From: Anadara kagoshimensis
Taxonomy: Eukaryota > Mollusca > Bivalvia > Arcoida > Arcidae
Assembly (NCBI GenBank): GCA_021292105.1
Contig: CM037864.1
Location: 11,207,898-11,271,897, forward strand
Length of the DNA stretch: 64,000 nt
Direction: 5' to 3'
Every line of letters begins with the position of its first letter. Position 1 is the first letter of the stretch. This document shows, in pieces, positions 1 to 64,000 of the stretch. Under the pieces are notes generated by a model that was not told the DNA's origin, did no database searches, and worked only from the letters and a program-made list of their open reading frames with translations. The translations under genes and the position numbers were made by a program.

Positions 1-176
1 CAAGTAAACAAACAAAACAACAAGCAAGCAAACAAAACAACAAGCAAACGAACAAAACAAGCAAGCAAACAAACAAGATAAGCAAGTAAACAAACAAACA
101 AAACAACACGCAAGCAAACAAAACAACAAGCAAGCAAACAAAACAACAAGCAAGCAAACGACAGAAGCACACAAGC
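1..176. repeat. CAAA/CAAG-rich minisatellite
   Basis: Degenerate tandem runs of caaacaaaacaacaagcaag fill the left edge and probably continue beyond it. No coding content is seen. The following stretch to about 700 is AT-rich and holds nothing recognisable. Confidence 0.85.
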
Positions 177-700
177 AAAGCAATGTTTAGATTAAACATA
201 TGCGCATTGCATTACCACCCAATGCAACCATGACCACTAGGCAACAAGCTAGCGAACTTAACAAGCAAACAGGACAAAACGGGGAGACATATTATAGTAA
301 AACCTCTCAATATAAAACGTCTACATTAAAAAGGGCACTAGATTTTATTACCAAAGTATGTCCAGTGGTGAGGTTATAGTTACAATGGAGGGTCCTAAAC
401 ATCCCAGTTTTCTTCCAGGGTAAATGTTAAAATATCGAAACTTGTTAGTAATAAAGTTGAATTTTAGGAGCTAATAAAATTGAAATAATGACCATTAGGA
501 AGGTTCAATAACATGTTAATGAACCTTGCCTTGCTACAAAAATAAACTTCTCGTAAACGTGTAGGGCGATAATGAAATTATCAACCTCTAAAATAAAAGG
601 CGGTAATAAAAAAGAATACGGCCTTTAAATTGGGAGGCGGCAATACAGATATTGCATATTAAAGAGTAAAACCTTCTAAAATTGGAGATTACATTACAAT

Positions 701-701
<1 letters not shown>

Positions 702-760
<59 letters not shown>
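702..760. repeat. (TA)n(TG)n microsatellite
   Basis: A short TA run passes directly into about 20 TG dinucleotides. Open frames read through it (HTHTHT or VCVCVC) are artefacts. Confidence 0.95.
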
Positions 761-764
<4 letters not shown>

Positions 765-871
765 AAATAATTTCACTATTTTGCAAATCTTTTATGCAAA
801 AAAAAAAAAAAACAAAAACCAACAAGAAATTTCGGCATAAATTCAAACACACCAATCTTACATGTTTCAAT

Positions 872-1145
872 TCTACGCCTAGGGGTCTGGGTGGGGTGAT
901 CAAACTCACACTCGCGCAATCGGATCACAGTAACATTCACAACCTAGGTTCGAATCCCACTCCGACAGATCCTGGTGTAAGAAAGTTTGTCAGTTCGCTT
1001 GCCGGAGGTTGGTTGTTTTCTTGGAGCGCTCCGGTGTTCTCACTCATCCATGAACTTACTGCCTCGGCATAAGTGAAACAATATTACCTATAGCATAAAA
1101 TCACGTTACTCCACTCCGCTCACTGCCTGGGTGAATAACTTCTAG
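872..1145 (+). mobile_element. SINE family 2 (tRNA-derived)
   Basis: The stretch contains a B-box-like ggttcgaatccc, followed by a body that recurs elsewhere in the window: cctggtgtaagaaagtttgt, then a Cys/Pro-poor tract ending in cctcggcataagtgaaa. Related fragments lie near 10560, 26980, 54420, 55400 and 60340 (plus-like) and near 3290, 38830 and 62900 (other orientation or partial). It is a non-autonomous retroposon. Confidence 0.7.
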
Positions 1146-1304
1146 ACAGTAATCTATCTAGGTTTCAGTTTCATAAAAAAATCCTTGAATTTAAATCTGG
1201 CAAATTTGAAATCTGAATAATTTTGTATGTTTTCAAGATATTCTTAAAAAGTTTTACATTTAAAAAATCAACATAAGCTTATGACATCTGTATAGTAGTT
1301 TATT

Positions 1305-1535
1305 ATACCCCCCCCCCCCGCTTAAAAAGTGGTGGGGTATATAGTGATAGGGTGTCCGTCCGTCCTTCCGTTACACCTTAGGGTACCTATCTCTTATCCG
1401 CAACTCCTCCTAAACCCTTCAATGAACTTTCATGAAACTTTCACACAATCTTTGTGATATAATGTAGATGTGCACCTCCTATTAAAAAATTTGATCCGAT
1501 GGATTTTTGGGAGCGGTGGGTATTTTTGGAAGCTT
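1305..1535. repeat. poly-C / GTCCGTCC dispersed repeat, copy 1
   Basis: A poly-C run, cttaaaaagtgg, gtgtccgtccgtccttccg and cacaatctttgtgatataat are repeated almost identically at 51305-51535. A more distant relative begins near 32797. It looks like an interspersed element of unknown class. Confidence 0.75.
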
Positions 1536-1559
1536 GTGGCTCACAGTTTTTCTAGTTTG

Positions 1560-2390
1560 TAATACGATAAAAGACTGCCCAAATTTGCCAGATTTAAGTG
1601 AAGGAAAATCTTAGTTAAGGAATCATTATGAAACTGGAGCGCCTAGTTTTCACAAAAGATTTTCCTTCATTCAAATTTAGCAAATTTTGGCGTTTGAAGC
1701 TATTTGTGATAAAACTTTATGCAAATACTGCAAGGTTGAATTGATTTTCGAAATGGCATCTTAAATTCCAGTATATCTTTAAAAAAACAAAATTATTAAA
1801 GTTACAACTTTAATTTGCCAGATTTAAGTTAAAGAAACCATTAGTTAAAGAAATAATTCCGAATCTGTTCAGAGCCAGGCCCCGGTATCACAATCACCTT
1901 TAGCCAACATTTTTCCTGAATTTAGCTTTTGGCACGCTGTTTTTGAAACTACGGATAAAATATTTTTGTCAACACGGTATAAGGTTGATATAGTCTTTAA
2001 AACGACACCTTAGATTTCCAAAAATCGGAACATTAACAAAATTATTAAAGTTTCAATTTTGCCAGTTTTAAATTAAGGAAATTCTCATTTAAGAAACTGA
2101 TTGTGAAGCTGTTCAGAGCCAGCTTCCGGTTTCACAATCATTTCTCAACAAGATCTTCCTTAACTTAAATCTGGCACAATTTCAATTCCTTATAATTTTG
2201 TTAATTTTTTAAGATATTCAGAAAATGAAGGTGTCATTTTGAAGATCAAGTCTACCTAATACCATTTGCATTATGTTTTGACAAAATATTTATAAGTACA
2301 TGTAACTAACAAAATCTGCTTAATTTAAGTTAAGGAGAATCTTAGTTAAGGAGATGGTTGTGAATCTGTTTAGAGCCAGGCAGATGTATA
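1560..2390. repeat. clustered diverged copies of a cagatttaag fold-back repeat
   Basis: The words cagatttaagttaagg, aatcttagttaagga and gaaactgttcagagccag occur repeatedly in both orientations here, and again near 20040-20350 and 53930-54150. The pattern fits nested or clustered small palindromic elements. No gene was seen. Confidence 0.6.
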
Positions 2391-2504
2391 TATATATTGA
2401 CGTAAGGTTGATAAAGTTACACTCGTAGACAAACATATGTCAAGGTGTTATCAGTCGATTTATGTTTCATGTTGAAAATTCTTCTCTATAATTGTTTTCT
2501 TACG

Positions 2505-3085
2505 AGCGAAAAGATCAAATTTGATACAGTTAGTGGTTATTTATTTCATGTATGTCTGCGCCATGATAATGTTTTATATATGGCAGCCCATTAGAGTCAA
2601 ATATTTCAACTTTTATTTGCAATGTTGGATAAGTATCATCCAATGGTGCCGAATAGTTTCTCCTTGATGTCATATGTAAAATTGCAATTATAGAATGTCA
2701 CTTTAAGGACAATATTTCTAAGCTCCTTTGTACCCACAGTCATGTTTATATATCTCTTCAAACAAAAGAATTACAGTAAAGGGCAATAACGATCAAATTT
2801 GATACAGTTAGTGGTTTGTCTCTGTCATGAAAATGTTTATATATATATGGCAGCCCATTACTGTCAAAATATTTTGATTTGCTTTCGCTATGTTGCGACT
2901 AGCATCGATCACAGGAGCACATATCCAATTTTTCAGAAATGAGAACTAAGGAAAGTTCTGCTTTATATTTAAAAATTACAATTATAGAATTGTTACTTTA
3001 AAGCCAACATTTCTAAGCTCCTTTGTACCCACAGTCATATGTATATATTTTCTCAAACGAAAGAATTCCTACAAAGGGCAATAAC
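2505..3085. repeat. two-copy tandem duplication (~280 bp unit)
   Basis: Both halves contain gatcaaatttgatacagtta, atggcagcccatta, aagctcctttgtacccacag and agggcaataac in the same order. The second copy starts near 2790. The copies have diverged by small indels. Confidence 0.85.
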
Positions 3086-3146
3086 TATCATGTAATTTGG
3101 GAATATCATTCTGATTAATTTCAATAGTCAGTATCATATTAAATTA

Positions 3147-3250
3147 GAATCGCGATGCAATGACAAAATTTAATAAGAATAAAATGGATTATTTATCTAG
3201 AATCGCGATGCAATGACAAAATTTAATAAGAATAAAATGGATTATTTATC
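3147..3250. repeat. 52-bp tandem duplication
   Basis: The block running from agaatcgcgatgcaatgac to ggattatttatc is present twice with no spacer and almost no change, which implies a recent slip. The flanks (3086-3900) otherwise hold only a SINE family 2 fragment near 3290-3420. Confidence 0.9.
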
Positions 3251-3917
3251 ATATTTTTCAGCAAAGTTTCTTCTACTTAACATTTGGCGGGCAGTTCTGG
3301 GTTGGTAAAGGAAACCGAAGTACCCGAATAAAACCACTGGGTTTCAGCTAGAGAAATGACAAATTTCACGCGATGAGAAGTGCTCCTTAAGCAAGTCTAA
3401 CTAACACACTTTTTCACACTTAAAAGAACCTCTAGCAATTGATAAGCCCTATCTAATACAGAAAGAAATATATTGTAGAATCTGATTAAGCCAATACGTT
3501 GTCTAACCACATACAAATTGTAAAGCCGTTTACTTTGAATGAACCCTCATATAGTCGGTTGTTTGACTTCGTTAGCATTGATAAAGTGAGAATGCCATTA
3601 AATGTTTATCTGGTTGTCTGAGTTTGAGCTATTCCATTGTGCCTTATCACAATAGTTGTAGATCAGCAGACGTGAAATCTGGTTTTTTCATGTTTTCCAA
3701 AGTTATTCTCGGATCGTGTGATTAATTGCATCACATAGTTTCCCGCACTCAGCTACAATGGTGTAGTCTTGTTATAAACTATAATATCTGAAGAATCTTG
3801 ATTTTTGTCAACTAAGAATTTGATCTTATTAATGTTGAACATCAATTTTATGTGTTACAAACGGTTCAAAAATAAAAGAATATAACCAAAATTTAATTAA
3901 AACAGACGTATAAACAC

Positions 3918-3959
<42 letters not shown>

Positions 3960-4010
3960 CTATTTATCCATTTATTTATTTATTTATTTATTTATTTAAT
4001 TGTTTATTAT
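3918..4010. repeat. (ATTG)n and (TTAT)n microsatellites
   Basis: About ten tandem attg units are followed by about ten ttat units at the poly-T-like end of the SINE that follows. Confidence 0.95.
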
Positions 4011-4012
4011 TG

Positions 4013-4320
4013 AATTGGGTTATACGTCCCAGTCAAAATAATTCACTGATATCGAGACGTCACCAGCTATAGGTAAAGTGGCAGAAATTTTAGCATTTGC
4101 AGTACGCTCAGGGCAATGTGCAGGAGGGTTCTTAAACGTGTCCCGTCTGCCGTGACACGGGGCACCTTCCGAAGGACCCTGTGGCTTACATTTCTACCAG
4201 TGCTTTGCAAAATAACAGTAGACACTTGAATTTTATGTCTTGGTCAGACCCAGCCGGGATCCGAACCCACGACTTATCACACAAGGAGCGTACAATCTAC
4301 CAACTGAGCTCCCTTAGTGG
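4013..4320 (-). mobile_element. SINE family 1 (tRNA-headed), minus orientation
   Basis: Read on the minus strand it starts with a tRNA-like head: a decayed A box (agctcagttggtag-like) and a B box near cgggttcggatcc. The body ends with the conserved word gacgtctcgatatcagtgaa. At least ten copies or fragments of the same family occur in the window. Confidence 0.85.
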
Positions 4321-4394
4321 TGCAATATTGAAACAAAACATCAATCACGAGCATACAGTGACAAACAAGACACAAACTATTCTTTTTTTATCTA

Positions 4395-4895
4395 CGTGCT
4401 CATCGAAAACTGCGTGCGCGCGGGAATTTTTGTGACGCCGTACAAGGAACTGCATACTAAACAACAAGAGCTCCATATGTACAGACTGCAAGGTTAATCT
4501 ACTGTCGAGTAAGTTATATGACTGTGATTTAAGGCTTTATTTTGCCTGTTCACCGAAAAGTAATTCTGTGCTCACGGGAATATTTTGTCTCACTATGCAA
4601 TAGACTGAATACCAAACAACATGAGCTCCACAGGCTGATCTACTGTCGAGCGAGGTATATGACAGTAATTCAAGACTTTGTTTTGCGTGCTCACCGAAAA
4701 GTAATTCTGTGCTCACGGGAATATTTTGTGTCACTATGCAATAGACTGAATACCAAACAACGAGAGCTCCACAGGCTGATCTACTGTCGAGCGAGGTATA
4801 TTACAATAATTCAAGACTTTGTTTTGCGTGCTTACCGAAAAGTAATTTTGTGCTAACGGGATTTTTTGTGCCTCCGTTTAAAGAAATTGAGTATC
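4395..4895. repeat. 141-bp tandem repeat, about 3.5 copies
   Basis: The phrase ccgaaaagtaattctgtgct starts at positions spaced 141 bp apart (4552, 4693, 4834), with an older diverged copy before them. The unit is a multiple of three, so one frame stays open across the copies. This explains a 104-aa repetitive open frame that I do not call a gene. Confidence 0.9.
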
Positions 4896-5127
4896 AACGA
4901 GAGCCTGCTTCTGGTGATCAACTTACATGGACTTGAGTCAAGGTCACCAGATCTTCAACTTATGTTCATAGCAGATGCATGGTGGGTCTTAATTATTACT
5001 AGACGTGTGCAGGTGCAATATTAATGAACAAACTATTTTTGTTTGAGAGAACATGCACTACCTATGGCGAATCACCAGATAGTAAAAAAAATAGATAAAT
5101 ACAACTAGAAATAGATCAACATTTACA

Positions 5128-5348
5128 ATACGGACCTGTCGAAAGTTTAACACTGAACGGGCGAAAAGAGGTCTAGGGCTCGCTGTCGAATGGCCGAGAT
5201 AAGAATAACTAGTGAACGAAAAAACTGACGAGATATGGATAACGGTTGCCGACAATCTGTCCTGGCATTCTAATTGTAGATAACGAGGGTCTGAGGTGAA
5301 CTTTCGATTGGCTACTTAGTGTTAAACTGTCGACAGGCCTGTACCGTA
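5128..5348. mobile_element. MITE with TIRs (cctgtcgaaagtttaacac), copy 1
   Basis: The left end reads ggacctgtcgaaagtttaac and the right end is its imperfect inverse, gttaaactgtcgacaggcc. Sister copies lie at 37676-38202 and 46838-47207. There is no transposase inside. Confidence 0.8.
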
Positions 5349-5528
5349 GATGTTAAATGTGTTGTGTATTAAATAATGATTACATAACATGTTCGATTAT
5401 ATCTTACAGCAAAGCATTTATATTTGACAAAAAACTTCCAAAAATTATCCAGACATTTTGTAAGTCCATTGCGTAGGATGTAACTACTTATTGTGCCAAA
5501 GATCGAATGATGTACTACATAATATAAT

Positions 5529-5883
5529 CTTTACTTACTTTCTTCTTTAACTTACTTACTTACTTTACTTACTTACTCACCTACCTACTCACTTACTTGC
5601 TTACTTTACTTACTTACTTAATTTCTTACTCACTTACCTACTCACTCACTTACTTACTTTCTATCTTACTTACTTACTTACTAACTTACTTACTTACTTA
5701 CTTACTTACTTTCTATCTTACTTACTTTACTTTCTATCTTACTTACTTTACTTACTTACTTACTTTACTTTCTTACTTACTGACTGTCTTACTTACTTAC
5801 TTTACTTACTTACTTACTTACTTTACTTACTTACTTACTTACTTTACTTACTTACTTACTTTACTTACTTACTTACTTTCTAT

Positions 5884-5914
<31 letters not shown>

Positions 5915-6045
5915 TCTTACTTACTTACTTACTTTACCTTTACTTACTTACTTACTTACTTACTTACTAACTTACTTACTTTACTTACTTACTTACTTAC
6001 TTACTTTACTTACTTACTTACTTTACTTACTTACTTACTTTCTAT

Positions 6046-6080
<35 letters not shown>

Positions 6081-6238
6081 TCTTACTTACTTACTTACTT
6101 ACCTTTACTTACTTACTATACATACTTACTTACTTACTAACTTACTTACTTACTTACTTACTTACTTTACTTACTTACTTACTTACTTTACTTACTTACT
6201 TACTTACTTACTGACTTTCTTAATTACTTACTTACTTA

Positions 6239-6289
<51 letters not shown>

Positions 6290-6365
6290 TTTACTTACTT
6301 ACTTACTTACTTTCTTACTTTCGTTCTTTCTTTCTTACTTACTTACTTACTTACTTACTTACTGG
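5529..6365. repeat. long (TTAC)n tetranucleotide array
   Basis: More than 800 bp of tandem ttac with scattered tttac, ttatc and ttctt variants. It gives a 205-aa Leu/Thr/Tyr open frame, which is an artefact of the repeat. Confidence 0.98.
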
Positions 6366-6869
6366 TTTATCAGTAACATAATTGATTTCTTTCTTACTTA
6401 CGCACTGTCCGCTTGTTTACTTACCGACTCATTCATTCGCTCACTTACACAAATACTTACTTTTATTATATAATCTACTCAATAATCCATGTAATACGGT
6501 CATACAATAAAAATCGTATTGAATGAGTGTGACGTCATAAAAGCATAAAAGTCATTCCAGAGTGACGTCACACAATTGACCTAGTTCACAGTTATTTGTT
6601 TCATTTGACACTGTTTGTTGATTCTAATTTAAGCTGATACTTTTGTACTTTTCTTCTAAAAAGAAGATACATTGTGTTTAAATTGAAAATGTTTGTTTTG
6701 TTTTTGTTTCCTGAGGACAGACTATTGTTTACTTTTAATATTTCAGCAGGATTACTTTTGGCGCTTGTACACATTTACGTGAACTTGTTGAGTTTCGGTC
6801 AATCAGCTGTTTTCTTCTAATGAGAAGACAAGTTTTAAATCTACGAAAAACCCGTTTTTATGGGATTAT

Positions 6870-7034
6870 ATAATAAATAGAATCTTGCATTCGTGTTTAT
6901 GCAATATTGAATTTATTAAACTCGTTGAATAATGTTTTATGCAACTCGCCAAGGCTCGTTGCATAAAAAATTATTCAACTCGTTTAATAAATTCAATATT
7001 ACATAAGCACTCATGCAAGATCCTCTATATATTA
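6870..7034. repeat. fold-back (palindromic) element
   Basis: Two arms of about 75-80 bp are inverted copies. The left arm runs from ataataaatagaatcttgca to tgttttatgcaactcg. The right arm runs from cgttgcataaaaaattattc to catgcaagatcctctatata. The spacer is only a few bases. No coding content is present. From here to 8130 I see only an (AC)n run at 7217-7240. Confidence 0.9.
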
Positions 7035-8129
7035 CTTGCTTGCATACCTATTTACTGCTTGTTTGTCTTTACTGACTGACTGACTTACGTATTTATTTAG
7101 TAACTTACTTTTTTAATTTACTTACTTACTACTTTATACAGTTGCTGCTTATTTAGATCTATATTACAATTTTGATGGATAGGGATAAGAAAATAGTAAG
7201 ACTTCCTTTGGTTACCACACACACACACACACACACACGCACACTGCAAATGGTTTATAGACATATTCAAAATTGCTCGATTCCGTCATTTTTAGTCGAA
7301 ATTAACATTTGTGTGGAGGGTACAAATGCAAGTCTTTCCTTGATCTTTATATCTTTCAGACTGCAGAAACTTATTCCTATTTTTGCAATGATTTTACGTA
7401 TCTAAAGTGTCTTGAGATTTGTTTTCCATACTTGTTCAAGAGTAGAGAGACCTAGGCTGTTCAATCGATTGCTAAAATAAAATCCGAGTATCCACTATAT
7501 TGTGTCCGCAACGGCAACGGGTATTTCCGTTTCCGCTTTCAAATTGCCATCGCTTCAGAATTCGGATGAGTATCTTTGCTAATTTTACATAAAAGAGGTT
7601 TGTGAAGACAGCGTTTCCGCTTTTAATTGCCATTGCTAGTATCTTTAAATGAATTGCTGTTTTTACATAGAAAATTCTTGTGAAGACAACATATACTGTT
7701 GAATACTCGACTTTGGTGTATTTATAAATAGAAAAGAGTAAGTGTCAAATCATGAATCCGATGTGCACAGCTGCAGCTGCAGGCCTGGCTAGACATTTGG
7801 GCTTTTTGTATGTAGGGATTATTTTTATAGAGTATTCTTAGTGTGTGGTAATAATTAGTGTTAATCTAGACATCGTTAGAGTTATATCATTCAGACGACA
7901 ATAACTAATTACATGTTGTTTTTTTTTTAATTTTTTTATTCCATTAACCAAATGTGTAAAATAAGGTTGATGTATTTACTACGTCATTAATGACAGATTT
8001 AGTCTTCTTTAGATAACAATTGGCGTCTGAAAGTGCACCAAGTATTCAAAAACTAAATATACATGTATCTGTGCCATGGGACGTACGGCGTAAATATTAA
8101 ATAACCATTACTCCACTCCCTTATACCAG

Positions 8130-8515
8130 TAAAGAGTTGAGTTATGGTGTTTAACGTCCCAGTCAAGAATATTTCACTTATATCGAGACGTCACCAGCTA
8201 TAGGCAGAGGAGAAGAATTTTTTCCTGTGCGTTGTGCTGATGGCAATATACAACAGGGTTCTTTATCGTGCCACGACTACCGTGACACGGGACCTCGTTT
8301 CATTAAGTTCCCATCCAGAAGAGCCCGTGAATTTCACTGGGTGATGACTCTTCTGTCGCCAAGCACTCGGCATTATGAAACTTTCATAATGCCGAGTGTT
8401 TGGCGACAGAAGAGTCACTACCCACTTTCAAGTCTTGGGTCAGACCTGGTCAGGGTTCGAATCAACGACCTCCCACTTACGGAGTGAGCACTCTACCAGC
8501 TGAGATAAGGCAGTG
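8130..8515 (-). mobile_element. SINE family 1, minus orientation, with internal perfect-arm hairpin
   Basis: The tRNA-like head is on the right (minus strand: agctggtagagtgctcact, then ggttcgaaccctg). The tail is on the left (gttgagttatggtgtttaac). Around 8335-8425 part of the body is inverted on itself, giving arms of about 40 bp with no loop, unlike the other copies in the window. Confidence 0.9.
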
Positions 8516-8735
8516 GTTAACTCCCTCATATGAGAACGCCACTCCATGATTAAAAATAAATTAACAGAAACTAAAAGAAACAGTTTTATTTTAATTATAA
8601 AATCATTAAATATTACAGTAATTAACATTGTTTCCTGAGATTTAATCAATTTAATACTGGTATATTTTGAAACGATAACAAGTTAGGATTGACTGACTGA
8701 CTAGATGTGTTTTGTTTTTTATCAACATTTAACTA

Positions 8736-8920
8736 TACAGTCCAACTTGCTTTAAAGGCCACCTCTTTATAGGGGTCACTTGCTAATAAATACCAGTAGA
8801 ATTACATTCAAATCGTTATTTATTCATAAATTATTTGAACCTGTATATAAAAGCAACCTGCCCATTAAGGCTAATTTTATTGGTTCCCTTGGGTGGTCTT
8901 TATAGACAGGTTTGACTGTA
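8736..8920 (+). mobile_element. MITE family tacagtccaacctg, copy 1
   Basis: The ends tacagtccaacttgctttaa and tatagacaggtttgactgta are inverted copies. The internal words aaggccacctctttatag and ggttcccttgggtgg recur in copies at 32469, 41278, 47884, 50080 and 61952. Confidence 0.85.
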
Positions 8921-8997
8921 ATCTGAATTCACGCTACATTAATTTCATAATCATAAATTTCAAGAATATAACACTCTGCTTATCTAATACTGAATCG

Positions 8998-9630
8998 ACG
9001 TACACAGGATATTTCGACTATCGGTAGGTAAATTTTTATCACCCTACACTGGATATTCCTACTACCCGTAAATCTACTTTGCATTAACGCACTGTGTATT
9101 TTTCTTCTTACAGAAGTTCAGCTTTGTATTAACGTACACTGGATATTTCATCTACTTTTTTTACATTAACATACTGTGTATTTTTCTTTTACGGAAGTTC
9201 AACTTTGTTTAAACGTACACTGAATATTTCTACTACCAATAGTTCATACTTAGCATTTACGTACACATATCTATTGCCAGAAGTTTTATTTTGTATCAGC
9301 ATACACTCCGTATTCAACTACTAATCTTTGAAATGATCTACACCTGAAATGTACACCTTGATATTTCTCCTACCGGTAATTTAAACGCTGCTTATCGGCC
9401 TCAAACTTGAACAACGTACATCGAATAATTCTCCTACCGGTAGTTCAAACGCTGCTTATCGGCCTCAAACTTGAACAACGTACATCGAATAATTCTCCTA
9501 CCGGTAGTTCAAACGCTGCTTATCGGCCTCAAACTTGAACAACGTACATCGAATAATTCTCCTACCGGTAGTTCAAACGCTGCTTATCGGCCTCAAACTT
9601 GAACAACGTACATCGAATATTTCTACTACT
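8998..9630. repeat. minisatellite with 64-bp units
   Basis: The last part (about 9390-9620) holds four nearly identical 64-bp units, each with aacaacgtacatcgaataat and cctaccggtagttcaaacgc. The earlier part has older, diverged units around cgtacactggatatttc. From 9631 to 10003 the sequence is AT-rich and lies just past the 3' end of the dehydrogenase gene. Confidence 0.9.
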
Positions 9631-10003
9631 CAAGTCAATGCAGTGTTCTTTGTAAACAGCACACATATGTCTATTATCAATATTTGATGTAAGAAATGCA
9701 TTGTCTTGCAATCCCTCTAATTAGAATGAAATATATAGATCCTGTTTTATCCTTTTCCATTTACTAATATTGTAATATTATAAATTTTTGAATTTTCTGA
9801 ACGAAATATTTAAAAATCATGATATGAATTTTAAATATTTTATTTAGAAAATTCAAAACATTTATGATATGACAGTATGAAATAGTAATTCATTTATAAA
9901 AGCTCATACCGGATATCTCTATCCTTTAAGTAGAAATATCCTGTGTACGCTAATAACGATATATCATTAGCACCCGATGCAACCAATGAACACAACCAAA
10001 TTA

Positions 10004-13000
10004 TTAATACGGCAAAACCTTTCCTTGGTAATCATACATTAGACCAGATGATTCAGAATTCAATTTGGCAAATGTCTGTAGACATCCTTCTATACTCTTA
10101 GAGGCGGGTATATCCGCGTGAGCTCCGCCCATATCTGTCTGTACCCACCCCGGATGTATACTTGTTACTAGGATACCATCGTTACGTAGATCCACACTTA
10201 GGCTCTTGGTTACCATGTTTAAAGCTGCCTTTAAAATGAAAGAGATAAAATAAGAGTTAAATAGCATGTACTTGAAATAGCCTAAAATGTCCTAAACACG
10301 AGGTCATATGGGCCCGTATCTTCAAACTGGAAATTAATTTGCATTCAAATTACAGATAGCCATGCATAACGCTATTTTGAATCTACATGAACTAATGATT
10401 CTCAAAAAATATATTTCAATATGGCCCAGTTGTTCTAGAATAGAAACGTTTGAAATGTATTGCTAAAATATCATCTTATCCATGGGACTATATATATATT
10501 ATTAATTTCAATATTTAAACTATTACATAGATCAGCTGACATAGAAATACATGAATATGGGTTGTATTTTAGTTCGTTACGTCTACCACAGGTCAATGGT
10601 TTTCTCTGGCCACTCCGGTTTACTCCACAATCATAATGTCTCGGTATAAGTGAAATAATTTTGACTGAGCAATATTTACATTTACGGTGGGTTGTGTGTT
10701 ACTGCAGTCAAACAACATGGCAGTTACATACAACATGGCAGTTACATGTCCTTAGGGAAGATAACTCGCCTAGGTGTTTAAATCCTTATCTTTGATGTTC
10801 TATAGAAATACCTTCCGCCTGTTTTGTTATTTTCTAATACCTTACCTTCGTTACGGCAGAAAATTCGGCCTAGGTGTTGCTTCAATCCTTACCTTTGCTG
10901 TTCTGTAGGGATAAAGTCCGTTTATTTTGTTATTTTCTAATGCTTTACCGCCGTTAGGGCAGATATCAGGCTTTGATGTTCTGTACGGATACAATACGCC
11001 TGTTTTGTTACGCCGAATCGTCGTTAGGGCAGATAATTCGGCCTAGATGTTGCTTCAATCCTTACCTTTGCTGTTCTGTACGGATACAGTCCGCCTTTTT
11101 TTTTTTTTGTTATTTTCTAACGCATTACCGTCGTTAGGGCAGATAATTCGGCCTAGGTGTTTAGACCCTTACCTTTGATGTCCTGTACGGATATAGTCCG
11201 CCTGTTTTGTTACTTTCTAACGCCTTACCGCCGTTAGGGCAGATAATTCGGCCTAGGTGTTTAGACCCTTACCTTTGATGTTCTGTACGGATATAGTCCG
11301 CCTGTTTTGTTATTTTCTAACGCCTTACCGTCGTTAGGGCAGATAATTGGCCTAGGTGTTTAGACCCTTACCTTTGATGTCCTGTACGGATATAGTCCGC
11401 CTGTTTTGTTACTTTCTAACGCCTTACCGTCGTTTAGGCAGATAATTGGCCTAGGTGTTTTTCCCTTACCTTTGATATTCTGTACGGATATAGTCCGCCT
11501 GTTTTGTTATTTTCTAACGCCTTACCGTCGTTTAGGCAGATAATTGGCCTAGGTGTTTAGACCCTTACCTTTGATGTCCTGTACGGATATAGTCCGCCTG
11601 TTTTGTTATTTTCTAACGCCTTACCGTCGTTTAGGCAGATAATTCGGCCTAGATGTTTAGACCCTTACCTTTGATGTCCTGTACGGATACAGTCCGCCTG
11701 TTTTGTTATTTTCTAACGCCTTACCGTCGTTTAGGCAGATAATTGGCCTAGGTGTTTAGACCCTTACCTTTGATGTTCTGTACTGATACAGTCCGCCTGT
11801 TTTGTTATTTTCTAACGCCTTACCGTCGTTTAGGCAGATAATTGGCCTAGGTGTTTAGACCCTTACCTTTGATGTCCTGTATGGATATAGTCCGCCTGTT
11901 TTGTTATTTTCTAATGCCTTACCGTCGTTAGGGCAGATAATTCGTCCTAGGTGTTTAGACCCTTACCTTTGATGTCCTGTACGGATATAGTCCGCCTGTT
12001 TTGTTATTTTCTAACGCCTTACCGCCGTTAGGGCAGATAATTCGGCCTAGGTGTTTAGACCCTTACCTTTGATGTTCTGTACGGATATAGTCCGCCTGTT
12101 TTGTTATTTTCTAACGTCTTACCGTCGTTAGGGCAGATAATTCGGCCTAGGTGTTTAGACCTTACCTTTGATGTCCTGTACGGATATAGTCCGCCTGTTT
12201 TGTTATTTTCTAACGCTTTACCGTCGTTAGGGCAGATAATTCGGCCTAGGTGTTTAGACTCTTACCCGGATACAGTCCACCTGTTTTGTTATTTTCTAAC
12301 GCCTTACCGTCGTTATGGCAGATAATTCGGCCTAGGTGTTTAGACCCTTACCCGGATAAAGTCCGCCTGTTTTGTTATTTTCTAATGCCTTACCGTCGTT
12401 AGGGCAGATAATTCGGCCTAGGTGTTTAGACTCTTACCTTTGATGTTCTGTACGGATATAGTCCGCCTGTTTTGTTATTTTCTATAGAACCTAAAATACT
12501 CGATATATTTATAATAGCAGCCTTGTTACAGCTTAGATCTGGTGTACTGGAATTCTGTGCTGCCTTCTTTAGCAGAGGTAAAAATGTCTGGAAAAGGACA
12601 GGAACAACGTTATATTTTTGTTTTAATTGAAAGATGTTTCACTTGTGATATTTGTTAGTGATGGGAATCGGTTGGGTTTTCATAATCGATAATCGGAACT
12701 ACTCAAGTAACTAATTATCGGAAATAATCGATTATGTAATAAATACATAGAAAATAAACATTTGCTCATTGTTCAGTACAAAACATAGAATTTAAGTATT
12801 GTTTAGTAATTGCAATTGTTATAAAAATGTATATATACTAATAAATGCCACTAAATAAACTAAATAACTGTGTTTGTTGTGATTATGAGTTGATTTGTAG
12901 AGTTTGAATGATGTTTAATGTTCCAGTTAAGATAGAATATTTCACTTATATGGTGAGAATTCAACCTAAATATTGATATATCTACGTGCATGTCAGCCAT

Positions 13001-16000
13001 GTGTTGTTTTTTTCTTGTTCTCTATCCGTAGTTTCTTCCCGCCAAAAAGAGAACCGATCATCGATTATTCAACCACATAATCGAGCGCTTAAAATCAGGC
13101 CACAATCGATCGACTTTTGATTATAATCGATCATCGGCACATCACTAATATTTGTATTTGAATCTTAAGCCAAATTTGTCATGAACACTTGACAACGTCT
13201 TACCAATCTAAATAATGAATATACATGCATGTAATCATACTTCCTTTGACATTGTAGAATCTTTTATATTAAAATTTCAACTAAAAACTTGTAATGTTTC
13301 AGGCTATACTTGCTTTTAAAGAAATGTACACCTATAAAATGACAAAAACGTGAAAATCAAAGGCATGCAGGAAAAACAAACATAAAGTACAAATGATACA
13401 ACACAGCACAAGACAGTAACTATGGCAACCATATAAGATGCAGATTTATCCTCTATAAACGGAACACACTTCTATAAAGACCAATTTATGCAGACCCAAA
13501 ATCGATCAAATCTATTAAAACTTTACTTATAGCTACTAATATAGTCAACAGTCTTGTTAGCAAGGTGATACACCGACTGAAGCCGCGAGTTACCTAAGTC
13601 AAAGTGGTTCAAAGTCCCATTAGCTTAACCAAATGGTTATGAAAATACAAACATAGCACTGCCGTGCTGTTGTACGGCGTAGTTGGGAAAATTGTGTTGT
13701 GCCAAGAGAGAATATAACCGACCCCCACCTCCACCCACCGGGAAAGGGGTGGTTCGATCTATGCATAGTCCGACGGATGTTTTTTGGAAAAAGAAACAAT
13801 GTACCAAACCATGTATTGCTAAATTAAATGGTAGAAAATAATAATTTCATAAATATATGAAAAAGACAATCAGTAATTAAAATTTAATAAAGTTTTATAA
13901 AGTCGTACCCGATCGTTTTGTCATTTCGGATAGAGAGAAAGTAGTTTTGCAGACCCTACCGTCGCTATGAGGGGGTACATTCTAGCGGTTGTATGTAACT
14001 GGATCATTTGCTGTTAAATCTGGGTTTTAATAAACTGCTGATTATCACTCACAATATTCCCGTTTCATGTTTATGGTGAAGTATTTAAAATCCACATGTG
14101 GTCATTTGCACACAACATTGTACGAATGTATCTCCCTTTCACGAAAGTGAAATCTAATCAATAAACAGTTTTAAAATATGACACAATTGCCTCAACATCA
14201 AAATACGTTATCATACCCTTCAAAAAAATTAAATTACCGTAGATTTCATGAAGAATTAATCAAATTCACTCGCTATTGTTGTTTATTTCATGAAATGTTA
14301 TGATTTCACATCGTAGTTGTTGTTGTTGACATCGTAAGACGCAAACTTCTCGGACTACTTTTTATTGTAAACACGAGATCAGATGCCAAATTGCAGAAAT
14401 TATTGGATGCATCCCGTCGCAATATATTACTAGATTCCGAAATGTATTCCGAAAATTTATACCAAATGTGCATATGTAATCAAATGCATTACCCGTCTCA
14501 GAATACATATCTCACGATAAAACAGATATATTTCTTTCACGCTCATTTACCAGGCGCACTATTTCCATGCGTACGCATATCTTATAATTTCATAGCAAAG
14601 AAGCCCGATATCTTGGAAGAAAGCGATAGCAAAGTACGCGTTCACTGTCGTGAAACGCCGTACAAAAATCTTTTTAAGAGTAAAAATGGACTTAAACTGC
14701 CTTTATTTAATAACAACAATTGTGAACATTAACTTTTGGACATAAATTTTAGTAATATTGCTTAAACCGCAAAATACAAATTTTGGCTAACTAAATGGTT
14801 AAGCTAATGGGGCTTTGAACAACCCGGTTCTCGGACACAAGCTTCAGAGCAGGTGGTCGTCATATAAAAGAGATCCAATTACAATATGCCACGTGGTACC
14901 TCTTGACATTTGAGTGAAATTGTTATTCCATTTGACATGGAATTGCATATTTTGGCCGTTATATCTCCGTGATCCGTTTCCAGGGATATTACAAGTGTTT
15001 TCACCTGGATAAGAAGTATTGGGGACACCACATTTACGTCGAACGATTCCAATAAATTTTCCCGCGAATTATTTCCAATGTATTGCTTCTTGAAGGTAAT
15101 GGCCGCATTGTTTATAAGAACATTTAGTCCGTTCTCTGATAAATCCGACTTAGCCTCGTCATAAACCCTGTCTGCGTCGCTTGTACTTTTTACATCTGAA
15201 ATATGTGAAATTCATCACACGTCACAAAAAGCCACAATCGGTAAAAAGTTCGGTCTTTTCCGCCGTACTCTGGAATACCCAAACATTGTGACGTAAAAGA
15301 CGTGGCAATATTCTAATTGCGAAAAGTGCATATATATTATGTGACAAAAATCTAACCAAAAGGTCGCTGTTTTATGTGTTCCGTTTTGGTTAAAATTTTG
15401 TCATATAATACACCTCGAGGTACCTAATCGGAACATCGTTCGTCCTTGTCCGTCGTAGCTTGTAAAAACGAAAAAGACCGAGCTATGTTTACCATCTGGA
15501 ACCATTGCCTATTCAGACACTATAATGGAAAGTAACTAGCCATCTAAAGCAGGCATATGCAATACATAAAGGGTAATAAAGAGACGCAATACAATCTACC
15601 TTTGCTATACTGAAAGGGGCTGCTACATTAATTCTGAAATTCTCCATCAACATATCGCCATCTGATTGTTGTAGATCTTTCCGTATGTGAATTCCAGCAT
15701 TGTTTAATAAAATATTTAAACCTTGAGATTGTAAAAGTCCCTCAACCTCGTTCCTAAAGCCATCTAAAGCTGCGATATCACCAACATCTACAATATCAAG
15801 GGGTGTTTCAAATAACTGCTCGAAGCAACTTAAGAAACCGACATTTGCTAGGGAACACCATACCTTTGACAGTTACACAAGAGAACTTTTTTCAATTAGT
15901 ATGCTCCGCTAACGAAGGTATGTGCTGTTACTGGTAACTTCGGTTTCCTTCACCATCCCTGAAAAGATCGCCTCTATATGGGTAAAGAATCTTGACATGG

Positions 16001-17556
16001 GCCTAAATTTCCATTACATGTATTCCACTCAACTTCACTTTATTTATTAAGATTGCGTAGCATGTGTCACGCAAGTAAAAAAGGCTTTTACATTTCAACC
16101 AATATTTTTTCAAATGATATATAGACGTGAAAAGCTTAAAGAAAAACATTCTGCATCCGTGATTTTGTGCAATATGAGATGTAAATGGGCACTTAGTAAC
16201 GTTTTCATACCACATCTACTGTGACACTGGCCTTATGGGCTTATACGACCTGAACGAAATATCATAAAACGCATTGTTTTAAGGAACAAATTACTACCTG
16301 TGTATCTATTTCAGAGTTTCTGCTACAAGTCATAGAGAATCGAACCTAGATCGCCCATTTATGGTGTGAATACACTGGCTGCCAATGAGCTGAGCTGTAG
16401 GTGTTCATGCATTTACAATTTGCAAATACTAGTTGCCTCTTTTCATACACACGAAATTACTTACCTAGTTTTAAGACTTTTAATGAAGGATTCCCTTTCG
16501 CAATTTTGTTTAGTGACTGAAAAGTAAAAATATATGTGTAAATATAGCAAAAAATAACAATGTATTGTTTAAAACCCCTTCCCTGGTGAATTAGTTCAGC
16601 TTCTCACAATGTGTAATCATGATTTGCTAGAGGTGGCATAGATCTAGAGAATACATTTATGGGTGGGTATGGCTGAGTGGTACTCTCGCTGGCTTTCGAA
16701 GTCATGAGTTGTGGGTTTGAACCTCACTCGGGACTTGAACATTTTCTGAGATGATTTTAAATCATCTCCTGTCCCGATACTACAGCTGTAAATAGCTCGT
16801 TACCGGCTAGTCTTTCAGCGGATGAGACGGCTTAAAGCCGATGTTCCGTGTTTCAGTGCACGCTAAAGACACCTCTGTAGAGTTCGAAAAAGATTAGGCC
16901 ACCTGGTGCCGCTACAGGGATCGCTTACAATTACAGACTGAGCAGCATAAACTTAGCACAATCTAAAATATAAATTACATTTCGTCGACAATAAGACGGA
17001 AGCAATTAATTTAAATAGATGATATAAGCAAAGCGGTATTACCACAGATACAATGAGCTTATAACAGTAGTAACATCGCCTATCGTGTCACGGGACGCAT
17101 CTTTTTAGCGTTTTATTTTTACCGGCCGATATTACAATGTGTAGCTCACGTTCAAAGCGAGATAACTCTATCAGACGCCTAGAAACTTGCATAACGTTGG
17201 TCCATGCATCTCGATCATAAAATATACCGCGTGGGTTTTTATTCTCCACATAAATACGCATAGTAATTTTTTTTGGTCTTTGCAGTGTAGAATGTATTCC
17301 CTATCTACTCCACAACATGCTCGTCTAAGGTTACTTTTCAATACGACGATTACATAAACTGTACCCGTTTATCTGTTTATGTAATGCGCTACATACATAA
17401 CGCTCATTCATTCATTACCTCTGCTTTCTCCACATCACGGCATGTTGCTATCACAATCTCGGGTGGTTTTGGTAAACTTAAAAACTGCTTCACAAATTCT
17501 AAACCCAAACCTCTATTCGCTCCTGTAATAAGCACTGATCTGGGACACAAAGCCAT
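10004..17556 (-). CDS. sniffer / C-factor-like short-chain dehydrogenase, five exons
   Basis: Exons on the minus strand are 17419-17556, 16465-16516, 15600-15787, 12438-12587 and 10004-10228. All junctions are GT-AG and the phases are consistent. They join into a 250-aa protein, the usual length for this family. The order of features is the Rossmann nucleotide motif TGANRGLG (residues 12-19), LNILLNNAG with the NNAG motif in exon 3, the ISSILGSI serine segment and the active-site YRTSK at the end of exon 4, then HPGWVQTDMGG and a stop after LPY in exon 5. The family is classical SDR, a cytosolic NADP(H)-dependent carbonyl reductase. Drosophila sniffer and bacterial C-factor are the closest relatives I can recall. 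The substrate cannot be read from the sequence. The start ATG at 17554-17556 lies directly before the glycine-rich strand. Oddities are an alternative exon 3 in intron 3 and a tandem array copying the exon 4 donor in intron 4. Confidence 0.9.
10756..12437 (-). repeat. ~100-bp array copying the dehydrogenase exon 4 end and splice donor
   Basis: About 17 tandem units lie in intron 4, directly against the true exon 4 end at 12438. On the minus strand each unit contains the exon-derived part (gaaaataacaaaacaggcgg, then ctatatccgtacagaacatc, then aaag), which encodes ENNKTGGLYPYRTSK. This is followed by the donor gtaaggg and then by ctaaacacctaggccgaatt and atctgccctaacgacgg. The last part matches the end of a dispersed fold-back element. 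Units nearest exon 4 are close to 100 bp. Units at the far end (10756-11100) are more diverged. Some units have lost part of the donor segment, as near 12265 and 12348. The open frame at 12101-12325 is an artefact. Confidence 0.93.
12656..13147. mobile_element. non-autonomous hAT-like element
   Basis: The ends are inverted: tagtgatgggaatcgg at the left, and the inverse of cgatcatcggcacatcacta at the right. An exact 8-bp target duplication, atatttgt, lies at 12648-12655 and 13148-13155. The interior (492 bp in total) has no transposase frame. It sits in intron 4 of the dehydrogenase. The rest of 13156-14450 shows nothing recognisable. Confidence 0.88.
14459..14670 (+). repeat. dispersed repeat, copy 1 (second copy at 60893)
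   Basis: Shared words include cgtctcagaatacatatctc, acgataaaacagatatattc and cactgtcgtgaaacg. The copy at 60893-61090 has the same order. The 113-aa open frame over this copy is therefore repeat-derived. Confidence 0.75.
15005..15195 (-). CDS. alternative exon 3 (3b) of the dehydrogenase
   Basis: This 191-nt segment has an acceptor (tatttcag) and a donor (ccag/gtgaaa), and is open throughout. It encodes DVKSTSDADRVYDEA, then GLNVLINNAA, then FDVNVVSPILLIQ, which aligns with exon 3 at 15600-15787 along its length. It begins in phase 1 and ends in phase 0, exactly like exon 3, so it could replace exon 3 between exons 2 and 4. Including both would shift the frame. The NNAG motif of exon 3 is NNAA here. 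It may be a mutually exclusive exon or a relic of a partial gene duplication. Preserved splice sites, phase and an uninterrupted frame favour function. Confidence 0.75.
16664..16955 (+). mobile_element. SINE family 3 (tRNA-headed)
   Basis: The head tatggctgagtggtactctc and tgtgggtttgaacctcactc resembles a tRNA A box and B box. The body ends in ctacagggatcgcttac and gactgagca. A second copy lies at 56533-56805. This copy sits in intron 1 of the dehydrogenase. Confidence 0.8.
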
Positions 17557-18545
17557 CTTTAACCTGATAATTTTGAGTTCAATATATAGATCATAGAGGG
17601 CGCTGATCTTATTTTCGATTTGAACGTAAATTCAGTGCACAATAAAATCGTACTTTTTAACAGAATGACAAAAATGTCAAAATACAATATAATTTAATTT
17701 GATGGTCTTATATGACCAGATAAATATCTTTTCTATAAAAAATTACTGAGTTTTGTGTAAATAGAGCGATTTTTAAAAGTTTTTAACAAAACGCGGTACT
17801 GTGTTAAAATTATCCCTTCTGTACTGTCTTACTGGACTGTATGGTTCATTCACGTTTATCCAACATTTGAAAAATCACTATTCACACTTATCCAACATTG
17901 GGTTTACGCACCATTGATTTAAGATATTATTTACCTGTAGTGTGATCAGTTAGTTTCCCCTACCAGAATAAAAGTTCCTTTAATGAAAAGTATGTAATAA
18001 CATGTCATATTTTTACTGAAAGTTTAAAATAGCCAAAATTTTAACTAATACTGAATAAATATGTTTAATTTTAGAAATTCAAGTTTTATTTCCTACCTTA
18101 TAAAATTTCAATGAAGTTATATTTAAAGAATAATATTTATTCTTAATTTAGAATTAAAAACAACTATAAATAAGAAATAAATATGTCACTTTTTAGTAAT
18201 TAATTTTTTTCCCTACCGAACTAAATTTTGATAACGTAATATTTTGACACATAAATATGAATTTCTCTCAAATGTACTCATTAATTTATTCTTTCATATA
18301 TTTTCCATTATGGAGTGATTAGAGGTTGGATTCATTGAAAAATTGATTATATTGCTTAATCATTTGAATTTCATGCGTATATTAAAAAAATATAGTAATA
18401 GTGGTTTTAAAAATGATGTTACTGTTAAAAATATGACACCTGTTTGATGCTTAAACCGAATGGAAAAATAAAATATATACTTAATAAAGGTTATACTCTT
18501 GGAATATCTTTTTTTTCCAAAATGGAGCATATTTGGGATTTTTAG
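17557..18545. other. intergenic, AT-rich, no gene seen
   Basis: This is the upstream flank of the dehydrogenase gene. It has long A/T runs, no convincing exon, and no TATA-box placement I would defend. Small open frames here lack any family signal. Confidence 0.6.
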
Positions 18546-19665
18546 CTCACCTGAGCCGAAAGGCTCAGATGAGCTATTGCTATCTATCACCGTCCGTCGT
18601 CCGTCGTCCGTCGTTCGTCGTTCGTCGTCCGTCGTGCGTCGTGCGTAAACTTTACATTTTAATCTTCTCCTCTAAAACTACCATATTTGATGAAACTTGG
18701 TGATTATTATGCCTGGGTAACAGGCTTTCAAAATTGTGTTCGGGGTTTGACCACGCCCAACAATATGGCTGCCGTTACTATAAATAGCCAAAAGACAAAA
18801 AAATCTTCTTCTCTGAAACCAAAAGGTGCAGGCAAATTTTGATTGGATATTTGGATTCAGGATACCTAGATACACTATAATTGTGTTTTTTATGAAAATT
18901 GAACGAAAAATAGGTTACGCGTTTTTTGCGTAAAATTATGTAATTTTTAAAATGAGACATTTATTGTTATAACTTCATAATGGCTGAAGATAATTGTATG
19001 GAGTTTTCACTGTTGATCTTGTCTTGCGATTTTCTTCCGATTGATGTCAAGGTCAAGGTCATGTCCTAGTTTTTGACCTTTGATAAAAAATGCTATTTTT
19101 TAAACATTTCTGGTGATAATGATGTAGGATTTTTGGTTAATTGTAGGTATTAACATGACGATCATTTTGATATATCGATTAAGTTCATGGGTTCAAAGGT
19201 CAAGGTCACCGATGTACAAGTTTACCAAAATAGTTAATTATCTGCAAAACTATGAACTTTTTGTATAGGCATGTATATTAGAATATTGTAGGTAATGGCC
19301 CAATGGTCATTTTGATATATGAATAAAGGTCATGAGTTCAAAGGTCAAGGTCACAGATGTGAATGAATACCTGAATGGTTAATTATCTTGAAAACTGTTA
19401 ACTTTTTGTATATGCATGTATATTAGAATATTGTAGGTATTAGCCTAACAACCATTTTGATATATGAATGAAGGTTATGGGTTCAAAGGTCAAGGTCACA
19501 GATGTGAACAAGGTCTGAAATGATTATTTATCTCAAAAACTATAAACTTTTTGTATAGGGATGTATATTAGAATATTGGCCGAATTATCATTTTGATGTT
19601 TGAATGAAGCTCATGGGTTCAAAGATCACAGGTGAGCGTTAAGGCCCATGGGCCTCTTGTTTCCA
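18546..19665 (+). mobile_element. TIR element with 145-bp internal repeats carrying tcaaggtca sites, copy 1
   Basis: The ends are agctcacctgagccgaaagg and caggtgagcgttaaggccca, with inverted agctcacctg / caggtgagcg. A cgtccgtcgtccgtcgttcg run follows the left end. The inside has repeats of about 144 bp with gggttcaaaggtcaaggtca. The second copy lies inverted at 23612-25037. No protein is encoded. Confidence 0.8.
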
Positions 19666-20059
19666 ATAAGGTTCCATTCTTGCAATGGTTTTTTTTCCAA
19701 ATTGGAGAATATTTTATATAGTTTCCAATTGGAATTTTTTTGTTCTGAAATGGAGCATAATTGGATATTTTTTCAAATAAAAGTTATTTTGAATTTTTTT
19801 CCTATTATATTTGGAAATGGAGCATAATTTGGATATTTTTTCAAATAAAAGTTATTTTGAATTTTTTTCCAATTATATTTTTGATATTTTTTCCAAAATA
19901 AGTAAGTTGGATTATTTTTTTAAAAAAAATTCTTAAAAACAATAAAATATAAATTAACAATTCAAAATAAAACTTCAGTTTTCATTTTACCAGGGACCCG
20001 GTTTCACAATCATTCTATTACTAAGATTTTCCTAAACTTATTTTTAGCGAATTTTGGCA

Positions 20060-20823
20060 ATCGTTGGAACTTAGAATAAACATATTTGACAAAGCCTTAT
20101 GTGATCTTCAAAATCACAAATTAAACTCCAGGGTATTTTAAAATTTACCAAAATTATTAATGTATCAATTTTGCCAGATTAAAATTAAGGAAAAATCTTA
20201 ATAAAACTTAGAATAAACATTTTTGACAAAGCCTTATGTGATCTTCAAAATCACAAATTAAACTCCAGGGTATTTTAAAATTTACCAAATCATTAATGTA
20301 TCAATTTTGCCAGATTTAAATTAAGGAAAATCTTAATAAAAGAATTATTGTGAAACTAGAGCCAGGTATATTTAATCTTCAAAAGGTAAAGGTATAAATT
20401 TCCATGTTCACATTACCCAAGCCAACCTATTGTTTCCATTTTCCTTTGATGTCATTTATCCAACATAAAATTTACCTTTCCCCATATCAAAATATCAAAT
20501 GTTGGATAAATGTGAAGACACCGACTGGGTTCAAAATCTTCAAAATCACAAATTAAACTCCAGGGTATTTTAAAATTTATCAAATCATTAATGTATCAAT
20601 TTTGCCAGATTTAAATTAAGGAAAATCTTAATAAAAGAATTATTGTGAAACTAGAGCCAGGTATATTTAATCTTCAAAAAGGTAAAGGTATAAATTTCCA
20701 TGTTCACATTACCCAAGCCAACCTATTGTTTCCATTTTCCTTTGATGTCATTTATCCAACATAAAATTTACCTTTCCCCATATCAAAATATCAAATGTTG
20801 GATAAATGTGAAGACACCGACTG
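20060..20823. repeat. tandem duplication with ~295-bp period
   Basis: The block with taaactccagggtattttaa, gccagatttaaattaagg, aagccaacctattgtttcc and atgttggataaatgtgaaga occurs twice (ending near 20525 and 20823). A shorter repeat of the first part lies at 20090-20215. The surrounding 19670-22070 is AT-rich and shows no gene. Confidence 0.85.
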
Positions 20824-22207
20824 TATAAGATGTGATCATAATAAAAATATATTCATGGTGATAGTCATTCGTCGCTACTTTACTATTGTAAATTGGCTTT
20901 TTTTCAATGAGACGCCCGTTTTATTATTTATTCGGTATATAACGCGATATCACGGATATAAGAATGGAATTAGCGATGCTTCTACTTATGTCATGTGGAA
21001 CAATTTGTCCCATTTTCTAATTAGCATACGCCGCCATATTGGATTAACGTCAACGTTATAGAGACTATAGGCCAAATAGACAAAAATCATTAGCTCGTCC
21101 TCTTCGATCCAATAAGCATCAATTGGATATTTTCCGATAGGTAAAATTTGCCTTGACACCGGTAAGAATACGTTTATGTACTTTTCTAGTATATTTGTCT
21201 GGATTTCGAGGTTCCCACTAAACTTAAATTTACGAAGCGTAATCTCGATTTCATCCAATAGTATTTTCTTCTAAAATATGAAAAAGTCGAAGTAAGCGAG
21301 TTTTTGAAATTGTTTACTTCAACCAACATGAATAAATAATAAATTTACTTTAAAGATATTTATGTTGAATACGTTAGCGACCAAAGCTTATTTTTCAGCA
21401 CCAAGGTTTGTTGAATTTGGTCGTCATACAACAGAAACTGAAGCGATAACACAGTGTAAATTACGACAGATACCATCAGCAAAAAAAGAACAAATGAATA
21501 AATAAAAAATAAACGGTTAATATATATACATATATATTCTTGATGTAACTTTACGCATAAAGTATTCTAAGAATAAATTGACATATGCGAACACTGTTCC
21601 CAGAACATTTATGGAACGCCTTATAGAATGTTCTTAATCCTTACACATGCAATATTATAAAAAGGTACAGTGACGTGACAATATGATTATAGTAATTGAA
21701 AGTGTGTTTTATGAGATTTTTGTGCAATGACTTTTCCATCATGTTTAATAGAAAACATTACAAATTTATAAGCAAAATATATTTTAAAAAAACATTTTTA
21801 ATATTTAAAAAAGATATCCACTAAATAGCTCCATTTTGGAAAAAAAATAAAGAAAAACTCGTCTCAATACATCAATACTGTACTTCACTGTGTAAATTCA
21901 TGTAGAAAACATTATCAGATAGCATAAAAGCGACACTATCGGTGTCTACTCATAGAAAAACATGTGATTGTTTGATTAAATACAAGGATTTAGACGGGAA
22001 TTCTTAAAAATTACAAAAATCTTTCGCAAAATTGGAAATCACAAACACAACCAGAAGCAAAGAGCGATAAGTCTCGCGCTTCCGGTTGCGTTGCTACGTG
22101 TTTTCAATCACGTCCGTACTGGCGCCTTAAATAGAGTTGTGCCGGGTTTTGCCATTCATTCCTGTTTGACGACTACACAAGAAGGGTCATACTTGAAAAA
22201 ATAGAAA

Positions 22208-22330
22208 ATGTCAAAAGGAAGTTTTTGTAAAGTTTCGTCTATGGATAATGGGCCTGCTGACCATAAAGAATGTCCAGTTAATATATTTAGTGTACAAACA
22301 AATGGAACAGAGACGGAACATATCAGGTTG
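22208..22330 (+). CDS. orphan candidate first coding exon, unknown gene
   Basis: From ATG at 22208 the frame reads MSKGSFCKVSSMDNGPADHK and continues for about 41 codons to a possible donor (ttg/gtaaaa at 22330, or cag/gttggt at 22326). An in-frame TAG stands directly upstream, and the preceding 150 bp (22060-22180) is locally GC- and CpG-rich like a housekeeping promoter, with cttccgg and ttgcgttgctacgtg. I found no following exon and recognise no family. It could be a gene remnant, a non-coding transcript start, or chance. Confidence 0.3.
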
Positions 22331-23044
22331 GTAAAATGGTAGATTTTGAAATATTTTCCTTCTCAATTTTGATTTCACATCTGGCGGGCGTACAGGCGGC
22401 CAAGGTGGCTACTCTTCTATCAGAGCACCCGGTTCACTTCCATATGGTGACAGTTCACCTGTTTAACCCAATAACTTTTTGGATTGTGGACCGGTGTGTT
22501 GGGAACTTGGGGGCGGGGGGTTGATTTATTACTTATTTTTCACTTTCAACGAAGCGGTCCCCATTCAGTTCTGATATGGTAGACTAGAGGAAAGCACATT
22601 CCCGAAAAAGTCGATTTTCGGCAAGCGAGATAACCGTAAGTGAGATTCAAAGCTACACTGGGGGTTTTTACTTTACTGGCTGCGGTCTGTAAGCGTGCGT
22701 TAAGTAACCCTCGTTTATCGAGGCACCACAAAGTGAAAAGACGAGAATATGACACATAAAAAAAACTATTGCAAAAGCAATATGCGTGCTAGAGAAATCG
22801 ATCTAATTTCTTCAATAAGAACGAGGCTTGTCAAGAATAAATTGCAAAATTGCAATTTTGGCCTAGAAACTGAATTCGGGATCAAAACAAAATAAAGCAC
22901 AATTTTCCCATAAAAATTGGCCTATGATTATAACACAAATGATAGTTATCCATTGAAATTAAGCGTGTAATATTGTCACTGACCTTTACTTGTTACTAAA
23001 TGCAGATGACAGCTGACCAAATGCATAGTAAAATGTACTTTTAG

Positions 23045-23052
23045 TATATAAA
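23045..23052 (+). promoter_or_regulatory. TATA box of AChBP-like gene 1
   Basis: tatataaa stands 61 bp before the signal-peptide ATG at 23113. This spacing fits a transcription start near 23075-23080 and a short 5' leader. Confidence 0.65.
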
Positions 23053-23112
23053 GTTCAAACATTTTCGTATAGGTACATATTCGTGCGAGGAGGAAGTTAA
23101 ATTAATACCAGT

Positions 23113-26100
23113 ATGTTCCTAACGAACGTAAAATTAATTGGTACAACGCTTATATTTTGTATTTTCTATGTTAACGGTAAGATATTTCAATTATAAATTT
23201 TGTGATATGCTTTCTTTTCTTTTTTATTTATTATCTATTTATTTTTTATTTTTACGAAGTTATCTTTTGACAAAATATAACCATTTTAATATATATTTAT
23301 GTATGTAGTCATATACACAGATGTAGACAGGAAGTGAGTAACCTTCCGTAGCACCCTGTCTCGACGAGTCTTTAACTTAATTTAAGAGTTTTCAAAATTG
23401 TCAGTTTTCTTTTGGTATTGTGATTTAGACATTGACGTTTGGTTTTAACCGTTTTATCTGGCAAATCTCTTTCCCCCTCGGAAAAAAATGTATGCTTTAA
23501 TTTGACATCCTTCATTTGTTAAACATTACCGCTGTAACAAAGTCCACAATCATGTCGTAACATTACATAATCCTAATTAGTCAATCAATAACTTGTTTCG
23601 GAAGAAACTTTAAACAAGAGGCCCATGGGCCTTAACGCTCACCTGTGACCTTTGAACCCATGAGCTTCATTCAAATATCAAAATGATAATTCGGCCAATA
23701 TTCTAATATACATCCCTATACAAAAAGTTTATAGTTTTTGAGATAAATAATCATCTCAGTACTTGTTTGTATCTGTGATCTTGACATTTGAACCCATGCT
23801 CTTCATTCATCTATCAAAATGACCACTGTGCCCGTACTAACAATATTCTAATATACATGCCTATACAAAAAGTTAATAGTTTTTAAGATAATTAACCATT
23901 TAGGTATTCATTCGCATCTGTGACCTTGACCTTTAAACCCATGAGCTTCATTCATATATCAAAATGATCATTAGGATAATACCTAAATAGTCTAATATAC
24001 ATGCCTATACAAAAAGTTCATAGTTTTTGAGATAAATAATCATTTCAGATCTTGTTCACATCTGTGACCTTGACCTTTGAACCCATAACCTTCATTCATA
24101 TATCAAAATGGTTGTTAGGCTAATACCTACAATATTCTAATATACATGCATATCCAAAAAGTTAACAGTTTTCAAGATAAATAACCATTCAGGTATTCAT
24201 TCACATCTGTGACCTTGACCTTTGAACCTATGACCTTCATTCATATATCAAAATGATCGTTAGGATAATACCTAAAATATTCTAATATACATGCATATCC
24301 AAAAAGTTAACAGTTTTCAAGATAAATAACCATTCAGGTATTCATTCACATCTGTGACCTTGACCTTTGAACCTATGACCTTCATTCATATATCAAAATG
24401 ATCGTTAGGATAATACCTAAAATATTCTAATATACATGCATATCCAAAAAGTTAACAGTTTTCAAGATAAATAACCATTCAGGTATTCATTCACATCTGT
24501 GACCTTGACCTTTGAACCTATGACCTTCATTCATATATCAAAATGATCGTTAGGATAATACCTAAAATATTCTAATATACATGCCTATACAAAAAGTTAA
24601 TAGTTTTCAAGATATATTGACAAATACATAATTTTTAGCAATTTCCCCACTCAGCACCTTACCATTTCCCCATTTTGAGCCCCATGGCTACCATTTGTGC
24701 AAATCTGAAACTAGATGACCTAAGGATGTTATATATGAAATAAATAAGGTATATGTCTTGTAGATTCAGAGGAGAAGATTTTTAAAGTTTTTCACTATTT
24801 CCCCCCTTATGGGGCCCCAAGGGGACATAACTCCTTCATTTGTGCAAATCTGAGAGGGCTTCACCCAGGCATGATGGTTACCAAGTTTCATTAAATTTGG
24901 CCCAGTGGTTTTGGAGGAGAAGATTAAAATGTAAAAAGTTTACGCACGACGGACGACGGACGACGCACGACGCACGACGCACGACGGACGAAGATGGATA
25001 GCAATAGCTCATCTGAGCTTTCAGCTCAGGTGAGCTAATAATTCACACGGTTGATCTTGTTAATAAAACGTAGATCAAGTATACGTCATTCTAAATGACC
25101 TTCAAAATTTTTCGAACAGTTTCAAGTGATGACCTTTGAAGCAACTCTCAGGATCCGATGTATACTCTTATTTTCAAAATTTGAAAAGATTTATTATAGA
25201 TATGAAATTCATTGTTCATTTCGCGTAGCGAATTATTAAGTGTGCAAAATGTCCACTTCTTTCAAACTTCCATAACAAAATGAACAATAATTTCATTTCT
25301 TATAAACCAATTTATAGAAATATTCCAATAACAAACAATAATTTATTAAAACAACAATAAAGCCGTAGCAAATATCATCGCTAGAATTTCTGTGCGTCGT
25401 CCAAAATAAGATGACGCCACTAAGAGCCAATCCATTCATGCAAACATAACAGGATCTGACCAACCAAAGAAGAATTGAATTATTGTCGCTTATAATTTTG
25501 CGCTTTTATAGATAATTTAATTTTTCATTTTTATGTTTTTAAGAAAGAGTTTGGTATATAAACCACGCGCATTGGTTTGTCGTGGGTGCCCTACCACCGA
25601 GAATTCCAAATTCCGGTAAAAACTCCTTCTAGGGCGTATTTCTTTCGTCTGTGCCGTTGTACAGAACGCGTTCTGGACATGTTCGATCCAATGGAGTGTC
25701 ATAGAACAGTCTTCTCGCACTAGTGATACTCCATTGTTTTTTTGTATGCATCTCTCTCTCTCTCTTTTTCTCATAATATTCTACTGAATGCTTTACGTAA
25801 TTGATAATTGGATGTATTTAATGCTATGTTGTATAAATTATTATATATCAAAGATGCACAGGAAACTGGTTAATATAAGCGTTTTACTTTTGTTCCGGGA
25901 TCCCGATTTGTAAAATTGTTTCTATTAATTTATTAATTATTATTCATTAATTTTGATATTCTAATAAAATATTGTTTAACAGACCATCACATTGAAATAT
26001 TGTGTTTTTGTTAGTTTTGCTTTATAGTAAAAGTCTTTATGTAACTGCGGTGCTCAACAAATTCTAAATGACACATTTCCTTTTTCTTGTGTTTACTTTT

Positions 26101-29100
26101 AGGATCATTTCAAAGCGAGGCTTTACTTGAGCTTTTGTTGAGGCAATATAACAGGGTCATCAAACCAGATGGTCAAGTGAATGTCCACCACAGCATAACT
26201 CTAACAAGCATAATCAATTACGTGAGTAAAATATCACATCTAGGCCGAAATATCTGCCTTACACGATGGTCGTTTTTCTTGCTTGCTTGTGTTTGGGGAC
26301 ACTTGAGCTTTTGTTGAGTAATTATAAGGACATCAAACCAGATGGTCAAGTGAATGTCCACCACAGCATCACTCTAACAAACATAATCAACTACGTAAGT
26401 AAAATATCACATCTAGGCCGAAATATCTGCCTTACACGATGGTCGTTTTTCTTGCTTGCTTGCGTTTGGTGACATTTGTGCTTTAAAATTAACACTGGTA
26501 TAATATGTAATACATTCGTAGCAAATAAAATATAGCATCGCTATGGCGTTGGAATTTTATACATGTATCTCTTTAAAACCATAAAAATGATGTCATCGAA
26601 AGTCATTCCTTTTGTGCAAAAATATCATGAAAGATCATCTAACCAGTCCAAATGCTTGAAACAAAGGAGAATAGAATTAAAAGCATATAAAGTTAAAACG
26701 TTCAGGTGTATCGATTGGCCTTAATATTCAAATTATATTGTAATTTAATAGTTGGATGAACTCTTTCACTGACAATTACGGTTTTGACATTTCAAGTAAT
26801 AGAGTACCAATTATTCTAAATTGTAAATAATTGCTAATGCACTTTTACATGTTTGTATATTAGGTACACATGGGTTCAGAAAAAAACGAACGAGTTTCTC
26901 TAGTTTATAATATTTAATAAATCTAATATATGTACACGAGACTGATTTGCAAGCATCTAATATAAACTTTCTAGGGGTCTCGCTATAGACAAGTGTTAGA
27001 AAGTTTGCCAGTTCCCTTGTCCAGGGACCGTGGTTCTCCCACTACCGTTTCCATCACCATGCCAGTACTAACCGTCTCGATATAAATTAAAGAATCTTGA
27101 CTGGGGCATAAAATACCGTTAATCCACTACAATCAGTTTTCTTGTATCTGGCATCTCCGCAATAATGTTTTCTTGAGCAATACAATACGAAGCAATTACA
27201 TATTATACCAGTCTTAATTTTACAGCACTAGACGACCGTTTTGGAATACAATTCCTCATTAGTAGTGCTTGAACCAAAATTATGAAGCGAAAACTTTTTT
27301 CCAAGATGTTGAAAGGAAACCCAAAGGACCAAAATACAATTCAAAGCAATTAATTTTATAAGGACTAAAATGGTTCATATCAATTTAAGCTTTTGAAATC
27401 TATGGGCGTTATTACAATATTATTGATAAGTATGATGTTTCTCTATCCAAAATTGTCATGTTGTTCATGTTCTTTTACCTCTCACTTGGCGAACGTAGCT
27501 AAGCTAAAAAGGAGGTGCTTATACCCTTCCGGAGCACCTGGCCTCATATTCCTGATGGAAGCTCATTCAAAGAATCACAATCCCGAAAGCAAGGTAAGTA
27601 ATTTGCAAACTGGCAAATTCAGTTTGAATTTCCAACAGAGAAATGAATAATAATATTTATCTATTTATTTACTTTTTATTTATTTATTTATTATTTCAGG
27701 AGAATTATGTTTTTACAGCTAATGTTTGGATTCAACAAGCCTGGCGAGATACCAGATTGCAATGGAATCCAACTGAATTCGGCAATATCACACGATTGAA
27801 CATTCCACACACGTTGCTATGGAAACCAGATATTGTTTTGTACAACAAGTAAGTTCATGTGCACAAACAAACGCATTGTGTTCGGCTGTAAAACATTAAT
27901 TTTTTTGACACTGGACATCAATCGGGTTTTTCACGTTCGTTTCGTTTTTAAATATTTAAATTTGCGAGTACATAGATTTCTCGAATATTTTAGTTTGATA
28001 CATACTAATCCATGAAGCAAAGTAAAAATTTTGGAACTAACAAGTCAGGTTAGACACGTGAACTTCCACCAGGGAATTTAGCCCGGGTGCTCCGGAAGGG
28101 TAAGCATCTCCTGTATAGCCAGCTACAACCGCCACGTGTGTAATCAAGAACATGGAACTATGGGACGTCAAATATATCCAGGGCAATCCTGGACACAGAG
28201 ACATCAAACTTATCAACAATACTTTGATGACGGCCATAAAACTTTTAGTGTGAGCTTGCAATATCTCTGAGTCAACAATTTGTTTGCAAGCAGTCTGCTT
28301 CGTTGTACAAAGTCTCCGTAATGGGAATATAATTCACTAGCATTTTCACTGACCCGGAATTCTAGTTACGAAAATTTTAAGAATATCATAAAATGTCAAA
28401 TTTCGCGAAAATAAAGTCACGCGAAAATTCCTCGAGTTACCGTAACTTTTCTTTTTATTTTCTTTTTCTGGATGCCACATAAAAATTCGAATAAGGCTAA
28501 TGCCTCTAATCAATGTGCACTGGTCTTTAGAGAACACACCAATAGAACTCAATAACATAATATGAACCTTATTTATATTACAAAAATGGGCGTGTTTATG
28601 TGTTTTTTTTATGGAAATAAAGAGTATTTTACTGGCACGGAGTGATTCAATCAGTAGGGTCTGAGGGGTTTTGAGATCCGTAAGTGCGCATGAAAACACT
28701 CGGTCATTAATGTCTTATTTTTAATATACATACATACATATCCTCTCTGGGTCTTCAAGGACTCGTGAGGCCGTTGAGCATTCTACGCCACCCCTGTCTG
28801 TCACTTGCTGCTGCTTCTGCTCTTTGCCATGTGTTCCATCCATTCTCAATTCTTTCTTTTTCAACTGTTCTTCTCCATGTGTTCTTTGGTCTTCCAGCTT
28901 TTCTTTTACCTTCAGGCGTCCAGGTTAGTGCTATCTTGGTGTTACTGTTAGTTTCTCTACGCAGGATGTGACCTACATGTATATATCTCCATCTTCGCAC
29001 TTTGATCGTATGGGACAGTGGTGTGGTCTTGGTGCGAGTGTAAAGATCGGTGTTTGAGATCTTCTCAGGCCAATGTATTTTCACTATCCTATGTAGTCAT

Positions 29101-29587
29101 TTGCAGTGGAAGGTGCCTAACCGCTCTTCGTCTTTTCTTGTTGTTGTTCTCCATATACAGAAATTACGTTGGCGTAAAATATTCGTAAGTTTGTTTTGGC
29201 GCTGTACTTATTGTTTTCCATTTTAGCGCTGGAGCAGACGATGGGCTGATTTACAAAGATTTAAATGTTATTCTCAACTCCAATGGCCAAGTGAGTTACA
29301 TCACGCCAATGCGTCTGGTATCGCAATGTACAGAGCAGGGGACCGGTTTTCTGGACCGGAAGGCTGTTTGTAAATGGAAATTCGGATCCTGGACCTTCAG
29401 TGGTCTCGATATGGACATTGACAACGGGACATATTTTAACATGGATGAATATTCAACAAATCCGAGGTTTGAAGTCCTCACGAAGGAGGCTGTGAAAAAT
29501 GTACACCATTACGAATGTTGTCCAGAACCGTACACTGACGTCACGTATACGCTGGAATTTAGGCGTACTTTTGATGATGACGACTAA
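23113..29587 (+). CDS. acetylcholine-binding-protein-like secreted protein 1, four exons
   Basis: Exons are 23113-23176, 26103-26221, 27700-27848 and 29227-29587. All junctions are GT-AG, with phases 1, 0 and 2. They join to 230 aa. Exon 1 is a signal peptide (MFLTNVKLIGTTLIFCIFYV). Cys-loop receptor ligand-binding signatures follow in order: loop D VWIQQAWRD (W76), loop A LLWKPDIVLYN (Y109), a Cys-loop C145-C159 (13 residues between), loop B WKFGSWTF (W166), and loop C HYECCPEPY (Y206, C208-C209, Y213). The chain stops at RRTFDDDD, where receptors enter TM1, so it is the soluble AChBP architecture rather than a channel subunit. N-glycosylation motifs NIT and NGT are present. A poly(A) signal aataaa lies at 29596. 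Molluscan AChBPs are secreted pentamers that bind acetylcholine. A pearl-oyster relative was reported as an amorphous-calcium-carbonate-binding protein. Intron 1 contains a large inverted repeat element. Exon 2 has a broken partial duplicate just downstream. Confidence 0.88.
23612..25037 (-). mobile_element. TIR element with 145-bp internal repeats, copy 2 (inverted)
   Basis: The ends are aacaagaggcccatgggcc plus taacgctcacctg at the left, and cagctcaggtgagctaa at the right, inverse to copy 1 at 18546-19665. About six tandem units of 144-145 bp carry ctgtgaccttgacctttg (for example at 23921, 24065, 24210, 24355 and 24500). It lies in intron 1 of AChBP-like gene 1. The following 25040-26080 is AT-rich with no exon seen. 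Confidence 0.85.
26125..26485 (+). repeat. ~173-bp tandem partial duplication of AChBP exon 2 plus its donor
   Basis: The unit runs from acttgagcttttgttgag in exon 2 through the donor (gtgagt or gtaagt), then cacatctaggccgaaatatc and tgccttacacgatggtcg, to gcttgcttg. Two near-complete units and the start of a third are present. The intronic part matches the end of the fold-back family seen at 30762 and 35860. Confidence 0.9.
26301..26394 (+). pseudogene. 5'-truncated second copy of AChBP exon 2
   Basis: It encodes LELLLSNYKDIKPDG, then QVNVHHSITLTNIINY, and ends at a good donor (tac/gtaagt). No acceptor in the right phase precedes it: the only nearby AG at the copy start would lead into a stop. 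It is one codon shorter than the functional exon 2. Splicing into it is unlikely, so I treat it as an exon relic. Confidence 0.75.
27398..27575 (-). mobile_element. dispersed family 4 (tagctagctacacc type), minus orientation
   Basis: Shared words on the minus strand include ggtgctccggaagggtataa and gcacctcc. Other copies or fragments lie at 28037-28245 (+), 32285-32468 (-), 40237-40330 (+), 42485-42650 (+), 51150-51270 (+), 55745-55925 (+) and 59530-59770 (+). It creates an 85-aa open frame in intron 2 that is not a gene. Confidence 0.75.
28037..28245 (+). mobile_element. dispersed family 4, plus orientation
   Basis: The copy has gtgaacttccaccaggga, gggtgctccggaagggtaag and ggaacatgga...actatggga in the family order, inside intron 3 of AChBP-like gene 1. 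Confidence 0.75.
28721..29084 (-). mobile_element. LINE 3'-end fragment (RTE-like), 5'-truncated
   Basis: The minus-strand frame encodes GHILRRETN, TWTPEGKRKAGRPKNTWRRT and a Trp/Arg-rich end (WRRMLNGL). This is the characteristic C-terminal tail of LINE reverse-transcriptase polyproteins. A tacatacatacat run follows the 3' end. Only the last ~100 codons remain. A second fragment of similar type is at 55965-56245. Confidence 0.85.
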
Positions 29588-29601
29588 ATAATTAAAATAA
29601 A

Positions 29602-30761
29602 AAATATTTGGCGTTTTATCATTTTTATTATTATTATTATAGGGAAAGTTTCATTATCTCCTAAACATAACGTTATCAAGAAGCGTCGACCCTTAGCACT
29701 CTAGTTACTGACTTATCCAGCTGGTGTCTGGATAATGGACCCCGTTCTCTGCTGCAATAATGCTTTGTCGGCGAGTCAGCACCGAGTCAAAAAAAAAAAC
29801 CTACAAACGAACCATGCTAGAAACTGATCTGTCAAACAAGACAATAAAAGTGCGCGCGCGCGTGTGTGTGTGTGTGTGTGTGTGGGGGGGGGGGGGGGAC
29901 CCACGACCTCCCATTTACGGAGCGAGCACTCTGCCAACTGACCATGTAATTCCGCTAATGACACATAATAATCACTACATACTCGTAATACATACCAGTA
30001 TTACTAATTGATGGACATAATGATTTATAAAAGTTATAATTATAATAGCAGTTTCATACGTTAGTTAAAAATATGCGAATTATCATATATTTCAAAAGAC
30101 GTGAAGAGTAAATGTCCCACTTGAGGTTTATGTAATACTTATGTCGACTAGTCATGGTAAATATATCGACATTTGTATCTCGACATGTTGTGTTACTTAT
30201 CTCAAGTTTTTATTTTACCATCACAACTTTCCCTCGACTTGTCGAACATGTTGAGATAAATTTATGTTGACCGAAATTATGTCGATGTCAGAAATAAGGC
30301 ACCATACAAGTAAGGTACAGTTAAGGACATGTCCCCTTTTTTCAGTTACGGACATTTCCAACACATTTCAGTGAAATTTGTGGAAGGAGCTCTAGTAAAT
30401 TTTCACATTTGCTATGTAACGTCTCAAACAAGAGACTTTTCGGGAAAATATGGACCAGATGATTATCCGCCATATTGGAATGACCGTTAATTCAGGTTAA
30501 CTATGGCCATATTTTCTGCCTTAAACAATTGTTTTTAATATTAATATTATGCTACCATAGCAATAGAAAAAAAACCTTACCATAGTAAAGGTTAAAGCAC
30601 AATTCTCTTGTGATCTTTAATAGAGACTATAGATTTGATGACCTTTTCTCATGACATTAAATTTATAAATTTCAGTTTTGCATAATTTTCATCGGATGTT
30701 ACATTTAATCCTTTCCTGTGAACAAGTTATATAATTATCTTAAGGTTGTTCTTGGGTTCGT
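29602..30761. other. intergenic between the two AChBP-like genes
   Basis: It contains a (TG)n-poly(G) run at 29858-29899 and a tRNA-headed SINE fragment (minus, 29896-29948). Otherwise it is AT-rich sequence without a supported gene. Confidence 0.6.
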
Positions 30762-30862
30762 ATAGGCCGAAATATCTACCTTAATCGATGGCAAGTTATT
30801 TTTATATTGACTGTAGCAATATAAAAAATAACTTACCATCGTTAAGGCAGATAGGTCGGCCT
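30762..30862. mobile_element. fold-back element, taggccgaa family, copy 1
   Basis: The left arm taggccgaaatatctacctt and aatcgatggcaagttattt is mirrored by the right arm ending in aaggcagataggtcggccta. The spacer is short. The same terminal sequence occurs at 35860-35976, in the AChBP exon 2 duplication (26242, 26415) and in every unit of the dehydrogenase array. Confidence 0.85.
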
Positions 30863-30944
30863 AGGGATCCATCGCCCGTTTAAAAGAAATAGAATGAAAT
30901 CATTTAAATTGAACCCTCCAGACAAACTAATTATAACGCAGCAC

Positions 30945-31100
30945 GAGAACTGAAAAACCGATGGCTCGTTGGCACGTACACAATGCCCTGAGTGCACTGC
31001 AAAGGTTAAAATTTCTGTCGCTTCACCTATAGCTGGTGACAACTTGATACAAGTTAAATATTCTTGACTTGCACAGTTGGACGTAAAATCTCACTCGATC
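30945..31100 (+). mobile_element. SINE family 1 body fragment
   Basis: The stretch has ctatagctggtgac, aaatattcttgactt and the decayed gtgcactgcaaagg segment, without the tRNA-like head. Confidence 0.6.
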
Positions 31101-31546
31101 AATTAATCAATAGTTTTATTACCACCATTTTTCAATCCTGTCTTGGCATTATAAAGGAGTTTTGCTAGAAAGTAAGAGAGGATTATAAAGAAAAACAAAG
31201 AAAGAAAAACGACTTTTGAAATTCAAAATAGTGTTGAAATAAGCGAAGTGGCAATTTATCGAGGGGCTATATGATGGAGTTTACTGTAAAATAGTGTGGC
31301 AGTGTGCGAGGTGGCAGAAAAACGTGGGGGGGGGGACTTTTCAATAAGGTTTTACTGTAGTATTTATGTTTGATTTTTAAAGGCCATAGTATGATACAGA
31401 CGCAATTTGGTGTAATCATCCTTTTTTACAATCATTACCATGGCACACTAAATGGCTGACATTATATTAAAATTAAATGCTCAATTTAGTTCGTCTAAAA
31501 GCAGTATAGAATAAAACGTGTTATGATTTTGAATTCAGCAGCCAAA

Positions 31547-34500
31547 ATGGAATATCTGAAAATTGTTTGCTTCTGTATGTTGTTCAGTGCTGTGGCAAAT
31601 GGTAAGTGTAATTTGTTTATCTTATTTGATTTCAGCAAATTGCTTACAAATAAATTGATTCATAGTTATTGCAAGCCTAGGCTTATCAAGGACCTCAAAA
31701 ATGTTTTATGGGCAGGGGGGTAACTGCCTTAAGGCCAAAAGGCACGTGCCTATACACTATTTTAACAGAGATATTAATGTATTAAAAATTATTCAAATAA
31801 ATTGAGTTTCTAGTGCGTGTAGGACAATGTTCAGTGAGTGTTTTAGCGTGTGAAGCCTATCGCGCAAGGACATCGGGTTTTTAAAGATCTCATCCAAAGG
31901 ATCCGTGACTTTCATTTCTAATTGCTGATAACTACCACTTTTCGAGTCTTTGGTCTGCCTCGACGGTATTTGAACCCCGACCTTCCATTTACGAAGCGAG
32001 CACTAAATCAATTGAGCTATCATGGACTATGACGAGACACAAAAACACATCCAGCTATAAAAATCTCATTGACCGCAATCTACTGAAAGCAAAATTTCTT
32101 TCAAATAACGATTTCAGTATAAAGTTTTTACAGCATACAATGTGTAATGTAGACTCCGAAATGCGTGTTTTTCGATTAAATATTTCAAAATTAACGAAGA
32201 AGGGCACCCAGAACCCCCTCAAATCTCCTCCCACACGCACCGTCCTCCATCGGCGCATTGCCCATCATTCGTCTGTGCCTACATTATACCTTTGCTGTCA
32301 CAACATTGTTGATAAGTTTGATGTCTCTGTATTCAAGTTTGTCCTGGATATAATTAACGTCCCATAGTTCCCTCATTCTCAATGTTGATTGTATCCAGCT
32401 AACAGGAGGTACTTACACTTTGAGAGCACCTGGCCTTGCTTCCTTGGTGCAAGTTCATATGTGTAACATACAGTCCAACCTGTCTTAAAGGCCACCTCTG
32501 TATAAGGGCCACCTGCTTATAAAGGCCAGTAGAATTGTATCCCAATTGTTCTTTATTCGTAATTTTTGAACTTGTATATAAAGGCCACTTTTACTGGTTC
32601 CCTTGGGTGGACTTTATAGACAAGTTTGACTGTATTTTCAAAGTTTTACTTTGCTTTTGGGATTGTAATTAGAACATGGACTGGTATGTTTGTGTTTTCT
32701 TTATTTATTTATTTACTTATTTATTTATTTATTTATTTTATAATTTACTGATTTATTTTCTAATTTTTGTTTGTTTGTTCGTTTGCTTGATTGTTACCCC
32801 CTGTCTTGCGAAAAAAAGGGGATATAAAATTCAAACATCCGTCCGTTAGTACACTTCTTATCCGGACTTATTCTCCAAAACTATGAAGCACTATTTTACG
32901 AAACTTGGTGCGAAACGATATATGCGCAAATCGTTTGCTTATTTTCCTAGGACCTGTGGCCTTCATTTAACATAAGTGTCTGTCACAAAAACGTACCTCC
33001 TGGGCGGGCGGGGGGTCACTGGGGTCGCTTGTTCTTCTTGGTCACATAGGCTTTTGGCAAGCACATAAACTACAAATTGCAATATATCCTCTTACGGTTA
33101 CTGTATTGTCCAGAATGTCGTATATCGTTTGATGAATCCTGAATTTGCTCTACACGACTTTGACTTGAAGTTTTTTCGTCTGCGATTTATCTGATAAAAA
33201 TAGGATTTCTCGTAGTTACTCGTATGTACGCTTACTCACTCCTGTCAAAAATCGGCTGAGTCGTACCAAAATCATACACTTAGACGAAAAAATCGTATGT
33301 AAAAATCATGTAGTGTTAATCCAGCATAACATAATACAGTTTGATGGGGGTAAAAAGTTAATAAAATAAAGTTTTCCTGAATCGTTGAGGCCCTATAGGT
33401 ATCGTATATTACCTCGGAATTCCTAATCTGACAGGCCCATGTTTTAAAACGCCATCTTGGATGTGACGTCATTGATTAGCAGGATGTAAAAGCTGAAAAG
33501 GAAGAGTATAAATTTTAGTTTTGTTTTTTCTAATTATTATAGGAATTTCGGAGAGTAGACTATTGGATACTTTATTGAGAAATTATGACAAAGTCGTCAA
33601 ACCAGACGGTATCGTACATGTTAGCCACAGTCTGACCCTGACAAATATTTTAAATTATGTAAGTAATAGTGGTATGTACAATGTAATTTTAATTATCGTG
33701 GGTTATTTTTCCCGCCTTTCCAAGAAAGATCGGATTTGAATACGAACTTTAGACCTTCCGCCCAACCATTCTTTCGTCTATCCTTCCTTCCATCTTTCCA
33801 GGCACTTTTGTAACACATTTGCACAACTTAGCTTGGTCTTTTTCTAATTTTTGTTCAGACTGTTTTTGAAAATATTTCGACAAGTGTTTTTTTTTAATTG
33901 TGGCATCTTGTTAGCCTTTGCATTTTTGACTTTTATGTTTGGGCGGTAAACCTTTTCTATTCTTGAATATACGGCTCGATATAAGTGAAATATTCTTGAC
34001 TGGGACGTTTAAAACCATTACTCAACCCAACTCTATTCTTGATTGAAATTTTGGACATCTGAATCGTGTCTTAATCTTAGCCTTGTACATTCAATGATGG
34101 GACACCTAACCTTATTATTAGTCTTGACCAATAGTCGTTTTGTTCCGAGACTCTTAATTTTAAGACCACTGTGGTAGCTCAGTTGGTAGAGTGCTCGCTC
34201 CACAACTGGAAGGTCGTGGGTTCGATCACTGACCGGCTCTGATCCAAGACTTGAAAGTGAGTAGTGACTGTTCTTTCGCCAAGCACTCGGCATCATGAAA
34301 TGAAAGTCACGGTGCTTTTGGATCGGAACTTAAAATAAACGAGGTCCCGTGTCACGGTAGGTATGGCACGATAAAGAACCCTGCTGTATAATGCTATTAG
34401 CACAACGTAGAGGCAAAATTTCTGCATCTTCGACTATAGCTGACGACGTCTCGATATAAGTGAATATTCTTGACTTGGACGTTAAACACCAAAACTCAAC

Positions 34501-36380
34501 TCAACTCTTACTTTTAAGAAGCTCTACTTTAAACATTTTCGATATCAAGCTGTTCCATTTTATTTGGCAGAGAACATATCACTCTCTCAATGTAGTATGC
34601 TTTAATTTAAGAAGTGATCTTTACCGATGCCCCGTGTCTAAGTGGGCGTGGCACGTTAAAGAATCCTCTTGGCACATGCAAAAAGGGAATAAAAGGTAAA
34701 TTATTCTACCTCTTTATCCGTAGCTGGTAATGTCTCGATACAAGTGAAATGTCCTTGACTTGGACGTAAAACCCCTCCAATTAATTAATCTAATTAAACA
34801 CAAATTCAAGGATTTTTGCATATTTTTTATTTTAGGACAAAAACATTATAACAGCTAATGCGTGGGTTTTTCAAAGTTGGGTTGATAGTAGATTGAGCTG
34901 GAATGGCACAGGGGGACCAGAAAGATTGACCGTTCCAGCAAGGTTGCTATGGAAACCAGATATTCTCTTGTATAACAAGTAATTATTAATCAGTATATAA
35001 TGAGTTATTTTCTACTTCAGGTCATTTTTGTACCAGGTGGAGTCCAACAAAAATATTTTTAAAAATGATATAATGGCTTTGTTCGACATTTGTTTAACAT
35101 AATTAAACGTCATGTACTTCTTTTTATGAACCAGTAAAACAATGATTTTGAAACTTGACAGGGATTTCCCAAGATCTTAACCCTTTAGGGGTCCAAAATT
35201 ATGTTTAAGGACTTCTTGCCTTTATTTTTAGCAGGTCCAACATAAAGTGAAAGTCCAATATCAATATTTAAAGTTCCATGCCAAATTATGTTATCATTTA
35301 TAAAAATGTTGTATAGACTTTCACAATTAAAATATCAAAGACCATAGTGTAAAATCAATATATCCCGGACCAGGGGACTTTTGAAACCCTGGCCTTCCAA
35401 GTCAGAGAAACTTCTTTATATTGCCCTTTTTAGTAAATCCTTTGAACAACTTTTTGCCCTAAACCAAGAGGTCTAGAAAATTGAAACTGTGTTTATAATA
35501 TCAGGACAAGAAAATGTTCCCTTGACTTGACAAGGGTGTCCCTTCGGAGAACCTACTTCACTTCGACCTTGACCTTTATGTTAAGTAGTGACATTGAAAC
35601 AAACGACATTTATAATAGCAGGAGAGAAAGTTCTTCCTTATTGAATCTTTGGGGTTAAAACTAAGCAGGGGTGTACCAGGGCCGAAACCCTTTCGGAGAA
35701 GCTTCTTCACCTTGACCTTCATATATAAAGTAGTGCCACTTGACCTTTTTTGACCTGGAAGTGTTTTAATGAGACCTAAACACAATAGAACAGTTTCAGT
35801 CGAGGCTGTGGCAAATACTCTTTATTTAAAGGTAGAATGTCATTGTTTGAATAGGCTAATACAAAACATAAGGCCGAATTATCTGCTTTAACAATGACAT
35901 TCTATTTCTTTATACGATGGTGGCAATATAGTAAAAATAACATGCCATCGTTAAGGCAGATAATTCGGCCTAAAAACGAGCAAAACTTGTTATATACAAG
36001 ATTTCTAAATGTAAATTTTTCTTTTATTTTTAAGCGTTGGACCTGACTCCGGAATGGTTTACGATGATTTGAATGTCATGATACGTTCAGATGGTTCGGT
36101 GACGTATGTACCAGTGTTGCGTCTGACGTCACAATGTGTAGAGAATGGATTTGTGTCCAAGTCTATATCCTGTCAGTGGAAGTTCGGGTCATGGTCCTAC
36201 TCTGGTTTGGACATAGATTTTAACGCTGATTCAGAATTAACACTGCATGATTATGTACCTAACGAAAATTTCGATATCTTGGAAACTAAGGTGAACAAAA
36301 CTTCGGCATATTACGCGTGCTGTCCTGAACCATACCCGGCGATTACTTATTTGATACGATTACGGAAATCGTTTTTATAA
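31547..36380 (+). CDS. acetylcholine-binding-protein-like secreted protein 2, four exons
   Basis: Exons are 31547-31601, 33543-33658, 34836-34978 and 36035-36380, with the same intron phases as gene 1. They join to 219 aa. An in-frame ATG also lies at 31523, but 31547 has the stronger context (gccaaaatgg) and gives a compact signal peptide (MEYLKIVCFCMLFSAVANG). Loop D is AWVFQSWVD (W72) and loop A LLWKPDILLYN (Y103). The Cys-loop is C139-C151, with only 11 residues between. Loop B is WKFGSWSY (W158), and loop C is YYACCPEPY (Y198, C200-C201, Y205). The protein ends at RLRKSFL, with no transmembrane segment. N-glycosylation motifs NGT and NKT are present, and a poly(A) signal aataaa lies at 36493. 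The gene arose by tandem duplication with gene 1, 2 kb apart on the same strand. The shared structure argues for a secreted ligand-binding role. Ligand and tissue are unknown. Confidence 0.88.
31845..32028 (-). mobile_element. SINE family 1, minus orientation, diverged
   Basis: It has tatttgaaccccgacctt and tacgaagcgagcactaaat in the head and an old body to the left. It lies in intron 1 of AChBP-like gene 2. Confidence 0.7.
32285..32468 (-). mobile_element. dispersed family 4, minus orientation
   Basis: It has gttgataagtttgatgtctc, the inverse of gtttagctagctacac (decayed) and actttgagagcacctggcc in family order. The copy abuts the MITE at 32469. Confidence 0.65.
32469..32634 (+). mobile_element. 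MITE family tacagtccaacctg, copy 2
   Basis: The left end is tacagtccaacctgtcttaa. The right end is tatagacaagtttgactgta. Internal ggccacctctgtataagg and ggttcccttgggtgg are present. It is in intron 1 of AChBP-like gene 2. Confidence 0.9.
34165..34506 (+). mobile_element. SINE family 1, plus orientation, nearly full length
   Basis: It starts with gtggtagctcagttggtag (A box) and ggtcgtgggttcgatcact (B box). The body has agcactcggcatcatgaaat and cccgtgtcacggtaggta. The tail is tctcgatataagtgaatatt and aaactcaactc. A diverged body fragment of the same family follows at 34620-34795. Both are in intron 2 of AChBP-like gene 2. Confidence 0.92.
35860..35976. mobile_element. fold-back element, taggccgaa family, copy 2
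   Basis: The left arm has aaggccgaattatctgcttt and aacaatgacattct. The right arm has tgccatcgttaaggcagata and attcggcctaa. It lies in intron 3 of AChBP-like gene 2, 60 bp before the exon 4 acceptor. The rest of intron 3 holds no recognised element. Confidence 0.85.
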
Positions 36381-36894
36381 AATTACATTCGGCAAACTTC
36401 GGCAAAACTCGTCAGAACACCACTCGCCTAGAAGTAGTCCTAGCAGTGTTAATTCGTTAGGCGAGTATATGAAAGCTTCAAAAGAGAAAATAATAAATTC
36501 TGCTTATTTAAATGTTATTTACCACTTTTTGAATTAATTTTTAAAAAATACATTCAAAAATCGGTATATGACAGAAACAAATTGAAATGAACATCTTATA
36601 TTATAAGTATTCTTCAATAAATTTACATGTACATGTATTTTGCAATCAAGAAAATATGGTTAGTTTTTATTTCCAAGATCAACTGAATTGGTTATTTAGA
36701 CAGAAATTGATACGGCGAACAATATTACAAAAAGTGAACTTTGTTGTAAGGAGAGTAGTGAGAAGAAACGTGAACTGCAAAGTCGTCTGCTACGTACATA
36801 AATGCCACGCAAATAGCAAAAATGAAAATGTCTGGTTTCTGTGTCCGAGTGGTCTAAACTCCTGGCTCAAGGGTTACAGTGATTAGGATCGAAT

Positions 36895-37150
36895 ACAACG
36901 CGGACAGCCATGTTAGGCCGGGTTATGTAATAGCCAAGTAATGTAATACCTACTTTGTAGTGCAATAATTTTTTTCTTGTTATGTAATGTAATAACACCT
37001 TGCTATGTAATAAAACCGAGGCGTAACGTAATAAAACAAGGTTTCGCGTTATGTAATACAATTTTCGTGCAATGTAAAAATGAAATTTGGCAAATTAAGG
37101 GCCAACGATTGGGTATTACATTATTTGGCATTTATTACATAACTCCACAT
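36895..37150. repeat. palindromic tatgtaata-rich repeat
   Basis: The word tatgtaata or aatgtaata recurs more than eight times in both orientations between ggttatgtaatagccaag and tttattacataactcc. It looks like a fold-back element. No coding content is present. Confidence 0.7.
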
Positions 37151-37257
37151 TAAAAGCCCATGGGTCCGTGATAAGATGCGTCAATTTGCTTGTCGGAAGA
37201 TGGTTTGCCTTCCGTTCCTCATCATGGCGACAGGGTGTCAATGATTGAAGGATCGCA

Positions 37258-37437
37258 GGCCACGCCCACAATGTTCCGACAAAGGCCGCCATCACGATAC
37301 TAAAGCAGCGTCACGGCAAATAATGATATACTAGTGTCAGTGACGTCATTAAACGACGCAATTCATGCCGAGTTTTCGTTCTTTTTGCGTGTAATTCAAG
37401 CATGACAGGCCTTTGTCGGAACATTGTGGGCGTGGCC
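37258..37437. repeat. inverted repeat with ~30-bp arms
   Basis: ggccacgcccacaatgttcc plus gacaaaggcc at 37260 is mirrored by ggcctttgtcggaacattgt plus gggcgtggcc at 37408. The spacer is about 118 bp. Confidence 0.85.
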
Positions 37438-37675
37438 AGCGATACGTCAATTGTACCATCATCAAGTTCATACCGTTACCGTATACCATACCTAGGTCAC
37501 GTTGAGCAACAATATTCAAGGCCAATGATAGCTAACATAGCTGTCGTCAATTTATTACCTCCCTTCGTTGTGAGCTCTATCCGTTGAAAGCACCAAACGA
37601 AGAGAGTTGCTCTGAGAGTATAACACGGCGGGAGCTCTGACTGTATGACATAACAGAGCTACATTATAAAATAAA

Positions 37676-38202
37676 GTACAGACCTGTCGAAAGTTTAACA
37701 CTAAGATAACGAAATTGTGTCGAATCCTCAGCTCATCGCTTTATCTTTATCTTCTCTTTATCTTTATCTTTTATAACCTAAGTGGGAGGTTGTAGGTTCA
37801 AGCCCTGACCGGGTCTGACCCAACACTTGAAAATGGGTAGTGGCTGTTCTGTCGCCAAGCACTCGGCATTACGAAATGGAAGTCACGGTTCTTTCGGATG
37901 GGAACTCAAAATAAATGAGGTCCCGTGTCACGGTGGGCCTGGCACGCTAAAGAACCCTGTTGTATAATGCCGTCAGCGCACCATACGAAATTTCTGCACC
38001 TTCACCTATAGCTGTCGACGTCATGATATAAGTGAAATATTCTTGACTGGAACACTATTACTCAACTCAACTAAACTCGACAGCTGCTATCTATCTCCCG
38101 GTAGGTTTTTGGTCACTAGCTATCTATAGCTCGAATACTTAGCAGCCGCGTTCGGCTCCCTTTCGTTAGAGCAGTGTTAAACTTTTGACAGGTATGTACT
38201 GT
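37676..38202. mobile_element. MITE (cctgtcgaaagtttaacac), copy 2, with a SINE inserted
   Basis: The outer ends gtacagacctgtcgaaagtt and tgttaaacttttgacaggta are inverted. Inside, 37777-38070 is a plus-oriented SINE family 1 copy (aagtgggaggttgtaggttc to ttcttgactgg) that lacks the very start of the head. The SINE is therefore younger than the MITE. Confidence 0.8.
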
Positions 38203-38264
38203 ATATCTTGCAGCTACAAGCAGTGACTGTCACCTAAACCACCACAGCAAACGAATGTCATTGA

Positions 38265-38600
38265 GTTGAGTAATGGTGTTTAACGTCCCAGTCAAGAATA
38301 TTTCACTTATATCGAGACGTCGCCAGCTATAGACGAAGGTGTAGAAATTTTGCCTGTGTGTTGCTTTGATGGCATTATACAACAGGGTTCTTTATCGTGC
38401 ACTGTGACACGGGACCTGGTTTATTTTGAGTTTCCATCCGAAAAAAAACCGTGACTTTCATTTCGTAATGCCGAGTGCTTGGCGAAAGAACAGTCATTAC
38501 CCGCTTTCAAGTCTTTGGTCAGACCCTGTTGGGGCTCGAACCCACGACATCCCACTTACGTAGCGAGCACTCTACCAACTGAGCTACCGCAGTGGTTCGA
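38265..38600 (-). mobile_element. SINE family 1, minus orientation, nearly full length
   Basis: The head on the right is ctaccaactgagctaccgca and ggggctcgaacccacgac. The tail on the left is ttgagttgagtaatggtgtt. The body has cgtaatgccgagtgcttgg. Confidence 0.92.
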
Positions 38601-38684
38601 ATGTCATTGAAACAATACCGGTACCGATGGTATAACTTCTGAAACAAACACTTGCTTCAAGTGCATGTGGAAAAATGTGGCCGA

Positions 38685-38745
38685 GTGGTTAAGGTCGCAG
38701 GTTCACTAATGGTTCAAGGGTTGCCGGTTCGAGGCCCAGTCATTT
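38685..38745 (+). other. tRNA-like sequence (Ser/Leu type), probably a SINE head
   Basis: It has tggccgagtggttaaggtc (A-box-like) and ttgccggttcgaggcccag (B box) at tRNA-like spacing. The arms do not close into a convincing acceptor stem, so I treat it as a retroposon head rather than a working tRNA. Confidence 0.45.
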
Positions 38746-38799
38746 TGCACATCGCTCGTTCCCCAGCATCAATTTTAACTTAATTTTTACACTGAAGAG

Positions 38800-39967
38800 C
38801 ATTTTAGTATGCATAAGAGTTTTTCACCGCCTAGGTTCGAATCCACTCGAAGCGAGCAGTTTCTAGATGGTGGGGAAACCGGAGTGCCCAACGAAAACGA
38901 CCCAACTTCGGCAAGCGATCTGACAAACTTTTTCACACTAGGATCTGTCCCGAGTGGGGTTTGAATTTAGAAGGTTAGAGTCGCTGTGATTCGTAGACCA
39001 ATCGCCGACCGAGTAAGACATACTGAGTAAATCTGACATAAGGTAGGGCTACAAACGGATTAGCAAGGGATGCTGAGTCACACCTCGGAGATAAATCCAA
39101 AAACTTCAAAATTGAAATTGTTCTTACAAGGATTCTTGTATTTTTTTAAACTTATTTTATTAAAAAAAATATTTTTAAAAAGTTTATAAAATTAAAGCCA
39201 ACAAGATTACCGTGTTTCTGTATTTCGTAGAAAGATGTGTTGATTTTTCATTGCAAATCTGTCTTACTTCATAATTAAAAAGTCATACACAAATACCATG
39301 ACATTAGGTGAATTTGTTGTTTAATTTTTAAAGAAATTATATACATGTAATTATATTTTTATTATCCAATAAAAGTTTAAATTCCGAAAACTATATTTTT
39401 TTAATTTCTATTTACACACTTCAATCATATTATATTAATATTAAAAATTAAAATTCAAACGTAACAGGAATTTTCGTAGAGAAAGTTTTTTTTTTTTTTT
39501 TAACTTTTTTGCACATCTTGCGCATACAGGAACTTATTCTTCGATTAACCGTTCGTTGGCCATTAACAATACCTGCTCTCATTGTAAATAGCTGATGCGA
39601 CAATAAACAACATTGCAACCTTACAACCAACATAAAAAATAAAAATAAATAAATATAAAAAAAACAGTGAGTTGACAAATTCATTGTTTTGAGGAAATAT
39701 TCTATTTTTGATGTATTAGTATTGGAATCTGCTTTCCTTAGTAACCAATGGCTTAGTATGTATACCTTTCCTTGTAATTAACCTTTGACCTTTACGTACA
39801 AATTTGGCTTTAAGGTGACAGTAAATGTCAAAAATGACAAGATAATGACCTTATATGACGTAGTACTGGTCAGCTTATAATTATTAACATACGCAGTATT
39901 ACTACGTAAGGTGAATATCTGACCAATAACTCTTCAAGAAAAAATTAGGAAATTATCCGAATTTTGC
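38800..39967. other. intergenic upstream of the Cys-rich gene
   Basis: A SINE family 2 fragment occupies about 38825-38990 (minus-like). The rest is AT-rich, and no exon is supported. Confidence 0.55.
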
Positions 39968-39975
39968 TATATAAA
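39968..39975 (+). promoter_or_regulatory. TATA box of the secreted Cys-rich gene
   Basis: tatataaa lies 120 bp before the ATG at 40095. It would place transcription start near 40000, in gcaatgaacacc, and leave a leader of about 95 nt. Confidence 0.6.
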
Positions 39976-40094
39976 CAAACGATCAGCAATGAACACCAAA
40001 CATTTCTACGAAGCTTCTACAACGCTTACAACGAAGTCGCAGAGATCAAATATTTCTGGAAGTACTGCGTATAACGAAGTAAAAAACTACAAAG

Positions 40095-41118
40095 ATGAAA
40101 TTCGTCTCATTGTTGGCTATTTTTGTTCTCGTTGTTGTAAGCGGTATTGAAGGTAAGTTTTCATTACATTAAGTAATACTTTTGTGAAAATTTTTTATAC
40201 AAATTTGGCACTGAAATAGCAATCGCAACGTGTTCAGTAACCAGGGAAGTGAGACCGGGTGCTGCGAGAGGGTATGTTCGCCCTGTTTAGCTAGCTACAC
40301 CCACCAAGTGTGATTTCGAGGGGCAACTAATTTTGTGGATCACGTGTGCGTCCAGCCTGAGAATTTAGACAGAGCAACATAAAATGATAACATACCTTGC
40401 ATTGGCCAGAGCTTTAAAAAATACCATAACATAGGCAAGACTAGAATCAAATCAAGGAATATGTATCCATCAGTCAGTGTTATGTTACCAGCATGGCGGA
40501 ATTGTGTTCAGTGTGAACAGCTAAAATCAAAACAAGCATTTGAAAATAAGTGCTATCACTATACATAATCATATGGTACATTAAGGTACCTCGAGACACA
40601 CTTTTGTATCGAATTTTGATAGGCTTAACAACCTTCAAAATGACTTTGATCAAAGATTTTGATAGTCTTAATAACTTTGATCAAAGACTTTGATAGTCTT
40701 ATCAACTTTGATCAAAGATTTTGATAGTCTTATCAACTTTGATCAAAGTGTTTTATAGTGTAAATAGTAACTCTTATGTAATAAAAGTTAAGAAAGTTAG
40801 AGTGTGTCAACTGCCCTTAACTCTATACAATATGTTATTGCAGCTCGTTCTTATGCAAGACGGCGACCTGTAGTTAAGCCAGTTGTAAGTCCACAGATAT
40901 GTCCAGAACCAGGATGTCCATTTATTTACATCGAACCCCAATGTAGAAGAGAAACTTACTACATCTACAACGGAATACAGTGTATGGGCTGCCCAGAAGA
41001 TATCTGTAATGGTGTCGGACAATGGCAAGGGGGATTAAATGGCGGATTTAACCGATTGGGTGGTTTGAGAAATAACTGGCAAGGCAGACGAAACTGGCAA
41101 AACAGCCAATTCTGGTAG
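40095..41118 (+). CDS. small secreted cysteine-rich protein, two coding exons
   Basis: Exons 40095-40152 and 40844-41118 join in phase 1 to 110 aa. Exon 1 is a clean signal peptide (MKFVSLLAIFVLVVVSGIE). The mature part begins with basic ARSYARRRPVVKP, then has six cysteines in the pattern CPEPGC ... EPQC ... IQCMGCPEDIC. It ends in a Gly/Asn/Trp/Gln-rich tail (GGFNRLGG, NNWQGRRNWQNSQFW). A donor (ag/gtaaat) just after the TAG, an acceptor near 41667 and aataaa at 41815 suggest a 3' UTR intron. I do not recognise the family. The composition resembles molluscan secreted matrix, shell or defence peptides, but that is only a resemblance. Confidence 0.8.
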
Positions 41119-41277
41119 AGGTAAATATAGTTTTATTTAGTTTCAATATCTATTCTCAATAGACTTATTTGGTAACATAAATTAACTACCATTATTCATC
41201 AGTAAAGAATAACATATGAGGTATTTTAAAAGTTTAAGATTTCTGTGAAAGTTTCAATATACATGTATACAGTCCAA

Positions 41278-41431
41278 CCTGTCTTAAAGGCCACCTCTAT
41301 ATAAGGTCAACCTGCTTATAAAGACCAGTAGAATCGTTTCCGAACTGTTCTTTAATCGTATTATTTGAACCTGTACAAAGGCCAATTTTACTGGTTCCTT
41401 AGAGTGGCCTTTATGGACAAGTTTGACTGTG
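41278..41431 (+). mobile_element. MITE family tacagtccaacctg, copy 3
   Basis: The ends tacagtccaacctgtcttaa and ttatggacaagtttgactgt are inverted. It sits inside the presumed 3' UTR intron of the Cys-rich gene. Confidence 0.85.
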
Positions 41432-41884
41432 TATAAAACGTGACATGTGGTATCTTCATTATTTTGGCAATTTTACAATTTTAATTTTTTCATAATTATT
41501 CATTATTTTGTATTAATTTACATTTTTTTTCAAAAAAAAATTCTTTAGTTCTTACTTACTAGTAATTTGAAGTATATATTTAGTCATATTTTTTCAGGAA
41601 ATACATTTCATTTGTCATATTTTCATATTTCTTCAAGTTAAACATTTCTCTTTTTTCTTCATTTTAGGTAGAGAGGATTGAGGAATAACTACAAGACTTA
41701 TCATCTAAATCTTCATTTAACGGTGCAATTCTGTTACACTGGAAATCCGCCATTCATTATTCATTTATCATTAATCGTTTTTGTAATTTTTTTTAAAGAA
41801 AAATATATGATGATAATAAAAATAAATAAAATACAATAACTAAAATATAGTTTTCTTTATTTCATAATTAGAAAATAACACGTT

Positions 41885-41909
41885 AAAGTTGACTGACTGA
41901 CTGACTGAC

Positions 41910-41965
<56 letters not shown>

Positions 41966-42297
41966 CGGGGTCTAACGTCTCAGATCAATAATATTTCACT
42001 TATATCGATACGTCACCTGGTATAGGTAAAGTGGCAGAAAAATTTACCTTTGCAGTACACTCAGGGCAATGTGTAGGGAGGGTTCTTTTACCTATTATGC
42101 CTGCTGAGACACAGGGCATCGGTTTTTAAGGTCAGTCTCTTCCAAATGACTCTTGACTAACGTATCTAAATGCGGAGTGCTTTTCAAACGAACAGCAATA
42201 ACCTATTTTCAGTCTTGGTCAGACCCCGGCCGGGGTTCGGACCCACGACCTCCCACATACAGAGCGAGCACTTTATCTATTGTGTTACCGTAGTCAA
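41885..42297 (-). mobile_element. SINE family 1 (minus) with (GACT)n(GATT)n tail
   Basis: The microsatellite tail at 41885-41965 joins the body at about 41966. The head on the right has ggccggggttcggaccca and cagagcgagcacttta. A (GA)n run follows at 42397-42432. Confidence 0.85.
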
Positions 42298-42393
42298 CGA
42301 TCACCGCCACAATAAATTGACTGACCAAGTTTCTGCTCAATCGGATGAACGGTTTTCTTTTAAATGCAGTAAAACCAAAAAACGCACACACAC

Positions 42394-42430
<37 letters not shown>

Positions 42431-42484
42431 GCGGTAGTTACTTTATTCTCCTCTCACCACTGGTGACGAGGGATAATAAAACAT

Positions 42485-42650
42485 GAATTGAAAGCTTTAA
42501 CACTGGATACACTCAAAAACAAACATACTAATCCATGTCCAAAATCACAATCCAAAAGCAATGCAAAAACGTTGAAACGGATAAATTAGGTTTAACGCGT
42601 GGCCTTCAACCAGGGAAGTGAGGTCGGGTGCTCCAAAACTTTAACCTTTG
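42485..42650 (+). mobile_element. dispersed family 4 fragment
   Basis: It has aatcacaatccaaaagcaat, ggccttcaaccagggaagtg and aggtcgggtgctcc in family order. Confidence 0.65.
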
Positions 42651-42844
42651 ACTATCAGCCTTTTAACTTTCTTTTTGTGTTTTGATAAAAATACGAGAAA
42701 GTACCAAATCCGATGAGTATCTAATGGATAAAACATAAAAAACGGAACTTTTTATTATGGAAAATCAATTGATTGTAAAAACAAATTCACAGTGACCTTT
42801 TTTGGTGTTGCAACATGTAAAGTTTTAAAGAAATCGGTCGATAT

Positions 42845-43515
42845 ACTGTCCATATTTTGGAAGGAGGAAAAAGCGATACCAATACAATTTTTCGAATTAG
42901 GAAAAGGCGATACCAATACAATTTTTCGAAGAGGGAAAAGGCGATACCAATACAATTTTTCGAAGAGGGAAAAGGCGATACCAATACAACTTTGGCAATG
43001 GGGAAAAGGTGATACCATTACTATTTTTCAATGGTGGAAAAGGCGATACCACTACTATTTTTCGAGGGAGGAAAAGGAGATGCCAATACCATTTTTCGAC
43101 GGGGAAAAGGTTTTTTTCGAGGGAGGAAAAGGGATACCAATACAATTTTTCGAATGGGGAAAAGGCGATACCAATAAAATTTTTCGATGGAGGAAAAGGC
43201 AATGCCAATACAATTTTTCGAAGGAGGAAAAGGTGATACCAATACAATTTTCGAGGGAGGAAAAGGCGATACCAATATCATTTTTCAAGGGAGGAAAATG
43301 CGATACTAATACAATTTTTCGAGGGAGGAAAAAGTGATACTAATTCTATTTTTCGAGGGAGGAAAAGGTGATACCAATACTATTTTTCGAGGGAGGAAAA
43401 TGCGATGCCAATGCAATTTTCGAGGGAGGAAAAGGCGATACCAATACAATTTTTCGACGGAGGAAAAGGTGATACTAATACAGTATTCCAAAGGTGGCAA
43501 AGGCGATTTCAATAC
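42845..43515. repeat. 34-bp tandem array, about 19 copies
   Basis: The unit is ggcgataccaatacaatttt followed by tcgagggaggaaaa, with point changes. It stays open in several frames on both strands because the unit is stop-poor. The resulting open frames (up to 181 aa, FSREEKAIPI-like) are not genes. Confidence 0.95.
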
Positions 43516-43606
43516 AATTCCAACACAATACTCCATCCTGGATAGGTGGACGACATTGTTACAGTAGAATAAAGATAAGGAATATAAACCATGTACTGTT
43601 GTGCCC

Positions 43607-43830
43607 TGTTACGCCACATAGCGGTGTTGCCGCATAAACGTGTTCCAACACGTCTATGCGGGGAATTTCAACGCATAAAGAGAAAGCTTTTATGCGGCAA
43701 AAAGGCTACATTCCGCCGCATATAGAAAACAATTACTATCATCACCTGCATTTACACCTCCATCATTATTACCACCTTCAGATAAAACACCACCACCATC
43801 GTGATGATCATCATTATTTTATTATTATTA

Positions 43831-43872
<42 letters not shown>

Positions 43873-44307
43873 ATCAAAAGTCGAAATTCTGCCAAAATCA
43901 CAATTTAACGATCATCAACAGTCATGAACGCCACCGCCGTCGGCACGACGACGGTAACATCGTCGTCGCGCTCTCATTGTCCCTGTCCCCATCCTCGTAT
44001 TATTATTACCATTATCAACAACACCAACAACATAAATTCTCAATTGTCACCGTCGTCGTCATAATTTATATCACCACCACCGTTTTTGTCGAGATATCAG
44101 CTCTTTTTAAATTTCATACCAACTCGTTAAAATCAGCCATCTTTATGCGTCAAAAAGGCAGCCTTGCGCCGCATATAAGCAACACATCTTTATGCGTTGA
44201 ACGCCGCCGCATAAACGTGGCGGACCTCTTAAAGCTTTATGCGTTAGAATTCCCCGCATAGACGTGTTGGGCGCGTTTATGCGGCAACACCGCTATGTGG
44301 CGTAACA
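43607..44307. mobile_element. TIR DNA element with 6-bp target duplication
   Basis: It has inverted ends of about 90 bp: tgttacgccacatagcggtg plus ttgccgcataaacg at the left, and the exact inverse of cgctatgtggcgtaaca at the right. Both arms contain cacgtctatgcgggg. The direct repeat gtgccc flanks it at 43601-43606 and 44308-44313. The interior is (ATT)n and low-complexity. The 201-aa open frame over it is not a transposase. Confidence 0.9.
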
Positions 44308-44402
44308 GTGCCCTACCATTATCAGACGAATCATGGTGAACTAGGGAGATATCCTGTTTGTATTATCTGTATATATGTGACTTGAAATAAAAACCAGCAT
44401 AA

Positions 44403-44663
44403 TATTAATTCTAATCACACACTTCGTACGTGGGCATGCAACCTGTTCCTGATATGGTATACAATTACACATAGAGAGACAAACTGTCATAAGTATGTAT
44501 GTTTTACACATACTCCTCCCTCTCTCTCTCTCTCTCTCTCTCTATACTATTAATTCTAATCACACACTTCGTACGTGAGCATACAACCTGTTCCTGATAT
44601 GGTATACAATTACACATAGAGAGTCAAACTGCCATAAGTATGTATGTTTTACACACACTCGGT

Positions 44664-44702
<39 letters not shown>
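44403..44702. repeat. two-copy duplication separated by (TC)n
   Basis: A block of about 110 bp (ttctaatcacacacttcgta ... taagtatgtatgttttaca) occurs at 44408 and 44552. Each copy is followed by a (TC)n run. Confidence 0.9.
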
Positions 44703-44706
<4 letters not shown>

Positions 44707-44887
44707 GTTTTAATGGTGTAAAGTGAAGTTGGGATAATGTGAGAGCAAGTGTGGTCAGAGCGAGATAAAAAGGATATACAGAAGTTCATTTGTCTATAAT
44801 GTTAGAACAATTTTTGTAGGGACATTGAATTGTCCCACATAATTGCCCTACGGCATCGAAAATGTTTCAGGGCAGTTCCAAAGCATA

Positions 44888-44994
44888 TTAGGCTTATAAA
44901 TAAAAAATTAAAAGGCGTAATAACACGAAATAAAGGTGTTATTACGCCGCCTTTTATTTTTTTTTAAATTCATGAACCTAATAGGCTTTCGTAC
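44888..44994. repeat. hairpin repeat
   Basis: The left arm aaaaggcgtaataacac is mirrored by gtgttattacgccgcctttt, with further A/T pairing outside and a short loop. A (TC)n run follows at 45067-45090. Confidence 0.85.
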
Positions 44995-45064
44995 CTACCT
45001 TCATTTAGATATAGGGACACAAATTTTGTCTCCATGTCACTAGTGTTATCATTGGCTAAAGCAA

Positions 45065-45095
<31 letters not shown>

Positions 45096-45337
45096 AGGAC
45101 ATACAATATGACACATTATTAAACGACAGGTGTTCTATTAACATACACATATGTATCTATTTATCTCATTTAATCTATATTTCCCTTATTATATTAAACA
45201 TGCAAGATTAAGTTGTGAACATCATGTTTTAAAACAGGTAGGCTTATCTATATATGTATCTAAATAATGTTAAAATTTAGTCCTTACTTTTAATTTGTGG
45301 ACATTAATTTAAAATCTGAATTCAAGATGGTTAAGTA

Positions 45338-46617
45338 CGAGGGGAGGTCAAAAAGTTCATAGAACGCGGTATGTATTGCTGCAACAAACCATACATTTTA
45401 TTATTATTTTTCGTTATAGTCCCCATTTATCCAATTGCACTTAATATAACCCACTTTTCTTTGTTGTCTATACCTTGATACCTCTATATCTTCTATATGT
45501 CTTCGGTTTGGTCCTGAAACCATGTCTCTGTGGCAGCCTTAAGTCCATCATCATCAGGAAATCTGATTCCCCGTAAATGGGATTTCAAAAAAAATCACTG
45601 GGTGCCAAATCGGGACTGTAGGGTGGGTGATTAAGTTGTCCGAACTTGCATTCACGAATCGCTGCTTGTGCAATCCTTGACTTGTGCACAGGAGCATTGT
45701 CGTGAAGACTCAACTTTCCTCTCCTTTTTAATTTAATAGCGTGTTCAGCTGCTTCATTATATCAACATAGTAAGCCCCGGCCATTGATAGAGATTCCAGC
45801 AGGTTTATAATTGATTAACAGAACACCCTTAGAATCCCAAAACACAGTGACCATGACTTTGCCAGCTGGTGATTGGGTTTTCGGAATTTCTTTGCTGGGG
45901 ACGAGCCAGGGTGCTTCCATAGCATGAACTCTTTTTTGGTTTCTGGGTCCCAATGATGAATCCATGTTTCATCACTAGTTACTAAACGTAAATGGAAGTT
46001 CTCCGGGTTATCATTATAAATGCCAAGAAGCTCCCGACTTGACTGGAGTCTTTGGAATCGATCTTGCACATTAAGGTTTCCGGGGACCCATCTTGCGGAT
46101 ACTTTTGATATCCTAAGATGCTCGTGGATAACCGTGTATCATGTGAAATGTCAACCTCCCTAGCTATGTCATCAATCCTAATTCGACGATCATTCATGAT
46201 GAGGGTCTCCACAGACGTGACAATTTCCTTTGTGCTGGCATCAGCTGGCCGACCTGACTGTGGGTCATCCTTTAGTGAGGTGCGTCCACGTTTAAATTCA
46301 GCTGACCATTTTGCTACTGTGGAATAGGCAGGACCACTGTCACCGTACACCTCGGTCATTTGCTGGTGAATTTCTTTGGCATTTGATCCCTCTACTGTGA
46401 GGAACTGTATTACTGCCCTAAACTCAACATTTTAATTTTCCATCATTGCTTGATGGTCACCAACTTTGAATGCTTTTGAGAATTACACAAATATGTTGTG
46501 ACAAATAAACTTGATATGTTTAAAATGGCGGAATATTGTGTTGTCTAAATAAGTAAAGAAAATGTGTGTTACGCCTAGCTGAATACGCTGTTCTATGAAG
46601 TTTCTGACTTCCTCTCG
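45338..46617 (-). mobile_element. mariner element, 1280 bp, inactive
   Basis: Inverted ends cgaggggaggtcaaaaagtt (left) and the inverse of aacttcatagaac / cttcctctcg-type sequence (right) are each flanked by TA (45336-45337 and 46618-46619), the mariner target site. The length fits a full-size mariner. The transposase inside, on the minus strand, is broken. Confidence 0.92.
45650..46443 (-). pseudogene. mariner transposase remnant
   Basis: From ATG at 46441-46443 the frame meets TAA three codons later (46432-46434). It then continues with FRAVIQFLTVEG, a helix-turn-helix region and GRPADASTKEIV. Frameshifts separate TSDETWIHHWDPETK (first catalytic Asp), VFWDSKGVLLINYKPAG (second) and SLHDNAPVHKS (third). 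The D,D34D family is recognised from these blocks. It cannot make active protein. Confidence 0.92.
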
Positions 46618-46837
46618 TATTTTGTTTTTGTTTTTTAACTTCCTCATTTCTTAGAAATAAAAAAAACCTTAAATTTTTCCGAACTTTCACATTTAAAAAC
46701 AAAAAACAACAACTTTAAAATACAAAAGAAGGAAATTCGGAGACGGATCCTGGTGTTAATTAGCATCTAAAGTAGGCCCCTATGTGAACACATACAAAAC
46801 TTGGGAAAGACGTTCAACGTCGTATGGAACCATGCAT

Positions 46838-46976
46838 TACAGTACAGGCCTGTTGAAAGTTTAACCTTGAGTTAACGAATTAGTACCGACTAGACAGTCC
46901 ACCTCTCCTTTTAACTCGACATGTACAGCTGCCGTCTATCTCTTGATAAATTTCATTTTTTTTATTTGATTGATTG

Positions 46977-47011
<35 letters not shown>

Positions 47012-47207
47012 TGTATTTATTTATTTATTTATTTATTTATTGGTTAGCCACTACCTGTCCAAAATTCGGCCAAATTTCATTTTTTATTTGATTGATTGTT
47101 ATTTATTTATTTATTGGTTAGCCACTACCTTCCAAAATTCGGCCACTTGACAATCTGTGTTTTGACTCATTAGCCCAATGTTAAACTTTCGACAGGTCTG
47201 TACTGTA
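46838..47207. mobile_element. MITE (cctgtcgaaagtttaacac), copy 3
   Basis: The left end tacagtacaggcctgttgaa is the inverse of ttcgacaggtctgtactgta at the right. A (TTAT)n run and a duplicated ggttagccactacct segment lie inside. The following 47208-47880 has only a (GA)n/(CA)n run at 47636-47680. Confidence 0.88.
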
Positions 47208-47645
47208 TTATCTAAACTAAAAAAAAGCTCAAGAGAAAAAATTCAATTTCAAATTGATGATATTGACATTGAAATTGACAATTTCAATTCAATCTAATTC
47301 AATTTCATATATATTGCATGAAATTGTACACGTAAACTGTTTATTTCATATGTATAAAATGTGTAATTGCCTCAAGCTAATTTTTTGTGTGAAACCACTT
47401 TGTAACCCTGAGGCTTTTTAAAATGTGTTTCCATTGGTGTATATATGTAAATATAAAGATAGAGATAACTGTATGATAGTAGAGTGTAAACGGAAGTTTA
47501 AAAAAAACTTAAAAGGGCAAAATTACAATGTGACGAGCATCCAGATAATAAAAATTGGAATATATTGAACCGTGAGAGGTACGTATGTTAATCTGTGATT
47601 TAACATGGGACAGAAAAGGGCGTACTTTACAACTCTCTCTCTTTC

Positions 47646-47679
<34 letters not shown>

Positions 47680-47883
47680 TGATAGATTGATATTCTTCCC
47701 TTCTTCCCCATTGTATATATATATATGTATAATGAACATTTTTTGAACACATGTTGCTGCTCAATTATAATTGATAAATGTTATCTTGTCCCTTTGATCT
47801 GCATAAATTTTATTTACTGATTATACATATCACGTTAACATCCCTTTTATTTCACATATTACTAATAATTACTAATTATTGTT

Positions 47884-48243
47884 TATAGTCAAACCTGTCT
47901 ATAAAGGCGACCCAATGGAACCAGCAAAAGTGGCCTTTATAGGCAGGTTGCCTACAGGATTTTTTAAAGGGGGGGGGGGGTGAAAATTATATCAATGCTA
48001 GGTGCGAGCTTCCAGATACTTAGGGGTCTAGGGTAGAACCCCGTCACATATGTCAATAGCTCTCTCTCTCTCTCTCTTTCTCTTTTATATTTTTCAAAAG
48101 GGGGGTGCAACCCCCGCATACCCCCTTAAATCCGCCACTGCCCTTTATATACAGGTTCAAATGATATTAATAAAGAACTCTACTGGCCTTTATAAACACG
48201 TAACCCTTATATGTTGGTGGCCTTTAAGGCAGGTTGGACTGTA
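47884..48243 (-). mobile_element. MITE family tacagtccaacctg, copy 4, interrupted
   Basis: The ends are tatagtcaaacctgtctata and aaggcaggttggactgta. The middle (about 47955-48135) is foreign sequence with poly-G and (CT)n runs. Confidence 0.85.
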
Positions 48244-48259
48244 AGTTGCAGTCATCATA

Positions 48260-48560
48260 ACAAGCTCTCCTCGTCTGATCATGATTCGATGTCATCTCAT
48301 ATCCTCGTGTCTCATATTATTCTAACTCATCTTATCTTATGTCATCCTACCATCTCGCCTCGTCTCATGTCATCTTATATAATATCACCCTAACTTATCT
48401 CACCTCTTTCCATCCCATCTCATCTTTTCTTTTTAGATCTCATCTCAATGTAATCGCATCGCATATCTTTTGTCTCATCCCATCTTATCTCACATCTTTC
48501 CCATCTCGTCTCATCTTATCTCACCTCTTCCCATTCTGTCTCATCTCATCATATCTCATA
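48260..48560. repeat. degenerate (CATCT)n pentanucleotide tract
   Basis: Repeated tcatctcatcttatctcacc-like words explain a 94-aa Ser/His/Leu open frame. Confidence 0.9.
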
Positions 48561-48829
48561 TATTATAAAGTCCTCTCTTTAATTCTATTATATTCTATAT
48601 CAAAAGCCGCACATAATAATTAACGTTAGTTATTTTATTTTATATAATAGGAATATGTTACATCTATATATCATTTATTGCCATTAACTTTTATTCCTGA
48701 ACAGTGTAAAATAAAACCGGCAGGCATAAACACATCTGTTACAGTCAAGCCCCACCCCTTCAATTTTCCATGTTAAATAAAATATTGTTCTGGATATGTG
48801 GAATGGGTGACCGAAATTTATATGTTTAA

Positions 48830-49840
48830 GATAAGATAAATGTGCAAAAACTGGGATTCAGGTAAGTCTTTGTGGAGAAATGGAATTCAGTTTATTCTTC
48901 AAGTTAAGATGAATGTGGAAAAACTTGAATTCAATTCATTCTTTAAAGTAAGCTGAATGTGGAATAACTGGTTTAAGGTAAGCTGAATGTGGAAAAAGTG
49001 GGATTCAGTTCATTCGTTAAGGTAAGCTGAATGTGGAAAAAGTGGGATTCAGTTCATTCGTAAAGGTAAGCTGAATGTGGAAAAAGTGGGATTCAGTTCA
49101 TTCGTAAAGGTAAGCTGAATGTGGAAAAGGTGGGATTCAGTTCATTCGTAAAGGTAAGCTGAATGTGGAAAAAGTGGGATTCAGTTCATTCGTTAAGGTA
49201 ATCTGAATGTGGAAAAAAATGGGATTCAGTTCATTCGTTAAGGTAAGCTGAATGTGGAAAAAATGGGATTCAGTTCATTCGTTAAGGTAATCTGAATGTG
49301 AAAAAAATGGGATTCAGTTCATTCGTTAAGGTAAGCTTAATGTGGAAAAAGTGGGATTCAGTTCATTCGTTAAGGTAAGCTTAATGTGGAAAAAATGGGA
49401 TTCAGTTCATTCGTTAAGGTAAGCTGAATGTGGAAAACTGGAATTCAGTTGATTCTTTAAAGGTAAGATAAATGTGGAATAACGAATTCAGTTAAGTCTT
49501 TGAGGTAGAACGAATGTGGAAAAGTGGAATTAAATTCATTCTTTAAGATAAGCTGAATGTGGAAAAAGTGGGATTCGGTTGATTCTTCAAAGTAGGCTCA
49601 ATGCGGAGACAGTGTAATTCGTTAGGGTATGCGCAATGTGGAAACGGTGAAATTCAGTTTATTCTTTAATGTATCTCGATGTGTAAAAAACTGCAATTAA
49701 GTTGATTCTTTAAAGGTATAGTAAGATAAATGTGGAATAACGAATTCAGTTAAGTCTTTAAAGTAGAACGAATGTGGTAAAGTGGAATTAAATTCATTCT
49801 TTAAAGTCAGCTGAATGTGTAAAACTGGATTTCAATATCA
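48830..49840. repeat. 44-bp tandem array
   Basis: The unit aaggtaagctgaatgtggaa plus aaagtgggattcagttcatt plus cgtt is near-perfect from 48975 to 49430 and diverged at both ends. A larger pattern of about 250 bp (gaattcagttaagtcttt) is visible at 49470 and 49740. Confidence 0.93.
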
Positions 49841-50079
49841 TTCGACAAGATACAATTAAATCATAGAAATGGTCAAACAAGACAAGATAAGTTAACTTAT
49901 ACTGATGTCAAGTACTAATTTTTAATACTGTATTGGATAAAAAATCAAATATTAGCAGACGACACTTAGATCACACTTAGATGTATTATTAAACTCCTGG
50001 CTTTGGACAGGCACTTGAGTAAATGTCTAGTGGTGTGGTTATAATACTTTGCCCATGCGCAATTCTGTGCAAATTTGTA

Positions 50080-50261
50080 TACAGTGGAACCGTCTTAAAG
50101 ACCACCTCTATATAGGGACCACCTGCTCGTAAAGGCCATTAAAATTTTATCCCAATTGCTCTTTATTCATGTTATTTGAACCTCTCTATAAGGACCACCT
50201 GCCCACAAAGTTCACTTTTACCGGTTCTCTTCGATTACCTTTACAGACAGGTTTCATTGTA
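50080..50261 (+). mobile_element. MITE family tacagtccaacctg, copy 5
   Basis: tacagtggaaccgtcttaaa at the left and ttacagacaggtttcattgt at the right are inverted, with family words inside. It lies 150 bp before the membrane-protein gene. Confidence 0.8.
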
Positions 50262-50412
50262 ATTTATATACAAATTAATGGTTTACTTATCTTTGCTTTT
50301 ATTTAAAACTTTTATTTAAATAGATTTGTAGATGTAATTGTCGGCAGTCGTGTACTAACATAGAGCTATAATGGTACCAGACAACAGATACACCAATAAT
50401 ACTTGAGTCCAA

Positions 50413-50765
50413 ATGCCGTCATCAAGAAGTAATAAAACTCCAGGTGAAAGACCCCATCAAAAAGTCCGTTACCAAAAACTAGCTCAAACTGAAGTCCAAG
50501 ATAACGACGAAGAATGGATTGAACTTTCGGAGCACCAAGTACGGTTCACTATTTAATTATAATATATATATACATGTACTTATCTAAAGTTATTCAAGTT
50601 ATTGTATAACTAACAAATGTGACTCATTGCGCGCACTCTCTCTCTCTCTCTCTCTCTCTCTCGTGTTCTTCGTATGTTTGAGGTCGTGTGTTCAAACCCT
50701 AACCTCTGCAACTTCACCTATAGCTGATGATGTTTCGATATGAGTGAAATATTATTGACTGGGCG

Positions 50766-50807
<42 letters not shown>

Positions 50808-51838
50808 TTGTGTAATTTCCATATATTGTTGTTGTTACACTGTAAACGTGACACGATAATGAACCCTCTCTGCCCACCTGATATTTTTGTCACTTCACTT
50901 CACGAGTTTAACACAGTTTTCAATGTTTTACTTTCCTTTTGGTATTTTGAGATTGTAATTTGAACATGTCCATCCGTATCGTCCGGTCTCTAAATATTAT
51001 TTCGTGTCCGCTCGATATCGGTCAATGGGCGGATTCTTATCAAACTTGGAACAAATGCAAACCATAATGAGACGATGGGTCTCATACCAAAGTTAGGTGC
51101 ATAGGTCAAGGGTCAAGATCAAAACTAAAACAAACAAACTGGTCCAACTAAACTGAAAAATAAGGTTAAACACATGAACCTCCACTAGGAAAGAGAGGCC
51201 ATGTGATCCGAAAGGGCAAGTGCCTCCTTTTTAGCTAGCTACACGCGCCACAGGTATAACAAAAATTGAGTGAAAGGAACATGTAACATCAATGATATCT
51301 ACGGTAATTATATCCCCCGCTTAAAAAGTGGGGGGGGGGTGTATATATAGTGATAGGGGTGTCCGTCCGTGTGTCCGTCCTTCCGTTACACCTTAGGGTA
51401 CCTATCTCTTATCCGCAACTCTTCCTAAACCCTTCAATGAATTTTCGTGAAATTCACACAATCTTTGTGATATAATGTAGATGTGCACCTCCTATTTAAA
51501 AATTTGATCCGGTGGATTTTTGGGAGCGGGCCAAGTTACTTAGAAATGACTCGTCAATGTTGAGTACTGGAGTGTTTGTCTCTAGTTATTCTAGCCATGA
51601 AGTGATAAAAAGTTTCCTTAACGTTTTTTAATTGTAGAATGACGATGGCAACAAAGAAGGGTCGAAACCATCAAGGTTTAGATTACAACAATATCGACAT
51701 ACCGAGGAAGAGAAAAGATACCCAGCGTATTGTAAATATGTTGAATTTTTATTAGTGATATTAATAGTCGGTGTGATAAGCTATCTTCTAATACGGCTTT
51801 TACGTAGACCATGGGTTGAAGCATTGGAGAGGAAATAA
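50413..51838 (+). CDS. unrecognised 108-aa single-pass membrane protein, two exons
   Basis: Exons 50413-50538 and 51638-51838 join in phase 0 (caa/gtacgg ... ttgtag/aat). An in-frame TGA just before the ATG fixes the start (MPSSRSNKTPGERPHQ). The first 75 residues are hydrophilic, basic then acidic (DNDEEWIELSEHQNDDG). A single hydrophobic segment, YVEFLLVILIVGVISYLLI, spans about residues 76-94 and is followed by a basic tail, RLLRRPWVEALERK. There is no signal peptide, so a tail-anchored or type II-like protein with a long cytosolic N-terminus is plausible. I know no family for it. Its last codons are repeated as decayed copies directly downstream. Confidence 0.65.
51305..51535. repeat. poly-C / GTCCGTCC dispersed repeat, copy 2
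   Basis: It matches 1305-1535 nearly throughout: cccgcttaaaaagtgggg, gtgtccgtccttccgttaca and tgtagatgtgcacctcctat. It is in the intron of the membrane-protein gene. (CT)n runs lie at 50637-50662 and 50773-50803. Confidence 0.85.
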
Positions 51839-52400
51839 TGGTTGATACAATCCGTCGCTAGATTTTGGAGCAATGATGAGAAAAACTTATTTGTACGAAA
51901 GCTTGTTAGTGCCAAAGAACACTCATCGCTAGAATGTGAAGCAATGGCGAGAAGAAAAAAATATATATTTGGTGTTACAATTCTAATACGATTTCTACCT
52001 AGCAGCAGTGTTGAAGCATTAGACAGGAAATGGTGACGGCCAACACTCGCTCTAGAATGTGTACGAAAGCTTGTTAGTGTCATTATTACTTTTAAATATG
52101 ACCCTAATTAGTTTGAAATTATAGTTCAGAACAATCTCGCTAGAATTTGGAGCAATGGCGAGAAAAAAGGAAAAATGATATTTAGTGTTACAATTCTAAT
52201 ACGACTTTTACGTACACCGTGGGTTGAAGCATTGGAGAGGAAATAATGGTTGAAACCACTCGTCTTTAGAATTTGGAGAAATGACGAGAAAAACTGGTTT
52301 TACGTAGGCCGTGGGTTGAAGCATTGAAGAGGAAATTATGGTTGGGAACACTCGTCGCTAAAATTGGGAGCAATGACGAGAAAAACTTATATTTTGTGTT
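51781..52400 (+). repeat. tandem decayed copies of the membrane-protein exon end
   Basis: The true exon end (ctaatacggcttttacgtag, ttgaagcattggagaggaaa) recurs near 51980, 52195 and 52300. Copies share downstream words such as ggagcaatgatgagaaaaac, cgtcgctaga and acgaaagcttgttagtg. Units vary from about 100 to 220 bp. The minus-strand open frames over them are artefacts. Confidence 0.85.
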
Positions 52401-52489
52401 ATAAATCCGCGTATCCTTTAATCCAAACGGTGCCTTGATAATTGTCGCTGGATAGTTTTTCTTACATTCTGTATCTGTAAATAACCATG

Positions 52490-52625
52490 GATTCTTTAAA
52501 ACAATTACCAAAACAGCATTTATAGGCAAACAGCATTGACCTGTCCGCTTGACCTTTTTCATAGGAATATTAATATTGGAGCGTCCACTCAATGAATGGG
52601 TAGTGTTAGGATTCGCAGTTGATGC
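52490..52625. repeat. dispersed repeat (ttgacctgtccgcttgacc), copy 1
   Basis: It has ggcaaacagcattgacctgt, cgcttgacctttttc and aatgggtagtgtt, shared with 61435-61530 and, in part, 61185-61220 and 61650-61700. From 52626 to 53159 nothing is recognised. Confidence 0.75.
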
Positions 52626-53159
52626 ATATACACATTGCCCATGATTAAAAAAACACTCTATTTTAAGTTTAAAGTGTTTTTAATATCAGAAACAAGTGCC
52701 TGTGATCTGGATGCTCTATGCAGTGGCGTAGCCAGAAAAGAATAAATGTGCAAGCCTCGCACCAACAGCACTACACGCATCGTAGACTTCTTCACACTAA
52801 GGGGTCTGGGTGCATGTTTTGAAAAAATGAAGCAATTTCACTCTAAAATAATAGTTTCGTGAGTAAAAAGAAAATTGAAATGATTTTTCCATTCTTAATC
52901 AGACAAGGACACAGCGATTTATCTGGGGAAAATGTAACTAAAGTAGCCAGAGATTACACAAATACAAAAACAATAATATTACAAATTGCCATTTAATTTA
53001 AAAAATGATGTGCAAGCACAGGATTATTGGCTTATATGCGTGTTTCAACACTGCTATGATTGGTACTTTTCCGCCAACAAAATGAAGGGAACAAAATAAT
53101 GTAGGTCGTCCAGTTGACTTGTTTTGCCACAGTGGTGTGAAGTTTTCACGACAGCAAGC

Positions 53160-53270
53160 ACAGGGGCCAGTTTCATAATAAATTTTTTAAAAAAATACCC
53201 CTAAGTATATACTCTTTTTTATATACTTAACGGTATTTTTTTTAAATTTTATTCTGAAACTGGCCCCTGT
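53160..53270. mobile_element. 111-bp palindromic MITE with 10-bp target duplication (Mutator-like size)
   Basis: The left arm acaggggccagtttcataat is mirrored by ttattctgaaactggcccctgt-type sequence at the right, and pairing continues almost to the centre. Direct repeats gacagcaagc flank it at 53150-53159 and 53271-53280. The 9-10-bp target duplication suggests a Mutator-like family. Downstream, 53281-54587 is AT-rich, with a cagatttaag-family copy at 53920-54150. Confidence 0.88.
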
Positions 53271-54587
53271 GACAGCAAGCTTTTATCCACCGCTCACATG
53301 TGTCTTTCTGTGTGATTGGTTTATGAAATAGGATAAAGAAAACACCTTACTTCGTCTTACTTAGTCTCTCTTACTTCGGTACCAGGAATCACTATTGCGT
53401 CGGCCGCAGCAATAGTGTTTTGGTCCTTCCTCTGTTCATTCATAGATCCCGCCTTTGTCAACTACGGGTCCTTTACCCGAGCATAATGGGTAAAAGAAGG
53501 AATCCCTTGTCTATTTATAGAAATCGAAAACTTTGAACGTGTCAATATTGAGTAAGGATATTTCTTTATTAATTTTTTGATTTATCTTTTCTCCCAGAGG
53601 TGTAAATCAAGATACACACTTTTATTCAGACCGGCGACATTTATTAAATAAAATATTTTTATTTTTAGGACTTTTTAGTCAAAAATTAATTTCTAGTGGA
53701 GAGTGAAAAATGGAACCGTTTTCAAAAATGGTTGTATTTTGGGCTCTAAAATCTTTACATTATTTCTGAATGAAATCTAGTAACTTCAATTCTATGATCC
53801 CGATTTTCAGCCACTGATACAAGTAATTTTACAAATGATTGTCCCTGATATACATTCCAATAAATATTTTAATTTTATTTTAAATCTTATGCATGTTTTA
53901 ATGATGTTTAATGACAGGCCTCAGTTTTGCAAGCATTCCTTAACTAAGATTTTTATTAGCTGGTAAATTTAAAATTTAAATAATTAATTTTATTAGTTTT
54001 CATGAATTTAGGTGCCATTTTGAAGATCATTCTAAGCTTATAATGTGATCTAAATTTTTATTTTGTTGAAACATTGTATTTTTAGCATGATAAAATATTG
54101 TCAGAATTTTCCAGATAATCTTAGTTAAGAAATGATTGTGATACCGAGGCCAGCGGTTTTAATTTGTCTTGCCGTTTGCAAATATTACTTGTTAAAAATA
54201 ATGTTTTATTTATTTACCTATTGATGGATTTATTTACTTTTACTATATTTAATTGTTAATAAAGTGTTTATCAAAAAGATTATTAAATAAATATTTTTTT
54301 ATAAATACACAAGGATATTTTTACAAAACAAATATGATTACTAGTTAGCCGAGTGGAGAAATATGATGTTTTAGTACTTTTACCTTAAAGTCAAGAATAT
54401 TTCACTTATCATCAAGGGGGTTAGTTTAGGTACAGTGGGGGAAACCGGAGAACCTGAGAACAACCACCCACCTTCAGAAGCAATCTGATAACCTTCCTTG
54501 CACGCACTCCAACGATGAGAAGCACTGTGATCTTGCATGAAATTGGCCTCTTATCCAAAAAAACATTCAATATAAGACTTAGAGTTG

Positions 54588-54916
54588 AGTTAGGTTATGG
54601 TGTTTAATGTCCAGTCAGGGATATTTCACTTATATCGAAACGTCGCCAGCTGTAGGCGAAAGTGCAGAAATTTTGCCTGTGCGTTGCGCTGATGGCATTA
54701 TACAGCAGGGTTCTTTAGCGTGCCAAGCCCAACCTCGTTTATTTTAAGTTCCCATTCACAAGAACCGTGACTTTCATTTCGTAATGCCGAGTGCTTGGCA
54801 AAAGAACAGTCACTACCCACTATCAAGTCTTAGGTCAGACCCGATCGGGGCTCGAACCCATGATCTCCTACTTACGGAGCGAGAACTCTACCAACTGAGC
54901 TACCGCAGTGGTTATT
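54588..54916 (-). mobile_element. SINE family 1, minus orientation, nearly full length
   Basis: The head on the right has ctaccaactgagctaccgca and ggggctcgaacccatgat. The tail on the left has ttgagttaggttatggtgtt. The body has cgtaatgccgagtgcttgg. Confidence 0.92.
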
Positions 54917-55744
54917 CAATATAAGAAGCATCTCCAGGTTACCAAGTACAAAATACTTATAACTGTAATGTGATACCCTTTCAATAGTGTCTCTCAAACA
55001 AACCCAATGTTTTCCAAAGCATGATCACAATATCAATAGCCAATGGCAGATTTTTCCTGAGAAGTTTCATATTTTTTAGTAAAGGCATGGGTGTTTGACG
55101 GGAAAAATGGGAGTAAATACTATATACCCCTCTTTATTGGGGACATAAATATGCATAACATTCTCTTGATCTTATGGTGTGCTAAAGGAAGATATATAAG
55201 ATGGGTATAGACGTTGTGTGGTTTCTAGGATTTTTACCACACAATGAACTATAAATAACATCATCCCAATATTTTCATTATTGAAATTACATCAATAAAT
55301 GTTGCTTAACCAAACATGTACTAAAAATCAGGCAGATCATGAATAGCTTAAAAGGGGAGTGGATTACTGGAGTTTTATGTTCCAGCAAAAATATTTTACT
55401 TATATCAATGCGGTCATTTTTAGATGGCAGAGGAAACCAGAGTAACTGGAGACAACCACCAATCTTCAGCGAGCGAACCAACAAACTTCCTCAAACCAGA
55501 ATCTGCATGAAAAGGATTCAAACCAGGCTGTAAGAGGCACTGTAAGCTTGTGCTTTAGACAACTTGGCCACCCAATACCTTGAAAAACATAACAGCAAAT
55601 CTCAGCTGATATGGATATCATTTCTACCTGTTTCAAAGTCTAATTTGACCGCGATAAAGTCCTCATTTCATAGTCCTCAAGATAGTCTTTACATACAGGT
55701 TTTACTGTATTTTAAGCATTTTATTTACTTTTACAATGGATTTC

Positions 55745-55925
55745 TGTCCACTTTGTTGTCAATCAAAAACAAACATACCAGTCCAAATCACAATCCCAAA
55801 GCAAAGAAAAATTTTGTAACTAGAAAATTAAGTTAAATATGTGAACTTCCAACAAAGGAGGTGAGACTGGGTGCTCCGAAAAGGGTAAGAACCTTATATT
55901 TAGCTAGCTAAACCCACGGCACAAA
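55745..55925 (+). mobile_element. dispersed family 4, plus orientation
   Basis: It has ccaaatcacaatcccaaagc, gtgaacttccaacaaagg, ggtgctccgaaaagggtaag and tagctagctaaaccca in family order. A SINE family 2 piece lies upstream near 55345-55570. Confidence 0.8.
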
Positions 55926-55964
55926 CAAAAAAGAAAAAAAAACGGAAAAAAAAGAAAAGCGAGC

Positions 55965-56245
55965 TTGTTAAACATCGGATGTGGAAATGGATAGGACACA
56001 TATTAAGACAGAAGCCAGATGAACATCCAAGGATTGCTCTGCAATGGACACCAGCAGAAGGAAAGAGAAGAAGAGGGCGGCCGAAAGAGACCTGGCGCAG
56101 GACTGTTGAAAGGGAAAGATCGGATTTTGGACTTGAGACATGGAGTGAAGCTGCTAAAATAGCTGCCAACAGAAATTCTTGGAGGAGAAACATATCTCGC
56201 CCAATTCTCCACAAGGAGAGATGTACATAAGTCAAGTAAGTCAAA
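55965..56245 (+). mobile_element. LINE 3'-end fragment, 5'-truncated
   Basis: The plus-strand frame encodes WKWIGHILRQKPDEHP, ALQWTPAEGKRRRGRPKETW and an Arg/Trp-rich end, the same tail as at 28721-29084 but a different subfamily. The 3' end is a gtcaagtaagtcaa repeat. Confidence 0.85.
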
Positions 56246-56532
56246 CCCACGGCATGAGCAATATATAAACCACGGTGTTGTAAAATTTGTGAAAATTTTA
56301 ATGAAATAAATAATCATACAGTTTATTGCAAAACATAAATGAAATAAATATATGACAAACACTATACAGGGTGATAATTCCTTTGAGGAAAGATCAAAGA
56401 TGGAATGGTTTTAATATTTTACAGTTATGATGCACATTTTATGTGTGATGAATCTACGGAGCAGATGTTACATGTATGATTGTAATTGAACAAATTTATT
56501 AGCAGTTAAAACCATGATTAAACAAAATTTAT

Positions 56533-56805
56533 GGGTGAACATGGCCAAATGGTACTGTCAGTGGCTTTTGAAGTCAAGGGTTGTGGGTTTGAACCTCTCA
56601 GACTTGGAATTTTCTGAAATGATTTTCAACTCCTGCCCATACTAGAGCTGTAAAAAGCTGCACCAAGATAGTCTTTCACATGGAACTCAAAACTGAGGTC
56701 CCATGTCTGAGTGCATGCTAAAAACACTTCTGTAGAGTTCGAAAGAAAGGAGGCAACCTGTGGCTGCTATAGAGGACACTTACTACTAGAAGTGATTTAA
56801 ACAGA
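56533..56805 (+). mobile_element. SINE family 3, second copy
   Basis: acatggccaaatggtactgt and tgtgggtttgaacctctca match the head at 16664. tctgtagagttcgaaag and acagactgagca match the tail. The following 56806-57947 shows no gene or recognised repeat. Confidence 0.8.
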
Positions 56806-57947
56806 CTGAGCAAGATAAGAAAAAAAACTAACTAGTAATACATGTACAAGGTTGCTTGCTTGTAACTATGCCTTACTATGGAAACAACAAAATGGCTTCC
56901 TAGTCACCAAAAGGTCAGTTAGAATACTAGTTCTTAACACAATAAATAGTTACCATGGTTACATCATTCTTTTTCTTCAAAACAACTAATACAGATTTGA
57001 TCAAAACAACATATCTTACATAAATCTGAACCAATCATTAAAAATAACTTAACTAAATGTGGAGTGTATAATATAAATGCTTAATAGTTATGTTTCCCAG
57101 TGGTTTCATTTTTGCTAAATTGACAGTATTTTTTCCTTTTGCAAGCAAAATGTCTCAACATTGTAAATGCTCAGGGAACACACAATTTTGTGTAATATTT
57201 GTGCCAATTTTGCAAAAGATCTCAACTTTGTGACTGCTCGGAGTGTACTTATATATTTTTGGAAAGACATACTAGTAATTTTTTGTAAATAAGTTTTCCA
57301 TGAATAAATAATTGATACATGTATTTTAAAAACTCCATTTGAATTTTAATACAATGGAGCCAATAATATCCAGTGTTCTTGTCCTCAATTTAGATGTATG
57401 GCAGCAATATAAAGACTAATATCTCAATTATGTGTGCCTCATTTTTGTGGTATCCCATGTTTATCACTTGACCATATATTTAAGACTTCCATTATCAATT
57501 TTTGTAATCTTCTCTTGTGAATCTTTTGTTTTCAACTTACTTCTCTTTCAAAGGAAAATTTCAAAAAATTGTCTTTTTCAGGATCTGATTTTCCGGCCAA
57601 CTAAAATACAAATAAGTGTCATTTATTGATAAATTATCTGATATTAAAATGAGCATGCATACAAGTAACTCCTAACAACAGAAATTAACACAATTTAGAA
57701 ACAAGGGGGAATACTTCCAGCTTCCACCTGTACACATATGAGGAACTAAATTATTAAAAGGTAAGGAACTTGCACAATAAAATGCTTTTTTCTAGTGCCA
57801 TTTTCTTGGAAATTGTGGTGAAATGCTTACCAAACACTGATAGAAACAATCAGTGAAGAAATATTTGCAGATGTCATGTTGGACAAAAGTAAACTTCTTT
57901 GGTGATATTTCTGCAAAATGCTGAATAGCGTTCTTTTCACTCTTGAA

Positions 57948-58303
57948 CACCCCTGCAGTAGCTCAGATGGTAGAGTGCTCTCTCTGTGAGTGGAAGGTCA
58001 TGTGTTTGAGCCCCGACTGGGTCTGACCCAAGACTTGAAAGTGGGTAGTGACTGTTCTTTCGCCAACCAATTGATATTACGAAATGAAAGTCACGGTTCT
58101 TTTTTCGGATGGGAACTTAAAATAAATGAGGTCCCATGTCACATGGGCTTGGCACGCTAAAGAACCCTGCTGTTTAATGCCATCAGCTCAATGCACAGGC
58201 AAATTTTCTGCACTTTCGCCTATAGCTGGCAATTAAGGTCTCGATATATCAGTAAGTGAAATATTCTTGACTGGGACATTAAATACCATTACTCAACTCA
58301 ACT
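57948..58303 (+). mobile_element. SINE family 1, plus orientation, full length
   Basis: It has cagtagctcagatggtagag (A box) and tgtgtttgagccccgact (B box). The body has cgaaatgaaagtcacgg and agaaccctgctgt. The tail has taagtgaaatattcttgact and actcaactcaac. Confidence 0.93.
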
Positions 58304-58501
58304 CTTTTCACTCTTGGATATTTGCTGATAAAAACTAGTACAATATGTAAAATGTATGGAAATCATGTCTAGATATTTTAAAATCATACAGAAAAAAATA
58401 TGTTTACTTTTTGAATGGTTATTTATACATGTTTACATACATTTTTCAATTGTTTCCCTAATCATGTATTTCACATGTTTTTGTTGACGACATGTAAAAA
58501 G

Positions 58502-58735
58502 TACTGTAAAGGGAAATTATTTTCACGGGGTGAAAATTTCGTAATTTCTGAAATCTTGCACTTCCTGTGGGTTAATTTTTCGCGTTACCAATATAAGTGG
58601 GTGTATATTTTATATATATGATATATTAACCTGTGTATGGTAGACATTTTCGCGTGGGTAGAATTTTTGCGGTATTTTCTTTAGCGCAAAATAAGCGACA
58701 ATTTTACCCACGCGAAAAATTTCCCCTTTACAGTA
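58502..58735. mobile_element. fold-back element, tactgtaaaggg termini
   Basis: tactgtaaagggaaattatt at the left is mirrored by aaatttccccttt and acagta at the right. Inner arms (tttcacggggtgaaaattt / acgcgaaaaa) are weaker. It ends 18 bp before the last DNAAF3 exon found. Confidence 0.8.
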
Positions 58736-58752
58736 TTGTGTGACATACATAC

Positions 58753-61700
58753 CTCACAACCAGCAGCTTTAGCCATTCCTGTAACTCTTTTATGAAATTC
58801 TGCAACTTGTTCCAGTTTTAATTCTAGCATATATCTATAAAAGTTTATCAATCAATGAAATGAGTGTTTATTTTAGTGTTCAAAACATGATAAAATGTTA
58901 AATATTTTGTTGAAATTGTAAAGATTTTGTTGATTCAAAATGCATTGGACCTTTTTTTAATACAGTTCTTTGCAATTCAGAGTTTTCCATAGTTTAAGTA
59001 TTATGATTTTACAATAAGTTTGTTTCATCTGAATTGAAAGGCAAATTTGAACAGAATGTCAAGAGGCAGAAACAGATCTTTAAAAAAAAACTTGCAAGCA
59101 GTCTTTATATAGAAGTTTACACTATAGCAGGCTTAACTGTATTTTTCAAACTAAGAAATAATAACCATGAGATTGTAAATTATGATAATCTTTGTACTAA
59201 ATTTATTTCTGACAGACATTATTCAAAACATACCTGGCTGATTCTAGGATAACTGTAGCTTTATCAGCAAACATGGCAGAAACTTCAGGTTTCACATTAT
59301 GTACAAGACTGAAAATAAAATAAAACAGGTCAAAACTGTCAGTACTCGTTTGATTTACAAATATCATCAAATCAAACACATCCCAAGTCAACCACATACA
59401 TACCGGTCCATGTCCAAATCACAGCCCCAAGTTGACCACATACCGGTCCATGTCCAAATCACAGCCCCAAGTTGACCACATACCGGTCCATGTCCAAATC
59501 ACAGCCCCAAGTTGACCACATACCGGTCCATGTCCAAATCATAATCCAAAGTCAACAACAAGAATATATACTGGTCTATGTCCAAAAGTAAAATAAAAAC
59601 TGTGCAAACTGGCAAATTAAGTTAATGTGAACATCCACCAGAAAAGTGAGGCTGGGTACTCCAGAAGGGTAAGCACCTCCTGTTTAGCTAGCTATACCCG
59701 CCATTTGTGAAATCAAAATTGAGAATTAAAAGGAACATGGAACTATGGCACAAACAAATGATATGAAACAGCTTCAAATAAATTGGCAAAAATATAACGC
59801 ATAATCATTTATTGACATTAAAGGCAATGGACACTGCAAGTCTTGTCTAAGATTTTTTTTCTCAAACATGAGACATAGAAATTCCAGGGTTTTTACCCAT
59901 GTGAGATTTTTCTGTCTCACCCTAGGGATGAGATCACTTTTCTCAACCAACAATTTCTCAACGTCACAATCACTTACACATGCTTAATTGATTACATCCT
60001 AATCATTTTACATGAGGACTTCAACAAAATTGATTACGTCATTTTCAGAAGGCACCGATGATGGCCTGAAAACTGAACGTTTGATGCAATTTTTTGTTTA
60101 CAAAACATGTTTTTCTGCTTCAAATGTGCGAGAAAAAGAATCCTTCACCAGTAACAGTGTAAGACAGAGATATCTCAAACTCGCTAAAGCTCGTTCTGGA
60201 CAGGAAAATATTCATCCTCGTTTGAGATATCTCTGTCTTACACTGTTGCTGGTGTAAGATTCTATTAATCTCAATTTTAATATCATAAAACATAACAATA
60301 CCATTTTACACCCTTATGGATCACATCACCTCTCACCACCTAGGTGCCTATCCCACTTGAGACAGATCCTAGTGTGAGCGAGTTTGCATGCAGAAGGTTT
60401 GTGGTCTTCTCTAGGCACTCCAGTTTCCTCTACCATCCCTGAACTGACCACCTCAATAGAAGTGAAAGAACTGCATGGCTCCCGAAAATCCCATTGGCAC
60501 TCCCAGACATTTTTCTCACATGGTCTTTTCAAAACACCCCCCCCCTCTTCCAGACTACCAAACCCCACTTCAACTGAGCCATTGTGCCATCATTTTGTTT
60601 GGTGGAATAGTAGATTGGGGCGTAATGCGGTAAACTCCATTACTCAACTCCAATCCATTTGTTGGATGGATACATTCTTATATCTAATAATATTTTGCAA
60701 AAAAAAAATGACTTACCTATTTGAAAAATAAACAATCTGAAATAATTTCTTGTATTTGCTTTTGTTGGGTAAGGCTTCTATTGAGTTGAGAGGTAGGAAT
60801 GTTATTTTAACACCATCTAATGGTATAGGTTCTGAAAGTCACAAACAAAACAAAAAGAGTCATTATTTCGAAACAATAAACATAGTACTGCTGTTCATAT
60901 GTCCGCAAACGCATTACACGTCCCAGAATTCATATCTTACGATAGAACAGATATATTCCTTTTAAGGTTCAATTACAAGGCACACTTTTTCTCCAACGTA
61001 CTGTTTCAAAGTAAAGAAGCCTGATCTTAGCAGAAAGACATAGCAATGTACGCTTTCACTGACGTGAACGACATACAAAATGTATATAATTTGAAGTTTT
61101 TTTCAAAAGTTTTCAAAAACACTGAGGGAAAAAATTATACTGTAACTAATAGAAACAAACAAACATAAGCTTGTAGCTCAATGTATAGATAAACAACATT
61201 GACCTGTCCATTTGACCTTTAATTTATATATTTATCATGGACCCATATATTAGTTTGTAGGGAACATGGGTGTTTATTTCATCAACAACATGGGAAACTT
61301 ACATTGTTTAAATCCTAACTCTTCCCATGTATTGGGTAGACTGTCTTATATGAAAATTCCTAATGATCGGTCAAGCAGACTGGCCATTGTTGTTTGCCTA
61401 TATATACAAGTGTAAGGGTAAACTCTATTATCTGGATATATAGGCAAACAACTTTGACCTGTCCGTTTGACCTTTTATTAGGAATATTCATATAGGAGGA
61501 TCCACACAATACATGGGTAGTGTTCAGATCTGAGTTAATACATACATAGTGCAATGGTTTATTCTATGAGGTGAGTATATCTCATAATGTTTACAAAATA
61601 AACACCTGTGCTTCCTATATATAGATGTACCTGTTTCGTGATAAATATTTAAATGAAAGGTCAAGCAAACAGGTCAAAGTTGTTTGCCTATATTTGTCCA

Positions 61701-64000
61701 ATTCGTTTACACATAATATCCACATCATCAAGTCAGGTAATTTGTATATAAATAGACTCACAATAGAGTAAATATTTACCATATTCAGAGTCCAGTGGAT
61801 TTTGTTCTTCTTTAGAATCTACATTGCTTGCTTTAGAATCTCCATTGCTTGCTTTTGAATCTTCATTACTTTCTTTTGCTTCACAGTCTTTTTTAGTTTC
61901 TTCATCTTCTTCAGTAATTTCTATATAAGAATCAATATAATCAGTTACTAATATAGTCAAACTTGCCTTAAAGGCCACCTCTATATATGGGCGGCCTGCT
62001 TATAAAGGCCAATAGAATTTCATCAAAATTGTTCTTTATTCATATTATTTTAACTTGTATATAAAGGCCACCTGCCCATAAAAGCCACTTTACCTGGTTC
62101 CCTTGGGTGGCATTTATAGACAGGTTTGACTGTACCTTGTTTCTGTAAAATATACTTATAACAAACAAGCTTTTAAAATGTTAACATTTAGAGAACCTAT
62201 TCCTCAGGTTCTTAATATTTTCAAGCTACATAAATTGTACCACTATGGTAGCTCAGTGGGTAGAGTGTTTGCTCTGTATATGAGGTTGTGACTTCTAACC
62301 CAAGCCAGGGTCTGACAAGACTTGAAAAAAGATAGCATTCTTTCCCTAAGCACTCAGCATTTAGAAATAAAAGTCAATGGGTCCTTTGGAAGTCTTTTTA
62401 AACCGATGCCTCTTATCATAATCCGTGTGGCACATTAAAGAACCCTCTCTGCACATTTCCCCGAGTGCATGGCAAAGGTAAAAATTTCTGCCACTTAATT
62501 CGTAGTTTGTGTTGTCAAATATTCTAGACTGGGATGTAATAACCACATTCAATCAATCAACCTGAATTACATTAGATATTGCCACATACATACCTGTTAA
62601 TGTTGGACCCTTTTTTGTGTCCCCTTCACCTTTTTCGTCTGGTTTTGAAGGCTGTACGTATATTTCTTTTGTTACAAGTTCATGGAATAGTGCCAGCATA
62701 TTATATTCTGCAATTTCCTGTGCTGTCTAAAAAACAAAATTATTTACCATAATACATTTCATGATTTGTATTGAAAAATCACATTTTAATTCATTAGTAT
62801 TAAAAATAAAATTTAATTATATTTTGTCACATACAGTGGTTTGAAGTGGACTAAAATGTTTTTCATCCTACTCGAGATTCTATCATTTATACTGAGATGG
62901 TCAGTTCAGAAATGTTGGAGGAAACCAGAGTTTACACAGAAAATAACAAATCTACTTTCTCACACTAAAATCAAACTGATCCAGATTCAAACTATGGTAG
63001 TATGAAGCCATATTCTTTAAGCTATCCTTTTAGACTATTAGGCCCCCGAAATTTATCAACAGTAGAAATCGACAGATATGTACTACAAAATCAAATGTTT
63101 TTTTGGGCTAAAATATATAGACCTTTTTCTATGCAATTTGGTTCTAAAATTATAAAATTAACAATTAAAAATTAAATTATGTCATGAATGCTTTGTAGAG
63201 ATTTTGTAATATTACCTCCCTTTAATAAACCTTTTTCCATAAAACATAATAATTAATATTCTAGAAATTACAATTACCTTTGTATAAAGATTATTACTTT
63301 TCTTAAAGAATGATTTCTCATCACTTTCTATACCAATGGCCACATAGGGACTAACCAGGATATCACCCCAATAACCACGACGAGCTATCCTCTCACCTTC
63401 CTGTAATGTAAAAAAAAATCCCTTGAGAATAAAACATGGTTGGATCCTTATTCCCACTGAGAGAGTCTCAGCTTCGAGGCTTTTCAAAACTTCAATATAA
63501 CATAAAAAATGATAAATAAAACACAAATTTTTAGATCAGGACTTATGGTAGTAATGAAAACTAATGTCAAAGAAATTCTGCATAGAAAGCTATAGCTTAT
63601 GACATTACAACAGTGATCTTTTTTATTGCATTGCTATCAGTTCTGGTAGCTATGGTAGTTTTGTAAATGTTTAGGTTTCCCAATGAAATTTTTTTGTTTC
63701 CAGCATAAATTAACAGTTTTCTATTTTTGTGTGTGTGTCATTCATGACAATACAGCATAAAAGAGCCAATTCTTTCATGAAAACATAATAAAAGGGTGTA
63801 ACCAACCCAAAAAAATTAAACAAAAGAGAATTATATTATACACTTTTAACAGTTTACCATCAACTGATACATCTCCTATGTTACTTACATGTTTTACCAC
63901 TAGGCCTGATGCCAGAGTCTTATTTGGTGTGTTAGACCAAATTACTTGAAACAAAGGATAATGATACACAATGGGGTTTGCTGCATAATAATACCCTCCA
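58753..64000 (-). CDS. DNAAF3: dynein axonemal assembly factor 3 (DNAAF3), partial, seven exons
   Basis: Minus-strand exons are 63889-64000 (continues past the window), 63278-63400, 62594-62726, 61780-61920, 60717-60831, 59234-59308 and 58753-58834. All junctions are GT-AG and in phase, giving 260 codons. Family landmarks in order are TPNKTLASG, EGERIARRGYWGDILVSPYV, TAQEIAEYNMLALFHEL, KITFLPLNSIEALPNKSKY, LFQIVYFSN, ATVILESARYML and EFHKRVTGMAKAAGC. They match the central and C-terminal parts of DNAAF3, a cytoplasmic protein needed to pre-assemble dynein arms for cilia and flagella. Exon 61780-61920 is an acidic linker with SKASN repeats, placed where the family is variable. The N-terminal methyltransferase-like half lies to the right of the window. 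The final C-terminal exon or exons were not found before the repeats to the left. Confidence 0.9.
59377..59560. repeat. 40-bp tandem repeat, four copies
   Basis: accggtccatgtccaaatca plus cagccccaagttgaccacat is repeated in tandem. It is an amplified piece of dispersed family 4, whose remainder follows to 59770. It lies in the last DNAAF3 intron found. Confidence 0.92.
60141..60259. repeat. inverted repeat with ~40-bp arms
   Basis: caccagtaacagtgtaagac plus agagatatctcaaac is mirrored by gtttgagatatctctgtctt plus acactgttgctggtg. The loop is about 40 bp. Confidence 0.9.
60893..61090 (+). repeat. dispersed repeat, copy 2 (see 14459)
   Basis: cgtcccagaattcatatctt, acgatagaacagatatattc and actgacgtgaacg follow the order seen at 14459-14670. 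It is in a DNAAF3 intron. Confidence 0.75.
61380..61700. repeat. dispersed repeat (ttgacctgtccgtttgacc), copies 2 and 3
   Basis: gcaaacaactttgacctgtc, cgtttgaccttttattagg and atgggtagtgttcag match 52525-52610. The inverse words aaaggtcaagcaaacaggtc and aaagttgtttgcctatat lie at 61657-61694, so the pair forms an inverted repeat of a few hundred bases. Confidence 0.75.
61952..62134 (+). mobile_element. MITE family tacagtccaacctg, copy 6
   Basis: The ends tatagtcaaacttgccttaa and tatagacaggtttgactgta are inverted. The inside has ggccacctctatatatgg and ggttcccttgggtgg. It begins 32 bp upstream (on the minus strand) of the acidic-linker exon of DNAAF3. Confidence 0.9.
62239..62562 (+). mobile_element. 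SINE family 1, plus orientation, diverged
   Basis: The head has atggtagctcagtgggtaga. The B box is decayed (tgacttctaacccaag). The body has agcactcagcatttagaaat, and the tail ends near tctagactgggatg. Confidence 0.8.

Follow-up and report, generated by a model that had tools for sequence, protein, structure and literature searches.

A sniffer-like dehydrogenase gene with a minisatellite in its fourth intron

The window, a stretch of 64,000 nucleotides from the bivalve Anadara kagoshimensis, carries on its minus strand a gene for a sniffer-like classical SDR, whose product with exon 3b matches sniffer (1SNY) at 1.5e-62 and in a Pfam scan matches adh_short (PF00106) at 1.1e-31. Its exons lie at 17556-17419 and 16516-16465, followed by two alternative third exons at 15787-15600 and 15195-15005, exon 4 at 12587-12438, supported by its splice sites, the 1SNY alignment and the adh_short match, and exon 5 at 10228-10001, delimited by its splice sites with the acceptor TTTTAAAG/GCAGCT (slashes within sequences mark splice borders); all these exons join in frame and have GT/AG borders. 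Exon 4 ends in phase 0 with the residues GGLYPYRTSK, of which YRTSK fits the YxxxK pattern, and the 1SNY alignment continues through YRTSK/AALN, which supports the identity of this exon. Its border with intron 4 reads AAAG/GTAAGAGTCTAA, so that the intron begins with GTAAGAGTCTAA; the authentic donor GTAAGA occupies 12432..12437 on the minus strand, with 12437 as the first base of the intron. The two versions of exon 3 (15600-15787 with NNAGI and 15005-15195 with NNAAI) have diverged from each other and are both retained in the sister copy of the region described below. As their phases match and either version joins exons 2 and 4 in frame, mutually exclusive use of the two is likely on the predicted gene structure.

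Immediately behind exon 4, at 10750..12437 of the minus strand, lies a minisatellite in which exon tail, donor and TE arm recur 17 times and to which the intron part of u0 also belongs. Units were cut at the start of the exon tail, such that the real copy of the repeated 45-nt tail (12482-12438, minus strand) is u0 and the array copies are u1-u17. TRF, run on the window, reported 11019-12484 with a period of 199 and 11019-12266 with a period of 99, with further calls in the array at 12181-12438 (period 86) and 10752-10963 (period 103). The typical unit of about 100 bp opens with the 45-nt exon tail; the 17 nt of intron from the donor onwards come next, and an arm of 38 nt, of the form TA-GGCCGAATTATCTGCC...GGTAAGGCGTTA, completes it; the 100-bp unit u4 (12012..12111, minus strand) is an example and is identical to u12 (11218-11317). 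An earlier note on this DNA had described about 17 tandem units of some 100 bp adjoining exon 4, each formed of the YRTSK-encoding exon tail, in most cases a GT donor, and a fold-back arm; TRF and the unit cutting agree with this description in giving 17 array copies, 15 of which keep the GT after the exon tail. The two units nearest exon 4, u1 and u2, are 86-bp forms that lack the YRTSK codons and keep the GT (CCGG/GTAAG), and u15 is shortened to 73 bp. Identity among u1-u13 is 90-100%, and the most diverged units, the distal u14-u17 (10735..11117, minus strand), are 67-87% identical to other window units. The identity of u4 and u12 and this contrast between proximal and distal units point to repeated local turnover of the array. 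RNA folding of two units showed nothing special (z -1.36).

The fold-back family and a second gene with an arm beside a donor

The first TE arm of the array (TAGGCCGAATTATCTGCC...; 12383..12420, minus strand) begins 17 nt after the donor and contains a donor-like GGTAAGG, the G of whose GT is at 12393. It belongs to the same family as two-armed fold-back elements at 30763..30863 and 35870..35972 (strand not assigned), both of which also have sister copies. An 18-nt arm pattern, allowing up to 3 mismatches, gave 17 matches in the window, 11 of them inside the array, against 0.05 expected, and an nhmmer profile built from seven arms, one of them an array arm, matched 12420-12384 at 4.1e-11. Most sites of the arm are preceded by TA. 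The array units and the sites at 26241 and 26414 are single-armed, as are their sister counterparts, and searches recovered no second, inverted arm beside the window array (E up to 10) or beside the sister array (E up to 1e-3). A 21-letter TE pattern had no match in viral contigs.

The second such case is a 173-bp tandem duplication at 26125..26484 (plus strand), which combines the end of a receptor-LBD exon, a donor (GTGAGT and GTAAGT in the two copies) and an arm of the same family located 19 nt after the donor GT; the joined exons of this gene match the Pfam domain Neur_chan_LBD at 6e-42. The sister receptor gene lacks the duplication: its exon is present once, with GTAAGT, together with a single arm. 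The likeliest order, judging from this comparison, is that the arm came first and was followed by a duplication whose end clears the arm core by about 32 nt. The earlier proposal that the transposon arm seeded the amplification hence meets with a mixed outcome: it fits the dehydrogenase array, where the unit boundary falls in the inner part of the arm, and it gains no support from the receptor gene. For the same reason we dropped the idea that the breakpoints in the two genes were both set by a TE hairpin, a role it could have had at most in the dehydrogenase array. A neighbouring receptor paralogue with the same exon end has no arm in the intron start examined or in the profile search. It is striking that two genes of the same window have an arm near a donor, and we claim no enrichment.

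The receptor locus shows additional features. The upstream exon copy (26222), which has the acceptor, carries GTGAGT, and the second copy (26395) carries the GTAAGT of the sister gene; by eye, read-through past the first donor meets a TGA in the second copy. Two Neur_chan_LBD genes lie in tandem on the plus strand, at 26104-29588 (assigned by Pfam) and at about 33545-36377 (assigned by tblastn). The first stops just after the domain, in which it resembles a soluble acetylcholine-binding protein.

A homologous copy of the region with its own array

A search of the genome for exact matches to GTAAG followed within 8-30 nt by the arm returned at least 20 places: the window array accounts for 9 and an array at C8:10611684-10612518 for 5, the window receptor gene and its sister contribute one apiece, and 4 lie elsewhere (C7, C9 and two on C16). 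With the pattern reversed as a control, the same search gave no match. The second array marks a homologous copy of the window about 0.6 Mb away on the same contig (C8:10590001-10670000). Eight 10-kb stretches around it cover 48,766 of the 64,000 window bases in pieces of at least 150 nt. Once pieces beginning in the array or in the TTAC repeat at 5.5 kb are excluded, the 22 of at least 1 kb have a mean identity of 91.0%, with extremes of 81 and 95. This level of divergence speaks for paralogous copies over alleles, and the pair may represent a segmental duplication or a very diverged uncollapsed haplotype.

The dehydrogenase exons are recognisable in the sister copy, with an identical exon 5 protein and an exon 4 that differs at 9 of 150 sites, causing 2 amino-acid changes. 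The sister array occupies the same intron and has 26 copies, GT following AAAG in 23 of them; by eye, its last unit continues into the arm's inner stem. Between the two arrays, distal units pair as reciprocal best matches, u16 with d24 (91%) and u17 with d25 (92%), which indicates that the array predates the duplication of the region. Because a sister array with matching distal units sits in the same intron, the array appears to be old, to be no one-off assembly error, and to change in unit number, which is 17 in one copy and 26 in the other within a single assembly. Long tandem arrays are hard to assemble, and this assembly has close duplicate pairs elsewhere, at 98-99% on C10 and on C16 (there along 1.7 kb out of 3 kb compared); nevertheless, an artefact is very improbable given a diverged array about 0.6 Mb away that differs in unit number, order and variants.

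Donor-like sites and the predicted fate of extended transcripts

Any extension of exon 4 into the intron runs into an in-frame TAA, the fourth intron codon, at 12428-12426 (minus strand), such that any extra donor, if used, would append VRV-stop after the active-site Lys; the truncating stop four codons past the exon 4 donor that the earlier note had pointed out is indeed there. Candidate donors are plentiful. Besides the exon-derived site, the TE arm bears its own donor-like GGTAAG, which supplies a second type of site per unit. We scored donors with a PWM based on human data. On this measure the sense strand of the array span has 29 donor-like sites at a score of at least 4 (28 beyond the authentic one), against about 1.8 expected from the density in the window; read from the site list, these are the authentic donor, 15 exon-derived and 13 TE-arm-derived sites. 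At a score of at least 6 there are 16 sites, including the authentic one, against 0.67 expected, and the antisense strand of the span has none at this threshold. Under the human matrix the exon-derived array donors score 7.26 (thirteen), 6.76 (one) and 5.52 (one), so that 14 of the 15 outscore the authentic donor at 6.01. The predicted U1 duplex energy is -10.0 kcal/mol for AAGGTAAGG and -9.5 kcal/mol for the authentic donor. In the sister array, 45 sites reach a score of 4, including the authentic donor, whose 9-mer is AAGGTAAGG, the same as that following the exon tail in most sister array units.

Under the rule known from vertebrates, a stop codon more than 50-55 nt before a junction elicits NMD. 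Use of the donor at 12393 would leave 32 nt from stop to junction, and the six donors listed after it would leave 74-359 nt, with the remaining donors farther on; as 74-359 nt exceeds the 50-55-nt limit, the corresponding extended forms of exon 4 are candidates for NMD. One may envisage, as the earlier note did, that decoy donors tune or silence splicing, which is possible from the arrangement of the sites. In its full form this alternative holds that the array donors compete with the authentic one, that unproductive, NMD-prone transcripts set the output of the dehydrogenase, and that unit number determines the strength of the effect. It draws on the excess of 28 extra sites, the confinement of the strong ones to the sense strand, the stop-to-junction distances, and the persistence of GT in 23 of 26 sister copies alongside 45 scoring sites. 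Against it stand the preservation tests reported below and a second minisatellite in the window, at 48973-49614, which repeats in 44-bp units the strong donor-like 9-mer AAGGTAAGC where no exon was seen; it shows that donor-like arrays arise without a known role and cautions against reading function into donor ladders. On balance we regard a regulated ladder as unlikely.

A further alternative treats the units as microexons, extending from the AG of AACAAAACAG to TCAAAG/GT, which would re-add most of the GGLYPYRTSK stretch. Most units do have an AG before and a donor after this stretch, and exon 4 ends in phase 0. However, with the AG ending at unit position 16 and the donor directly after position 45, the stretch between them measures 29 nt and is out of frame with exon 5, and by eye no polypyrimidine tract precedes the AG; the chance that the units serve as microexons is close to negligible.

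Preservation of the array units

When the array copies of both loci are pooled, 38 of 43 retain the exon-derived GT, the mean of all 99 dinucleotides being 36.4, and 57% of unit dinucleotides are kept as well as or better than it. The donor GT survives as an average dinucleotide does. The complete donor 9-mer persists in 35 of the 43 copies (mean 23.2), a value that only 9.8% of unit 9-mers match. Among u1-u13, the substitution rate within the unit is lowest in the donor columns (0.009, from 1 cell), compared with 0.027 in the exon tail and 0.035 in the TE arm, whereas in the old units u14-u17 the donor rate of 0.171 exceeds the 0.110 of the exon tail; in the window array, the donor nonamer stands at the 43rd percentile of variability. 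The 9-mer retention and the low donor rate in u1-u13 are mild hints of donor preservation. Clear selection on the donors was not found by the dinucleotide, 9-mer and substitution-rate tests, and a GT kept no better than the rest of the unit, with a nonamer of middling variability, argues against the regulated ladder.

Variants in the exon tails bear on another alternative, in which the coding exon acts as a master copy that re-seeds or exchanges with the array, so that selection on the active site indirectly preserves the array copies. By cells, 61 of 110 variants fall on third codon positions and 59 of 110 are synonymous. Counted once each, 12 of the 36 distinct variants are synonymous, where 26.6% would be expected (p 0.23), and we have set the third-position excess aside. 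Variants present in at least 3 units lean synonymous (6/11, one-sided p 0.045), but this sole low p is one of four cuts and uncorrected; those in at least 2 units (8/24, p 0.29) and singletons (4/12, p 0.40) do not. Consistent with exchange, a GAGGCC variant is common to the exon-proximal intron of the sister gene and the first two sister units, and the silent site 24 is A in u0 and 9 of its 17 own copies and G in d0 and 14 of 26. Conversely, identity within the arrays (88.8 and 88.4) is barely above that between them (87.9), and the exon tail of u0 resembles that of the sister exon (97.8) more than it does u1-u13 of its own array (96.4). We therefore hold a master copy to be distinctly unlikely. 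A combined scheme, in which the active-site exon is a protected master, exchange between exon and array lets selection keep the donors alive, and unit number sets the loss through NMD as a length-tunable brake, is a long shot.

A probable passive origin and its implications

We consider it probable that the array is a passive, donor-bearing minisatellite that leaks rare NMD-prone transcripts, and we prefer this reading over the regulated ladder. As to the first steps, we infer that one arm of a fold-back of about 100 bp came to lie 17 nt inside intron 4, and that a tandem duplication with ends in exon 4 and in the arm then generated a two-copy unit. Unequal exchange would have enlarged and shrunk the array both before and after the duplication of the region. 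The spliceosome would normally pair the exon 4 acceptor with the first donor, as in exon definition; since 14 of 15 exon-derived array donors outscore the authentic one, that the first donor prevails is not self-evident. If a later donor were used on rare occasions, the transcript would carry a lengthened exon 4 that encodes VRV-stop behind the active-site Lys, and most such forms would be candidates for nonsense-mediated decay. How the spliceosome chooses one donor among near-identical ones is an open mechanistic question, on which nearly the same 9-mer repeated behind an enzyme gene has a bearing; the two homologous loci with 17 and 26 copies offer a ready natural test of any effect of donor number.

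Comparison with known systems

The architecture is a variant of donor-bearing minisatellites adjacent to exons, with tandem units adjoining an exon of which most have a usable-looking donor (15 of 17 in the window, 23 of 26 in the sister copy). Tandem repeats linked to mobile elements in bivalves join mobile-element sequence to the repeats; unlike these, the window unit captures a coding exon end and a donor. The minisatellite of the human interferon-inducible gene 6-16 (IFI6/G1P3), reportedly treated by Turri et al. in 1995, is said to have a short unit of 12 nt; the window array differs from it in a unit of about 100 nt that includes a TE arm and 45 nt coding for the active site. The assertion of the earlier note that no case is described proved too strong for the general design: the unit of the intronic VNTR of human ABCA7 begins with a splice donor (PMC5954066). 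No case uniting all three elements, exon tail, donor and TE arm, was met in the open-licence literature searched.

Like the window array, the ABCA7 VNTR is a tandem array in an intron behind an exon with a donor-starting unit, but its unit is 25 bp, as described without an exon-coding tail or TE arm (PMC5954066). According to the same study, retention of a single unit via a cryptic intron donor is seen and leads to a frameshift, and VNTR length is linked to expression and to skipping of the following exon, exon 19, which offers the regulated ladder a parallel; single-unit retention is 2 +/- 1% and does not depend on VNTR length, which speaks against it (PMC5954066). The splicing in ABCA7 was shown by experiment (PMC5954066), and donor use in the window array is predicted from sequence. 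Tandem genomic duplication across splice sites, a subject of work on intron gain (for example PMC4974935, PMC3443670), likewise copies in tandem stretches that hold splice sites; unlike those duplications, the window array shows no new intron and enlarges an existing one.
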